In this document: one piece after another, positions 1 through 48,696 of the stretch
Numbering within the stretch: the stretch's first letter is position 1
How the letters are laid out: each line of letters starts with the position of its first letter
DNA from: Alphaproteobacteria bacterium
GTDB taxonomy: Bacteria > Pseudomonadota > Alphaproteobacteria > GCA-2731375
DNA: 48,696 bases
Direction of reading: 5' to 3'
Assembly: GCA_021776235.1 (NCBI GenBank)
Contig: JAJFGG010000169.1
Span: forward strand, 1 to 48,696
Made by a program: the position numbers and the translations under genes
The notes under the pieces: generated by a model
Database searches by the model: none
The model's input: the letters and a program-made list of their open reading frames with translations, nothing else
What the model was told of the DNA's origin: nothing

Positions 1-141
1 ACATCGGAACAAAGAACCCAGGAGTTGCCATACTGGCTGCACCATTACAATTGGCACAGACCCCACGCCGGTATAAAAAGGCAAACACCAATCAGCCGAT
101 CAGGCTTGGACGTGAATAACCTATTGAGACTCCACACCTAG
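1..141 (+). mobile_element. IS481-family transposase, C-terminal end (cut by window edge)
   Basis: The window opens inside a reading frame (frame 1) that ends at TAG 139-141. The 46 visible residues contain the YWLHHYNWHRPH stretch followed by a TPISR-GLD-NNLLRLH tail, which matches the end of the integrase-core transposases of IS481-type elements. The catalytic DDE residues and the N-terminal helix-turn-helix lie outside the window, so activity cannot be judged. The element's right end should lie within the next few dozen bases, but without the left end I cannot fix the terminal repeat or target duplication. Confidence 0.8.
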
Positions 142-237
142 GCCCGCAATCCAAGCGCCGGTATAAGGCTCTTCCAGCCAGATATAACCATCGCGCACCT
201 GTTGCTCGCCGGCATGATTTGCCCGGATTTGCTCTAT
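121..237 (-). pseudogene. Possible short coding remnant abutting the IS end
   Basis: On the minus strand, just past the amidohydrolase stop and in a different frame, 38 codons stay open and end at a TAG (121-123) that lies inside the transposase sequence. The translation includes GYIWLEEPYTGAWIAGLG, which reads like ordinary protein rather than shadow sequence. One explanation is a gene whose 3' part was replaced by the insertion sequence. No start codon with a ribosome binding site is obvious. This is a weak call and could be chance. Confidence 0.22.
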
Positions 238-1130
238 GAGTCGCCGAAGAACGCCACGGCATTTCCATAGAACCATTTCTCCAGCACATGCGCCTTCAGG
301 GGAAGCTGTTGATATTCATCGATCAGGATATCGTAGCCGCAGTTGAACAGATAGCGGGAGAAACCCACCATGATTTTGTCCTGCAGCAGGCTGTTGCCAT
401 ATTGCAGGAACATTTCCCAGCCGGAGCCGTCCTTGTCGAGATAGCGGGGACGGTGAGCCGCGGTGTCGCAGTACAAATTTGGATGGCGGCGAAGCAGGCC
501 GACCATGTCGTTTATCCATGGCCATCCGGCCAGGCCGGCGATAATTCTCAGTTCGGGGAAATCGATTGCGATGTCGTCCAGGTGGCGCGGATGCCCCAGT
601 TCGTATGGCCGGTCGTTGGCATAGGTCATTGCCGTGTAAATTCTGACCGGAATGCCAAGCTCCACACATTTGGCATAAAGCGGGTAGTACCGCCGGTCAT
701 TGGCCGGCAGGCCGCTGTACAATGACGATACGCGATAGCCATCGGCGCCATCCTCGCGAACCAGACGCTCAAGCTCCCGCACAGCGCGCATGCCGTCCAG
801 CGGGTTCAGGGCAGGGAACATCTTGAAACGGCCCGGGTACTGGCGATGAATTTGGCCAATTTCGTTGTTGGGCATGTTGACCAACAGGCCATACTCGACA
901 TTTGAAAGATCCATATCGGCGACCAGGTCCGCCAACAGATCGCCGCTTTCCTGGCCCGAACCGGGCGGGCCCGTGCCAAAGATCTGGCCATAATTGTCAA
1001 AGCCATATCCCGCAGGGCGGTCCAGCGATTCAGAAGCGGGATTTCCGGGCCTGCCCCTGTTGATGGCCGCCGCCTGCAGCGTTGTTGCTGTTTTAGGCAT
1101 GCCGATTTCGAGGTCGATGACTTGCACCAT
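234..1130 (-). CDS. Amidohydrolase-related (amidohydrolase 2 / TIM-barrel) protein
   Basis: A 298-residue protein resembling the amidohydrolase-2 family of metal-dependent TIM-barrel hydrolases and decarboxylases (ACMSD-like). Typical family features are the mid-protein segment reporting on 'FPALNPLD', the strand pair FPELRIIAGLAGWPW, a PNLYCDTAAHRP segment and a C-terminal GNAVAFFG, the usual 'GNA..LFG' ending. The N-terminal HxH metal motif of classical members is not evident, and the usual GH..P after FPELRII is altered to GLAGWP. The protein may therefore be a divergent or metal-poor member. The start is ATG at 1128-1130. The substrate is unknown, and the neighbouring genes do not define a pathway. 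Confidence 0.7.
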   Translation of the reverse strand: MVQVIDLEIGMPKTATTLQAAAINRGRPGNPASESLDRPAGYGFDNYGQIFGTGPPGSGQESGDLLADLVADMDLSNVEYGLLVNMPNNEIGQIHRQYPGRFKMFPALNPLDGMRAVRELERLVREDGADGYRVSSLYSGLPANDRRYYPLYAKCVELGIPVRIYTAMTYANDRPYELGHPRHLDDIAIDFPELRIIAGLAGWPWINDMVGLLRRHPNLYCDTAAHRPRYLDKDGSGWEMFLQYGNSLLQDKIMVGFSRYLFNCGYDILIDEYQQLPLKAHVLEKWFYGNAVAFFGDS

Positions 1131-1250
1131 TGCTACCGCTTTCCATTGTGACTGCGCCAGTTGAAGCTACGGCTGACGTGTTTCATTAGACCAATTCCGG
1201 GGGCCTTTCCGCAAGTACGCATCGGTGTAAGTGAGACATAACCGGTGGCT

Positions 1251-1853
1251 TCAGGCCGGGTAGGCGCGCTGATACGCCGGTCGTTGCTGCAGCCGTGCAT
1301 AGTAGGCTTCGAGCACGGGATGATCGCTGATCAGACCTGTGTGGGTGGCCATGAAACAACTGTGACCGACGACAATATCGGCACCGGAGAAGCCGGAACC
1401 CAGCAAGTAGTCGCGGTCGTCAAGAACCTTCGATAATATATCGGCGCGACTCGCAAAATTTTCGCGTCCGCGGGCGACGAGCGCGGCATCGCGTTGGCCG
1501 CCATGCTCCATGGGGCGCAAAGCGTTGTTGAAATACATCATGATCGCGGGGTCCAGTTCGGCGCAGGCGAAGACGCTCCATTGGTAATAGTGGGCCCGAG
1601 CCGGCGTGCCCGGGCTGGGGGCCAGGTTTTTCTCCGGGTGTTCGTCAATCAGTTGCAGGACGATCGCGACCGACTCGAATATTGTATAGCCGTCGGTCTT
1701 CAATGCCGGGACCACGCCCAGGGGGTGGATGGCGCGGTAGGCCTCGGAATTCTGCTGCCCTTGGGGCAGATCGACCTTGCGGCTTGTATAATCGAGGCCC
1801 AGTTCTTCCCGCGCCCGTTGCGATCGCGTCGGCGGATACTCAAAAAGCTCCAT
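1251..1853 (-). CDS. Glutathione S-transferase family protein
   Basis: A 200-residue GST-like protein. The N-terminal thioredoxin-like domain carries the PPTRSQRAR segment, the cis-proline loop GVVPAL and the glutathione-binding ESVAI motif; an all-helical C-terminal domain follows. The ATG at 1851-1853 is preferred because a GGAGGG ribosome binding site lies about nine bases upstream; an earlier ATG (1892) would overlap the neighbouring gene. Between RSQRAR and ELGLDY the first helix appears about three residues shorter than in GSTs I know, which may be an in-frame deletion. The substrate cannot be inferred. It follows the M20 amidohydrolase gene by 22 bases and is probably cotranscribed with it. 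Confidence 0.82.
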   Translation of the reverse strand: MELFEYPPTRSQRAREELGLDYTSRKVDLPQGQQNSEAYRAIHPLGVVPALKTDGYTIFESVAIVLQLIDEHPEKNLAPSPGTPARAHYYQWSVFACAELDPAIMMYFNNALRPMEHGGQRDAALVARGRENFASRADILSKVLDDRDYLLGSGFSGADIVVGHSCFMATHTGLISDHPVLEAYYARLQQRPAYQRAYPA

Positions 1854-1875
1854 CTCGACGGTCCCTCCAAATGCG

Positions 1876-3084
1876 TTAATCCACCCCCCCATTCAAAAAC
1901 TCGAAAGCCACGGCGGCGTGGGTGGCGGCACCCGTCGCCAGGGCATCTTCGTCGATCATCATGCGGGGGGAGTGATTGCCGGGCGCCTCCAGCGGGTCGA
2001 CGCCTTTCGCGGCAACGCCAAGGAAGACGAAGGCGCCGGTGTATTTTTGCAGGACGTAAGAGAAATCCTCGGACCCCATACGCGGATGGGCATCGCGGGA
2101 AAACGCCCCCTGGCCGAAATTCTTGAGCACGGCGCCTTCCACCAAATCAACGAAGCCAGCGTGATTGACCGTCGGGGGATAGCCTTTCACCACCTTGACC
2201 TGTGCGGTCATGTCATGCGCCTCGGCGGTTTTCGCCGCAGCGTTGGTAATCAGCTGTTCCGCCAAGGACCGGGACTGTTCGGAAAAGCTGCGCAGGGTGA
2301 TCGACATATTGGCGAATTCGGGGATGATATTGCTTTTGGTGCCGGCCTTGATCAGACCAACCGTCAGGACGATGGGATCCCAGACATTGATGCGCCGCGT
2401 CACCACGGTTTGCAGGGCCGTGACCAGTTGGCAGGCTACCGGCACCGGATCATTGGCGTCGTGGGGCCGGGCCGCGTGACCGCCGGTGCCGATAATCTTG
2501 ATGTGGTAGGTATCGGCGGCGGCCAGCATGTTGCCTGCCCGGCCGCCGATGATGCCCGAAGGCCGCCTTGGATCCACGTGAATGCCAAAGGCGGCATCGG
2601 GTTCCCCGCCGGCCGCAACGATGCCTTCGTCCAGCATGATCTTGGCGCCCTTGTAGCCCTCCTCTCCCGGCTGGAACATGAACTTGATGTCGCCTTTCAG
2701 GCGCCCGCGGTGAGCGCACAACATATGTGCCGCCGTTGCCAGCATGGAGGTGTGCGCATCATGGCCGCACGAGTGCATGCGGCCATCAATCTTGGAGGCA
2801 AATTCCAGACCCGTCTCCTCCTGCATGGGCAGGGCATCCATATCGCCGCGCAGCAGGATGGTCGGTCCCGGTGCCCCGCCGCGCAGGGTGGCGACAATGC
2901 CCGAGGTTTGCTGGCTTTCGCGAATTTCCAGATCCAACCCGGCAATCGCCTCCATCACCAGCTTTTTGGTTTCGGGCAAATCATTGCCCAGTTCGGGAAG
3001 CTGATGAATGCGCCGCCGCAAATCCAAGGTACGTGGTTGCAACGCCTCGGCTTCCGCCAAGAGGTCAATTTTCGAATACGTCAT
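1876..3084 (-). CDS. M20-family amidohydrolase (hippurate hydrolase / N-acyl amino acid hydrolase-like)
   Basis: A 402-residue dizinc M20D-type hydrolase that cleaves N-acylated amino acids or related amides in the cytoplasm. Seen in the sequence: the N-terminal RRRIHQLPELG, the GDMDALP metal-ligand motif, the SCGHDAHTSM motif with metal-ligand Cys/His, the PGEEGYKGAKIM segment with the catalytic Glu pair, a central dimerisation domain with GGHAARPHDANDP, and a final MGSEDFSYVLQ. Length is normal for the family. ATG 3082-3084 is chosen because GGGAG sits six bases upstream; an upstream in-frame ATG at 3147 has no such signal. Physiological substrate unknown; hippurate, indole-acetyl amino acids and N-acetyl amino acids are all possible. 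Confidence 0.9.
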   Translation of the reverse strand: MTYSKIDLLAEAEALQPRTLDLRRRIHQLPELGNDLPETKKLVMEAIAGLDLEIRESQQTSGIVATLRGGAPGPTILLRGDMDALPMQEETGLEFASKIDGRMHSCGHDAHTSMLATAAHMLCAHRGRLKGDIKFMFQPGEEGYKGAKIMLDEGIVAAGGEPDAAFGIHVDPRRPSGIIGGRAGNMLAAADTYHIKIIGTGGHAARPHDANDPVPVACQLVTALQTVVTRRINVWDPIVLTVGLIKAGTKSNIIPEFANMSITLRSFSEQSRSLAEQLITNAAAKTAEAHDMTAQVKVVKGYPPTVNHAGFVDLVEGAVLKNFGQGAFSRDAHPRMGSEDFSYVLQKYTGAFVFLGVAAKGVDPLEAPGNHSPRMMIDEDALATGAATHAAVAFEFLNGGVD

Positions 3085-3275
3085 GCGGTCTCCCAGATTT
3101 TGCCCTGATGTCCCAGGCAGCTGTTTATAACATCTTACCCACGGCAAATCTCTCGCAACACGCGGCCGAAGTCGGCACCCAGGTAGGCTTCAAAATTGGC
3201 TTCGGTCCAGCCGTGGTCTAGACGCCGGTTGGCGCAAACTGGGCGGCGCGGCGTGGAACAGGGCCGAGCCGTCGT

Positions 3276-4118
3276 TCAGGCCGCCACCGCTTCGCTGCAA
3301 AACCAGATGTCCCGATAGACCGCGGTGGCGCCGGCGTCCGGGCGCCGGTCCGATCGCCGCCAGAGCGAGCGGGTTTCAAAGGCCCTCTCCCAGGTCGGCG
3401 CAGGGGTCTGACAGGCTTCCTCAGAAGTGCCGAGACAGGGGATGAACCAGCACGGCCGCAGCGGCTTGACGGCAAAACCGTCGGCGCGGCGGGTGATCCG
3501 CAAGGCCAGGCCGACCCCATCGGACGGCCGCCAGGGGATGATCATCCGCGCACCCGGGCGCAGGGCGTCGAGCCAGGCCAGGGGCGGTGCCGAAACATCG
3601 GCGTTCACATAGATCACATCGGCCGCCGGCAGCTTTGCCTGCACCGCGTCCACGGTCTCGACGACAACATTCTCGAACGGCCGCAATCCACGCCGTGCCG
3701 TCTTGGCCAGCTCCGGATCAATTTCATAAGCCGTCACTTTGCCTCCCGGCAGCACTAGCAACGCCAGTATGGCGGTATAATAGCCGCTACCGGCGCCGAT
3801 ATGGAGCACGCTTTCACCAGCCGCCGGTGCGGCCGCATCGAGCAGGGCGGCATGCAGACTGGGCTGGCCGTTGTTGATGCCCCGGGCCTTGTCCAGGGCG
3901 ACCAGGACGTCTTGATAAATGAAACGGGGATCGGCATCCGGGGTCTCGACATAGTTGTCGAAGTTATAGATATGCCAGGGTCCGGGCGGCAGGAAGGCTT
4001 CGCGCGGGACGCTTTCAAAGGCTCGCGGCAGACGTGGATTGGTGCGGACAAAGCTGCCGGCCACCAGTTCGGCATAGAAGGCCCGCAACTCATCGATCCG
4101 ATCTTGGCGGTCAGCCAT
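3276..4118 (-). CDS. Protein-L-isoaspartate O-methyltransferase family protein
   Basis: A 280-residue class I SAM methyltransferase of the Pcm type. Members repair isoaspartyl residues in damaged proteins, though many alphaproteobacterial paralogues are uncharacterised. Visible: an N-terminal helix with PREAFLPPGP, the SAM motif I VLHIGAGSGYYTA, a motif II TAYEIDPELA, and DVIYVNADVSAPP. After the Pcm core there is an extension of roughly 80 residues ending in DIWFCSEAVAA. ATG 4116-4118 has AAAGGA about seven bases upstream. That ribosome binding site directly abuts the palindromic repeat element at 4131-4254. Confidence 0.85.
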   Translation of the reverse strand: MADRQDRIDELRAFYAELVAGSFVRTNPRLPRAFESVPREAFLPPGPWHIYNFDNYVETPDADPRFIYQDVLVALDKARGINNGQPSLHAALLDAAAPAAGESVLHIGAGSGYYTAILALLVLPGGKVTAYEIDPELAKTARRGLRPFENVVVETVDAVQAKLPAADVIYVNADVSAPPLAWLDALRPGARMIIPWRPSDGVGLALRITRRADGFAVKPLRPCWFIPCLGTSEEACQTPAPTWERAFETRSLWRRSDRRPDAGATAVYRDIWFCSEAVAA

Positions 4119-4130
4119 CGCTAGTCCTTT

Positions 4131-4254
4131 TGCCACTCTGCGCTGATAGGGCCCCAAATAGACGCCTTGCGGAAGTTTTCGGATGGCGTCGCACGCTCCT
4201 ACCCGAAAAATTCGGTAAGGCGTCTATATGGATCCCCATCATCGCAAGGTACTA
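4131..4254. mobile_element. Short copy of a MITE-like palindromic element
   Basis: The 124-bp segment has ends similar to those of the larger copy at 35749-36034: left end TGCCACTCTGCGCTGATAGG, right end ATCATCGCAAGGTACTA. Inside the ends, GACGCCTTGCGGAAGTTTTC at the left pairs with the 22-base arm ending AAGGCGTC at the right, about 19 of 22 matching, around a loop near 4184-4203. The whole element can fold into one long hairpin. TTA follows the right end (4255-4257) while TTT precedes the left end. No coding capacity. It sits between the ribosome binding site of the Pcm-like gene and the divergent luciferase-like gene. Confidence 0.72.
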
Positions 4255-4340
4255 TTAAAGCAGAATCAGTGAAAATCCGCGTCATTTAGTGATGACATCC
4301 GGGAAATGCAGGATAAGGGATTCTGAGTACGGAATGGCGG

Positions 4341-5297
4341 ATGGGGAAAAGGAGCATGGCAGGCAATACTGAATTTGGCCTGGATGTTGGCGTTTATGGG
4401 CGGCTGGCGACGCCGGCGGAAGTTTTGAAACTTGCGCTTTTGGCGGAAAGCGAAGGCTTTCATTCCGTCTGGCTGGCCGATCATGTGGTCTTCCCCGCTA
4501 CCGTCGCGCCGAAGTATCCCTATAGTCTGGACGGCAATTTTCCCGTTCCATTGGACGAATTGCTGCTCGAACCCATCGCCACCATGGGGGTTCTGGTGGG
4601 GGCCACGCGCCGGTTGAAAATTGGCACGGCGGTATTGGTAATGCCTCTGCGCAATCCGGTTCTGCTAGCCCGAATGCTTGTCACCCTGGACGTCTTTTCC
4701 AATGGCCGTATCATCCTGGGCGCGGGTGTCGGTTGGATGGCAGAGGAATTCGCCGCCCTGGACACCTTTGATTTTGCCCGCCGCGGCCAGATCACCGACG
4801 AGTATTTGGAAATCTTCAAGGCCATCTGCGCGGGGGGCGAGGTGGCGTATCAAGGCGAGACCTATCAATTCGAACCGGTCCATTCCCATCCAGCCTCGAT
4901 ACAACGGCCGCACCCGCCCATTCTGGTCGGTGGCACCTCGAACCCGGCCCTGCGCCGGGTCGCGCGCCTGGCTGACGGTTGGTTGTCGGTTGGCCTGGGC
5001 GCGGCGCAACTGCCGGAACGTCTTTCGGTGTTGCGGCGATTGTGCGAAGCGCGGGGGCGCCGCTATGACGATCTGCACCTCTACCACAAGCTGTTCCTCA
5101 ATATCGGCACCGCGGCGGCGGCCAAGGACGGCGGCCGCGAGCCGGGCACCGGATCGGTGCCGCAAATTATTGACGATTTCAAACGGCTTCTCGATCTGGG
5201 TTACCGCGGTTTCATCGTCCGCTATCGCGGCGAAGATGCAGCCGAACAGGAACGCCAGATCGCCCGCTTCGCCGGTGATATCGCAGCGAAGATTTGA
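4341..5297 (+). CDS. LLM-class (luciferase-like) flavin/F420-dependent oxidoreductase
   Basis: A 318-residue TIM-barrel oxidoreductase of the bacterial-luciferase-like family, using FMNH2 or F420. Family signatures seen are SVWLADHVVFP early in the protein, IGTAVLVMPLRNPVLLAR, LGAGVGWMAEEF, RRGQITDEYLEI, PPILVGGTSNPALRRVARLADGW, and a C-terminal helix ending in RQIARFAGDI. This subfamily is often annotated as F420-dependent, but cofactor choice cannot be read here. ATG at 4341 is used; a second ATG at 4356 has AAGGAG only one base away, which is too close. It is monocistronic and divergent from the Pcm-like gene. Confidence 0.88.
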   Translation: MGKRSMAGNTEFGLDVGVYGRLATPAEVLKLALLAESEGFHSVWLADHVVFPATVAPKYPYSLDGNFPVPLDELLLEPIATMGVLVGATRRLKIGTAVLVMPLRNPVLLARMLVTLDVFSNGRIILGAGVGWMAEEFAALDTFDFARRGQITDEYLEIFKAICAGGEVAYQGETYQFEPVHSHPASIQRPHPPILVGGTSNPALRRVARLADGWLSVGLGAAQLPERLSVLRRLCEARGRRYDDLHLYHKLFLNIGTAAAAKDGGREPGTGSVPQIIDDFKRLLDLGYRGFIVRYRGEDAAEQERQIARFAGDIAAKI

Positions 5298-5348
5298 GCC
5301 GCCCGGTCGCGCCATCAAACGGGTCTATGTTCTGTGAATGTGGTCTAG

Positions 5349-5549
5349 TTATTGATACGCTCGCTTGATCTGTTCGTGGCGCTCGCGATCCGCGTGGGAT
5401 TCTTCGACGACTTCAAAATAGTCCAACGCTGCCGCTGCCGCTGCGCCAAAGCCGAGCTTCTCCAAGGCATCCGCTACATTCTGCCCGCGCCCCTCATTCG
5501 TCGCGCCGCCTGGCCAATGAAACCGATAAAGTGTTGTGGTTTCTTCCAT
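5349..5549 (-). CDS. Small conserved-looking protein of unknown function
   Basis: A 66-residue acidic protein with no recognised domain. It begins MEETTTLYRFHWPGG and contains an NVADALEKLGFG helix, an alanine run, and a charged C-terminus with EESHADRERHEQ. The composition suggests a compact soluble protein. It lies 41 bases downstream of the methyltransferase gene and could be the last gene of that operon. The start is the ATG at 5547-5549; longer in-frame readings run into shadow-like arginine-rich sequence. I do not recognise the family and assign no function. Confidence 0.6.
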   Translation of the reverse strand: MEETTTLYRFHWPGGATNEGRGQNVADALEKLGFGAAAAAALDYFEVVEESHADRERHEQIKRAYQ

Positions 5550-5590
5550 GCTGAGGTCTCTCGGTTCGCAACGGTTTCTAGTCGTACAAC

Positions 5591-6934
5591 CTACACCGCC
5601 TTGGTGCCGACGGCGCAATGCAGCCAGCGGGCCAACATGACGGACTTGTCGGCGATGGCCTGCGCCTTGGCGGCACGCCATTGGTCGGTCTCCTGCTCGT
5701 CCAGCAGGGAAAAGATATAGGGTTCGTAGTAATTCCAGGAGTAGGAGTCCGGGTCGCGCACGGTCATGGTGGTGGGAAACAGTCTCAGATCAGTCAGGCC
5801 GCTTTGCCCGAAACGGCGATACAGCGAGGCATCGGCGCAGCCCTTTTCGCCCACCGAAGGCACCGGCGCCTCCACCTTGTCCTTGACCGCGGCCGATAGC
5901 GGCATGTTCCACAGGCTGCGCATGTCCACTGCACGGACCATCACCGCTACCTTGCCCCCCGGTTTGGCCACCCGGATCATTTCGGCCAGCATCAGATCAG
6001 CGTCGCATTCCTCCATCACCGTGTGGGACATCACCACATCGAAACTATTGTCAGGGAAGGGCAGATCCTCGGCATTGCCCGGGCCAAAGCTGATAATATC
6101 GCCCAGACCCTCCGCTACCGCGATCGCGGCGGCCTCGCGCAGAAAATACCCGTTCACATCCACCGCCGTGATCGGATTGGCGCCCTCGGTATAGCGGGCC
6201 AGCCAGCGGTCCAGAGCGCCGGGGCCACAGCCTACGTCCAGCACCGTCTGGCCCGGCCGTATCTCGATTTCGTCGATATGGCTGCGCACCCCGCGCAGAT
6301 AACCGGGATCCCGGCCCCGGCCATCGATAAAGGCGACGCCGCCCAGATGGCGTCCGCCCAGGGCAATGACGCAGAAATGCTCCGCCAAGCTTTCAATGAC
6401 CGGGTCCCATTGCGAGGCGGCCAGCAACATCGGGCATAACACCAGGGCCGGACCGCTGCCATAGAGGCGATAGCTGATACCGGCGACCTCGCCGGTATCA
6501 GGTTCTGGCCGGATCCGGCTGGCGGGCGTCCGCGCCTCGGCCTGGCCCAGGACATCGAGCCAAACGGGGAGGATTTCGCCGCCGCGGTCGCTGATCACGT
6601 CGGTCCAGGTCAGGACAACATAATCCTTGAAACAATGGGTCTTCGCGCCGGGCAGAGCCGGCAGCGCCAGCGCCGCGGCATCGGCCCCCGCGCCGCCGTC
6701 GCCATACATCAGGAACAGCCGGTCCGCGACGGGCGCGATGCTCTCCGCCCGCAGGCGATTGGGGCCGGCCATGGTCAGCGACGCGATACATTCGGGCCGG
6801 CGGGCGATGATTGGGTCCAATTCGGCGCTGTTCTGCACCCCGAAATGGGCCCGTTCCAGGCCGAGATGCGCGAACAACGCAGTCAGGCGCTGTTCGGTCG
6901 TCAGCGCCACCGAAGTTGCATTCTGATCGGTCAT
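5591..6934 (-). CDS. SAM methyltransferase with an N-terminal region resembling rearranged alpha/beta-hydrolase halves
   Basis: The 447-residue protein has a class I SAM methyltransferase domain from about residue 225: motif I VLDVGCGPG (231-239), NAEDLPFPDNSFDVV, and VAKPGGKVAVM. Residues 1-220 are odd. Residues 11-130 read like the second half of an alpha/beta hydrolase (a GLERAH strand, then GVQNS where GHSxGG is expected, then SLTMAGP, then LFLMYGDGG). Residues 150-200 then read like a hydrolase's first strands (YGSGPALVLCPMLLAASQWDP, then VIALGG). The nucleophile elbow lacks the normal GxSxG. The ATG overlaps the upstream VOC stop in an ATGA, so translation is coupled. The alternative start at 6964 is less likely. 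Substrate unknown. Confidence 0.75.
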   Translation of the reverse strand: MTDQNATSVALTTEQRLTALFAHLGLERAHFGVQNSAELDPIIARRPECIASLTMAGPNRLRAESIAPVADRLFLMYGDGGAGADAAALALPALPGAKTHCFKDYVVLTWTDVISDRGGEILPVWLDVLGQAEARTPASRIRPEPDTGEVAGISYRLYGSGPALVLCPMLLAASQWDPVIESLAEHFCVIALGGRHLGGVAFIDGRGRDPGYLRGVRSHIDEIEIRPGQTVLDVGCGPGALDRWLARYTEGANPITAVDVNGYFLREAAAIAVAEGLGDIISFGPGNAEDLPFPDNSFDVVMSHTVMEECDADLMLAEMIRVAKPGGKVAVMVRAVDMRSLWNMPLSAAVKDKVEAPVPSVGEKGCADASLYRRFGQSGLTDLRLFPTTMTVRDPDSYSWNYYEPYIFSLLDEQETDQWRAAKAQAIADKSVMLARWLHCAVGTKAV

Positions 6935-7701
6935 GGTGAAACCAGGTTGACCCGCACGCCGCACAGCATGATCTGATTATCAGATCGCCGAAGGCCCCGT
7001 TTGGCGGCCATGGCCATGATATTATCGCGGTCGGCGGGCAGAATATCGATCGCGCCGATGCCAACGCCGCGGCCGTCAGTATCAAAATCGAAACGAATAT
7101 GCGCGTTGTCCAGTTCGATCGCCGGTTTGCCATCCACGCTCCCCAGGGGCCGGTCCAGCACCTGCGCCCAACGAGCGGCGGTCGCATCCGGGTCGCCGGA
7201 CTGGATTTCGACCGCGGTCAGGGCCTTGGTCACATTGGTCTGGACAAAGGCCTGCCAGTTGGGTCCGGCCCACTTCCAGCGCGACAGCTCACTGGCCGGG
7301 TCGCCCTCCGGGCCCATGTCGTCAATGGATAGGATGGCGCCCGGCACATCGGCGGGATGAAAATGGGTGGCGTGGCAATCGTCGGCGTCATGCCGCCAGA
7401 TATCGCGGATGCCCAGGGCGGAAATCCGCTGCCGCTCGACCAAGGCGTCGGCGCATTCCAGGATGATCATATAACCGCCGTCGCCCTGGCGGCGCTGCAA
7501 ATAGCGTCCGGCCGTGGTGCCGTCCCGGATCGGCGCGACCACTTCAATCAGATCGCCGCCAATGGGCAGGAGGGCATTATGCAAGCCAAAGGCGCCCACG
7601 TTGGGGTCGTTGTGGCAAACCGACAGGCCCAAGGTCGCACCAATATCGACCACGGCCGATTTCAGGTCTTCGGCGACGAAGACAAACTGCCGTAAACGCA
7701 T
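6931..7701 (-). CDS. VOC (glyoxalase-like) superfamily protein
   Basis: A 256-residue protein of the vicinal-oxygen-chelate superfamily, which contains dioxygenases, lyases and binding proteins. The N-terminal module begins MRLRQFVFVAEDL and has NALLPIGGDLIEVVAP. The C-terminal half repeats the fold with AVEIQSGDPDATAARW, the LDRPLG loop and an NAHIRFDF strand. The layout resembles the 'glyoxalase-like domain' proteins found singly in proteobacterial operons. GGAG lies seven bases before the ATG. The gene shares an ATGA with the following methyltransferase, so the two products are probably made in fixed ratio and may act on one substrate. Confidence 0.78.
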   Translation of the reverse strand: MRLRQFVFVAEDLKSAVVDIGATLGLSVCHNDPNVGAFGLHNALLPIGGDLIEVVAPIRDGTTAGRYLQRRQGDGGYMIILECADALVERQRISALGIRDIWRHDADDCHATHFHPADVPGAILSIDDMGPEGDPASELSRWKWAGPNWQAFVQTNVTKALTAVEIQSGDPDATAARWAQVLDRPLGSVDGKPAIELDNAHIRFDFDTDGRGVGIGAIDILPADRDNIMAMAAKRGLRRSDNQIMLCGVRVNLVSP

Positions 7702-7792
7702 ATTGCTTCTCCAGTAAAATTATAATGCAGGTCTTGATGGCGCCGAAGACGCCAATCGAAACAATTCTTCTGTTCGGATCGCACCATCGGGG

Positions 7793-8686
7793 TTACTTGG
7801 CCCAGGCGGCGTCTATGCCGCCTGCCCAACAGGCTGCGGTAATCGTATTGACCATCAGACAGGCGATGGTCATGGGGCCTACGCCGCCCGGTACCGGCGT
7901 GATAGCGGCGGCAATCTCCTTCGCCGCCTGGAAATCCACATCGCCCGCGAGCCGTGTCTTGCCGTCTCCGGCATCGATGCGGTTCATGCCCACGTCGATC
8001 ACCACCGCGCCCGGTCTGATGCAATCGGCGCCCAGCATTTCCGGCTGGCCTACGGCGGCGACAAGAATCTCCGCCTGTCGGCAAATTGCAGGTAAATCCC
8101 TGGTCCGGGAATGGGCGATGGTGACGGTGCAATGTTCCGCCAACAACAATTGCGCCATGGGCTTGCCCACCAGGTTCGAACGGCCCACCATAACCGCCCG
8201 CAGGCCGGTCATGCCGCCGGGGCCGAAACGGTCCGCCAGCAGCATGGAACAGCCCAGGGGCGTACAGGGCACCATGGCGTTCTGGCCACTGGCCAGGCGC
8301 CCGGCGTTGATGGGGTGCAGGCCGTCAACATCCTTGTTCGGGTCTATTGCCAGGATAATGGCGCCCTCGTCGATCTGTGCAGGCATGGGCAATTGCACCA
8401 GAATGCCATGCACCGCAGGGTCCTGGTTCAGACCCGCGATCACCTCCAACAGCTGTTCCTGGCCGGTGTCCGATGCCAGCCGGATGGTATCGGAAAGGAA
8501 ACCCATTTCCGCCGCGATCTTGCCCTTGTTACGGACATAGATCTGGCTGGCCGGATCTTCGCCGACGATGACCACGGTCAACCCGGGCACCAGGCCATGG
8601 CGGGCTTTCAGCTGACTGGTTTGCTGCGCGACCATTTCCCGCAGTCCCGCCGCGAAGGCCTTGCCGTCGATTATATCCGCTGTCAT
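7793..8686 (-). CDS. folD: Bifunctional methylenetetrahydrofolate dehydrogenase / methenyltetrahydrofolate cyclohydrolase
   Basis: FolD oxidises 5,10-methylene-THF to methenyl-THF with NADP+ and hydrolyses it to 10-formyl-THF in the cytoplasm. About 297 residues, the normal length. Visible: YVRNKGK with the catalytic Tyr and Lys, VQLPMP, PCTPLGC, the dinucleotide-binding [18 protein letters not shown], and the C-terminal [13 protein letters not shown] 8684-8686 gives the usual MTADIIDGK start; an in-frame ATG five codons upstream is an alternative. The gene stands between the VOC protein and the isomerase-like gene with no clear functional link. Confidence 0.96.
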
Positions 8687-8795
8687 GGCATGTGGATCCA
8701 TTTACCGCTGCACCAGAGCGCCGACTATACAGCCCTCGTGGTCCGATTCTAACGGATAGTTCAACGTCGGTAAGGATCGAAAGACCACGAGACTC

Positions 8796-9407
8796 TTAAG
8801 ATGTCTTGGCTGTCAGGGCGGCCCGGAGCAAAGGCATGCGGTCGTTGCCGAAGTACATGTCGCCGCCATCGACAAAGAACGTCGGCGTGCCGAAGCCGCC
8901 CCGTCGGGCCAGCTCTTCCGTGTTGTCCCGTAATTCTCCCTTGATCTCGTCCGAAGTCATGGCGGCGGCGATTTCGTCCGGGTTTAGGCCGGCGGCCCTG
9001 GCGATGTCAGCTAACAGTTCATCTTGCGTGATATCCCGGTCTTGACCCCAATAAGCCTCGAACACGCGCTGGGCGTACGGCACCAACCGGCCTTGGCGGC
9101 CGGCGGCGATACAGCCGCGCATGGCCTTGACGCTATTGATGGGAAAGATCGTCATGGGCCAGGAAATCTTGATGCCGGCGAGACGGGCCCAATCCTGCAG
9201 ATCCTTGTGCATGTATGCCTGTTTGACGGCTACCGGAAATTCCCGGCTGTGATAGACCGATGGATTGATGGTGTTGAACAAGCCACCAACCAGGATTGGC
9301 CGCCAGGTGATATCCACCTCCAATTCCGCCGCCAGGGGCCGGATATTGTGAAAGCCCAGATAGGTCCAGGGGCTGGAACAATCAAAGAAGCATTCCAACA
9401 GGGGCAT
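8796..9407 (-). CDS. 2-hydroxychromene-2-carboxylate isomerase family (DsbA-like) protein
   Basis: A 203-residue thioredoxin-fold protein of the HCCA-isomerase/kappa-GST type. In naphthalene degraders it isomerises 2-hydroxychromene-2-carboxylate using glutathione; other members act on unknown substrates. Seen: ECFFDCSSPWTYLGF with Ser in place of the usual redox Cys, the ITWRPILVGGLF strand, FPINSVKAMRG, and the cis-proline loop GTPTFFVDG with the following YFGNDRMPLL. The ATG at 9405-9407 is favoured by GAGG nine bases upstream; GTG at 9422 and ATG at 9416 are other in-frame options. No aromatic-degradation genes flank it. Confidence 0.85.
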   Translation of the reverse strand: MPLLECFFDCSSPWTYLGFHNIRPLAAELEVDITWRPILVGGLFNTINPSVYHSREFPVAVKQAYMHKDLQDWARLAGIKISWPMTIFPINSVKAMRGCIAAGRQGRLVPYAQRVFEAYWGQDRDITQDELLADIARAAGLNPDEIAAAMTSDEIKGELRDNTEELARRGGFGTPTFFVDGGDMYFGNDRMPLLRAALTAKTS

Positions 9408-9504
9408 GGCGGTCATCCTCACGTCGTTGGCGCCGGTTACGGGCCGGCTCTGATCGTCGTGAAGTGTGCCCTAATCCAATACGCCTGAAAAGCGCGCACC
9501 GGGG

Positions 9505-9534
9505 TAATAGTACCATCATCACAAGGTGCTAATA
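9505..9534. repeat. Possible scar of the MITE-like element (two ends joined)
   Basis: The sequence reads TAATAGTACC followed at once by ATCATCACAAGGTGCTAATA. The first part is the reverse complement of the right-end GGTACTATTA of the 4131-4254 copy; the second part matches its right end at about 17 of 20 positions. It therefore looks like both termini of the element with the interior lost. At only 30 bases, chance similarity cannot be excluded. Confidence 0.35.
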
Positions 9535-9544
9535 GGGTTGCCAC

Positions 9545-9808
9545 TCAATGCAAGATCTTGTCGGCCTGCAAATGGCGGAACTGCGATGGCGTGATCAGGC
9601 GGGCCGAGGCGACCCGGACGGAATGCAATGGCCCATCCAGATTCTTTTCCCAGAAAGTCAGGAAATCCCGCAGGCGCGGAAAGCGCGGGGCCAGGTCATA
9701 TTCCTGCCATAGATAAGTCTGTAACAATGCGGGCCAGTCCGGCAGCCGATAGGTGATTTCGGCGGTCGTCAACCGATAACCGTCCAATTGCGTTCCTAAC
9801 GTGGCCAT
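9545..9808 (-). CDS. Usg family protein
   Basis: An 87-residue protein matching the alphaproteobacterial Usg family: LDGYRLTTAEITYRLPD, then LLQTYLWQEYDLAPRFPRL, then GPLHSVRVASARLITP. The family has no established biochemical role; the name derives from a gene next to aspartate-semialdehyde dehydrogenase in some genomes. Length is typical. An AAAGGAAC ribosome binding site precedes ATG 9806-9808. It is divergent from groES across a 300-base regulatory region. Confidence 0.85.
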   Translation of the reverse strand: MATLGTQLDGYRLTTAEITYRLPDWPALLQTYLWQEYDLAPRFPRLRDFLTFWEKNLDGPLHSVRVASARLITPSQFRHLQADKILH

Positions 9809-9908
9809 GATGTTGTTCCTTTCATGATCACCCGACTGCCTCCCCGATTCTGTTTATGATCCCGCATTAATCTTAACGAACTATTGAAAAACCCGCAAAT
9901 TCAATGAC

Positions 9909-9935
9909 TTGGCACTCACCTTGCCAGGTGGCTAA
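9909..9935 (+). promoter_or_regulatory. Degenerate second CIRCE-like inverted repeat
   Basis: TTGGCACTC, nine bases, then GGTGGCTAA. The left arm matches the CIRCE arm TTAGCACTC at 8 of 9 positions, the spacer is exactly nine, and the right arm matches GAGTGCTAA at 6 of 9. It lies about 90 bases upstream of the canonical site. It could be a weak or decayed HrcA site. Confidence 0.45.
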
Positions 9936-9966
9936 CAATTTTCCCTGCTGCAGCACAAAGTAAACA

Positions 9967-9995
9967 CTTGAACTGTGGCGGTCGCGCGCCTAAAT
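9967..9995 (+). promoter_or_regulatory. Possible heat-shock-type promoter for groESL
   Basis: CTTGAA (9967-9972) and CCTAAAT (9989-9995) are separated by 16 bases. This resembles the RpoH promoter of alphaproteobacteria (CTTGAA and a C-rich -10). It places the transcription start inside or next to the CIRCE at 9998-10024, the normal arrangement for dual RpoH/HrcA control. The match in the -10 is imperfect. Confidence 0.4.
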
Positions 9996-9997
9996 CA

Positions 9998-10024
9998 CTG
10001 GCACTCGCCTCAATAGAGTGCTAG
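9998..10024 (+). promoter_or_regulatory. CIRCE element (HrcA operator) of groESL
   Basis: CTGGCACTC, nine-base spacer GCCTCAATA, then GAGTGCTAG. This is a perfect 9-9-9 inverted repeat with the CIRCE core GCACTC/GAGTGC, lying 84 bases upstream of groES. CIRCE is bound by the HrcA repressor, which is recycled by GroEL, so this site should give negative feedback on groESL. Confidence 0.92.
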
Positions 10025-10108
10025 CAAGCGCCCCGGGGCGGCTGATTTTGGCTAGAACCCGACTAATGAAACTCTTTCCATGCAACCTACAGCTACTGTG
10101 AGGACACC

Positions 10109-10438
10109 ATGAAGCTTCGTCCGCTGAACGACCGCGTGCTGATCAAGCGCGCCGATGAAGACAGCAAAACCGCCGGCGGCATTATTATTCCCGACACGGC
10201 ACAGGAAAAACCGATGCAGGGCATCGTCATGGGCGTCGGCCCGGGCGCCCGCGACGAAACTGGCGAGCGGGTGGCCCCCGCGGTTCAAACCGGCGACCGG
10301 GTGCTGTTCGGCAAATGGTCCGGAACCGAGGTCACGCTGGACGGCCAGGAACTATTGATCATGAACGAATCCGACATCATGGCCGTGCTTGAAGACCAGC
10401 CGGCCAAGAAAGCGAAAAAGGGCAAAAAGGCGGCCTAA
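10109..10438 (+). CDS. groES: Co-chaperonin GroES (Cpn10)
   Basis: The 109-residue heptameric lid of the GroEL folding chamber in the cytoplasm. It has the canonical [14 protein letters not shown] start, a mobile loop with [30 protein letters not shown], and [13 protein letters not shown]. The C-terminus carries a lysine-rich tail of about a dozen residues ([11 protein letters not shown]) beyond the usual end, which makes it longer than the common 95-97. GAGGA lies upstream of ATG 10109. It is followed by groEL after 53 bases and shares the CIRCE-controlled promoter. Confidence 0.98.
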
Positions 10439-10464
10439 CGGGCGCCTTTTTTCCCAATGCCTAA

Positions 10465-12180
<1,716 letters not shown>

Positions 12181-12218
12181 ACCCCGCCATCCTTTGCACC
12201 TGTAATACCGTTGTATTT

Positions 12219-12256
12219 TGGGGGCTGCGCCAGTCTGGCGCGGCCCCCACTTTATT
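12219..12256 (+). terminator. Rho-independent terminator after groEL
   Basis: GGGGGCTGCGCCA pairs with TGGCGCGGCCCCC around a three-base loop (one G-T pair), followed by a T-rich ACTTTATTATT. It lies about 40 bases past the groEL stop and separates the operon from the convergent cyclase gene. Confidence 0.85.
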
Positions 12257-12269
12257 ATTCTACAGGTTG

Positions 12270-14003
12270 CTACGCCGGTGCTTTGACGCGCACCCGGCGC
12301 CGGGAGGTTTTGCCGCCGGCCGGCCCCTGACTGGGTAGCTCGCGGGCATCCGGCACCAAATGTACCGCCATTGTCCCGGCCCGGCCCCGAACGGTGACCT
12401 GGCGTACCTCGAAGGCGTTGAGGTCGGCGCCGGCGCGGTCCGCCACGAAGCTGGAGACGACCGCCTGAACCGCAAATTCCTTGGTCATGGCTTCCAGGCG
12501 CGAGGCGGTATTGACGATATCGCCGACTGCGGTGACCGAGGTCGCGGGGCCATAGCCCATTTCACCGACGATGGCGGCGCCCGCATGCACCCCGATACCC
12601 ATGCGCAAGGGCTGGTCCAGGTCGTGGCGCAGCTGATGGTTCAAATGTTCCAGGGCCTGGGCCATGCCCGCCGCCGCCGCCAGGGCTTGGCGGCAGCCCT
12701 GTTCCAGGCTGGTTTCCACGCCGAACAGGGCCATGACCCCGTCGCCGATGAATTTATCCAGATGGCCCCCCGCCGCCTCCACCGCCTGGCCCATGCCACG
12801 GAAGTATTGGTTCAGGGCAAACACCACGTCGTAGGGCAACTTGGCCTCGGCGAACTGTGTGAAGGCGCGAAGATCGGCAAATAGCACGGCGATTTCGCGC
12901 TCGCTGCCTTGCAGATAGTTGGGCCGCGGTCGGCCGCTTTGCAGGCTGACGTTGGGCGGCAAAAGGGGCACCACGGCAACCGCCGCGGTGGGGCGCAATT
13001 GACAGGCCAGACGTACGCTGCTGGGCGCCCCGATCCGGGCCAGCACTTTCAATTCGTTCTCGCTGGCCGGCGGCAAGTCCGATTGACCGGCTGCGATGCG
13101 AACGCGGCAGGTTGAACAGCGCCCCCGCCCGCCGCAGACCGAGGCATGGGCGATGCCGGCCAGGCGAGACGCGTCCAGAATGCTCAGTCCCGGTTCGACG
13201 GCGACCTCGTGGCCATCGGGGTAGGCGATGGTGACGCGGACGCCGCGCCGGGACCACAGGCGGCGCAGCCAACGCCCCAGAAGGATTGCAGCCAGGACAA
13301 TGGCCGTGCCGAGGAAGATGTAGTCCAGGGTGCCATAGACAAAATCCACCAAGGCCGGCAGGGAATTGCCGAGCTTGAAGGAGGCCATGGCCGCCTCCAT
13401 CCAGGTTTTATCCTGGGCCCAAATGGCGATCTGTTTACCGGCGCCGGCAAAGCCCGATAGCGCCAGGCTGGGCAGTAACAGGGCCGCGGTCAAAAGCCAG
13501 GGCCGGGTCCGGCCGTACCAGGGCCGCAGGCGCAGCCATTGATGCAGGCCGATGCAGCCGTGGCTCCATACCACCACGAGTCCGGCCGCAAGAAGCCAGC
13601 CGTTTTCCGGCGCCAGGACCCAGACACTCAGAATTTCGAACAAATAACTGTCGTTAAGGCCGAACAATTCATGCCCGCCCCGTGTTGCCAGAACATGGGC
13701 CGGCATCAGAAAGGGAATACACAGGGCCAGTACGACTTGAAAACCCTCGGTCAGGGACATGCGCAACGTGCGCCGCCGCCACAACGCCAGCAATGCCATC
13801 AGGACATGCAGGGATATGGCGCCATATAACAGAATGGTCGCGGGCCAGTTGCGCCAGATGGCGGTGAATATTTCGCGCCCGGCCTCCATGGCAGCAAGGG
13901 AAATATTTCCCAAGGCATGGTTCAGGAAATGGCTTGTCACGAAAACGAGCAGCACCAAGCCGCTACCTAAACTCAGTTTTCGCGGCCAGCCCATGATGTC
14001 CAC
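12270..14003 (-). CDS. cyaC: Membrane-anchored class III adenylate cyclase with [2Fe-2S] domain (CyaC-like)
   Basis: About 577 residues in three parts. Residues 1-245 form a membrane domain of about six helices with several His in or near helices (about 26, 30, 67, 104, 149, 155), resembling the diheme cytochrome b anchor of succinate dehydrogenase. Residues 255-340 are a plant-type ferredoxin domain with C-x5-C-x2-C (about 291, 297, 300) and a fourth Cys near 335. Residues 365-545 are a class III cyclase with metal Asp in LFADLRAF and GDGVMALFG and the substrate/transition-state residues of GDIVNTASR, so it should be active. The design matches S. meliloti CyaC, a quinone/redox-responsive cyclase. 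GTG 14003 has AGGGA six bases upstream; ATG 13994 is an alternative. Confidence 0.88.
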   Translation of the reverse strand: MDIMGWPRKLSLGSGLVLLVFVTSHFLNHALGNISLAAMEAGREIFTAIWRNWPATILLYGAISLHVLMALLALWRRRTLRMSLTEGFQVVLALCIPFLMPAHVLATRGGHELFGLNDSYLFEILSVWVLAPENGWLLAAGLVVVWSHGCIGLHQWLRLRPWYGRTRPWLLTAALLLPSLALSGFAGAGKQIAIWAQDKTWMEAAMASFKLGNSLPALVDFVYGTLDYIFLGTAIVLAAILLGRWLRRLWSRRGVRVTIAYPDGHEVAVEPGLSILDASRLAGIAHASVCGGRGRCSTCRVRIAAGQSDLPPASENELKVLARIGAPSSVRLACQLRPTAAVAVVPLLPPNVSLQSGRPRPNYLQGSEREIAVLFADLRAFTQFAEAKLPYDVVFALNQYFRGMGQAVEAAGGHLDKFIGDGVMALFGVETSLEQGCRQALAAAAGMAQALEHLNHQLRHDLDQPLRMGIGVHAGAAIVGEMGYGPATSVTAVGDIVNTASRLEAMTKEFAVQAVVSSFVADRAGADLNAFEVRQVTVRGRAGTMAVHLVPDARELPSQGPAGGKTSRRRVRVKAPA

Positions 14004-14018
14004 CAATTATCCCTGATA

Positions 14019-16877
14019 CTAATGCGCCTCGGCCCAGCTATCGCCGATTCCGGCATCGGCGACCAGGGGGACGGAAAGACGGGCTGCGCCCTCCATCACC
14101 CGTTTCACCACCGCCACGGTTTCATCGACCTCGGCCACGGGCACTTCAAAGATCAGCTCGTCATGCACCTGCAACAACATAGGCGCGCCAAGGCCGGCCG
14201 TGGCCATGGCGCCGGGAATTGCCACCATGGCCCGGCGGATCACATCCGCCGCCGAACCCTGGATCGGGGCATTGATGGCGGCCCGTTCGTGGAAGCCGCG
14301 CCGGGCCGGGTTCTTGTCATTGATGCCCGGCATATGCACCCGGCGGCCATGGATGGTTTCCACATAGCCCAGTTCCCGGCAACTTGCCTTGGTCCGCTCC
14401 ATATAGTCGCGAATGCCCGGGTATCGTTCGAAATAGGCGTTGATATAGTCCTGGGCCTCGCCCCGGCCAATGCCCAGATTGTTGGCCAGGCCAAAGGCCG
14501 AAATGCCATAGATGATGCCGAAGTTGATGGCCTTGGCCCGGCGCCGTACCATCGGGTCCATACCGTCCATGGGCAGGTTGAAAACCTGGGCCGCGGTCAT
14601 GGCATGAATATCCTGGCCGGCGTGAAAGGCCTCGCGCAGGGCGGTGATGTCGGCAATGTGGGCCAGAATGCGCAATTCGATCTGGGAATAATCCGCGCTC
14701 AGCAATTTGTGCCCCGGCGCGGCGATAAAGGCCTTGCGAATGCGCCGGCCCTCTTCCGTGCGAATGGGAATGTTCTGCAAATTCGGATCCGTCGATGACA
14801 GGCGCCCGGTCGAGGTTGCGGCCATGGCGTAGGACGTATGGACCCGGCCCGTGGCACCGTTGATCTGGTTCTGCAGGGCGTCCGTATAGGTGCTTTTTAG
14901 TTTTGCCAACTGGCGGTATTCCAGGACCCGCACTGGCAGGTCATGGCCCTGGGCGGCCAATCCTTCCAGTACATCCGCGCCAGTGCCATAGGCCCCGGTT
15001 TTGGTTTTTTTGCCCCCTGGTAGGGACATCTTATCGAACAGGATCTCGCCCAGTTGTTTCGGCGAATTGACGTTGAAGATCTCGCCGGCCAGGTCATGGA
15101 TCTCTCCTTCCAGGATGGCAATACGGGTCGCGAAGTCGGCGGAGAGCCGCGCCAGTTCCGCCCGGTCCACCAAAATGCCGGCCTGTTCCATGGCCACCAG
15201 GACCGGCACCAAGGGCCGCTCCAGGGTTTCATAGACCGTGTGCTTGCGGACCTCCTGCAAACGCGGTTTCAGGTGCTGGTACAGGCGCAGGGTCAGGTCC
15301 GCGTCTTCGGCCGCGTATTCGGTGGCCTTGTCGAGGGGCACCCGGTCAAAGGTGATCTTCGATTTGCCGCTGCCGGCGACCGCCTTGAAGGGGATCGGTT
15401 CGATGTCCAGGTGCAGCTTGGACAACTCATCCATACCGTGGCCATGCAAACCGCCCTCGGTCACATAGGACAACAACATGGTGTCATCGAAGGGCGAAAT
15501 TTCAACGTCGTACCGGCGCAACACCAGCATGTCGTATTTCAGGTTCTGCCCCACCTTCAGGACCGATGGGTCGGCCATCAGCGGCCGCAGCAGGTCCAGA
15601 GCTTGTTCCAGGGGGAGTTGATCCGGCGCCGCCGAGGCCGAGCCCTCCAAATCCAACTCTCCCGCCGGGACCGGGCCCAGGTGGCCCAGAGGAATATAAC
15701 AGGCCTGCCCCGGCCGGACCGAGAGTGAGATGCCGACCAGATCCGCCACCATGGCATCCAGCGACGTGGTCTCCGTATCCACCGCCACCACGCCGACGGA
15801 CCGCGCCCGGTCAACCCAATGCTGTAATTCAGCCAAATTCTGTATGCATTGGTAATCCAGCGTTGGCGCCGCTGCAGGCTCTGTGTCGGCTGCCGGATCG
15901 AGCGCCGCAGCCATTGCGGACACCGTCGCGCCGTCGGAACCCAGGCGTTGGGCAATGCGTTCGGCCAGGCGTTTCAGGCCCATCTCGGCCATGAAGTCCA
16001 GCAAGACCGCTCCGTCCGGCGTCCGCAGACGCAATTCATCGAGCGGCAGTTCCAGCGGCACATCAATTTTCAGGGTCACCAGTTGCCGGCTGACCCGGGC
16101 CAGGTCCGCATGCTCGATAAGATTTTGCCGCCGTTTGGGCTGCTTGATCTCGCCGGCCCGTTCCAGCACACCGTCCAGATCACCGTACTCATTAATCAAC
16201 AAAGCAGCGGTCTTGATACCTATACCCGGTACACCTGGCACATTATCGGTGGCATCGCCGCACAAGGCCTGGACATCGATCACCCGGTCCGGGCCGACGC
16301 CAAATTTCTCCATTACCTGATCCGGGCCAATATTGCGCTGTTTCATGGGGTCATGCATGATCACGCCGTCGCCGACCAGTTGCATCAGGTCCTTATCGGA
16401 ACTGACGATAGTAACCTGCATGCCGGCTTCGCGGGCCTGCCGGGCATAGGTGGCGATAACATCGTCGGCCTCGTAGCCCGGCATTTCGATAGTGGCCAGA
16501 TTGAAGGCCTGGCTGGCCCGCTTGACCAGAGGGAATTGGGGCACCAGATCTTCCGGCGCCGGCGGCCGATGGGCCTTGTATTCGGGATAGATATCATTGC
16601 GGAAGGTCTTACGGGCGGCGTCGAAAATCACCGCGAAGTAGTCGACCTCACCGGCATCGCGCACATCATCAACAAGCTTCGAAAGCATGTTGCAAAAGCC
16701 CGAGACGGCGCCAATGGGCAAGCCGTCGCTTTTGCGCGTCAGGGGGGGCAGTGCATGATAAGCGCGAAAAATATAGGCCGAACCGTCGATCAGAAATAGA
16801 TGGCTGGGCCCACCATTGGGCGCCGTGACGGGCGCAGTGGCGCCGTCAGAATTGGCATTGCTGTTTTGCTTGTTCAT
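14019..16877 (-). CDS. polA: DNA polymerase I
   Basis: A 952-residue three-domain polymerase for Okazaki-fragment processing and repair. Residues about 25-310 form the 5'-nuclease domain (FLIDGSAYIFRAYHALP, MPGYEADDVIATYA, the helix-hairpin-helix region GVPGIGIKTA). The middle is a 3'-5' exonuclease with intact acidic residues (VAVDTETTSLD, GQNLKYDMLVL, YAAEDADLTL), so proofreading is probably retained. The polymerase domain has motif A SADYSQIELRILAHI, motif B RRAKAINFGIIYG and motif C LQVHDELIFE. The ATG at 16877 gives a short Asn/Gln-rich leader before the nuclease fold. A candidate small RNA lies divergently upstream. Confidence 0.98.
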   Translation of the reverse strand: MNKQNSNANSDGATAPVTAPNGGPSHLFLIDGSAYIFRAYHALPPLTRKSDGLPIGAVSGFCNMLSKLVDDVRDAGEVDYFAVIFDAARKTFRNDIYPEYKAHRPPAPEDLVPQFPLVKRASQAFNLATIEMPGYEADDVIATYARQAREAGMQVTIVSSDKDLMQLVGDGVIMHDPMKQRNIGPDQVMEKFGVGPDRVIDVQALCGDATDNVPGVPGIGIKTAALLINEYGDLDGVLERAGEIKQPKRRQNLIEHADLARVSRQLVTLKIDVPLELPLDELRLRTPDGAVLLDFMAEMGLKRLAERIAQRLGSDGATVSAMAAALDPAADTEPAAAPTLDYQCIQNLAELQHWVDRARSVGVVAVDTETTSLDAMVADLVGISLSVRPGQACYIPLGHLGPVPAGELDLEGSASAAPDQLPLEQALDLLRPLMADPSVLKVGQNLKYDMLVLRRYDVEISPFDDTMLLSYVTEGGLHGHGMDELSKLHLDIEPIPFKAVAGSGKSKITFDRVPLDKATEYAAEDADLTLRLYQHLKPRLQEVRKHTVYETLERPLVPVLVAMEQAGILVDRAELARLSADFATRIAILEGEIHDLAGEIFNVNSPKQLGEILFDKMSLPGGKKTKTGAYGTGADVLEGLAAQGHDLPVRVLEYRQLAKLKSTYTDALQNQINGATGRVHTSYAMAATSTGRLSSTDPNLQNIPIRTEEGRRIRKAFIAAPGHKLLSADYSQIELRILAHIADITALREAFHAGQDIHAMTAAQVFNLPMDGMDPMVRRRAKAINFGIIYGISAFGLANNLGIGRGEAQDYINAYFERYPGIRDYMERTKASCRELGYVETIHGRRVHMPGINDKNPARRGFHERAAINAPIQGSAADVIRRAMVAIPGAMATAGLGAPMLLQVHDELIFEVPVAEVDETVAVVKRVMEGAARLSVPLVADAGIGDSWAEAH

Positions 16878-16984
16878 GGCGCCACTATGCCACGCCTGAA
16901 GCGAAGGTGGAATGATGACAATTTGCGAACGGCAAATTCCGCGGCGCGGGTCGACATGCCCCAGCGTCAGACCAGGAGGTGCTT

Positions 16985-17092
16985 ATGGCGAGCCACCAGG
17001 AACGCCGCCTTACCCTCTCGGATGGCGCCGCGAAGTCTGGCGATAGGCCCGCAACGCGGTGTCGCGCGCGCCTGCCCGAGAACCTCGGATAG
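16985..17092 (+). CDS. Possible 35-residue small protein with a strong ribosome binding site
   Basis: An AGGAGG (16974-16979) sits five bases before ATG 16985, opening 35 codons to TAG 17090-17092. The product begins MASHQERRLTLSDGAAK and is Arg-rich and hydrophilic with no recognisable domain. It lies between polA and the candidate sRNA, divergent from polA. The ribosome binding site is the only real support. A minus-strand reading of the same DNA (16967-17149) looks less convincing. Confidence 0.28.
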   Translation: MASHQERRLTLSDGAAKSGDRPATRCRARLPENLG

Positions 17093-17213
17093 CTGTATCA
17101 ATAGATCACCATTCGGCCAAATTTGTAGCGTATCAATGACTAAAGACATAAGTGCGTATGCGCTTATATATAAACATTAGAAGAATAAAACATAGCTGCG
17201 TTACAACGTAATA

Positions 17214-17219
17214 TATAAT
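17214..17219 (+). promoter_or_regulatory. Probable -10 box for the small RNA
   Basis: A perfect TATAAT lies in an AT-rich island (17161-17225) inside otherwise GC-rich DNA. It would start transcription at about 17226. No good -35 hexamer is seen at the normal distance. Confidence 0.45.
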
Positions 17220-17225
17220 TAACAC

Positions 17226-17380
17226 ACCGCCTGTACCATCCAGGTCGTTCGAAACGTATTTGGCGAACAAGCAAGGCACCGGTCCTTTTCGTCCATGCCG
17301 GTGTTGCTGAGCCGGGCCCCTCCTCCTCCGGCCCAGCCTTAATTGGGGCGTCGCGGCTATTGCCGCGGCGCCCCTTTTTT
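17226..17380 (+). ncRNA. Candidate trans-acting small RNA with anti-Shine-Dalgarno loop (alpha-r7-like)
   Basis: Three hairpins are visible in about 155 nt. First, AGCAA-GG-CACCGG pairs with CCGGTG-TTGCT (closing near 17304-17308). Second, GGGCC (17314-17318) pairs with GGCCC (17330-17334) and exposes an 11-nt loop CCTCCTCCTCC, a perfect anti-Shine-Dalgarno. Third, the terminator at 17345-17380. Alphaproteobacterial sRNAs with CCUCC loops are known, and the alpha-r7 family (Smr7C of Sinorhizobium) is, as I recall, encoded next to polA, which matches this position. Exact 5' end is inferred from the -10 box. No protein-coding reading explains the region. Confidence 0.72.
17345..17380 (+). terminator. 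Strong Rho-independent terminator of the small RNA
   Basis: A 13-bp stem (GGGGCGTCGCGGC with GCCGCGGCGCCCC, one G-T pair), a TATT loop and six T's. There is no plus-strand protein gene ending before it, so it most likely terminates the sRNA. It also lies 13 bases beyond the end of the convergent MBL hydrolase gene. Confidence 0.9.
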
Positions 17381-17392
17381 CGCCATCCCGCT

Positions 17393-18151
17393 TCAGGAAA
17401 CTTCGACGATCAGGCCGTCATGAGCCGGCACTACTCCCGCCGGCAATTCGCTGCACAGGGATTGATAGTCCATGTCACTGGCCATATGCGTAAGAAGGGC
17501 GCGCTTTGGACGCAGGCGTTCGATCCATTCCAGGGTTTGCGCCAGATGGGTGTGGGTTGGATGCGGTTGCGGGCGCAAGGCATCGACGATCCAGAGATCC
17601 AGATCCCGCAGCAATTCGAACGAGTCTTCAGGCAGGCCGTTCAGATCCGTGGAATAGGCAATGGAACCAAAGCGAAAGCCCTGGCTTTCCATGGAGCCGT
17701 GGATCTGCCGAAAGGGTACGACGTCAATGTCGCCCACAGTGAAAGGCCCCGCAAAGGTATGGGCGGTGGCGATGGGGGGATAATTCTTGGCGTTGGCAAA
17801 AATATAGCTAAAACGAGTCTGCAATCCGGTCATGGTATCGGCGGTGCCATAAACGGGAATGCGCTGGCCCTGCAACAAAGCGAAGCCGCGCAGATCGTCA
17901 ATACCGTTCACATGATCCGCATGGTCATGGGTGTAGAGCGCCGCATCCAGATGCTGAAGATTGATCTCAAGGCATTGTTCGCGCATGTCCGGTGTGGTGT
18001 CGACAATCAGGGTGGTCGTGGCGCTTTGCACCAGGATCGAGGAACGGCGGCGGCGGTTGCGCGGCTCGGCGGGATCGCACGCACCCCAGACATTGCCGAT
18101 CCGTGGTACGCCGGCCGAAGTGCCACAACCCAATACGGTTACCCGCATCAT
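17393..18151 (-). CDS. MBL-fold metallohydrolase (PhnP-like)
   Basis: A 252-residue metallo-beta-lactamase-fold hydrolase. It starts RVTVLGCGTSAGVPRIG, has NRRRRSSILVQS, the DTTPDMREQ stretch, the metal motif THDHADHVNGIDDLR, a later HGSMESQGF, STDLNGLP and THTHLAQTLEWI. This pattern is that of PhnP-like phosphodiesterases, which commonly follow tatD in alphaproteobacteria. The first ATG (18149-18151) overlaps the tatD stop as ATGA; a second ATG follows immediately. Substrate unknown, probably a cyclic or linear phosphodiester. Confidence 0.9.
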   Translation of the reverse strand: MMRVTVLGCGTSAGVPRIGNVWGACDPAEPRNRRRRSSILVQSATTTLIVDTTPDMREQCLEINLQHLDAALYTHDHADHVNGIDDLRGFALLQGQRIPVYGTADTMTGLQTRFSYIFANAKNYPPIATAHTFAGPFTVGDIDVVPFRQIHGSMESQGFRFGSIAYSTDLNGLPEDSFELLRDLDLWIVDALRPQPHPTHTHLAQTLEWIERLRPKRALLTHMASDMDYQSLCSELPAGVVPAHDGLIVEVS

Positions 18152-18933
18152 TGGTTCCCTGCCGCGGCGAACAGGCGGAAGAAATTGGCCGATGTCAGGG
18201 CCGCCATTTCGGCGCTGCTGACGCCACGAAGCCCGGCAAGTTTGGCGGCCGTGCTGGCAACGAAGGCCGGCTCGTTGGTTTTGCCGCGATGGGGCACTGG
18301 CGCCAAATATGGCGCATCGGTTTCCACCAAAAGACGGTCCAAAGGCGTCTCTGCGGCTACCGCACGCACCTCATCCGCTTTGTTGAAGGTCACGATGCCG
18401 CTGAAGGAAATATAAAAGCCCAAGGCCAGGGCCGCCCGGGCCAAATCCGTTCCGGAAGAGAAACAATGCAGCACGCCGGGGAACGGTCCTTTTGCCCATT
18501 CATCCTGCAGGATAGCGATCATCTCGGCATCCGCGGCGCGGCTATGCACGATCAAGGGCAAGCCAGTCTGCCGCGCGGCGGCGATATGGCGGCGGAACAA
18601 TTCCGCCTGCAGCGCACGGGGACTGTGATCATAGTGGAAATCCAGGCCGGTCTCGCCAATGCCGATGACTTTTTCATGGGCCGCCAGTTCAACCAGATGG
18701 GCCGTGGTCAGATCCGGCTCCGAGGCTGCATCATGGGGATGCAGGCCGACCGAGCAGAACACGTTGTCGAAACGATCGGCGATGGCCAGGATGTCGTGAA
18801 AGCGGTCGACTCGGGTGCAAATCGTCACCATGGTTCCGACGCCGGCCGCCGTGGCCCGTGCCATCACGCCGTCCAGGTCTTCCTGCAAGCCGGGAAAATC
18901 CAGGTGACAGTGGCTGTCGACCAGTAAACTCAA
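18148..18933 (-). CDS. tatD: TatD family metal-dependent DNase/hydrolase
   Basis: A 261-residue TIM-barrel nuclease family protein. Motifs: LLVDSHCHLDFPG with the HxH metal ligands, GLHPHDA, IGIGETGLDFHYD with the catalytic Glu, QTGLPLIVHSRAADAE, HCFSSGTDLA and LLVETDAPYLAP. Members have 3'-exonuclease activity used in DNA repair; the precise paralogue (TatD, YcfH) is not resolved. The start is TTG 18933-18931, overlapping the metG TGA in TTGA. It is in the dac-holB-metG-tatD-MBL run. Confidence 0.92.
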   Translation of the reverse strand: MSLLVDSHCHLDFPGLQEDLDGVMARATAAGVGTMVTICTRVDRFHDILAIADRFDNVFCSVGLHPHDAASEPDLTTAHLVELAAHEKVIGIGETGLDFHYDHSPRALQAELFRRHIAAARQTGLPLIVHSRAADAEMIAILQDEWAKGPFPGVLHCFSSGTDLARAALALGFYISFSGIVTFNKADEVRAVAAETPLDRLLVETDAPYLAPVPHRGKTNEPAFVASTAAKLAGLRGVSSAEMAALTSANFFRLFAAAGNQ

Positions 18934-20486
18934 GCGCTTTCCTCCGGCCCGTCATAGCGCGGGAATACACCCTGCGGTTTGGGCAGCGCCGTGCCGGGCA
19001 ATAGCATACCGGCGTCGTCCAGGGCGGCGAAGCTGCGTTGATCGTCCGGCACCGCCAATTGATCCAGCATCCTGGCAGCCGCATCGGGGACGACGGGCTG
19101 GACCAGAATGGCCAGATGACGGATCACCTCGGCCAGCACGTACAACACCGTGGCCATGCGCTCGGGGTCGCTCTTCTTCAAGGCCCAGGGCGCCTGAGCA
19201 TCGACATAGCGATTGGCGTCGCCGACCACCTCCCACAGCGCGGCGAGCGCCTGATGAATAGCCTGCTGGCCGAACGCGACACGCAGTTTTTCCAACAGCT
19301 CGCGGGCCGAGCGGAGCAGGCCGGCGTCATCGATACTCAACGGTCCGGGTGTTGGTACCGCCGCCGCGCAATTCTTGTTGATCATGGACAGCACCCGCTG
19401 GGCCAGATTACCGAAATCGTTGGCCAGATCGCTGTTCATGCGGTTGACCATGGCGCTATGGGAGAAGTTGCCATCGTTGCCGAAGGGCAATTCCCGCATC
19501 ATGAAATAGCGTGTCTGATCCAGGCCATAGCGCTCGACAACTTGATGCGGCGGGATAAAATTGCCCAGGGATTTTGACATCTTTTGCCCTTCGACTGTCC
19601 ACCAGCCATGGGCGAAAACCCGCTTTGGCGGCGCCAGGCCGGCAGACATCAGAAAGGCTGGCCAGTAAACCGCATGAAAGCGCAATATATCCTTACCGAC
19701 CATGTGCACATCCGCCGGCCAGAAGGTCTTGAAGCTTTCCGAGGCCGTATCGGGATAGCCGACGGCGGTCAGATAATTGGTCAAGGCATCGACCCAAACA
19801 TACATGATATGGGCATCGTCGCCTGGCACCGGTACGCCCCACTTGAACGAGGTGCGGGAAATGGACAGATCCCGCAGGCCGCTTTTTACAAAGCTGATGA
19901 CTTCATTGCGCCGGCTTTGAGGCAGGATGCGGCCGGGATCTTCGTCGTAATAGGCCAGCAGACGGTCCTGCCATTGTGAAAGACGGAAGAAATAACTGGG
20001 CTCTTCCACCCATTCCACCGGTGCGCCGAAGGGCGACAGTTTTTCTCCCTGAGCACCATCTTGCAATTCATCCTCGGCGTAATAGGCCTCGTCCCGCACG
20101 GAGTACCAGCCTGCATAGCTATCCAGGTAAATATCACCGTTGGCCGCCATGGCCTGCCAGATCGCCTGTGAGGCCTTTTCGTGCCGGTCCTCGGTCGTGC
20201 GGATAAAGCCGTCGTTGCTGAAATTCAGCAACGGCGTTAGATCGCGAAAGTTCTGGCTGACGCCATCGCAAAAGGCCAGGGGCTCCATGCCCGCCGCCTC
20301 GGCCGATTTCTCAACTTTCTGGCCATGCTCGTCAGTACCGGTCATGAACATCACGTCATGGCCATCCAGGCGCATGAAACGGGCGACCACGTCACAGGCC
20401 AGAGTGGTGTAGGCGTGGCCGATATGCGGCTTGTCGTTGACGTAATATATCGGCGTCGTGATGTAGTAGGCTTTGGCCTCGGCCAT
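18930..20486 (-). CDS. metG: Methionyl-tRNA synthetase
   Basis: A 518-residue class I aminoacyl-tRNA synthetase charging initiator and elongator tRNA-Met. HIGH signature HIGHAY near the N-terminus, the connective-peptide region with WYSVRDEAYY, the WVDALTNYLTAVGYP stretch, and the KMSKS signature GQKMSKSLGNF, then an anticodon-binding helical domain. The zinc-knuckle cysteines of the E. coli type are missing, as expected for the short MetG2-like form, and there is no C-terminal tRNA-binding EMAP domain. ATG 20484-20486 has AAGGTG upstream. Confidence 0.97.
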   Translation of the reverse strand: MAEAKAYYITTPIYYVNDKPHIGHAYTTLACDVVARFMRLDGHDVMFMTGTDEHGQKVEKSAEAAGMEPLAFCDGVSQNFRDLTPLLNFSNDGFIRTTEDRHEKASQAIWQAMAANGDIYLDSYAGWYSVRDEAYYAEDELQDGAQGEKLSPFGAPVEWVEEPSYFFRLSQWQDRLLAYYDEDPGRILPQSRRNEVISFVKSGLRDLSISRTSFKWGVPVPGDDAHIMYVWVDALTNYLTAVGYPDTASESFKTFWPADVHMVGKDILRFHAVYWPAFLMSAGLAPPKRVFAHGWWTVEGQKMSKSLGNFIPPHQVVERYGLDQTRYFMMRELPFGNDGNFSHSAMVNRMNSDLANDFGNLAQRVLSMINKNCAAAVPTPGPLSIDDAGLLRSARELLEKLRVAFGQQAIHQALAALWEVVGDANRYVDAQAPWALKKSDPERMATVLYVLAEVIRHLAILVQPVVPDAAARMLDQLAVPDDQRSFAALDDAGMLLPGTALPKPQGVFPRYDGPEESA

Positions 20487-20519
20487 CGCTGTCACCTTTT
20501 CCAACAAGAAATAATCAGT

Positions 20520-21605
20520 CTAAGGGCGCGCGGTACGCTGCAACGCCATGAAGGCGTGCAATACCACTTGCTTGCGATCCAGATTGACCCGCTCGGCCCG
20601 CATGGCCAAGCCGCCGATCTTTTCCCATAGCTCGACCCAGCGATCAAGGCCGACCGCCACTGTAAGGCGGCTGGCCAGGGCAACTTCACCCGTCACCGCG
20701 TCGCTCATATTGTTCAGGCCCGCACCGCCGCGGGCCAGGCGTGACAGCCACAGACGCAACAGGTTGACCCAGACCCGATAGGCCGCCTCGTTATTGGCGC
20801 GGGCCAGACGGTCGCCCAGGGCGTGCACCGCCGCAAAATCCAGTTCCGGCAGATCCCGCACCATGGCGAGCAATTCGCCATAGCCTTGCAGGCCGCCTTC
20901 GGCCGCCATGGCCATGGCCAGGCCGGGGCTGCCTTCCGACAACCGGACCAGACCCTGGCCTTCGCTCTGGTCCAGATCCGGCATTTGCTGCGTCAGCACG
21001 GCAATGGCGTCCGCCTCTCCGAGGGGACGCAGGGTCAGGTGGCGGCAGCGCGAACGGATGGTCGGCAGCAGCCGGCCCGGCCCATGACTGACCAGCAGCA
21101 GCAGGCTATTCTCGGGTGGTTCCTCAAGCAACTTCAACAGGGCGTTGGCGGCGTTCGGATTCATCTCTTCGGCCCCGTCTATAATGGCGATGCGCCAGCC
21201 GCCCTCGGCCCCGGTCATGGAAAAAAACCGGCCCAGTGTACGGATTTGATCAACCACGATTTCACTGCGCAGTTTCTTGGTGGCCGGGTTCACGACACGC
21301 TCGACGACCCGTAGATCGCCGTGCCCACCGGACAGGATGCGGCGGAACAGATCGCTTTCAGGGGGTATTTGTAAACTGCCCGGGCCGCCAAACAGGTCAC
21401 CGCTGGCCGTGCCCTGGGAGAACTGAAAGCGGGCCATGCGGTAAGCCAGGGTCATCTTGCCGATACCCCTGGGGCCGGAAAGCAGCCAGGCATGCGGCAT
21501 GCGCCGGGCCGCCGCCGTCTCCAAAAAGGCCAGCTCGGCCGCCTCATGGCCGATCAAGGTTGCGGTGGCGATGGGCCCCGTTGGTTGCTCCGCTATATCC
21601 GCCAT
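20520..21605 (-). CDS. holB: DNA polymerase III subunit delta-prime
   Basis: A 361-residue AAA+ clamp-loader subunit, part of the complex that loads the beta clamp. Visible: Walker-A-like SGPRGIGKMTLAYRMA, the IIDGAEEMNPNAANALLKLLEEPPE Walker-B/sensor region, and the SRC motif IRSRCRHLTLRPL. Alphaproteobacterial HolB usually lacks a functional ATP site; here the P-loop keeps Lys (GKMT). It lies between the D,D-carboxypeptidase and metG. tmk, which often sits beside holB in this order, is not present. Confidence 0.95.
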   Translation of the reverse strand: MADIAEQPTGPIATATLIGHEAAELAFLETAAARRMPHAWLLSGPRGIGKMTLAYRMARFQFSQGTASGDLFGGPGSLQIPPESDLFRRILSGGHGDLRVVERVVNPATKKLRSEIVVDQIRTLGRFFSMTGAEGGWRIAIIDGAEEMNPNAANALLKLLEEPPENSLLLLVSHGPGRLLPTIRSRCRHLTLRPLGEADAIAVLTQQMPDLDQSEGQGLVRLSEGSPGLAMAMAAEGGLQGYGELLAMVRDLPELDFAAVHALGDRLARANNEAAYRVWVNLLRLWLSRLARGGAGLNNMSDAVTGEVALASRLTVAVGLDRWVELWEKIGGLAMRAERVNLDRKQVVLHAFMALQRTARP

Positions 21606-21614
21606 GGCTGCAGA

Positions 21615-22793
21615 CTAATCGGAAACACTGCCGAACAGCAGATGCTCGAGAGCGGCGCCCAGCCGGCCGAAAAAGCCTTTGCGCGTCACATCAGCACCGG
21701 CGACCAGAGGCCGCTCGATCATCGTCATATTGGGTGCTTCAATGCGCAGGGTCGCCACGGGCTGGCCCTTGGTGATAGGCGTGCTCAGGGGCCCTTGGTA
21801 ATTGACGCTGACCTTCATGCTCCGGCGGGCTTTGCGCGGGATGATGATGGTCAGGGCATCCTCGATCAACAGCGGTACCGTGCCGGCATCACCCAGCCAG
21901 ACCGGTGCGTTCGTCACCTCTTCGCCGGCTTTGAACAGATCATAATTGCCAAACTCCCGAAATCCCCAGGCTAACAGCCGTTGCGATTCCTTGCTTCTTT
22001 GGTTGACGCTGGTCAGACCGTTGACGACCAGATTCAGGCGCCGTCCGTTACGCCTGGCGGAGGCGACCAAACCATAACCCGCGGCTTCCGTATGGCCGGT
22101 TTTCAGGCCGTCGGCGCCGACGTTTTTATAAAGCAGGGGATTGCGGTTGCCCTGGCGGATCTTGCTATAGGTGAAGCTGCGTTCGGAGAATATGGCATAT
22201 TGCTTTGGAAACTTATCGATCAGCTGCCGCGCCAAAATCGACAAATCCTGCGCCGTCATCATGTGATCCGGATGGGGCCAGCCGGAGGCATTGACGAAAT
22301 AACTACCCGTCATGCCCAATTCACGGGCGGTTTCGTTCATTAACGCGGCAAAAGACGCCTCATCGCCGCTAATGCCTTCCGCAACGACTATACAGGCATC
22401 ATTGCCCGACTGAATGATAATGCCGCGGATCAAGTCGGCGATCCGGACATCGGTGTCCACCCGTACGAACATCTTCGAGCCGCCCATGCGCCAGGCCTTT
22501 TTGCTGACCGGAAAGGTATCGTCCAGGCTCAAGCTGCCGGCGGCCAGGCGTTCGAAAAGAATGTACAATGTCATCAACTTGGACATTGACGATGGCGGCA
22601 TGGCTTGTTCCGACTGTTTTTCAAACAGTACGGTGCCGGTGGCATGATCGATCAGAATTGCCTGCTTGGCAGGCGTTTCGATTAAGCCTTCCGTCGCCGC
22701 CCACCCCTGGGCGCCGGATAACGGCAGGATCAAGGCGGCGAGTAAAATCGCCCGTAAACCCGCAGCAAAAATGCCGGCAGCCAAAGTCTTCAT
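21615..22793 (-). CDS. D-alanyl-D-alanine carboxypeptidase (PBP5/6-type, S11)
   Basis: A 392-residue periplasmic enzyme trimming the terminal D-Ala of peptidoglycan stem peptides. Residues 1-33 form a Sec signal peptide. The three penicillin-binding motifs are intact: SSMSK (SxxK), SGND and KTGHTEAAG. The C-terminal beta domain follows, and the protein ends with an amphipathic stretch (GFFGRLGAALEHLLFG), the usual membrane-associating helix. AGGGAAG lies upstream of the ATG. The common alphaproteobacterial name is dacC/dacA; I leave the symbol open. Confidence 0.95.
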   Translation of the reverse strand: MKTLAAGIFAAGLRAILLAALILPLSGAQGWAATEGLIETPAKQAILIDHATGTVLFEKQSEQAMPPSSMSKLMTLYILFERLAAGSLSLDDTFPVSKKAWRMGGSKMFVRVDTDVRIADLIRGIIIQSGNDACIVVAEGISGDEASFAALMNETARELGMTGSYFVNASGWPHPDHMMTAQDLSILARQLIDKFPKQYAIFSERSFTYSKIRQGNRNPLLYKNVGADGLKTGHTEAAGYGLVASARRNGRRLNLVVNGLTSVNQRSKESQRLLAWGFREFGNYDLFKAGEEVTNAPVWLGDAGTVPLLIEDALTIIIPRKARRSMKVSVNYQGPLSTPITKGQPVATLRIEAPNMTMIERPLVAGADVTRKGFFGRLGAALEHLLFGSVSD

Positions 22794-22895
22794 ACTGCTA
22801 CTTCCCTCTTTCGCCCATGTTCAGGCGAGCTTGCGCCTGAAATATAGCGAATTTGTGACAGGTTGGGCGCCTCACAACAAAATCTATTCGCCCGC

Positions 22896-24419
22896 TCAAT
22901 CGTCCAGCACCGCACATTGGTCGCGCAAGGTGAACTTTTCCACCTTGCCCATGGCATTGCGCGGCAGTGAGGCCATAAATATCACCGCGCGCGGATGCTT
23001 ATAATGGGCCAGACGCCCCTCGAACAGGGCCAGAATGTCAGGGCCCTGAATAACGCTGCCCGGTTGCGGTACCACGCAGGCCACGGGAACTTCGCCCCAG
23101 CGTGGATCAGCCCGCCCAACCACCGCTGCCTCGGCCAAATCGGGACAATCGGCCAGAATGTTCTCCAACTCCGCCGGATAGATGTTTTCTCCGCCCGATA
23201 TCACGACGTCCTTTTTCCGTTCATCGACATAATAATAGCCATCCTCGTCCTGATGCCCAATATCCCCCGTATGAAACCAGCCGTCCGTGAATGCCTCTGC
23301 CGTGCCGGCCTCGTCGCGCCAGTATTCACGGAACAAATTCTTTCCGGCGAGGACGATTTCACCGCGTACGCCGGCGGCAACCGGTTCGCCATCATCGCCC
23401 ACGATCCGGGCCTGGCAGTGCAGGGCCGGTTTGCCGCAGGAACCCATTTTGGACCGCGCATCGGCGATGGCCAGGCAAATCGCCACCGGTGCACTTTCTG
23501 TCAGTCCATAAACCTGGGTCGCGGCTATGCCGCGGTCCAGAAAGGCGCGCAGGATGGCCTCCGGTACAGCCGAGGAACCAAGACCCACAAGACGCAGGCT
23601 CGAAAGATCCGTGCCGGGCCAATCGGGATGGGCGGTCAAGGCCATGGCCATGGCGGGAACTGTCAGGAAGATTGTCGGCCTTCGCTGTTCAATAGCCGTC
23701 AATGTGGCCGCAGGATCAAAGCGCGGCAGGATGGTAACAGTGGCGCCGGCATGCATCGCGGGCGTGGTTTGAATATTCATGCCGCCCACGTGGAACATGG
23801 GCAGGACGGTGAGGACATGATCCTGACCGGTGATATCCTGCGCTGCGATGGCATTGACGGCGTTGTAAAAGATGGCTTCCTGGGTCAGCACCGTGCCTTT
23901 CGGGCGCCCTGTGGTTCCCGAAGTATAGACGATGGTCACCGGATCGGCGAGGCTTCCGCTTCCGGCCGTCGGGTCGGCCGCGACGGCGTCCAGCATTTCG
24001 CCATAAGATTGCCATTCCGGGCCCGGCGCCGGGCCATAGGCAATCTTGCGGAATTTCGGCGCCTCGGCGCCAAGATTATCCAGATGCAGGTAAAAATCAG
24101 CTTCCGCCAGAATGGCTTTGGGGCTGCAATTCTCCAGGATCCAGGCATGTTCGGGCGGCGCCAGCCGCCAGTTCAGGGGCACCAGCATGGCGCCCAGCCG
24201 GGCGCAGGCAAACAACAATTCCAACAGTTCAGGACTGTTGTAGCCCAGGTGCGCCACGCGATCGCCGCGGACGACCCCCAATTGTTGTTGCAGCATGGCG
24301 GCCAGGCGCCTTACCCGGCAATCCATTTCGCCATAGCTGATGTCCCGGCCGGCGAAATGCACCGCCGGGCGCTCGCCGTGCCAATCGGCCCAGTGGCCAA
24401 TCCAGTGAGAGATATCCAT
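22896..24419 (-). CDS. Acyl-CoA synthetase (AMP-forming, class I adenylate-forming)
   Basis: A 507-residue ligase that activates a carboxylic acid as acyl-AMP and then acyl-CoA. Core motifs: IVYTSGTTGRPKGTVLT (A3), the VYGLTESAPV region (A5), GWFHTGDIGHQDEDGYYYV with YYVDERKKDVVISGGENI (A7-A8), and NAMGKVEKF with the catalytic Lys (A10). The length and short N-terminus resemble medium-chain/aromatic acid ligases. It follows the acyl-CoA dehydrogenase by six bases and belongs to the cluster headed by the NicX-like dioxygenase, suggesting it activates a downstream acid in that pathway. Specificity cannot be read. Confidence 0.92.
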   Translation of the reverse strand: MDISHWIGHWADWHGERPAVHFAGRDISYGEMDCRVRRLAAMLQQQLGVVRGDRVAHLGYNSPELLELLFACARLGAMLVPLNWRLAPPEHAWILENCSPKAILAEADFYLHLDNLGAEAPKFRKIAYGPAPGPEWQSYGEMLDAVAADPTAGSGSLADPVTIVYTSGTTGRPKGTVLTQEAIFYNAVNAIAAQDITGQDHVLTVLPMFHVGGMNIQTTPAMHAGATVTILPRFDPAATLTAIEQRRPTIFLTVPAMAMALTAHPDWPGTDLSSLRLVGLGSSAVPEAILRAFLDRGIAATQVYGLTESAPVAICLAIADARSKMGSCGKPALHCQARIVGDDGEPVAAGVRGEIVLAGKNLFREYWRDEAGTAEAFTDGWFHTGDIGHQDEDGYYYVDERKKDVVISGGENIYPAELENILADCPDLAEAAVVGRADPRWGEVPVACVVPQPGSVIQGPDILALFEGRLAHYKHPRAVIFMASLPRNAMGKVEKFTLRDQCAVLDD

Positions 24420-24425
24420 GGCCGT

Positions 24426-25628
24426 TTAGCTTTCGCCTGCTTCGAACAGGCTTTCCCGGCCCAAACGTTCCATACAGATCTCCGGCGTCCAGGGCAGCAT
24501 CAAGGCGCCGCAGCGGGAGTCCCGATACAATTGTTCCAGGCGCATGGTGCGAAAGATTGCCCGGCCGCCACAGGTGCGCAGCGCCAGGCGGCAAATATCG
24601 TTGGCGAACTCCATCACTGTGTATTGCGCCACATAGGCCCGCAGGCGCGCCTCCTTGGCGGGTTTGGCTCCGGCCTCGCTGATGGCCCGCAGGAACATGG
24701 CCCGGGCCTGTTCCAGCTTGATACGCATTTCCGCGACAGCCATTTGCTTGGCTGGACTGTGCCGGGCGCTGCCGGCCGGTGGGCCGCCTTCGATCTCGCC
24801 GCGCAGATACTGGCAGGTAAAATCGAAGGCCGCCTGGGCAATGCCCATATAGGTGGGACACAGACTCATGAACATGTGGGGCCAGTGCAGGGCCGCCTGG
24901 TAGTATTTGCCCCTTGGCATCAACTGATGATCGTCGGCGACAAAGACATCGCGGAGTTCCAGGTTGTTGGACGAGGTCGCCCGCATTCCAAGGACGTCCC
25001 AATCGCCGCTGATTTCAAAGCCTTTGGCCCCGCCATCGACGGCCAGATAGATGGTGTCCCTGACATCTGCCTCCCCCGTCTCTTTGGCCTCGGTGCAGAG
25101 CACGCCGTAGTAGTCCGCTGAACCGGCCAGCGAGGCGAAATGCTTGCGGCCATTGACCAGCCAGCCGCCGTCCACTTTGCGCGCCGTGGTGCCAAACGGC
25201 GCTTTGCCGGCGGCTGCCGCGCTGTTCGGTTCGGAAAAGGGCTGCGCGAAAATGGCGCCGTCCTCGATCACTTTGCGGTAGATGCCTATGCGCCGTTGTT
25301 CATGGGCTGCCCGCTGCGCCGGCGTCATCTCCAGATCGTCGGCCATCTGCGAGGACCACAACATGGTGGCGCAATGCATGTTGAAGGTCAGCGCCGTCGC
25401 CCCGCACCAGCGGCCGAGCTCGGCCGATATCTCCATATAGCTGGCGTAATCCACACCCAAACCGCCATAGCGTTCCGGGATCACCAGGCCCAGAAAACCG
25501 GCGGCACGCAAATCGGCGTAGTTTTCGGTCGGGAAGCGCCCCGCGCGGTCATAAGCGGCCGCCCGGGGCAGGAAATTTTCGCGTCCCAAGCATTGCGCGG
25601 TGGCGAGCAAATCCTCCTGTGTTGGCAT
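24426..25628 (-). CDS. Acyl-CoA dehydrogenase family flavoprotein (YdbM-like)
   Basis: A 400-residue flavoenzyme: an N-terminal helical domain (LRAAGFLGLVIPERYGGLG), a middle beta domain with IFAQPFSEPNSA and WLVNGRKHFASLAG, and a C-terminal helical bundle ending LRTCGGRAIFRTMRLEQLYRDSR. Where medium-chain dehydrogenases have YEG(T) with the catalytic Glu, this protein reads GALMLPWTPE, so the canonical base is absent. The pattern resembles the YdbM-like subgroup; it may use another Glu, or act as a monooxygenase-type relative. ATG 25626-25628 is chosen; upstream in-frame sequence is shadow-like. Fourth gene position in the NicX-like cluster's order is third. Confidence 0.88.
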   Translation of the reverse strand: MPTQEDLLATAQCLGRENFLPRAAAYDRAGRFPTENYADLRAAGFLGLVIPERYGGLGVDYASYMEISAELGRWCGATALTFNMHCATMLWSSQMADDLEMTPAQRAAHEQRRIGIYRKVIEDGAIFAQPFSEPNSAAAAGKAPFGTTARKVDGGWLVNGRKHFASLAGSADYYGVLCTEAKETGEADVRDTIYLAVDGGAKGFEISGDWDVLGMRATSSNNLELRDVFVADDHQLMPRGKYYQAALHWPHMFMSLCPTYMGIAQAAFDFTCQYLRGEIEGGPPAGSARHSPAKQMAVAEMRIKLEQARAMFLRAISEAGAKPAKEARLRAYVAQYTVMEFANDICRLALRTCGGRAIFRTMRLEQLYRDSRCGALMLPWTPEICMERLGRESLFEAGES

Positions 25629-25651
25629 CCTTTGTATCCCCACAGGCGGTA

Positions 25652-26425
25652 CTAGACCACCTCCTCCAAAAAGCCGCGCACTGCCTGATTGAACTGTGCG
25701 GGATCTTCCAGGTTCGCCAGATGTCCAACGCCGTTCAGGCAGTGATAGCGGCCGTCCGGTATGTAACTGGCCATCTTTTCCATCATTGGCGCTGGCGCCG
25801 CCTCGTCCATATCGCCGGCCAGGGCGAGGGTGGGGCAAGGGATTTCGCCCAACTTGTCGCGGCGATTGAACTGCACCAGGCAATGCAGGGCGGCACGATA
25901 GGTATCCGGCGACAGCGCCGACATCGAAGCCATGGCCGCCGCCAGGGCATCTTCGGGCGGGTTGTCCGCCATCATGGCCGGCACCAGTTCATGGGCGAAA
26001 TCGGCCGGGCTGAGACCCCGGTCAAGAGGCGCCAGACGCTGGCCGAGAAACCATTCCTGCCATTCACCGCCCGGTTTGCCGAACGATGGCGAGGTGGCCG
26101 AGAGGACCAGCGCGGTGGTCCGGCCGGGATGCCGGGTGACAAATTCCTGGGCCACCATGCCACCCATGGAATGCCCGACAATGGCTGCCGTTGGCGCTTC
26201 GAGATGATCCAGCAGCCGGGCCACGGCGTCGGCCAGGTTGGCAAACGTCATCTCGGCCAAAGGCGCACTGTCGCCATAGCCGGGCATGTCCCACGAAACG
26301 CCACGCCAACGGTCGGCAAAGGCTGGCAACTGGCCGTCGAAGGCATGGCGATTGCCGCCAATACCATGCAAAAACAGCAATACGGGACCCGTCCCCAGGC
26401 TTTCGAAGTTTGCGATCGCGGTCAC
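25652..26425 (-). CDS. Alpha/beta-fold hydrolase
   Basis: A 257-residue serine hydrolase. An oxyanion HG motif (LLFLHGIGG), the nucleophile elbow GHSMGG with Ser near 86, an acidic residue in LALAGDMDEAAP and a catalytic His in GVGHLANLEDP. The start is GTG (26423-26425), overlapping the TGA of the upstream NicX-like gene as GTGA, so the two are translationally coupled. In nicotinic-acid degraders the dihydroxypyridine dioxygenase NicX is paired with an alpha/beta hydrolase, NicD, that deformylates its product. An analogous role here is an inference; sequence similarity to NicD looks only general. Confidence 0.9.
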   Translation of the reverse strand: MTAIANFESLGTGPVLLFLHGIGGNRHAFDGQLPAFADRWRGVSWDMPGYGDSAPLAEMTFANLADAVARLLDHLEAPTAAIVGHSMGGMVAQEFVTRHPGRTTALVLSATSPSFGKPGGEWQEWFLGQRLAPLDRGLSPADFAHELVPAMMADNPPEDALAAAMASMSALSPDTYRAALHCLVQFNRRDKLGEIPCPTLALAGDMDEAAPAPMMEKMASYIPDGRYHCLNGVGHLANLEDPAQFNQAVRGFLEEVV

Positions 26426-27468
26426 GCCAGTTCTCCTTGCAAAAGGCCATTTTTTACCACGGCCAAGCCGTCCAATTCGACCGTGCAGTTGCGGATGGGC
26501 AGATCGAAGTGGCCCAAGGTCTGCCGACCCGCCACCTCGTTGGCGCCGGTGGAATAGACCACATTGCCGGCAAAGGCACGTAATTCGGTGCCGTTGAAGT
26601 CCTTGCGGTCGTACATGGCCATGGCGTCCCAGCGGGCGCCCTGGTTCATGCCCCAGCCAATGTGCGAGGTGGCATAGGCCTCCCGGTCACCCCAGGCGGC
26701 AAAGTAGCTGCGCATCAGATCCGCATCCACGCCTTCGCCTTCGATGGCGGTAACATAGTCGTCTTCGATCCTGAGACTGATGGGTGCGTCCAGATAGCGC
26801 TTGAAGGTCAGGTTGACATCGCCCCGGTCCAACACCAGGGTGCCGTTCACAGTGCCGGCCGAGGGAAAGCAAAGACACAACCCGCCGGGCCAATGGGACA
26901 TGATGCCGGGCCGGGTGACCCAGCCCCAGCCGCCGCCCGCCACGGCGCCGGTCAGGTCCACCGACAGATTGCTGCCGGCGGCCGAGGTAATGGCCATGGC
27001 CTTGGCCTGGCGCAGCATCTTCATGCCGATTTTGACCTTGCCTTCCAGGGCGTCGTCGGGGGCGAGGCGTTCCAGTGCCTCGGGATGTTCGTTGGAGATC
27101 ATCAGCACCCGCGCCCCGCCTTTGAGGATTTCCGGCAGTTCGGGGGCATGCAGCAGGCCTTCGACGGTGCAATCCACAACCATTGCAGCGCTGGCCAGGG
27201 CGCCGACCACGGGGCGGATATTCTGAATGACATCGGATGCGCCGGTGGAACGGACGGGCACCGGGGCTGATTGGGCCGGCGTGGGGATCACAATGTGGAA
27301 TGGTTGCGCGCCCAACTGGTGCAGGGCCAACTCCGCCAGTTGCACATTAACGGGCCGGGATTGGCTTTCCGACAGGATCGCCACCGCCTCGCCCGGTTCG
27401 ACCTTGCAGCGCGCGAAAACACGCGCGAAACAATCTATCCATTTCCCTTCTATGCGTTCCTGCAGCAT
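26422..27468 (-). CDS. NicX-like 2,5-dihydroxypyridine 5,6-dioxygenase family protein (M29-like fold)
   Basis: A 348-residue protein of the family that includes NicX, the extradiol-type Fe(II) dioxygenase that opens 2,5-dihydroxypyridine. The C-terminal half keeps NicX-like blocks: ATSHIGWGMNQGARWDAM, AGNVVYSTGANEVAG and LGHFDLPIRNC. His 269, His 320 and Asp 322 correspond to the iron ligands I recall for NicX (His265, His318, Asp320). The same fold is annotated as M29 aminopeptidase in some databases, so peptidase is the alternative, but the ligand pattern favours dioxygenase. GAGG precedes the ATG. It heads a four-gene minus-strand cluster. Confidence 0.75.
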   Translation of the reverse strand: MLQERIEGKWIDCFARVFARCKVEPGEAVAILSESQSRPVNVQLAELALHQLGAQPFHIVIPTPAQSAPVPVRSTGASDVIQNIRPVVGALASAAMVVDCTVEGLLHAPELPEILKGGARVLMISNEHPEALERLAPDDALEGKVKIGMKMLRQAKAMAITSAAGSNLSVDLTGAVAGGGWGWVTRPGIMSHWPGGLCLCFPSAGTVNGTLVLDRGDVNLTFKRYLDAPISLRIEDDYVTAIEGEGVDADLMRSYFAAWGDREAYATSHIGWGMNQGARWDAMAMYDRKDFNGTELRAFAGNVVYSTGANEVAGRQTLGHFDLPIRNCTVELDGLAVVKNGLLQGELA

Positions 27469-27502
27469 ATCCGCCTCACCTTTTTTTCGGCCTGATGATG
27501 AT

Positions 27503-27536
27503 ATACCAATGCTTCCTGGTATTGGTGCAATATTGC
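27503..27536. promoter_or_regulatory. Palindrome-rich divergent promoter region (putative operator)
   Basis: Between the divergent NicX-like and deacetylase genes lie ATACCA (27503-27508) with TGGTAT (27517-27522), the overlapping ACCAAT (27505-27510) with ATTGGT (27521-27526), and the perfect 10-bp palindrome GCAATATTGC (27527-27536). Such overlapping symmetric sequences in a short divergent gap are typical of repressor binding sites. No regulator gene is adjacent. Confidence 0.4.
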
Positions 27537-27557
27537 GTAATTGCCGAAGGATAAGGC

Positions 27558-28481
27558 ATGACCTTGATTTTCGAACACGCTATTTGCCTGGAACATGACA
27601 TGGGAACGGGCCACCCGGAGCGTCCCGACCGCCTGCGCGCAATTCAATTGGCCCTGGCCGAAGAGGAATTCGCCGCCTTGGAACGGCGGCCGGCGCCCCT
27701 GGCCAGTTGGCCGCAGATCGCTTTGGTGCATCCGCAAAGCTACATCGACAGGGTTGCCGCGGCGGCGCCCCGGCAGGGCCGGGCGCAGTTGGACCCGGAT
27801 ACCGCGATGAGTCCGGCTTCGTTGGAGGCCGCGCGACGGGCGGCAGGCGCTGTTTGCGGCGCTGTGGATGCGGTGATGGCGGGGCAGGCCAAGAACGCTT
27901 TCTGCGCCGTGCGTCCGCCCGGCCACCATGCCGAGCCGGAACGCGCCATGGGCTTTTGCATTTTCAACTCCGTCGCCATCGGGGCCCGGCACGCGCATGT
28001 TTTCCATGATTTGAAACGGGTGGCGGTGGTGGATTTTGACGTCCATCACGGCAATGGCACCCAGGCGGCGTTTTGGGATGACGGCGATTTATTTTATGGC
28101 TCAACCCATCAAATGCCGCTTTATCCCGGCACGGGCAGTGTGTCCGAGACCGGGTCGGGCAATATTCACAATTTCCCATTGCCGCCGGGGGCCGGCGGAG
28201 TGGCCTTTCGCGATGCCTTCACCGATGGACTGCTGCCGGCCCTGGATGCCTTCAAACCGGAATTTCTGCTGCTGTCAGCGGGCTTTGACGGGCATGTCGA
28301 CGATCCGTTGGCGCAAATGCGTCTGGAGACGGAGGATTACGCCTGGGTCAGCCGGGAATTATTGGCCGTGGCGGAGCGGCATTGCCAGGGGCGGCTGGTT
28401 TCCAGCCTTGAAGGCGGCTATGATCTGGCCGCGTTAGCGTCGGCGGCGGCGGCCCATGTGCGGGCCCTGATGGCTGCATGA
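27558..28481 (+). CDS. Histone deacetylase family protein (acetylpolyamine amidohydrolase-like)
   Basis: A 307-residue arginase/deacetylase-fold zinc hydrolase removing acetyl groups from polyamines, proteins or small amides. The N-terminal HDMGTGHPERPDRL, the active-site RPPGHHAEPERAMGFCIFN with the His pair, DFDVHHGNGTQ with zinc ligands, and SAGFDGHVDDPL with the final Asp ligand are all present, so it should be active. It begins the plus-strand run that continues with xseB, ispA, dxs and tlyA, a neighbourhood common in alphaproteobacteria; the functional reason is not known. Confidence 0.93.
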   Translation: MTLIFEHAICLEHDMGTGHPERPDRLRAIQLALAEEEFAALERRPAPLASWPQIALVHPQSYIDRVAAAAPRQGRAQLDPDTAMSPASLEAARRAAGAVCGAVDAVMAGQAKNAFCAVRPPGHHAEPERAMGFCIFNSVAIGARHAHVFHDLKRVAVVDFDVHHGNGTQAAFWDDGDLFYGSTHQMPLYPGTGSVSETGSGNIHNFPLPPGAGGVAFRDAFTDGLLPALDAFKPEFLLLSAGFDGHVDDPLAQMRLETEDYAWVSRELLAVAERHCQGRLVSSLEGGYDLAALASAAAAHVRALMAA

Positions 28482-28520
28482 TGGGCGCTGCATTTGGACA
28501 GCCGCATAAGGTGATTGGCG

Positions 28521-28793
28521 ATGGCAAAACAGACGAAATCCGAAACCGACCCGATCCCCGACGACGTCACCGCTTTGAGTTTTGAAGCGGCCATGGCGGA
28601 GTTGGAGGCCATCGTTCAGGATCTGGAAGGCGGTCAGGTTGATCTGGATGCCTCCATCGCCCTCTATAGCCGTGGCGCCGTTCTGAAACGTCATTGCGAG
28701 GCGAAACTGAACGCGGCCAGTGAGCAGGTCGAAAAAATCGTCGCGGACAGCGCCGGCAATGCCCAGGCCACCGAACCCGCCGACATTCAGTAA
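28521..28793 (+). CDS. xseB: Exodeoxyribonuclease VII small subunit
   Basis: A 90-residue helical subunit that associates with XseA to degrade single-stranded DNA from both ends. LSFEAAMAELEAIVQDLEGGQVDLDASIALYSRGAVLKRHCEAKL is the family core, of which the L-E-IV--LE-G and L--S---Y--G patterns are diagnostic. ATG 28521 is preferred over a TTG two codons earlier. It is followed by ispA after 31 bases, the standard xseB-ispA-dxs arrangement. xseA is not in the window. Confidence 0.95.
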   Translation: MAKQTKSETDPIPDDVTALSFEAAMAELEAIVQDLEGGQVDLDASIALYSRGAVLKRHCEAKLNAASEQVEKIVADSAGNAQATEPADIQ

Positions 28794-28824
28794 ACATTGG
28801 TAATCAAAGGCACCAGTAACAACA

Positions 28825-29712
28825 ATGGTTGAATTCAAGGTCAGGCTGGCCAAAGCCGCCGAGGCCGTTGACCGGGAACTCGAAAACCTGCTGCCGACAG
28901 TTCCGGAGCTGGAGCATCGCCTGTTCGACGCCATGCGTTATGCGGTACTGGGCGGCGGCAAGCGCCTGCGGCCGTTTCTGGTGATCGCGGGCGCCGAGGT
29001 GTTCGAGCTGGAAGCGGCCCGATGCCTGCGTGTTGCCGCGGCGGTGGAACTGGTGCATGCCTATAGCCTGGTGCATGACGATCTGCCATGCATGGACGAT
29101 GACGACCTGCGCCGGGGCCGGCCGACGGTGCATGTGCAGTTTGATCAAGCCACGGCGGTGTTGGCCGGCGATGCCCTGTTAACCCTTGCTTTTGAAGTGC
29201 TGGCCGACCGCAAGACCTCCCCTGATCCGGAAGTGCGTACGGATCTGGTTGCCGGTCTGGCGCGTGCGGCGGGCGGACATGGCATGGTCGGCGGCCAGGT
29301 CCTGGATCTATGGGCCGAAGACAATCCTTTGGACGAAGCCGGCACGGTTCGCATGCAGCGTCTGAAGACCGGCGAGATGATTGCCTTTGCCGGCGAGGCC
29401 GGGGCCATAATGGCCCGGGCCCGGCCGCAGCAGCGCCAGGCCTTGCGCATGTTCGCCCATGATCTGGGTCTGGCCTTTCAAATCACCGACGATTTGCTGG
29501 ATGTGGAAGGCAGCACCAAGGCAGTGGGCAAGGCCGTCGGCAAGGACGCCGCGGCGGGCAAGTCCACCATCGTCTCCGTATTGGGGGTTGAGGGCGCCCG
29601 TGATCGGGCTATCTTGTTATCTGGCCAGGCGGCGGCGCACCTGGATCATTTTGGCGAGAAAGCTAACGCTTTGCGGGCTTTGTGCGAATTCGTTATAACT
29701 CGGAGCAATTGA
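28825..29712 (+). CDS. ispA: Farnesyl diphosphate synthase (polyprenyl synthetase)
   Basis: A 295-residue trans-prenyltransferase that condenses IPP with DMAPP and GPP to give FPP for quinones, carotenoids and undecaprenol. GGGKRLRP substrate-binding stretch, the first Asp-rich motif HDDLPCMDDDDLRRGRP, the GHGMVGGQVLDL stretch, and the second Asp-rich FQITDDLLD are present. The next gene, dxs, begins 24 bases after it and supplies the same isoprenoid pathway at its first step. ATG 28825 has only a weak upstream AAAGG. Confidence 0.95.
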   Translation: MVEFKVRLAKAAEAVDRELENLLPTVPELEHRLFDAMRYAVLGGGKRLRPFLVIAGAEVFELEAARCLRVAAAVELVHAYSLVHDDLPCMDDDDLRRGRPTVHVQFDQATAVLAGDALLTLAFEVLADRKTSPDPEVRTDLVAGLARAAGGHGMVGGQVLDLWAEDNPLDEAGTVRMQRLKTGEMIAFAGEAGAIMARARPQQRQALRMFAHDLGLAFQITDDLLDVEGSTKAVGKAVGKDAAAGKSTIVSVLGVEGARDRAILLSGQAAAHLDHFGEKANALRALCEFVITRSN

Positions 29713-29736
29713 TCGCATTTTGCGGCGGGGAACGAC

Positions 29737-31659
29737 GTGTCGGAAAGCAGGACACCATTATTGGATACCATTGACGGGCCGGCGGATACCCGCGGCCTGT
29801 CCATCGTACAGTTGCGGCAACTGGCGGACGAATTGCGCATCGAAACCATTGATGCGGTAGCCCAGACCGGCGGTCATTTAGGGGCCGGACTGGGTGTGGT
29901 CGAACTGACGGTTGCGTTGCATCACATTTTCGAAACGCCGGAGGATATCCTGATCTGGGATGTGGGCCATCAGGCCTATCCCCACAAAATTCTCACCGGT
30001 CGGCGGGATTCAATCCGCACCTTGCGGCAGGGCGGCGGCCTGTCCGGTTTCACGAAGCGGACGGAAAGCCCCTATGACCCGTTCGGCACGGCGCATTCCT
30101 CAACCTCGATTTCAGCTGCTCTGGGGTTTGCCGTGGCCCGTGATCTGGACGGCCGGGACAGCAACGTGGTGGCGGTGATCGGCGATGGCGCCATGAGCGC
30201 GGGTATGGCGTTCGAGGCGATGAACAATGCAGGCTCGTCTAATACCCGCATGGTAGTGGTCCTTAACGACAACGATATGTCCATCGCACCGCCCGTCGGC
30301 GCCATGAGCGCCTATCTATCGCGGCTGTTGTCCTCGCGTCCCTATCGCGGCCTACGGCATTTCGCCAAACAACTGGCGCAGAAAATGCCCGAACCCTTGG
30401 AACGGACGGCCCGGCGGGCCGAGGAATATGCCCGAGGCCTGATTACCGGCGGCACCTTGTTCGAAGAGTTGGGTTTTTTCTACGTCGGGCCCATCGATGG
30501 CCATAACCTGGATCATCTGTTGCCGGTGCTGAAGAACGTGCGTGAAGCGCGGCGGACCAATCCCATTCTGGTGCATGTGGTCACGCAAAAGGGTAAAGGC
30601 TATGCGCCGGCCGAAGAAGCGGCGGACAAGTTTCACGGTGTCTCGCGCTTTGATGTGGTGACCGGGGCCCAGGCCAAGGCCAAGCCCAATGCGCCCAGCT
30701 ATACCAATGTCTTCGCCGATCAGCTTGTGCGCGAGGCGGAACGGGACGATAAAGTTGTGGCGATCACCGCGGCCATGCCGTCGGGCACCGGGTTGTCTGA
30801 GTTCCAGAAACGTTTCCCCGAGCGCTGCTTTGATGTGGGTATCGCAGAGCAGCATGGGGTGACGTTCGCCGCCGGTTTGGCGGCGGCCGGTTATCGTCCT
30901 TTCGCGGCGATCTACTCGACATTTTTGCAGCGGGCCTATGACCAGGTGGTGCATGATGTCGCCATTCAGAAGCTGCCCGTGCGCTTCGCCATTGACCGGG
31001 CCGGATTGGTTGGGGCCGATGGACCAACCCACGCCGGCGCCTTCGATCTGACCTATCTGGCCAGTTTGCCGAATTTTGTTGTCATGGCAGCGGCGGACGA
31101 GGCGGAGCTGACCCGTATGGTGGCCACCGCCGCCCTTATCGACGACGGCCCGTCGGCCTTCCGCTACCCGCGTGGCGAGGGCGAGGGTGTGGAGATCAGC
31201 TTGCCGGCGGAACCGCTGGAGATAGGCAAAGGCCGCATGGTGCGTGAAGGCAATACGGTCGCCATCCTGTCCCTGGGCACGCGTCTTGGCGAATCCCTGA
31301 AGGCGGCGGAGGATTTGACCGCCAAGGGCTATTCGACCTCCGTCGCCGATGCCCGGTTTTGCAAGCCCCTGGATGAGGATATGATCTGCCGGCTGGCCCG
31401 TAGCCACAAAGTCCTGATCACCATCGAGGAAGGCGCCATCGGCGGCTTTGCCGCGCATGTGCTGCAGTGTCTGGAACGTCACCAGTTGCTGGATGAGGAT
31501 CTGAAAGTCCGCACCATGATGCTGCCTGACCGCTTTATCGAGCATGACGCGCCAAAGGCGATGTACGACGCCGCCGCCCTGAACGCGCCCGATATCGTCG
31601 CCACGGCCCTGGCCGCGTTGGGGCGGGCGCAGGAGATTGAGGCACCAAGACTGGCGTAG
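29737..31659 (+). CDS. dxs: 1-deoxy-D-xylulose-5-phosphate synthase
   Basis: A 640-residue thiamine-diphosphate transketolase-type enzyme condensing pyruvate and glyceraldehyde 3-phosphate, the entry step of the MEP pathway. Visible: [33 protein letters not shown], the ThDP-binding [18 protein letters not shown] with following LNDNDMSI, the second-domain [17 protein letters not shown] with catalytic Glu, and the [15 protein letters not shown] motif. The start is GTG 29737 with GGGGAAC six bases upstream. Cotranscribed with ispA and tlyA. Confidence 0.98.
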
Positions 31660-31665
31660 GCGGAT

Positions 31666-32481
31666 ATGACCTCGCAAGCCAAAGGCAAACAAGCAACGCG
31701 GCAAAAATCCCGGTTAACGGCGCGGGCAAAATCCAAGATGCGGTTGGACCTGCTGTTGGTGGCGCGCGGCCTGGCGGAAAGCCGCGGCCGGGCCCAGGCC
31801 CTGATCATGGCGGGGCGGGTCCATCAGGGCGCACAGGGCGCGGATCGGCGCCTGGAGAAGGCCGGACAGGAACTTGCCATTGATGCGGAAATTTCGGTGC
31901 GTGGCAGGGATCACCCCTGGGTCTCGCGCGGCGGGGTAAAACTGGCCCATGGCCTGGCGGAATTTGCGATTTCACCTGCCGGCCTGATCTGCCTTGATAT
32001 CGGGGCTTCCACGGGTGGCTTTACGGATGTGCTGTTGCAGGGCGATGCGGCCCGGGTCCATGCGGTGGATGTGGGCCATGGCCAACTGGCCTGGTCCCTG
32101 CGCAACGATGATCGCGTCGTTGTTCTGGAGCGCACCAACGCCCGCTATCTGACCACGGCGGAGGTGCCCGATGCGGTTGATTTGATTGTCTGCGACGCCT
32201 CCTTCATCGGCCTGCGCACCGTGCTGCCCGCCGCCATGGCACTGGCTGCACCGGGCGCCGCCCTCATCGCCTTGATCAAACCGCAGTTCGAGGTGGGTCC
32301 GGACCGTGTTGGTAAGGGCGGGGTGGTGCGGGACCCGGCCCTGCATGACGAAGTCAAATTGGAGATCACCGCCTGGCTGGAGCAACAACCGGGCTGGTCG
32401 CTCCTTGGGACGGCAACCAGCCCCATCAAGGGGCCCCAAGGCAACGTCGAATTTCTGCTTGCCGGACGTAAGGACGGTTGA
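31666..32481 (+). CDS. tlyA: TlyA family rRNA 2'-O-methyltransferase (S4 plus FtsJ-like)
   Basis: A 271-residue protein with an S4 RNA-binding domain (MRLDLLLVARGLAESRGRAQ, residues about 25-85) and a Rossmann methyltransferase domain (LDIGASTGGFTDVLLQ, residues about 105-255; LIKPQFEVGP). TlyA relatives 2'-O-methylate 16S and/or 23S rRNA; some were labelled hemolysins. The N-terminal 24 residues are basic and low-complexity, and an internal ATG at 31738 is an alternative start. The 3' end lies 19 bases before the probable start of the next RNA methyltransferase. Confidence 0.92.
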   Translation: MTSQAKGKQATRQKSRLTARAKSKMRLDLLLVARGLAESRGRAQALIMAGRVHQGAQGADRRLEKAGQELAIDAEISVRGRDHPWVSRGGVKLAHGLAEFAISPAGLICLDIGASTGGFTDVLLQGDAARVHAVDVGHGQLAWSLRNDDRVVVLERTNARYLTTAEVPDAVDLIVCDASFIGLRTVLPAAMALAAPGAALIALIKPQFEVGPDRVGKGGVVRDPALHDEVKLEITAWLEQQPGWSLLGTATSPIKGPQGNVEFLLAGRKDG

Positions 32482-32500
32482 GGCAGCCTGGTGCAAAGCG

Positions 32501-33745
32501 TTGGTTGAACTGAGAATTGAGAGCCTGGGCGCCCGCGGTGACGGCATCGCCCATGATCACGACGGTGTCCTTTACGTGCCTTACGGCGTGCCGGGGGACC
32601 AGGTTGAAGCAACCATAACTGGCCACCGCGGCGGCGCTCGGCTGGCGCGCCTGGATCGAGTGCTGCAACCCGGCGCGGACCGCGCCACGCCACCTTGCCC
32701 CCATTTCGGCAGCTGCGGCGGCTGCGCCCTGCAACATCTGAAGGCTGCCGCCTATGCGCGTTGGAAGCTGGATGTCCTGCGGCAGGTCATGGCGCGCCGC
32801 CACCTGGATGTTGGCACCATTCAGGATCTCGTCGCGGTGCCTCCGGCCAGCCGCCGCCGGGCCCGTTTCGCGGCACTGCGCAGCCGTGATGCTGTTCATC
32901 TGGGCTTCAATGCCGCCGGCAGCCGCAAGATCATCAGTTTGCATGCCTGTCATATCCTGCGCCCGGCCATCGTCAGCCTGCTGCCCGATCTGCGGGCCCT
33001 GTTATTCGATCTGCTGCCCACGGGTGGGCGTGCAGATGTGCAGGTCACGGAAACCGAAACCGGCCTGGATCTGTGGCTGGTGGCGGACTTCCCGCACCAG
33101 GCCCAGGTTGATATGCGCCTGGCCGAATTTGCCCAGAATGCCGACCTAGCCCGCCTGTCCAGCGGCATGCGGCCTGAAACCGCCCTGCAACGCCGGGCAC
33201 CAAGGGTCACTTTGACGGGCGTCGCGGTAATACCGCCGCCCGACGGCTTTCTTCAGGCCAGCCTGGCCGGTGAACAGGCCCTGGTCGGCCTGGTGCGGCA
33301 GGGTGTCGGTCAGGCGGCCAAGGTGGCTGACCTGTTCGCCGGTGTCGGGACTTTCAGTTTCGCCCTGGATGGCGGGGCAGAGGTGGTGGCGGTGGAAGGG
33401 GCCGCGGATCAGGCCCAGGCCTTGATCTCCGCCCGCAACGCTGCCCGGCGAAGCCGGATCGAGGTGCAAGTACGCGACCTTGAACGTCGGCCGATGGCGG
33501 TTGACGAGCTGGCATCGTTTGGCGCCGTGGTTTTTGATCCGCCGCGCGCCGGGGCCAGCCGCCAGGCCGCGGTCCTGGCCGCATCGGACGTGCCCAGGGT
33601 TGTCGCGGTGTCGTGCAATCCGGCTACCTTTGCCCGTGATGCCCTGGCCCTGACTCAGGGCGGCCACCGCTTGTTGTCCGTCACCCCGGTCGATCAGTTC
33701 CCCTGGAGCCGGCATCTGGAGTTGGTCGCCAGCTTTCAACGTTGA
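32501..33745 (+). CDS. Class I SAM-dependent RNA m5U methyltransferase (TrmA/RlmD family) with [4Fe-4S] motif
   Basis: A 414-residue RNA uracil-C5 methyltransferase. N-terminal TRAM-like beta domain (VELRIESLGARGDGIAHDHDGVLYV split over residues 2-26), then the cluster ligands CPHFGSCGGC with a later HACHIL, the SAM motif DLFAGVGTFSFAL, the FDPPRAGA stretch and the catalytic nucleophile motif VSCNPATFARD. Target base (23S U747/U1939 or tRNA U54) is not decidable. The reading frame stays open upstream into tlyA, but coding character starts about here; TTG 32501 fits the usual MVELxIESLG start although no clear ribosome binding site is seen. Confidence 0.9.
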   Translation: MVELRIESLGARGDGIAHDHDGVLYVPYGVPGDQVEATITGHRGGARLARLDRVLQPGADRATPPCPHFGSCGGCALQHLKAAAYARWKLDVLRQVMARRHLDVGTIQDLVAVPPASRRRARFAALRSRDAVHLGFNAAGSRKIISLHACHILRPAIVSLLPDLRALLFDLLPTGGRADVQVTETETGLDLWLVADFPHQAQVDMRLAEFAQNADLARLSSGMRPETALQRRAPRVTLTGVAVIPPPDGFLQASLAGEQALVGLVRQGVGQAAKVADLFAGVGTFSFALDGGAEVVAVEGAADQAQALISARNAARRSRIEVQVRDLERRPMAVDELASFGAVVFDPPRAGASRQAAVLAASDVPRVVAVSCNPATFARDALALTQGGHRLLSVTPVDQFPWSRHLELVASFQR

Positions 33746-33893
33746 GCGCGTGGTCCGGTGCCGTTGCAGCCTGCGCCGGTTCAGCACCAGCCAAGAGGTC
33801 GTCAAAAAAGGTCGCCGGCATCAGTGCGGTCGGATATGAACCCGCCTGGACTTGTGTGGCCGCTTGGGCGACCATGGCCCGGTTTCCGGAATA

Positions 33894-34253
33894 ATGAACG
33901 TGAAGGCACGCATGGCCCTGCCGAATATCATCCGCCGCGTCCTGGGTTGGGACCGTCGGCGGCACGCCCGTTCTCGCCGGCCGGCGCTACGCGTGCAGTT
34001 TTCCGGCCGCAAGATGCGCGCTGTGGATTGGTCGCCCGGCGGCTGTTTGCTGCCGCCTCTTGATCCACCCATGGACCCACCCTTGCGGACCGGTGACACC
34101 TTTGAAGGACGAATCAGCGGTATCGGATTGGGCAACTCCGGCGATTTCCTGGCCGAAGTGGTGCGCTTTACCAAGGACGGTGAAATGGGCGTGCGTTGGC
34201 TGGAACTGGATTCGCACGTCTTTTTGGTGCTTTCAGGCTTGAACACCAGATAG
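33894..34253 (+). CDS. Single-domain PilZ-like protein (putative c-di-GMP binding)
   Basis: A 119-residue protein with a PilZ-type beta barrel. The RRHARSRRP stretch supplies the arginine motif and DWSPGG is the (D/N)xSxxG motif; both are needed for c-di-GMP binding. Later, GLGNSGDFLAEVVRFTKDGEMGVRWLEL forms the closing strands. PilZ proteins act as c-di-GMP effectors in motility or exopolysaccharide control. Starts at ATG 33894 and ATG 33912 are both possible; the latter has AAGG five bases upstream. No c-di-GMP-cycle enzymes are in the window. Confidence 0.72.
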   Translation: MNVKARMALPNIIRRVLGWDRRRHARSRRPALRVQFSGRKMRAVDWSPGGCLLPPLDPPMDPPLRTGDTFEGRISGIGLGNSGDFLAEVVRFTKDGEMGVRWLELDSHVFLVLSGLNTR

Positions 34254-34318
34254 CCGGTGGCCATGCTGGCGGACCGCAGGCAAACAATACAGACGCAAAT
34301 ACGAGGGAGACAGGACAG

Positions 34319-34981
34319 ATGGGCACGATGATCGACTTTGGCAGACCCGACGGCGGCCGCACCAAAGGCTATCTGGCGGCGGCAGGGGCGGACCGGCCTT
34401 CGCTGGTGGTGATCCAGGAGTGGTGGGGCCTGAACGATCAGATTTGCGGCGTAGCTGACCGTTTTGCCCGCGCCGGTTACAACGCCCTGGCGCCGGATTT
34501 GTACGAAGGCCGTGTGACACAGGAGCCCGATGAAGCCAACCACCTGATGAGTGGCCTGGATTTCCCCGGTGCCACCCACCAGGATCTGCGCGGCGCGGCG
34601 CTGCATTTACAGGGCATTGGCGGCAATGTCGCGGTGATGGGATTTTGCATGGGCGGGGCCCTGACCATCGCCAGCGCCGTGCATGTGCCGGAGGTAAAGC
34701 TGGGCGTTTGCTTTTACGGCATCCCGCCCAAGGAATTCGCCGATCCGGCCAGGATCAGCATGCCCCTGCAATGTCATTTCGCAAACCAGGATGATTGGTG
34801 CACACCGCAGGCAGTAGATGAACTGGAAGCCGACCTGACGGCAGCCGGCGCCAACGCGGAAATCCACCGTTATGATGCGGCCCACGGTTTTTTCAATGAA
34901 ACCAGCGAGGCCGCCTATAATGCCGCCGCCGCCAATCTGGCCTGGCGACGCATGAGCGATTATCTGGCGGCGAATTTGTAG
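34319..34981 (+). CDS. Dienelactone hydrolase family protein
   Basis: A 220-residue alpha/beta hydrolase with a cysteine nucleophile. The N-terminus has LVVIQEWWGLNDQICGVADRFARAG split around the conserved E-W-W-G-L; the nucleophile is in VMGFCMGGAL, the Asp in HFANQDDWCTP, and the His in DAAHGFFNE. Dienelactone hydrolases open 4-carboxymethylenebut-2-en-4-olide in chloroaromatic pathways, but many members have other substrates. The ATG at 34319 follows GGGAGACAGGACAG; upstream in-frame sequence overlaps the PilZ gene. Confidence 0.93.
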   Translation: MGTMIDFGRPDGGRTKGYLAAAGADRPSLVVIQEWWGLNDQICGVADRFARAGYNALAPDLYEGRVTQEPDEANHLMSGLDFPGATHQDLRGAALHLQGIGGNVAVMGFCMGGALTIASAVHVPEVKLGVCFYGIPPKEFADPARISMPLQCHFANQDDWCTPQAVDELEADLTAAGANAEIHRYDAAHGFFNETSEAAYNAAAANLAWRRMSDYLAANL

Positions 34982-34985
34982 CATA

Positions 34986-35116
34986 GAGTCTTTCCGACTG
35001 ACGTCGGACCGCCACGCCGCCCGCTCCCCCTCCCGGCCACCTACAGATCATGATCCCGATGGGTGGCCGGGAGGGGAGCGGGCGGCGTGGCGTTTCCGTC
35101 TAAAAAGGAAAGACTC
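34986..35116. repeat. 131-bp palindrome between convergent genes
   Basis: Outer arms GAGTCTTTCC (34986-34995) and GGAAAGACTC (35107-35116) are exact reverse complements. Inner arms 35011-35041 and 35062-35091 pair over 30 bases with one unpaired C, around a 20-base loop; about 15 unpaired bases lie between inner and outer arms on each side. The right end reaches two bases into the TGA stop of the thioesterase gene. No T-run follows either arm, so it is not a textbook terminator, though it could still stop transcription from both sides. Confidence 0.85.
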
Positions 35117-35549
35117 AAGGGTTGGCGCCCGCCCGTAGGCTTTGCCGGACATCGTCGGGTATGGCTGCGGTATTGGCGCCTATTAGAAACACCATGACCG
35201 AACGGGCCGTGGCGATGCAGCGGTCCCCCGCGAACAGGCCGGCGCCAAAGGTCGCCGATTTTCCGCCCAGGGCCAACAGGCGGGTTCCTATGCGGATTTG
35301 ACCGGGGGTGGTCGCCTCGGCACGAAAGTCGATGTCCAAATGGGCGATGACCCAGCGTTCCGCGGGGCCGCGTTGCGCCATTGCCCTGTGCAAATGCGCC
35401 ACCCGGCCACTTTCCACATAGGCTGCGTAGGCGGTGTTATTAATATGGCCCCCGGCATCGGTATCGGCGACGCGGATATTCTCGCTGACCCAGAACTCAA
35501 AATTGGCGGGATCTGTCAGATCCACGCCGGTTGCGGCGGTCTGCGTCAT
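35115..35549 (-). CDS. Acyl-CoA thioesterase (hotdog fold, 4-hydroxybenzoyl-CoA thioesterase-like)
   Basis: A 144-residue hotdog protein predicted to hydrolyse acyl-CoA. The ADTDAGGHINNTAYAAYVESGR stretch (shown in part: DTDAGGHINNTAYAAY) is the YbgC/4HBT active-site motif with catalytic Asp and the long hotdog helix; WVIAHLDIDFRAEAT and SVMVFLIGANT are the sheet strands. The start ATG overlaps the stop of the tiny membrane protein upstream by four bases. Its stop codon touches the palindrome at 34986-35116. Substrate unknown. Confidence 0.88.
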   Translation of the reverse strand: MTQTAATGVDLTDPANFEFWVSENIRVADTDAGGHINNTAYAAYVESGRVAHLHRAMAQRGPAERWVIAHLDIDFRAEATTPGQIRIGTRLLALGGKSATFGAGLFAGDRCIATARSVMVFLIGANTAAIPDDVRQSLRAGANP

Positions 35550-35710
35550 TTTTCTTTGTCCCGGTACCTGGCCAGCAATAACAACAGGCCTGCAGCCGCG
35601 GTACAGGCCAGCCCGGCAATGGCCGGGGGCACGGTATCAGTAAAGACGAACAAGCCACCGCCGGCGATCAAAAGCAACGCCGCCAGGCCATGCAGCTGCT
35701 GTCGTGTCAT
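35546..35710 (-). CDS. Small two-helix membrane protein of unknown function
   Basis: A 54-residue protein with two hydrophobic segments: LHGLAALLLIAGGGLFVF (about residues 6-23) and IAGLACTAAAGLLLLLARY (about 32-50), ending with a basic DKEK tail. It is translationally coupled (ATGA) to the thioesterase gene. Starts at 35728 or 35740 would add a few residues. Upstream lies the MITE-like element at 35749-36034, which separates it from aroC, so it may once have been cotranscribed with aroC. No family recognised. Confidence 0.65.
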   Translation of the reverse strand: MTRQQLHGLAALLLIAGGGLFVFTDTVPPAIAGLACTAAAGLLLLLARYRDKEK

Positions 35711-35748
35711 GGTCCTGCCTTTGCGCATATCAATGATCATTGGGCTTA

Positions 35749-36034
35749 TACCACCTTGCGATGATAGGGACCCATATAGACGCCTTGCGGAAGTCGCGCG
35801 GGACGCGCGCCTCTGGCGCGACCGGGTAGGAGCGTGCGACGCAGCGATACGGGGTATCGTCAGTCGTGCGCGACGCCATCCGAAATCTTCCGCAAGGCGC
35901 CGTTCCGGTCGTCTCCGCGCGCCCTCGGATGGCGTCGTGAAGGCTTGACGATGTCCCACATCGCCTGCACCTTCTCTCCTCCCCGAGGGCGCGCGGTGAC
36001 GATCTATATGGGTTCCTATCATCGCAAGGTGGTA
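35749..36034. mobile_element. MITE-like palindromic element with TTA target duplication at the aroC stop
   Basis: Left end TACCACCTTGCGATGATAGG and right end, read in reverse complement, TACCACCTTGCGATGATAGG are identical for 20 bases, and the match runs about 31 bases in all (to CCCATATAG with one mismatch). TTA flanks both sides (35746-35748 and 36035-36037), and the right TTA is the aroC stop codon. Inside are a hairpin GACGCCTTGCGGAAG/CTTCCGCAAGGCGCC (35779-35793, 35887-35901) and another with arms 35907-35928 and 35983-36004 containing a perfect 14-bp core. No transposase is encoded. A 124-bp relative is at 4131-4254. Confidence 0.85.
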
Positions 36035-37114
36035 TTAACCGCCCTGACCGGTCTGCGCCCGGTGCCGCAGCATATGATCGGCCAGGACGCAGGCCATCAT
36101 GGCCTCGCCCACGGGCACGGCGCGGATGCCGACACAGGGGTCGTGCCGGCCCTTGGTCACCACTTCCGTTTCGACACCGTTCTTGTCGACGCTGCGCCGG
36201 GGTATGAGGATGGACGAGGTGGGCTTGACCGCGAAACGCAGTACGATGTCCTGGCCGCTGGAAATGCCGCCCAGAACGCCGCCGTTGTGATTGCCGGTGA
36301 AGCCGGGGCCGTCGTTGCCGGGCAGCATTTCGTCCGCCGCATCCTCGCCGCGCATTCGGGCGGCACCGAAACCGCTGCCAATTTCGACCCCCTTGACCGC
36401 ATTGATGCTCATCATGGCGGCGGCCAGATCCGCGTCCAATTTGCCATAGACGGGGGCGCCCCAGCCCACCGGCACGCCCGATGCATGCACTTCGACCACC
36501 GCCCCGACAGAGGATCCATCTTTGCGGATGGCATCCAGATATGCCTCCCAAACCGGCGCCATTGCGCTGTCAGGACAATGCAGGATGTTATTGGCGACGG
36601 CATCCCAATCCCAGTTGGCATCGGCCACAGCATGTTCACCGATTTGCCGCAGGGCGCCTCGTATCACGATGTTGGCGCCCAGCACCTTGCGGGCCACGGC
36701 GCCGGCGGCGACCCGGCAGGCGGTTTCCCGGGCCGAGGCGCGGCCCCCGCCGCGGGGATCGCGAATGCCGTATTTGCCCTGATAGGTGTAATCCGCATGG
36801 CCCGGACGAAAGGTGTCGGCAATGGCGCTGTAATCCTTGGAGCGCTGATCGACATTCTCGATCAACAGGCTGATTGGGGTACCCGTGGTTCGGCCCTCGT
36901 GGATACCAGACAGAATGCGAACCTGATCGGTTTCCCGGCGTTGGGTCACAAAGCGCGAGGTGCCGGGCCGGCGCCGGTCCAGCAGCGTTTGGATGTCGCC
37001 CTCGGCCAGGGGCAATAGCGGCGGCACGCCGTCAACAATGCAACCAATGGCGGGCCCATGGCTTTCGCCCCAGGTCGTGACCCGAAACAGCTGGCCAAAT
37101 GTATTGTGCGACAT
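36035..37114 (-). CDS. aroC: Chorismate synthase
   Basis: A 359-residue FMN-dependent lyase that converts EPSP to chorismate, the last shikimate step. [34 protein letters not shown], the central [19 protein letters not shown] flavin-binding motif, [14 protein letters not shown], and [10 protein letters not shown] are all diagnostic. The stop codon TAA is immediately next to the inserted palindromic element and coincides with one copy of its target duplication, so the reading frame is intact but the 3' UTR is replaced. GGAA precedes ATG 37112-37114. fabI lies upstream by 77 bases. Confidence 0.97.
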
Positions 37115-37191
37115 ATTTCCATGGGCGCCGCTGAGCGCCGCGCCCTCCCTGTGGTGCCGATCCTTACAGCAGTGGTCGATACAATGGCGGT

Positions 37192-38001
37192 CTAAACGGT
37201 GGAGATATCGGGGGCATCCACGGCCTTCATGCCGACCACGTTATAACCGCAATCCACGTGATGGGTTTCGCCGGTAACGGCGCTGCCCAGGTCGCTCAAA
37301 AGATATAGCGCCGCGCCGCCGACTTCATCGATGCCGACGTTGCGGCGCATAGGCGAATTGTACTCGTTCCATTTCAGAATATAACGGAAATCGCCGATAC
37401 CGGAGGCGGCCAGGGTCTTGATCGGACCGGCGGAAATGGCGTTGACGCGAATATTACCCGGGCCCAGGTCGGCCGCGAGATAGCGCACACTGGCCTCCAA
37501 CGCCGCCTTGGCCACACCCATGACGTTGTAATGGGGCATCACCCGTTCGGCGCCATAATAGCTCAAGGTAATGATGGAACCGCCGTTGGCCATCAGTTTT
37601 TCCGCCCGCTGGCACAGGGTGGTAAAGGAATAACAGGAAATATCCACCGAACGGGCAAAGTTGCCGGCTGTGGTGTCCACATAACGGCCTTTCAGTTCGT
37701 CCGGGTCGGCATAGGCGATGGCATGGACCATGAAATCCAGTCCGCCCCACCGGCCCTCGATCTGCTCGAAGACCGCATCCATGCTGGCATCGTCGGTAAC
37801 ATCGCAGGGCATGACGAAATCCGAGCCAACGGACGAGGCCAAGGGTCGCACCCGTTTTTCCAACGCCTCGCCCTGGAAAGTAAACGCCAACTCCGCGCCT
37901 TGTTCGACGGCCGCCTTGGCCACGCCCCACGCGATCGAGCGACTGTTCGCGACCCCCATCACCAAACCGCGCCGGCCGGCCAATATACCTGTTCCTGACA
38001 T
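37192..38001 (-). CDS. fabI: Enoyl-[acyl-carrier-protein] reductase (NADH)
   Basis: A 269-residue SDR-fold enzyme that reduces trans-2-enoyl-ACP in the last step of each fatty-acid elongation cycle; it is the triclosan target. [18 protein letters not shown] cofactor motif, [25 protein letters not shown], the catalytic Tyr-x6-Lys of [12 protein letters not shown] preceded by [14 protein letters not shown], and [11 protein letters not shown] are present. ATG 37999-38001 is selected with AAGG nearby upstream; the frame open to 38136 overlaps the DnaJ gene and is not coding-like. Confidence 0.96.
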
Positions 38002-38081
38002 GCCTTGCCTCGCCGAAAATACTGAAATCTCAACTGGTTGGCCTAGTCTACACCAACCTGGGAACGGGGCAAATCTTTCAA

Positions 38082-38975
38082 TTATTGGGACTCGGTGGGT
38101 TTGTCCTGTGCACCTTTGTTCCGCTTTTCCGCCCATTGTTCCAGCAGGGCCGTCAGCTCCGCATCCGGGGGATCGGGCAGGGTCAGTTGCAAATGGATGT
38201 ATTGATTGCCGGCCTCCGTGGCTTTTGGAGGCCGAATGCCCTTGGCCTTCAAGCGCAGGACCTGGCCGTTGTTCGCGCCTTTCGGAATGGTCATGGTGAC
38301 CGGGCCATCAATGGTCGGCACCTCGATCCTTGCGCCGAGGACGGCGTCCGCCAGCGCCAAGGGCAAATCCATATGGATGTCCGTCTCCTCGCGGCGAAAT
38401 TGCGGATGGCTGCGCACATTGACTTCCACCAGGGCATCACCCGGCCCGGCGGGGCCGGGGTCGCCCTGGCCGCGCAATCGGATCTGTTTGCCGTCAACAA
38501 TTCCGGCGGGAATGCGGATGTCCAGCATCTTGCCGTCAGGCAGGGTAATACGGCGGGTCGAACCCTTGGCCGCATCCAGAAATTCCACGGTTATCTTGTA
38601 GGACCGGTCCGGTCCCTTTTGCGGCGTCGCCTGTCTGGCGCGGCCGCCGCGCATGTTGGAAAAAAACTCGCCGAAAATATCTTCCGCGCTATAGCCACCG
38701 GTGTCCGGCCCGCCGCGTCCGCCGGCATATTCATAGCGATAACGTGGTTTTTCCTGGCCATCGGCGCCGATCTCGCCGTTGTCATAACGTTTACGCATAG
38801 CCTGGTCGCCAACCAGAGAATAAGCCGCCGAAACTTCCTTGAAGCGATCGGCCACAACCGTGTCATCCGGGTTCACATCCGGATGCAGTTCTTTAGCAAG
38901 CCGGTGATAGGCTTTCTTGATCTCGCTTTCACTGGCATTGCCTGCCACGCCCAACACCGTATAAGGATCACGCAT
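38082..38975 (-). CDS. DnaJ-class co-chaperone (CbpA-type, no zinc finger)
   Basis: A 297-residue J-domain protein. Residues 1-65 form the J domain (DPYTVLGV, then the HPD tripeptide in KELHPDVNPDD), followed by a Gly/Phe-rich linker (YAGGRGGPDTGGYSAEDIFG) and two C-terminal client-binding beta domains (SYKITVEFLDAAKGSTRRI; PQFRREETDIHMDLPL). The Cys-rich zinc domain of DnaJ is absent, so this is type II (CbpA/DjlA-like). It stimulates DnaK ATPase, probably as a paralogue to the main dnaJ elsewhere. It lies upstream of fabI on the same strand. Confidence 0.92.
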   Translation of the reverse strand: MRDPYTVLGVAGNASESEIKKAYHRLAKELHPDVNPDDTVVADRFKEVSAAYSLVGDQAMRKRYDNGEIGADGQEKPRYRYEYAGGRGGPDTGGYSAEDIFGEFFSNMRGGRARQATPQKGPDRSYKITVEFLDAAKGSTRRITLPDGKMLDIRIPAGIVDGKQIRLRGQGDPGPAGPGDALVEVNVRSHPQFRREETDIHMDLPLALADAVLGARIEVPTIDGPVTMTIPKGANNGQVLRLKAKGIRPPKATEAGNQYIHLQLTLPDPPDAELTALLEQWAEKRNKGAQDKPTESQ

Positions 38976-39089
38976 AATCGCCTATTCCCAAGCACGCTTC
39001 TCGAATCGGAACAGCCACGGACAAAATTAGTCCCATGACGCGGAACGATCTTAATATGGCAACGATAGGGAAGGGTTAACAGGCCTAAA

Positions 39090-40340
39090 TTATGGCTGTG
39101 TCCCTTCGTCCCGCGCAACGTTCTGTACCAATAACCGGGCCGCGACGCGTTCATCCTGGCTCATTACGCTATCGAGAGCTTTTTTGCTAGCCACGGCCCC
39201 GGCATGTTGTTGCGATGCCGCCTGGCTAAGCCAGAAAAATCCCTGCGGTTTACTGGCTTCCGAAAAACTATTGTGCAGGTACAGTTTTCCCAGTTGATAT
39301 TGCGCCTCGGCGTGGCCGCCTTCGGCCAGGGGTTGCCAGCGTGCCTTGGCGGTCGCGTAATTGGCGGCGTGCAAGGCGACCAAACCAGCTGCAATATTAC
39401 GCCGCGCGGCCTCTTCAGGGCTGTCAGCAGAAATTACCTCGCGATCGCCACCATGGTCGGTCTCGGATTTTGTCGAGAAAAAGGCCGCCACCACATCGAA
39501 CAAGGAACCGTCTTCCTCTGGCTGCGCCAAGCCGTCCTTGCCTGCTTCCCCCCTCGCCAGTTCGAACTCGGCCGGGTCCATGGCAGGCGGATCCATCATT
39601 TGCGGCGCCGTTGCGGGCATTTCTATTGCTGCCAATTCCGGAGGCTCTGCCAAGTCAGGACCGGCAGGCGGCGGCACAGCCGATGTGCTGGCGGTCCTGA
39701 CAGGTTTAGACTGCACGGGCAGACGACTGGGTGGACTGGGCGGTCCAGCCGGGCCGGAAATAGTTCCCACCAGTTTAGCCAGGGCCCGCATGGACGGCTT
39801 ATGTCCGGCCTTGGCCGCCCGATACAGCCAACCCGCCGCCTTCGCCTCGTTCCGCTCCACGCCCTGGCCACGTAGATAGAGCAGCGCCAAATTATGCTGC
39901 GCCAGGACGTGATTATTGACCGCGGCGGCCGTGAACCAATAGGCGGCTTCCTGGGCGTCTTCTTCGACCCCCTGGCCGCGCAGATACATGGAACCTAGAT
40001 TGGCCTGGGCCCGTGCCAGTCCGCTGTCGGCGGCCAGGCGGTACCAGGCGGCGGCTTGGGTGAAGTTTTGCGGCACGCCCAGGCCCATGCGGTAGAGATG
40101 GGCCAGATTACGTTGGGCCGCGGGATCGCCCCGATGAGCCCAGGGCAGCCAAATATCGTGCGCCTTGGCAAAATCACCCCGATCATAGGCAGCAACCCCC
40201 GCCGAGAAAGGCTCGGCCGGAGCGTGGTTCGGGGCGATCAGGGCGGGATCCGCCTCCTCCGCCGCGGCCGGCATGACAGCCCAGGCGAGCAACAGCACAG
40301 ACAAGGTGGGAATGACCGCGCGGTGCAGACCCAACGACAA
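39090..40340 (-). CDS. Secreted Sel1-repeat (TPR-like) protein
   Basis: About 416 residues. A probable signal peptide ending in AVMPAAA is followed by several Sel1-like repeats (GDPAAQRNLAHLYRMGLGVP, ARAQANLGSMYLRGQGVE, VLAQHNLALLYLRGQGVE), a Pro-rich linker of about 100 residues, and a further repeat (GHAEAQYQLGKLYLH) near the C-terminus. Sel1 proteins are periplasmic scaffolds, often in cell-envelope or stress pathways. I place the start at TTG 40340, which clears the upstream gene; a longer frame begins at 40412 and overlaps it. No ribosome binding site is obvious. Confidence 0.75.
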   Translation of the reverse strand: MSLGLHRAVIPTLSVLLLAWAVMPAAAEEADPALIAPNHAPAEPFSAGVAAYDRGDFAKAHDIWLPWAHRGDPAAQRNLAHLYRMGLGVPQNFTQAAAWYRLAADSGLARAQANLGSMYLRGQGVEEDAQEAAYWFTAAAVNNHVLAQHNLALLYLRGQGVERNEAKAAGWLYRAAKAGHKPSMRALAKLVGTISGPAGPPSPPSRLPVQSKPVRTASTSAVPPPAGPDLAEPPELAAIEMPATAPQMMDPPAMDPAEFELARGEAGKDGLAQPEEDGSLFDVVAAFFSTKSETDHGGDREVISADSPEEAARRNIAAGLVALHAANYATAKARWQPLAEGGHAEAQYQLGKLYLHNSFSEASKPQGFFWLSQAASQQHAGAVASKKALDSVMSQDERVAARLLVQNVARDEGTQP

Positions 40341-40359
40341 GAAAACAGCGAAAAATCGC

Positions 40360-40836
40360 TTAGCCGTTAACGATTTTCCAACTGCCGTCGGGCTGCCTGC
40401 AGGCGGTCCCATAGGCCTTCTCCGTCTTGCCGCCCACGGTTATCGTCTGTCCGTACTCACGGCAATATTGACCAGCAGCGTTGGTATAGGAAGGTTGCGG
40501 CGCGATCGTGCCGGAATGGCCGCTGTCGGGATTGCGCCAACTGACCGTCTCACCCGACGGGGTCGCTTCCAATGTCCGTTGGGTGGCCTGCTCCATGGCA
40601 AGACGATCGGCGCGGTCCAGGGACTTGCCGACCTCGCTCCCCAGCATTCCGCCCAACAGGGTGCCCGCGGCCACAGCCACGAGTGTACCGCTGCCGCTGC
40701 CGACCTGTGAACCCAACAGGGCGCCGCCGGCGGCACCAAGCAGGGTGCCCATGGTCTGTTTCTCGCCGGCGTCCTGACAGGCTGCCGCGGACAGGGCAAT
40801 TAGCCCGATCGCAAAATAACGTGCGCTTTGTATCAT
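40360..40836 (-). CDS. Glycine-zipper outer-membrane lipoprotein (17-kDa antigen-like)
   Basis: A 158-residue lipoprotein precursor. Signal with lipobox LSAAAC (Cys about residue 20), then a glycine-zipper 2TM segment (LLGAAGGALLGSQVGSGSG; LLGGMLGSEVG), and a C-terminal domain with EYGQTITVGGKTEKAYGTACRQPDGSW, which is the rickettsial 17-kDa surface-antigen pattern. It is anchored in the outer membrane and of structural or unknown function. GGGAACGACG precedes ATG 40834-40836. Starts at 40848 and 40875 are alternatives without better signals. The following Sel1 gene starts close behind. Confidence 0.85.
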   Translation of the reverse strand: MIQSARYFAIGLIALSAAACQDAGEKQTMGTLLGAAGGALLGSQVGSGSGTLVAVAAGTLLGGMLGSEVGKSLDRADRLAMEQATQRTLEATPSGETVSWRNPDSGHSGTIAPQPSYTNAAGQYCREYGQTITVGGKTEKAYGTACRQPDGSWKIVNG

Positions 40837-41081
40837 CGTCGTTCCCATCTGATCGCTAATGTCCTTGGAATACATCGTTTCCTCCGCCTTGTATCGTACA
40901 CTGCGGTTTCCTGCGCATCTGCCGAGACGGATGGCTCAAATACATTGCGACACCGCGCCGCATGAACGCCGTGTATCATTAGCATATATATAGAACAATT
41001 AGGCCGCGCCACTAGTGCTGATTCAAGTCTTGGTCGCCGCAATGTGGTAATGTTTGACGGGCTGTAGATGGAGACAATAGT

Positions 41082-42032
41082 TTGAACGAGGCGTTGAATA
41101 GCCTTGACCCGGTCCATGGCGGACATGACGCCGGCGGCAATCGGAATACCCGACTGTTGCGGCTGGCGACCTATGCCGCCGTTACGGTGGCGGCGTTGCT
41201 GATTCTGGCTAAGTTGATTGCCTGGTTTCTGACCGATTCCGTCGCCATTTTGAGTTCCCTGATGGATTCTGTCCTGGATGTGGGGGCGTCCCTGGTGAAC
41301 ATGTACGCCGTTGCCCATGCCCTGGTGCCGGCCGACCGGGAGCATCGTTTTGGCCATGGCAAGGCCGAGGCCCTGGCCGGTTTGGCACAATCGGCCTTCA
41401 TTTCCGGATCGGCCCTGTTTCTTGTGGCCGAGGCCGGCCAACGTCTGTTCGAACCGCACCCGATCGCACGGGACGAGGTTGGCATCGCCGTCATGGTGCT
41501 TTCCCTGGCCCTGACCATCGCCCTGGTACTATTTCAACGATATGTGGTCAGGCGCACCCATTCCGTCGCGATTTCTGCCGATTCGGTGCATTACCGCGCC
41601 GACATCCTGGCTAATCTCGGCGTCATCCTCGCTCTTGTCCTGGCTGGCCGTTTCGGCTGGATTTATGCCGACGCCGTGATCGCGCTGATCGTCGCGGCCT
41701 ATATCCTGTTCGGGGCGTGGGGCATTATTCGCAGCTCCCTGGATCAACTGATGGACCGTGAGTTCCCCGAGGCGCAGCGCGCGCGCATCAGGCAACTGGT
41801 TCTGGATCATATACACGTGGAGAATGTGCACGATCTGCGCACCCGCTCTTCTGGTCTGCAATCCTTCATCCAATTGCATATGGAACTGGACGGTGATCTG
41901 ACCTTGCTGAGGGCCCACGAAATCGCCGACGAGGTAGAGGCTGCGATTTGCGCGGCCTTTCCAGGAGCCGAAGTGATCATTCATCAGGATCCCGCAGGAC
42001 TGGAAGAATGGCACCCCCCATTTCCAAGCTGA
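41082..42032 (+). CDS. Cation diffusion facilitator (CDF) metal transporter
   Basis: A 316-residue inner-membrane metal/proton antiporter exporting Zn2+, Fe2+ or Mn2+. Six predicted helices with paired metal-site residues in SSLMDSVLDVG (helix 2) and SVHYRADILANLGV (helix 5), the HRFGHGKAEALAGLAQS motif after helix 2, and a cytoplasmic C-terminal domain (VHDLRTRSSGLQSFIQLHMEL, shown across positions 250-275). FieF-type, metal not determined. The start is TTG 41082 with GGAG seven bases upstream. The last 25 bases overlap the next gene. Confidence 0.93.
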   Translation: MNEALNSLDPVHGGHDAGGNRNTRLLRLATYAAVTVAALLILAKLIAWFLTDSVAILSSLMDSVLDVGASLVNMYAVAHALVPADREHRFGHGKAEALAGLAQSAFISGSALFLVAEAGQRLFEPHPIARDEVGIAVMVLSLALTIALVLFQRYVVRRTHSVAISADSVHYRADILANLGVILALVLAGRFGWIYADAVIALIVAAYILFGAWGIIRSSLDQLMDREFPEAQRARIRQLVLDHIHVENVHDLRTRSSGLQSFIQLHMELDGDLTLLRAHEIADEVEAAICAAFPGAEVIIHQDPAGLEEWHPPFPS

Positions 42033-43570
42033 CGCAACAGGACATCGTTGCTTTCCTCAAGCGCCCGGAAAGCCACGGATTGGCCGGGTCGGAAACCGTG
42101 CAGTGTGTGCAAACCCACGGCGCCATAATATTTCTGGCCGGCGATCTTGCCTACAAACTGAAGCGGGACGTCCGCTTGCCGTATCTGGATTTTTCCACAA
42201 TGGAAAAGCGCCGGCGGGCTTGCGAAAACGAAGTTCGGCTGAACAAGCGTACGGCGCCCACACTGTATCATGGTGTCGTCGCAATTGAACGGCAGGCGGA
42301 TGGCCCGCTGACCATTGATGCCGGCGAGGGCGAGACCGTGGACTGGCTGGTCAAAATGCGGCGTTTTCCCGACCATGCCTTGCTTAGCAAGGTCGTGGCC
42401 AAGGGGTCCCTTTCGCCGCAAATTGTTCATGATCTGGCGGACACCATCGCCGAATTTCATCGCGCCGCGGAAAAATCCAGCGCCTGGGGCGGGGCCGATG
42501 AACTGTTGCGTATTGCCACGAGCAACGCCGCCAGCATCGCCAGCTACACACCGGAGGTCTTCGCGCCGGAACAGGCGAAGGAATTGGCCGAGATGACCTT
42601 GGCGGCGGTAGAGGTGCATAGGGAATTGTTGGAATGGCGCCGGGGCAACGGCTTTGTCCGGCACGGCCATGGTGATCTGCATTTGGCCAACATCTACCTT
42701 GATGACGGGCAGCCGCGGCTGTTCGATGCCATCGAATTCGATGACCGTCTGGCGCAGAACGATGTGCTTTATGATCTTGCCTTCCTGTTGATGGATCTTT
42801 GGCATCGGGGCCTGACAGGCCCGGCTAACCGGATATTTTGCCGCTATCTGTTGCGTACCGGTGACGTCGCCGGCCTTGCCGCGTTGCCCTTGTTTTTGTC
42901 TTTGCGGGCCGGCATACGGGCCCATGTGACCGCGACCATGGCAGCCGGTACCGAGGACAATGCCGGCCCCAGGGCGGAAGCTGTCCGTTATCTGGACCTG
43001 GCCATGGCGGTTCTGCGGCCTAGGCCGCCCATCTTGCTGGCGGTCGGTGGTTTTTCGGGCAGTGGTAAAACTCACCTGGCAGCCGCCCTGGCGCCCCTGT
43101 TGGGCTCGGTGCCAGGTGCCGTGCATCTGCGCAGCGATGAACTGCGCAAAGTGATGCTGGGTCAGGATCCCGAATCCCCCCTGGATTCGTCGGCCTATAC
43201 CAGCGCCGTTAGCGGCCGGGTCTATGAACAACTACGGCAATGGGCCGGACAGGCGCTTTTGTCCGGTCATGCCGTAATCGCCGATGCGGTGCATAATCAC
43301 GCCGGGGCGCGTGACGCCCTGTCCCAACTGGCGGCACAAAGCGGCGTGCCTTTTCTGGGATTTTGGCTGGAGGCGGATCCGGCCCTGATGGCGCAACGGA
43401 TTGCGGCCCGCCATGGCGATGCCTCGGACGCGGATGCCGCCGTGATGCAGAGGCAAGTGGCCTCCGGGGCAGGGCCAATTAACTGGCACCGGATCGATGC
43501 CGCGCTGCCGCTGGAAGAAAAAACACGTCAAATCAAGGTTCTGCTTGGCGAATCTGTAATATTTCGCTAA
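42008..43570 (+). CDS. Bifunctional aminoglycoside phosphotransferase-like / P-loop kinase protein
   Basis: A 520-residue fusion. The first part (about 1-330) is APH/protein-kinase-like: KLKRDVRLPYLDFST, catalytic-loop HGDLHLANIYLDD and the metal-binding FDAIEFDDRL. The second (about 340-520) is a P-loop kinase with Walker A GGFSGSGKTHLA and a Walker-B-like segment, resembling gluconate/zeta-type kinases. Proteins of this architecture are widespread and named 'bifunctional aminoglycoside phosphotransferase/ATP-binding protein', without known substrate; antibiotic resistance should not be assumed. ATG 42008 is preceded by GGAAGA and overlaps the CDF gene. Confidence 0.88.
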   Translation: MAPPISKLTQQDIVAFLKRPESHGLAGSETVQCVQTHGAIIFLAGDLAYKLKRDVRLPYLDFSTMEKRRRACENEVRLNKRTAPTLYHGVVAIERQADGPLTIDAGEGETVDWLVKMRRFPDHALLSKVVAKGSLSPQIVHDLADTIAEFHRAAEKSSAWGGADELLRIATSNAASIASYTPEVFAPEQAKELAEMTLAAVEVHRELLEWRRGNGFVRHGHGDLHLANIYLDDGQPRLFDAIEFDDRLAQNDVLYDLAFLLMDLWHRGLTGPANRIFCRYLLRTGDVAGLAALPLFLSLRAGIRAHVTATMAAGTEDNAGPRAEAVRYLDLAMAVLRPRPPILLAVGGFSGSGKTHLAAALAPLLGSVPGAVHLRSDELRKVMLGQDPESPLDSSAYTSAVSGRVYEQLRQWAGQALLSGHAVIADAVHNHAGARDALSQLAAQSGVPFLGFWLEADPALMAQRIAARHGDASDADAAVMQRQVASGAGPINWHRIDAALPLEEKTRQIKVLLGESVIFR

Positions 43571-43679
43571 CAATCGAAAACGACGTTCTGCGCCGTCTGA
43601 CTGGCCTTGGGGACACTTGACCAGTTCAATCCAGAGTTTAGAATATTTTGTTAATTGCAATTCGCAGGGGATCGGATCC

Positions 43680-43838
43680 GTGAACAAAGATCAATCCACC
43701 GGGAAACGAGAAGAACTTATGGGTTTCCTGTTTTTGACCGTCGTCCTGGCGCCGGCATTGTCCATCGCCCTGGTTGGCAGTTACGGTTTGGCCATCTGGA
43801 TCTATCAAATCCTGGCCGGGCCCCCGGCCGGATCATAA
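43680..43838 (+). CDS. napE: Periplasmic nitrate reductase accessory membrane protein NapE
   Basis: A 52-residue single-span inner-membrane protein. KREELMGFLFLTVVLAPALS-IALVGSYGLAIW forms the membrane helix and the C-terminal IYQILAGPPAG is the NapE hallmark. Its role in nitrate reduction is unclear. The start is GTG 43680, with GGGGA upstream; a TTG at 43617 also opens the frame but has no support. First gene of napEDABC. Confidence 0.85.
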   Translation: MNKDQSTGKREELMGFLFLTVVLAPALSIALVGSYGLAIWIYQILAGPPAGS

Positions 43839-43884
43839 AGCACCGATCGGCAGGATATCGGCAAAATGCAGGAGTGACCTGAAC

Positions 43885-44205
43885 ATGAAGGCACATGGAA
43901 ACATGGCGTCAAATCCGTCCCGCCGGGACCTGATAACCGGGCGCAGTTCGCAGCCCGGTGATGCGCGATCCGGCGGCCATGTTGCCAGCCTCATGGTGCA
44001 GGCCCGGCCGCAGCATATGGATCATTTGGCGCCTGCCTTGACCGCAATTTCAGGGGTCGAGGTGCATGGGAGCAATGACGCTGGCCGCATGATCGTGACG
44101 GTCGAGGCCGACAATGACGGCCATTTCATGGATATCATGTCGCGCATCGAAGGCACCGAGAACGTTGTTATGGCATCGCTCGTCTACCACCAGATAGAGG
44201 ACTGA
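43885..44205 (+). CDS. napD: NapD, chaperone for NapA maturation
   Basis: A 106-residue cytoplasmic chaperone that binds the NapA Tat signal peptide and delays export until the molybdenum cofactor is inserted. The ferredoxin-like fold carries [33 protein letters not shown] and [13 protein letters not shown]. The N-terminus ([11 protein letters not shown]) looks like a twin-arginine motif or the N-terminus of NapF; I cannot tell whether this is functional. The AGGAG (43871-43875) is 9 bases before ATG 43885. napA follows four bases later. Confidence 0.92.
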
Positions 44206-44209
44206 TCCC

Positions 44210-46726
44210 ATGGGCAGGAAGAAACCCAACGCAGATCTATCCCGCCGGGACTACATCAAGGCCAACGCGATCGCCGCGGCGGCCGCGGCGTCCGGCGTCG
44301 CCGTCCCGGCCGCCGCCGCCAATCTGGTCGCGGATAGGGAGAAAGCCAAACTCACCTGGTCGAAAGCGCCTTGCCGGTTCTGCGGCACCGGCTGCAGTGT
44401 CATGGTCGGTACCAAGGAAGGCCGGGTCGTCGCCACCCACGGCGACACGAAATCCGAAGTCAACCGCGGTCTCAACTGCGTCAAAGGCTACTTTCTATCC
44501 AAAATCATGTATGGCAAGGACCGCTTGAAGACACCGTTGCTGCGCATGACGAACGGCAAGTATGACAAGAATGGTGAATTTGCCCCTGTCTCGTGGGATC
44601 AGGCCTTCGACATCATGGCCGTCAAATTCAAGCAGGCGATCAAGGAAAAAGGTCCCACAGCCGTGGGCATGTTCGGCTCCGGCCAATGGACGGTATGGGA
44701 AGGTTACGCGGCCTCCAAACTGATGAAGGGGGGGTTTCGCTCGAACAATATCGACCCGAATGCGCGCCATTGCATGGCGTCCGCGGTCGGCGGCTTCATG
44801 CGGACCTTTGGTATCGACGAACCCATGGGTTGTTACGATGATATCGAAGCGGCGGACGCCTTTGTGCTGTGGGGTTCGAACATGGCGGAAATGCACCCGA
44901 TACTCTGGTCCCGGGTTGCCGACCGCCGCCTTGGCCATCCTCATGTCAGGGTCGCGGTCCTATCAACCTTCGAGAACCGCTGTTTTGATCTGGCCGACAA
45001 CGGCATGGTGTTCACGCCGCAAACCGATCTGGCGATCCTCAACTTCATCGCCAACTACATCATCGAAAAAGGCCAGGTGAATTATGATTTCGTGCAGAAG
45101 CACGCGAATTTCCGCTTGGGCAATACCGACATCGGTTATGGCCTTCGGCCCGAGCATCCGCTCCAGAAAAAAGCCAAGAATGCCGGCAAGGCCGGCGGCT
45201 CCAAGCCCATTTCTTTCGAGGACTATGCCGCCTTTGTCAAAACCTACACGGTTGAATATGCGTCCAAACTCTCGGGCGTTCCGGAAGCGAAACTGATCGC
45301 GCTGGCAAAGCTCTACGCGGATCCGGGAACCAAGGTGACGTCATTTTGGACCATGGGTTTCAATCAGCATACCCGGGGGGTTTGGGCCAATAACCTGATC
45401 TATAACATTCATCTGTTGACCGGCAAGATTTCCCAGCCCGGCAACAGTCCGTTTTCGCTGACCGGACAGCCATCGGCCTGCGGCACCGCCCGCGAGGTTG
45501 GAACATTTTCCCATCGGCTGCCGGCCGATATGGTGGTGAAGAACCCCGAACACCGTGCCCTGGCGGAAAAGATCTGGAAGCTGCCCGCCGGCACCATTCC
45601 GGGCAAACCCGGCTATCATGCCGTGCAGCACAACCGCATGCTCAAGGACGGCAAGATCAACGCTTACTGGGTGCAGGTAAACAACAACGTGCAGGCTGCC
45701 GCCAACCTGAACGAGGAAACCCTGCCAGGCTATCGCAACCCGGATAACTTTATTGTTGTTTCCGACGCCTACCCCACCGTCACGGCGCAAGCGGCGGATC
45801 TGGTCTTGCCGACCGCCATGTGGGTCGAGAAGGAGGGCGCCTATGGCAACGCCGAACGGCGCACCCAGTTCTGGCATCAATTGGTCAGCGCACCGGGAGA
45901 GAGCAAATCCGATCTGTGGCAGTTGATGGAATTTTCCAAACGCTTCACCACCGATGAAGTCTGGCCGCCGGCCTTGTTGGACAAGAATCCTGAATACAAG
46001 GGCAGGACGCTTTTCGAAGTGCTGTACAAGAACGGCAATGTCGACCGTTTTCCCTTGCGCGATGTATCGCCCAATTACGAAAATGATGAAGCCAAGGATT
46101 TTGGTTTCTACGCCCAAAAGGGCCTGTTCGAGGAATATGCCCAATTTGGCCGTGGCCATGCCCACGATCTGGCCTCGTTCGATATTTATCACCTGACCCG
46201 CGGTTTGCGCTGGCCCGTGGTCAATGCCAAGGAAACCCGCTGGCGTTTCCGTGAAGGGTCGGACCCGTACGTCAAGGAAGGTGCGGATTTTCAGTTCTAT
46301 GGCAAGAAGGACGACAAGGCGAACATCTTTGCCCTGCCCTATGAACCCCCTGCCGAGTCGCCTGACGAGGAGTATGACCTGTGGCTTTCCACCGGGCGCG
46401 TTCTGGAGCACTGGCATTCCGGTTCCATGACCCAGCGGGTGCCGGAATTGTACCGGGCCTTTCCCAACGCGGTTGTCTTCATGCACCCCGATGACGCCGA
46501 GGCGCGCGGCCTCAAGCGCGGCAGCGAGGTACGGGTTGTCTCCCGGCGCGGCGAAATCAGAACCCGCGTCGAGACCCGCGGCCGCAACAAACCGCCCGTC
46601 GGGCTGGTCTTCGTACCCTGGTTCGATGCCAGCCAGCTGATCAACAAGGTTACGCTGGACGCGACCGATCCCCTTTCCAAACAGACGGATTACAAAAAAT
46701 GCGCCATCAAAATTTTGCCCGTCTAG
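44210..46726 (+). CDS. napA: Periplasmic nitrate reductase catalytic subunit
   Basis: An 838-residue molybdoenzyme reducing nitrate to nitrite in the periplasm. Tat signal with [10 protein letters not shown] (residues 11-20) and an Ala-rich hydrophobic segment. The [4Fe-4S] ligands are C55, C58, C62 and C90, and C188 in NARHCMAS is the molybdenum ligand. The C-terminal molybdopterin-binding domain has [21 protein letters not shown] (motif near residues 725-745) and [12 protein letters not shown]. Length is standard. GAGGA lies seven bases before the ATG. Electrons arrive from NapB and NapC, encoded next. Confidence 0.98.
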
Positions 46727-46743
46727 CCTGCTTTCGCCGCGGC

Positions 46744-47202
46744 ATGAAAAGCCGCCTCGCCGCCTTCGCCGGCCTGTTGGCAATGGCCGTTTTGACGATT
46801 TCAGCGGCCGCGGTGGCAGAGTCCCTGGCAACCCTTCGCGGCAACGCCATCAAGCAAGAGGCCAGCGCCCCAATGATGGGCAAGCAAGTCAACACGGATC
46901 TGCGCCCGGTCCGAAATTACCCGGAACAACCCCCCACCATCCCGCACAAGACCCGGGGCTATGCGATCAATCTTCAGGCCAACAAATGCCTGAGCTGCCA
47001 TAGCCGCCGTGGCGTCGGGCGATCCCAGGCGCCCATGGTCAGCGTGACCCATTTCATGGACCGCGACGGGCAGATTCTGTCAGCGGTCACGCCACGGCGC
47101 TACTTCTGCAACCAGTGCCATGTACCGCAACTGGATGCCAGAACCATGGTCGATAACGATTTCATTGATGCCGAGGCATTGCCCAAGGCAAAGGGAAAAT
47201 AG
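46744..47202 (+). CDS. napB: NapB, diheme c-type cytochrome subunit
   Basis: A 152-residue periplasmic electron-transfer subunit. A Sec signal ends after SAAAVAES (about residue 26). Two heme-binding motifs CLSCH (82-86) and CNQCH (122-126) are present, with HFMDRDG and a C-terminal VPQLDA typical of NapB. An in-frame ATG at 46699 would overlap napA by 28 bases and add 15 residues before the signal peptide; neither start has a good ribosome binding site. Confidence 0.93.
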   Translation: MKSRLAAFAGLLAMAVLTISAAAVAESLATLRGNAIKQEASAPMMGKQVNTDLRPVRNYPEQPPTIPHKTRGYAINLQANKCLSCHSRRGVGRSQAPMVSVTHFMDRDGQILSAVTPRRYFCNQCHVPQLDARTMVDNDFIDAEALPKAKGK

Positions 47203-47205
47203 GCG

Positions 47206-47802
47206 ATGGGTATCCTTAGCAGATCGCTGATGTTGCTGCGCCTGCTCAATCGTCCAAGCGGCCATTTCAGCCTGGCGTTTTTGACATTCGGCGGCTTTAT
47301 TGCCGGCGTCATGTTCTGGGGCGCCTTCAACACCGCGCTAGAGGTCACCAATACCGAGACGTTTTGCATCTCGTGCCACGAAATGCGTAACAACGTCTAT
47401 CAGGAATTGCGTCAGACAATTCACTATTCAAACCGCTCCGGCGTCCGTGCCACCTGCCCGGATTGCCATGTGCCGCACAACTGGACGGATAAAATCGCGC
47501 GCAAGATGGCGGCCACGAAAGAGGTGTGGGGCAAGATTTTCGGCACCATCAGTACACGGGAGAAATTCCAGAACAAACGCCTCGATCTGGCCATGCATGA
47601 ATGGGCCCGGTTCAAGGCCAACGATTCACTGGAATGCCGCAACTGCCACGAATATGCTTACATGGATATTACCCTGCAAAGCCCGCGCGCGGCCGATCAC
47701 CACGAGCGCCTGCTGGCTAACGGCGAGAAGACCTGCATCGATTGCCACAAGGGTATCGCCCATGAATTGCCCGACATGTCCGGGGTCAAGGGCTGGAACT
47801 GA
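47206..47802 (+). CDS. napC: NapC/NirT tetraheme quinol dehydrogenase
   Basis: A 198-residue membrane-anchored tetraheme cytochrome that oxidises quinol and passes electrons to NapB. One N-terminal helix ([19 protein letters not shown]) anchors a periplasmic domain with CISCH (54-58), CPDCH (84-88), CRNCH (144-148) and CIDCH (177-181). The usual NapC residues around the first heme (SCHEM) are kept. It is the last gene of napEDABC; NapG/NapH are absent, so quinol oxidation must run through NapC. Confidence 0.96.
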
Positions 47803-47976
47803 TCCCAGGCCGCACCGATGGCTGCTCCTTAAAGCGTGGACAAGGGTATCAGGGTGTCCATTGCTTGACAGTTGGGCGCGTGTTGTAGGACAAGGGTGCG
47901 CGCCCGGTTGGCTGCGGCCATGCCTCCCATCCGCGATGCCTCGGACCCGCCTTTTCCACCCTGCGATTTTCAATTG

Positions 47977-48696
47977 ATGTCACAAAACGGCCCCAGCATA
48001 GAGATCAGGTACGGCTGGGTGATCCTGATCGCGTCGCTGCTTATCCATAGCATCGGCCTCGGCGCGCCGAATATACTGTTCGTGACCCTCAAACCCATCG
48101 CCCATGATCTGGCGGCGGCCCGCGCCGTGCCATCGCTGGCCTATTCCCTGCTGATGATCGGGACCGGTGTTGGCGGCATCGCCATGGGCTGGTGGCTGGA
48201 CAAGCGCGGCGTCATGGAGCCCGTGCTGTTCGGGGCGCTGATGATCGGTCTGGGATCTTTCGTGGCCGCCCAGGCCGAGGGCAAGTGGGGTCTGTATCTT
48301 GCCAACGGCGTGCTGATGGGTTTGCTGGGCAAGGCGGCGATGATCGCGCCGCTGGTTGCCAACGCCACCCGCTGGTTCGACCGCCGGCGCGGTCTTGCCG
48401 TCGCCATCATCGCCTCGGGTCAGGGGCTGGCCGGTATCGTCTGGCCGCCCATCGTCCGCTATATCAACGATGTCGCGGGCTGGCGCGAAGCCTATCAATA
48501 TTACGGCGTCTTTGTTCTTGCCACCATGATCCCGCTGGCCCTGCTGCTCAGGCCAAAACCGCCCATTCAGCCCGCCGGCGCGGCGGCGGGCGGCCGCGGC
48601 AACGATGACACCGTACTTGGCTTGCCCTCCAACCTGGTGCAACTGGCCCTGTGGGCCGCGGTGGTCGGTTGCTGCACGGCAATGGCCATGCCGACC
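47977..48696 (+). CDS. MFS transporter, OxlT/monocarboxylate-type (5' part; window ends)
   Basis: At least 240 codons run open to the window edge from ATG 47977. The N-terminus (MSQNGPSIEIRYGWVILIAS) opens a helix that is followed by LLMIGTGVGGIAMGWWLDKRG, containing the G-x3-D-x-(R/K) loop signature after helix 2, then NATRWFDRRRGLAVAIIASG, and so on, for seven visible helices. The pattern is of the oxalate/formate and monocarboxylate branch, not NarK-type nitrate transport. No ribosome binding site is clear. The 175 bases before it hold the repeated decamer GGACAAGGGT at 47838 and 47888. Confidence 0.85.
   Translation, partial: MSQNGPSIEIRYGWVILIASLLIHSIGLGAPNILFVTLKPIAHDLAAARAVPSLAYSLLMIGTGVGGIAMGWWLDKRGVMEPVLFGALMIGLGSFVAAQAEGKWGLYLANGVLMGLLGKAAMIAPLVANATRWFDRRRGLAVAIIASGQGLAGIVWPPIVRYINDVAGWREAYQYYGVFVLATMIPLALLLRPKPPIQPAGAAAGGRGNDDTVLGLPSNLVQLALWAAVVGCCTAMAMPT

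Follow-up and report, generated by a model that had tools for sequence, protein, structure and literature searches.

What lies in the gap between polA and the neighbouring gene for an MBL-fold hydrolase in this alphaproteobacterial genome, and does it act? The window (the whole stretch of DNA that was analysed, 48,696 nucleotides) carries polA (DNA polymerase I) on the minus strand at positions 14019–16877, recognised by its Pfam DNA_pol_A and exonuclease domains and by mapping of the neighbours, and the hydrolase gene, also on the minus strand, at 17393–18151 (Pfam Lactamase_B_2). No recognisable protein was found between the two. Counting both strands, 12 frames of at least 25 residues overlap 16878–17392, and the seven that were scanned gave no Pfam match over cut-off. 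A closed sense frame of at least 12 residues is absent altogether from six of the 15 homologous copies described below. On these two grounds a small protein was rejected, and the absence of a coding explanation, claimed in the initial annotation of this DNA, holds. We note that the gene adjacent to polA at 12270–14006 (minus strand) encodes 2Fe-2S ferredoxin and adenylate/guanylate cyclase catalytic domains in one protein.

The gap contains a structured RNA gene at about 17244–17380 on the plus strand, divergent from polA and, in the genus, convergent with the hydrolase gene. The computations establish a conserved, covarying RNA with a conserved loop and promoter-like elements. We consider it reasonably probable that this is an RNA gene with its own promoter, about 135 nt long and folded into four hairpins, in which an anti-Shine-Dalgarno loop on the hairpin H2 blocks the translation of several mRNAs. 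The predicted transcript (17244–17380, plus strand) is defined by 15 homologous copies, covariation, a covariance model (R1) and a fold with a z-score of −4.59. The homologues carry the weight of the argument, because single measures (terminator, promoter and 11-mer counts) are weak when taken alone.

When 61 genomes were searched at the DNA level, the element turned up in G011, the only one of four genomes from other genera of the family that has it, and in all but one of the 11 genomes of the genus, giving 11 polA-side copies. From DNA alone, the homologues beside polA had E-values of 6e-34 to 2e-7. The tally of this search is 13 and includes short matches in G043 and G053; on reading, these and a second place in G007 (E 0.002–0.004) were not copies. 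PolA is the divergent neighbour of the RNA in both genera that have it (in G005 the contig with the RNA stops short of polA, which lies at the start of another), and the MBL gene was not found beside the RNA in G011. Four genomes (G003, G004, G007 and G008) have a second copy beyond the MBL gene (L012:384–520 on the minus strand, L017:1434–1569, L007:2573–2716, and L016:1455–1591 on the minus strand), which lies between the MBL gene and tatD in G003, G004 and G007; tatD was not seen in G008. Using the covariance model on 15 genomes of the order, we recovered the same set, with strong matches in 11 genomes; G014 gave a weak match of 24 bits that is not on its polA contig, and with filters off the polA loci of G012, G013 and G014 gave no copy (best 9.8 bits over the three loci). 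In its own genome the RNA scores 133.7 bits with model R1 and the next separate place 20.2 bits. A mobile repeat was rejected, since there is a single copy in this genome.

We also searched across the class. PolA was matched in 105 of 115 genomes, and model R1 gave one weak match only (15.1 bits, E 0.13) in the 68 loci upstream of polA that were examined besides our own. With stricter filters, 289 genomes of the class yielded two with strong matches (the own genome and G009) and two with weak ones (27–29 bits). The 80 loci around the MBL gene contained nine strong copies in seven loci, all of the genus. L019 added a remnant of 20.4 bits and L080 a weak match of 14.1 bits; further matches lie on the opposite strand at the copies themselves. 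In these class-wide, order-wide and MBL-locus searches, the RNA was not found outside two genera. The closest relative by its PolA fragment (G006, 94%) has lost the RNA by deletion: promoter and RNA body are gone, and a changed terminator-like hairpin is left between the MBL gene and polA (L019:4753–4904). The named records of this genus come from metagenome assembly, and the isolate names suggest a marine origin.

The initial annotation described three hairpins; they are present, and the count is four, i.e. one 5' hairpin, two in the middle and the terminator. The 5' hairpin H0 (17247–17268, plus strand, as are all four; GUUCG ... CGAAC) has five pairs, of which one changes on both sides among the copies; 80.0–88.9% of its cells are paired, and it is poor in the distal copies G003b, G004b and G007b. 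Hairpin H1 (17276–17304) has eight pairs, five with both-side changes and 94.2% of cells paired, and H2 (17306–17337), which exposes the loop CCCCUCCUCC, has nine pairs, four with both-side changes and 97.7% of cells paired. The terminator hairpin H3 with its T tract (17345–17380) comprises 13 pairs at 17345–17374 (six with both-side changes, 92.8% of cells paired), a loop predicted at 4 nt in the window copy, and six T's at 17375–17380. The terminator with six T's is therefore as first described, with a T tract that varies in relatives (4–7 T's within eight bases after the stem, often broken as in TTTCA). A simple terminator scan of 16880–17480 returned this one site against a shuffle mean of 0.6. 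Another terminator scan, which needs T-rich tails and would miss many family members, was given no weight. The fold of 17226–17380 has a z-score of −4.76, and none of 200 shuffles was equally stable.

In the alignment A1 of the 15 copies (where G008b is the polA-side and G008a the distal copy), standard pairs occupy 93.3% of 521 cells. Covariation at homologous polA loci, the check that the initial annotation had proposed, is present: both-side changes affect 16 of the 35 pairs among these 15 mutually related rows, against a shuffled mean of 7.4 and with none of 500 shuffles reaching 16. Slid structures gave 1–6 such pairs, a control that leans towards the structure because the structure was derived from the window copy. 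One of five measures was not above chance, namely further pair types (34 against a shuffled 32.3, reached by 97 of 500 shuffles). Mean identity, calculated for 10 of the 11 polA-side copies (G005 was dropped, its contig ending upstream), is 83–86% in the H2 stem and whole loop, 78% in H0, 75% in the terminator, 64–70% in H1, whose stem lies at 64–66%, and 34–47% in linkers, spacer and tail, with the linkers alone at 35–47%.

The best conserved stretch in these 10 copies is CCTCCTCC (97.5% mean identity). An 11-nt perfect anti-Shine-Dalgarno had been placed in the loop: CCTCCTCCTCC does occur at 17319–17329 (plus strand), and its last two or three bases belong to the stem (17328–17329 lie in the H2 stem), with 17319–17326 being the part that is 97.5% identical. 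The 11-mer occurs twice in the own genome, as does its reversed control. CCTCC is found in 14 of the 15 copies and CCTCCTCC in 13, the exceptions to the latter being G010 and the distal copy of G003; for the polA-side copies the counts are 11/11 and 10/11. Loss of the CCTCC loop in close relatives had been named as evidence that would speak against the element; G006, with the whole RNA deleted, is such a case, and each of the 11 polA-side copies present retains CCTCC. The loop of H1 (17284–17296) is conserved as GUC[C/U], mostly CCGUCC. Its GUC (GTC in the DNA) is invariant in all 15 copies, and CCGUC[C/U] is found in 12, the window copy being among the three that deviate. Taken with the homologues and the covariation, the conservation of the H2 loop gives good support to the claim that a small RNA beside polA exposes an anti-Shine-Dalgarno loop.

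We then asked which known family, if any, the RNA belongs to. The window has no match to an Rfam 15 family at gathering score. Among the alpha-r families that had been suggested for searching, alpha-r7 gave no match at the locus, and alpha-r14 (RF02344) is the nearest but below its cut-off; with relaxed settings it heads the Rfam matches of the window copy, at 32.6 bits (E 3e-4, cut-off 58.8). That the RNA is a true but diverged alpha-r14 or 'cuckoo' member by descent is, in our judgement, unlikely, though worth keeping in view. Besides that best match, descent would account for the same hairpin order, with the anti-Shine-Dalgarno loop before the terminator, for nearby second copies in four genomes, and for matches in three of the 14 copies in ten relatives' loci (41.9 bits for the distal copy of G004, 33.7 and 33.4 bits). 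Against it, no score exceeds 58.8 in any of the 61 genomes, the other 11 relatives' copies have no alpha-r14 match at E up to 0.5, two relatives' loci weakly match BjrC68, and the motif stands in one loop only. With stricter filters applied, the own genome has no alpha-r14 match with E ≤ 0.1. Alpha-r14 matches of about 31 bits also occur at loci without CCTCC (L104), so that 32 bits is about the noise of GC-rich hairpin arrays.

Two side observations concern similar hairpins. In G036 (contig C1, 245431–245802; L099 / L108) there is a hairpin array with CTCCTCCTCCCT loops that matches alpha-r14 with 56.9 and 52.9 bits and CcsR1 repeatedly, all below the cut-offs; it is perhaps an unlisted cuckoo array and, with the motif in every loop, looks different from the window RNA. 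Terminator-like hairpins with a CCTCC-type loop also occur in the genus, in the family and elsewhere in the class (L105 in G001 C156, L106 in G014 C126, and L103 in G057 C13).

As for function, the most likely reading by analogy is a trans-acting small RNA that, like NfeR1 and sX13, covers ribosome-binding sites; we propose it because the anti-Shine-Dalgarno loop is strictly conserved on variable stems. The loop CCCCUCCUCC, which reads as a copy of the ribosome's anti-Shine-Dalgarno sequence, would pair with GGAGGAG-type ribosome-binding sites of several mRNAs. Once covered, these sites would no longer support translation, as with alpha-r14 (NfeR1) and sX13, and the RNA would probably lower protein production from selected genes. 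The H1 loop GUC[C/U] may serve as a second contact or as the source of target choice. NfeR1 is a described case: its loops pair with the initiation region of ntrB and silence it, and NtrB and NtrC are reduced, according to the part of that study consulted (PMC10746234). Hfq-independence is among the features of alpha-r14; the own genome encodes Hfq.

The pattern GGAGGAGG with an ATG 2–8 bases on has 15 occurrences in the own genome, compared with 3 of its reversed form, and it was commoner than its control in all six genomes tested. Six of the 15 own-genome sites precede an open frame of at least 100 residues and one more precedes rpsS (92 aa). Out of 111 places in the six genomes, 60 were fetched, with both the choice and the gene names made by eye; among these 60, three genes recur clearly, namely rpsS (G000, G010), an enolase-like gene (G000, G004) and an hsp20-like gene (G004, G009), and a fourth recurring pair has only 29.5% identity (G004, G005). 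Such recurrence indicates a strong ribosome site, not targeting, and we regard the rpsS, enolase-like and hsp20-like genes as leads from sequence, not as targets. The own-genome sites contain no coherent target set, and few recur among the compared genomes. A target with the perfect 11-nt complement was rejected, since the only other genomic place (C168) is at the end of a 256-aa frame, not at its start. Alternatively, the main role of the hairpins might be that of an RNA sponge or protein decoy and not an action on ribosome-binding sites. The conserved H1 loop, which is not an anti-Shine-Dalgarno, would fit such a role; we nevertheless think it quite improbable, given that the best conserved stretch is CCTCCTCC and that strong GGAGGAGG sites stand before start codons.

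The preferred reading, an RNA gene whose loop covers ribosome-binding sites, includes a promoter of its own. A conserved element, TTACAAnGTAA-N7-TTAA, lies at 17201–17222 (plus strand) and overlaps the −35 region; its mean identity is 74.8% in 10 of the 11 polA-side copies, compared with 36.5% for the upstream block and 33.9% for the spacer. Eleven bases after the conserved TTAA, itself seven bases after GTAA, begins the −10-like TACCAT (17234–17239, plus strand), conserved as TAnnnT: in all 11 polA-side copies the first two bases are TA and the sixth is T, and the middle three bases vary. The TATAAT on which the initial annotation relied does exist, at 17214–17219, and is not conserved. From the position of TAnnnT we expect the transcript to start near 17243–17247, which replaces the earlier start at 17226 (about 155 nt). 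A simple scan found no sigma-70 promoter. Since the conserved element overlaps the −35 region, it suggests an activator. We take GTAA-N7-TTAA to resemble a CtrA box. Activation by CtrA is disfavoured, as none of the nine Trans_reg_C proteins in the genome is CtrA by score: one scores as PhoB (337.1 over 296.2), six fall below the cut-offs of the OmpR/PhoB-type models that they match, and two have no match at E 1e-20. For three of the nine, the CtrA model is among the 25 best matches, with at most 167.9 bits against 350, and a search of the 250 bases upstream of each of the nine genes found no GTAA-N7-TTAA box. The second copies lack the TTAC half and keep GTAA-N7-TTAA with at most one change (two of the four intact, two with one change), and on that account they may be regulated differently from the polA-side copies. 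TAnnnT is in register in none of the four; one has TATTTT a base further on.

Transcription of the plus strand is favoured because G-U cells outnumber A-C cells on it: 35 to 18 in all 15 rows, 21 to 11 without the helix-end pairs, and 24 to 7 in 11 rows (G011 and three distal copies dropped). An RNA of the plus strand is thus more likely. That the minus strand forms a structured polA leader regulating polA in cis, with GGA-bearing loops as possible sites for a CsrA-like protein or for ribosomes, we hold to be very improbable: it would agree with the nearly equal fold of that strand (z −3.92), the GGA motifs in its loops and a position upstream of polA in both genera, but the G-U excess, the plus-strand reading of TAnnnT, of its 11-base spacing to TTAA and of the T tract, and the second copies in four genomes beyond the MBL gene, away from a polA leader, all count against it.

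The plus-strand RNA can now be set beside the systems it resembles. A distant alpha-r7 member, as suggested in the initial annotation, was rejected: alpha-r7 (RF02342) has no match at the locus at E up to 5, and its sole match in the own genome (E up to 1) is on contig C41, with 29.8 bits against a cut-off of 60. On that contig we also observed a SAM_alpha riboswitch (L253:100–175) that, at 36.6 bits, just exceeds its cut-off of 36; the weak alpha-r7-like match is about 1.3 kb away. The suggested synteny of alpha-r7 is correct in that sra03 (SmrC7) lies in the intergenic region beside polA, between polA and Y02851 in Sinorhizobium (PMC2245857, in the portion consulted). By our reading of its table, sra03 runs in the direction of polA and the window RNA in the opposite one. 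Alpha-r7 also has stem-loops with C-rich motifs, as stated in the consulted part of the sX13 paper (PMC3771888).

The CcsR1–4 RNAs of Rhodobacter sphaeroides share the arrangement of a hairpin with a CCUCCUCC loop followed by a second hairpin with T's; CcsR1 (RF02791) scores 25.7 bits at the window, under its gathering score of 65.3. CcsR and a DUF1127 gene are transcribed together (PMC10253847, consulted in part), whereas no DUF1127 frame was found beside the window RNA (seven of the 12 frames scanned; the neighbours are polA and the MBL-fold hydrolase gene). The sX13 RNA of Xanthomonas shares with the window RNA the polA locus and a C-rich loop, and its own C-rich loops target G-rich motifs close to starts (PMC3771888, consulted in part). 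It differs in lying downstream of polA and in having 4C/5C loops, according to the same text, and no sX13 match appears in the relaxed Rfam list.

The sX13 paper, in the part consulted, mentions small RNAs at polA for E. coli (Spot 42), for Xanthomonas and, with alpha-r7, for alphaproteobacteria, and asks whether they occur in further bacteria (PMC3771888). The window RNA is one more polA-locus small RNA, confined, as far as searched, to two genera. Independent origin seems likelier than shared descent for these RNAs, because their side or direction relative to polA differs. A bolder reading counts Spot 42, sX13, alpha-r7 and the window RNA together and makes the locus of this replication and repair gene a recurrent or ancestral, functional home of C-rich-loop RNAs in the Proteobacteria, with ribosome-site blocking tied to polA and the two loops as separate seeds; we would call this a long shot. 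By titles and abstract openings, the literature search found no publication on the window RNA. It represents a conserved small RNA family without an Rfam 15 gathering-score match, in a lineage represented here by genomes alone. With one strict anti-Shine-Dalgarno loop and one different conserved loop, it lends itself to a simple test of whether the second loop directs what would otherwise be a general ribosome-site blocker to particular targets.

The closest comparison is with alpha-r14 (NfeR1/SmelC397), which belongs to the 'cuckoo' RNAs. The two are alike in length (near 123–135 nt), in having several hairpins on variable stems and an anti-Shine-Dalgarno loop motif, and in occurring in more than one copy in some genomes. 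In the consulted parts of the alpha-r14 papers (PMC10746234, PMC7143759), all three hairpins carry the same motif, CCUCCUCCC, unpaired, and the same holds for the related SmelA075 and SmelA099 (PMC3927594, section 2.7); the window RNA has it in H2 only. The window RNA further differs in its H1 loop GUC[C/U], its additional 5' hairpin and its polA neighbourhood. With the motif in one loop, not three, we do not file it as alpha-r14, but by analogy it probably works like one.
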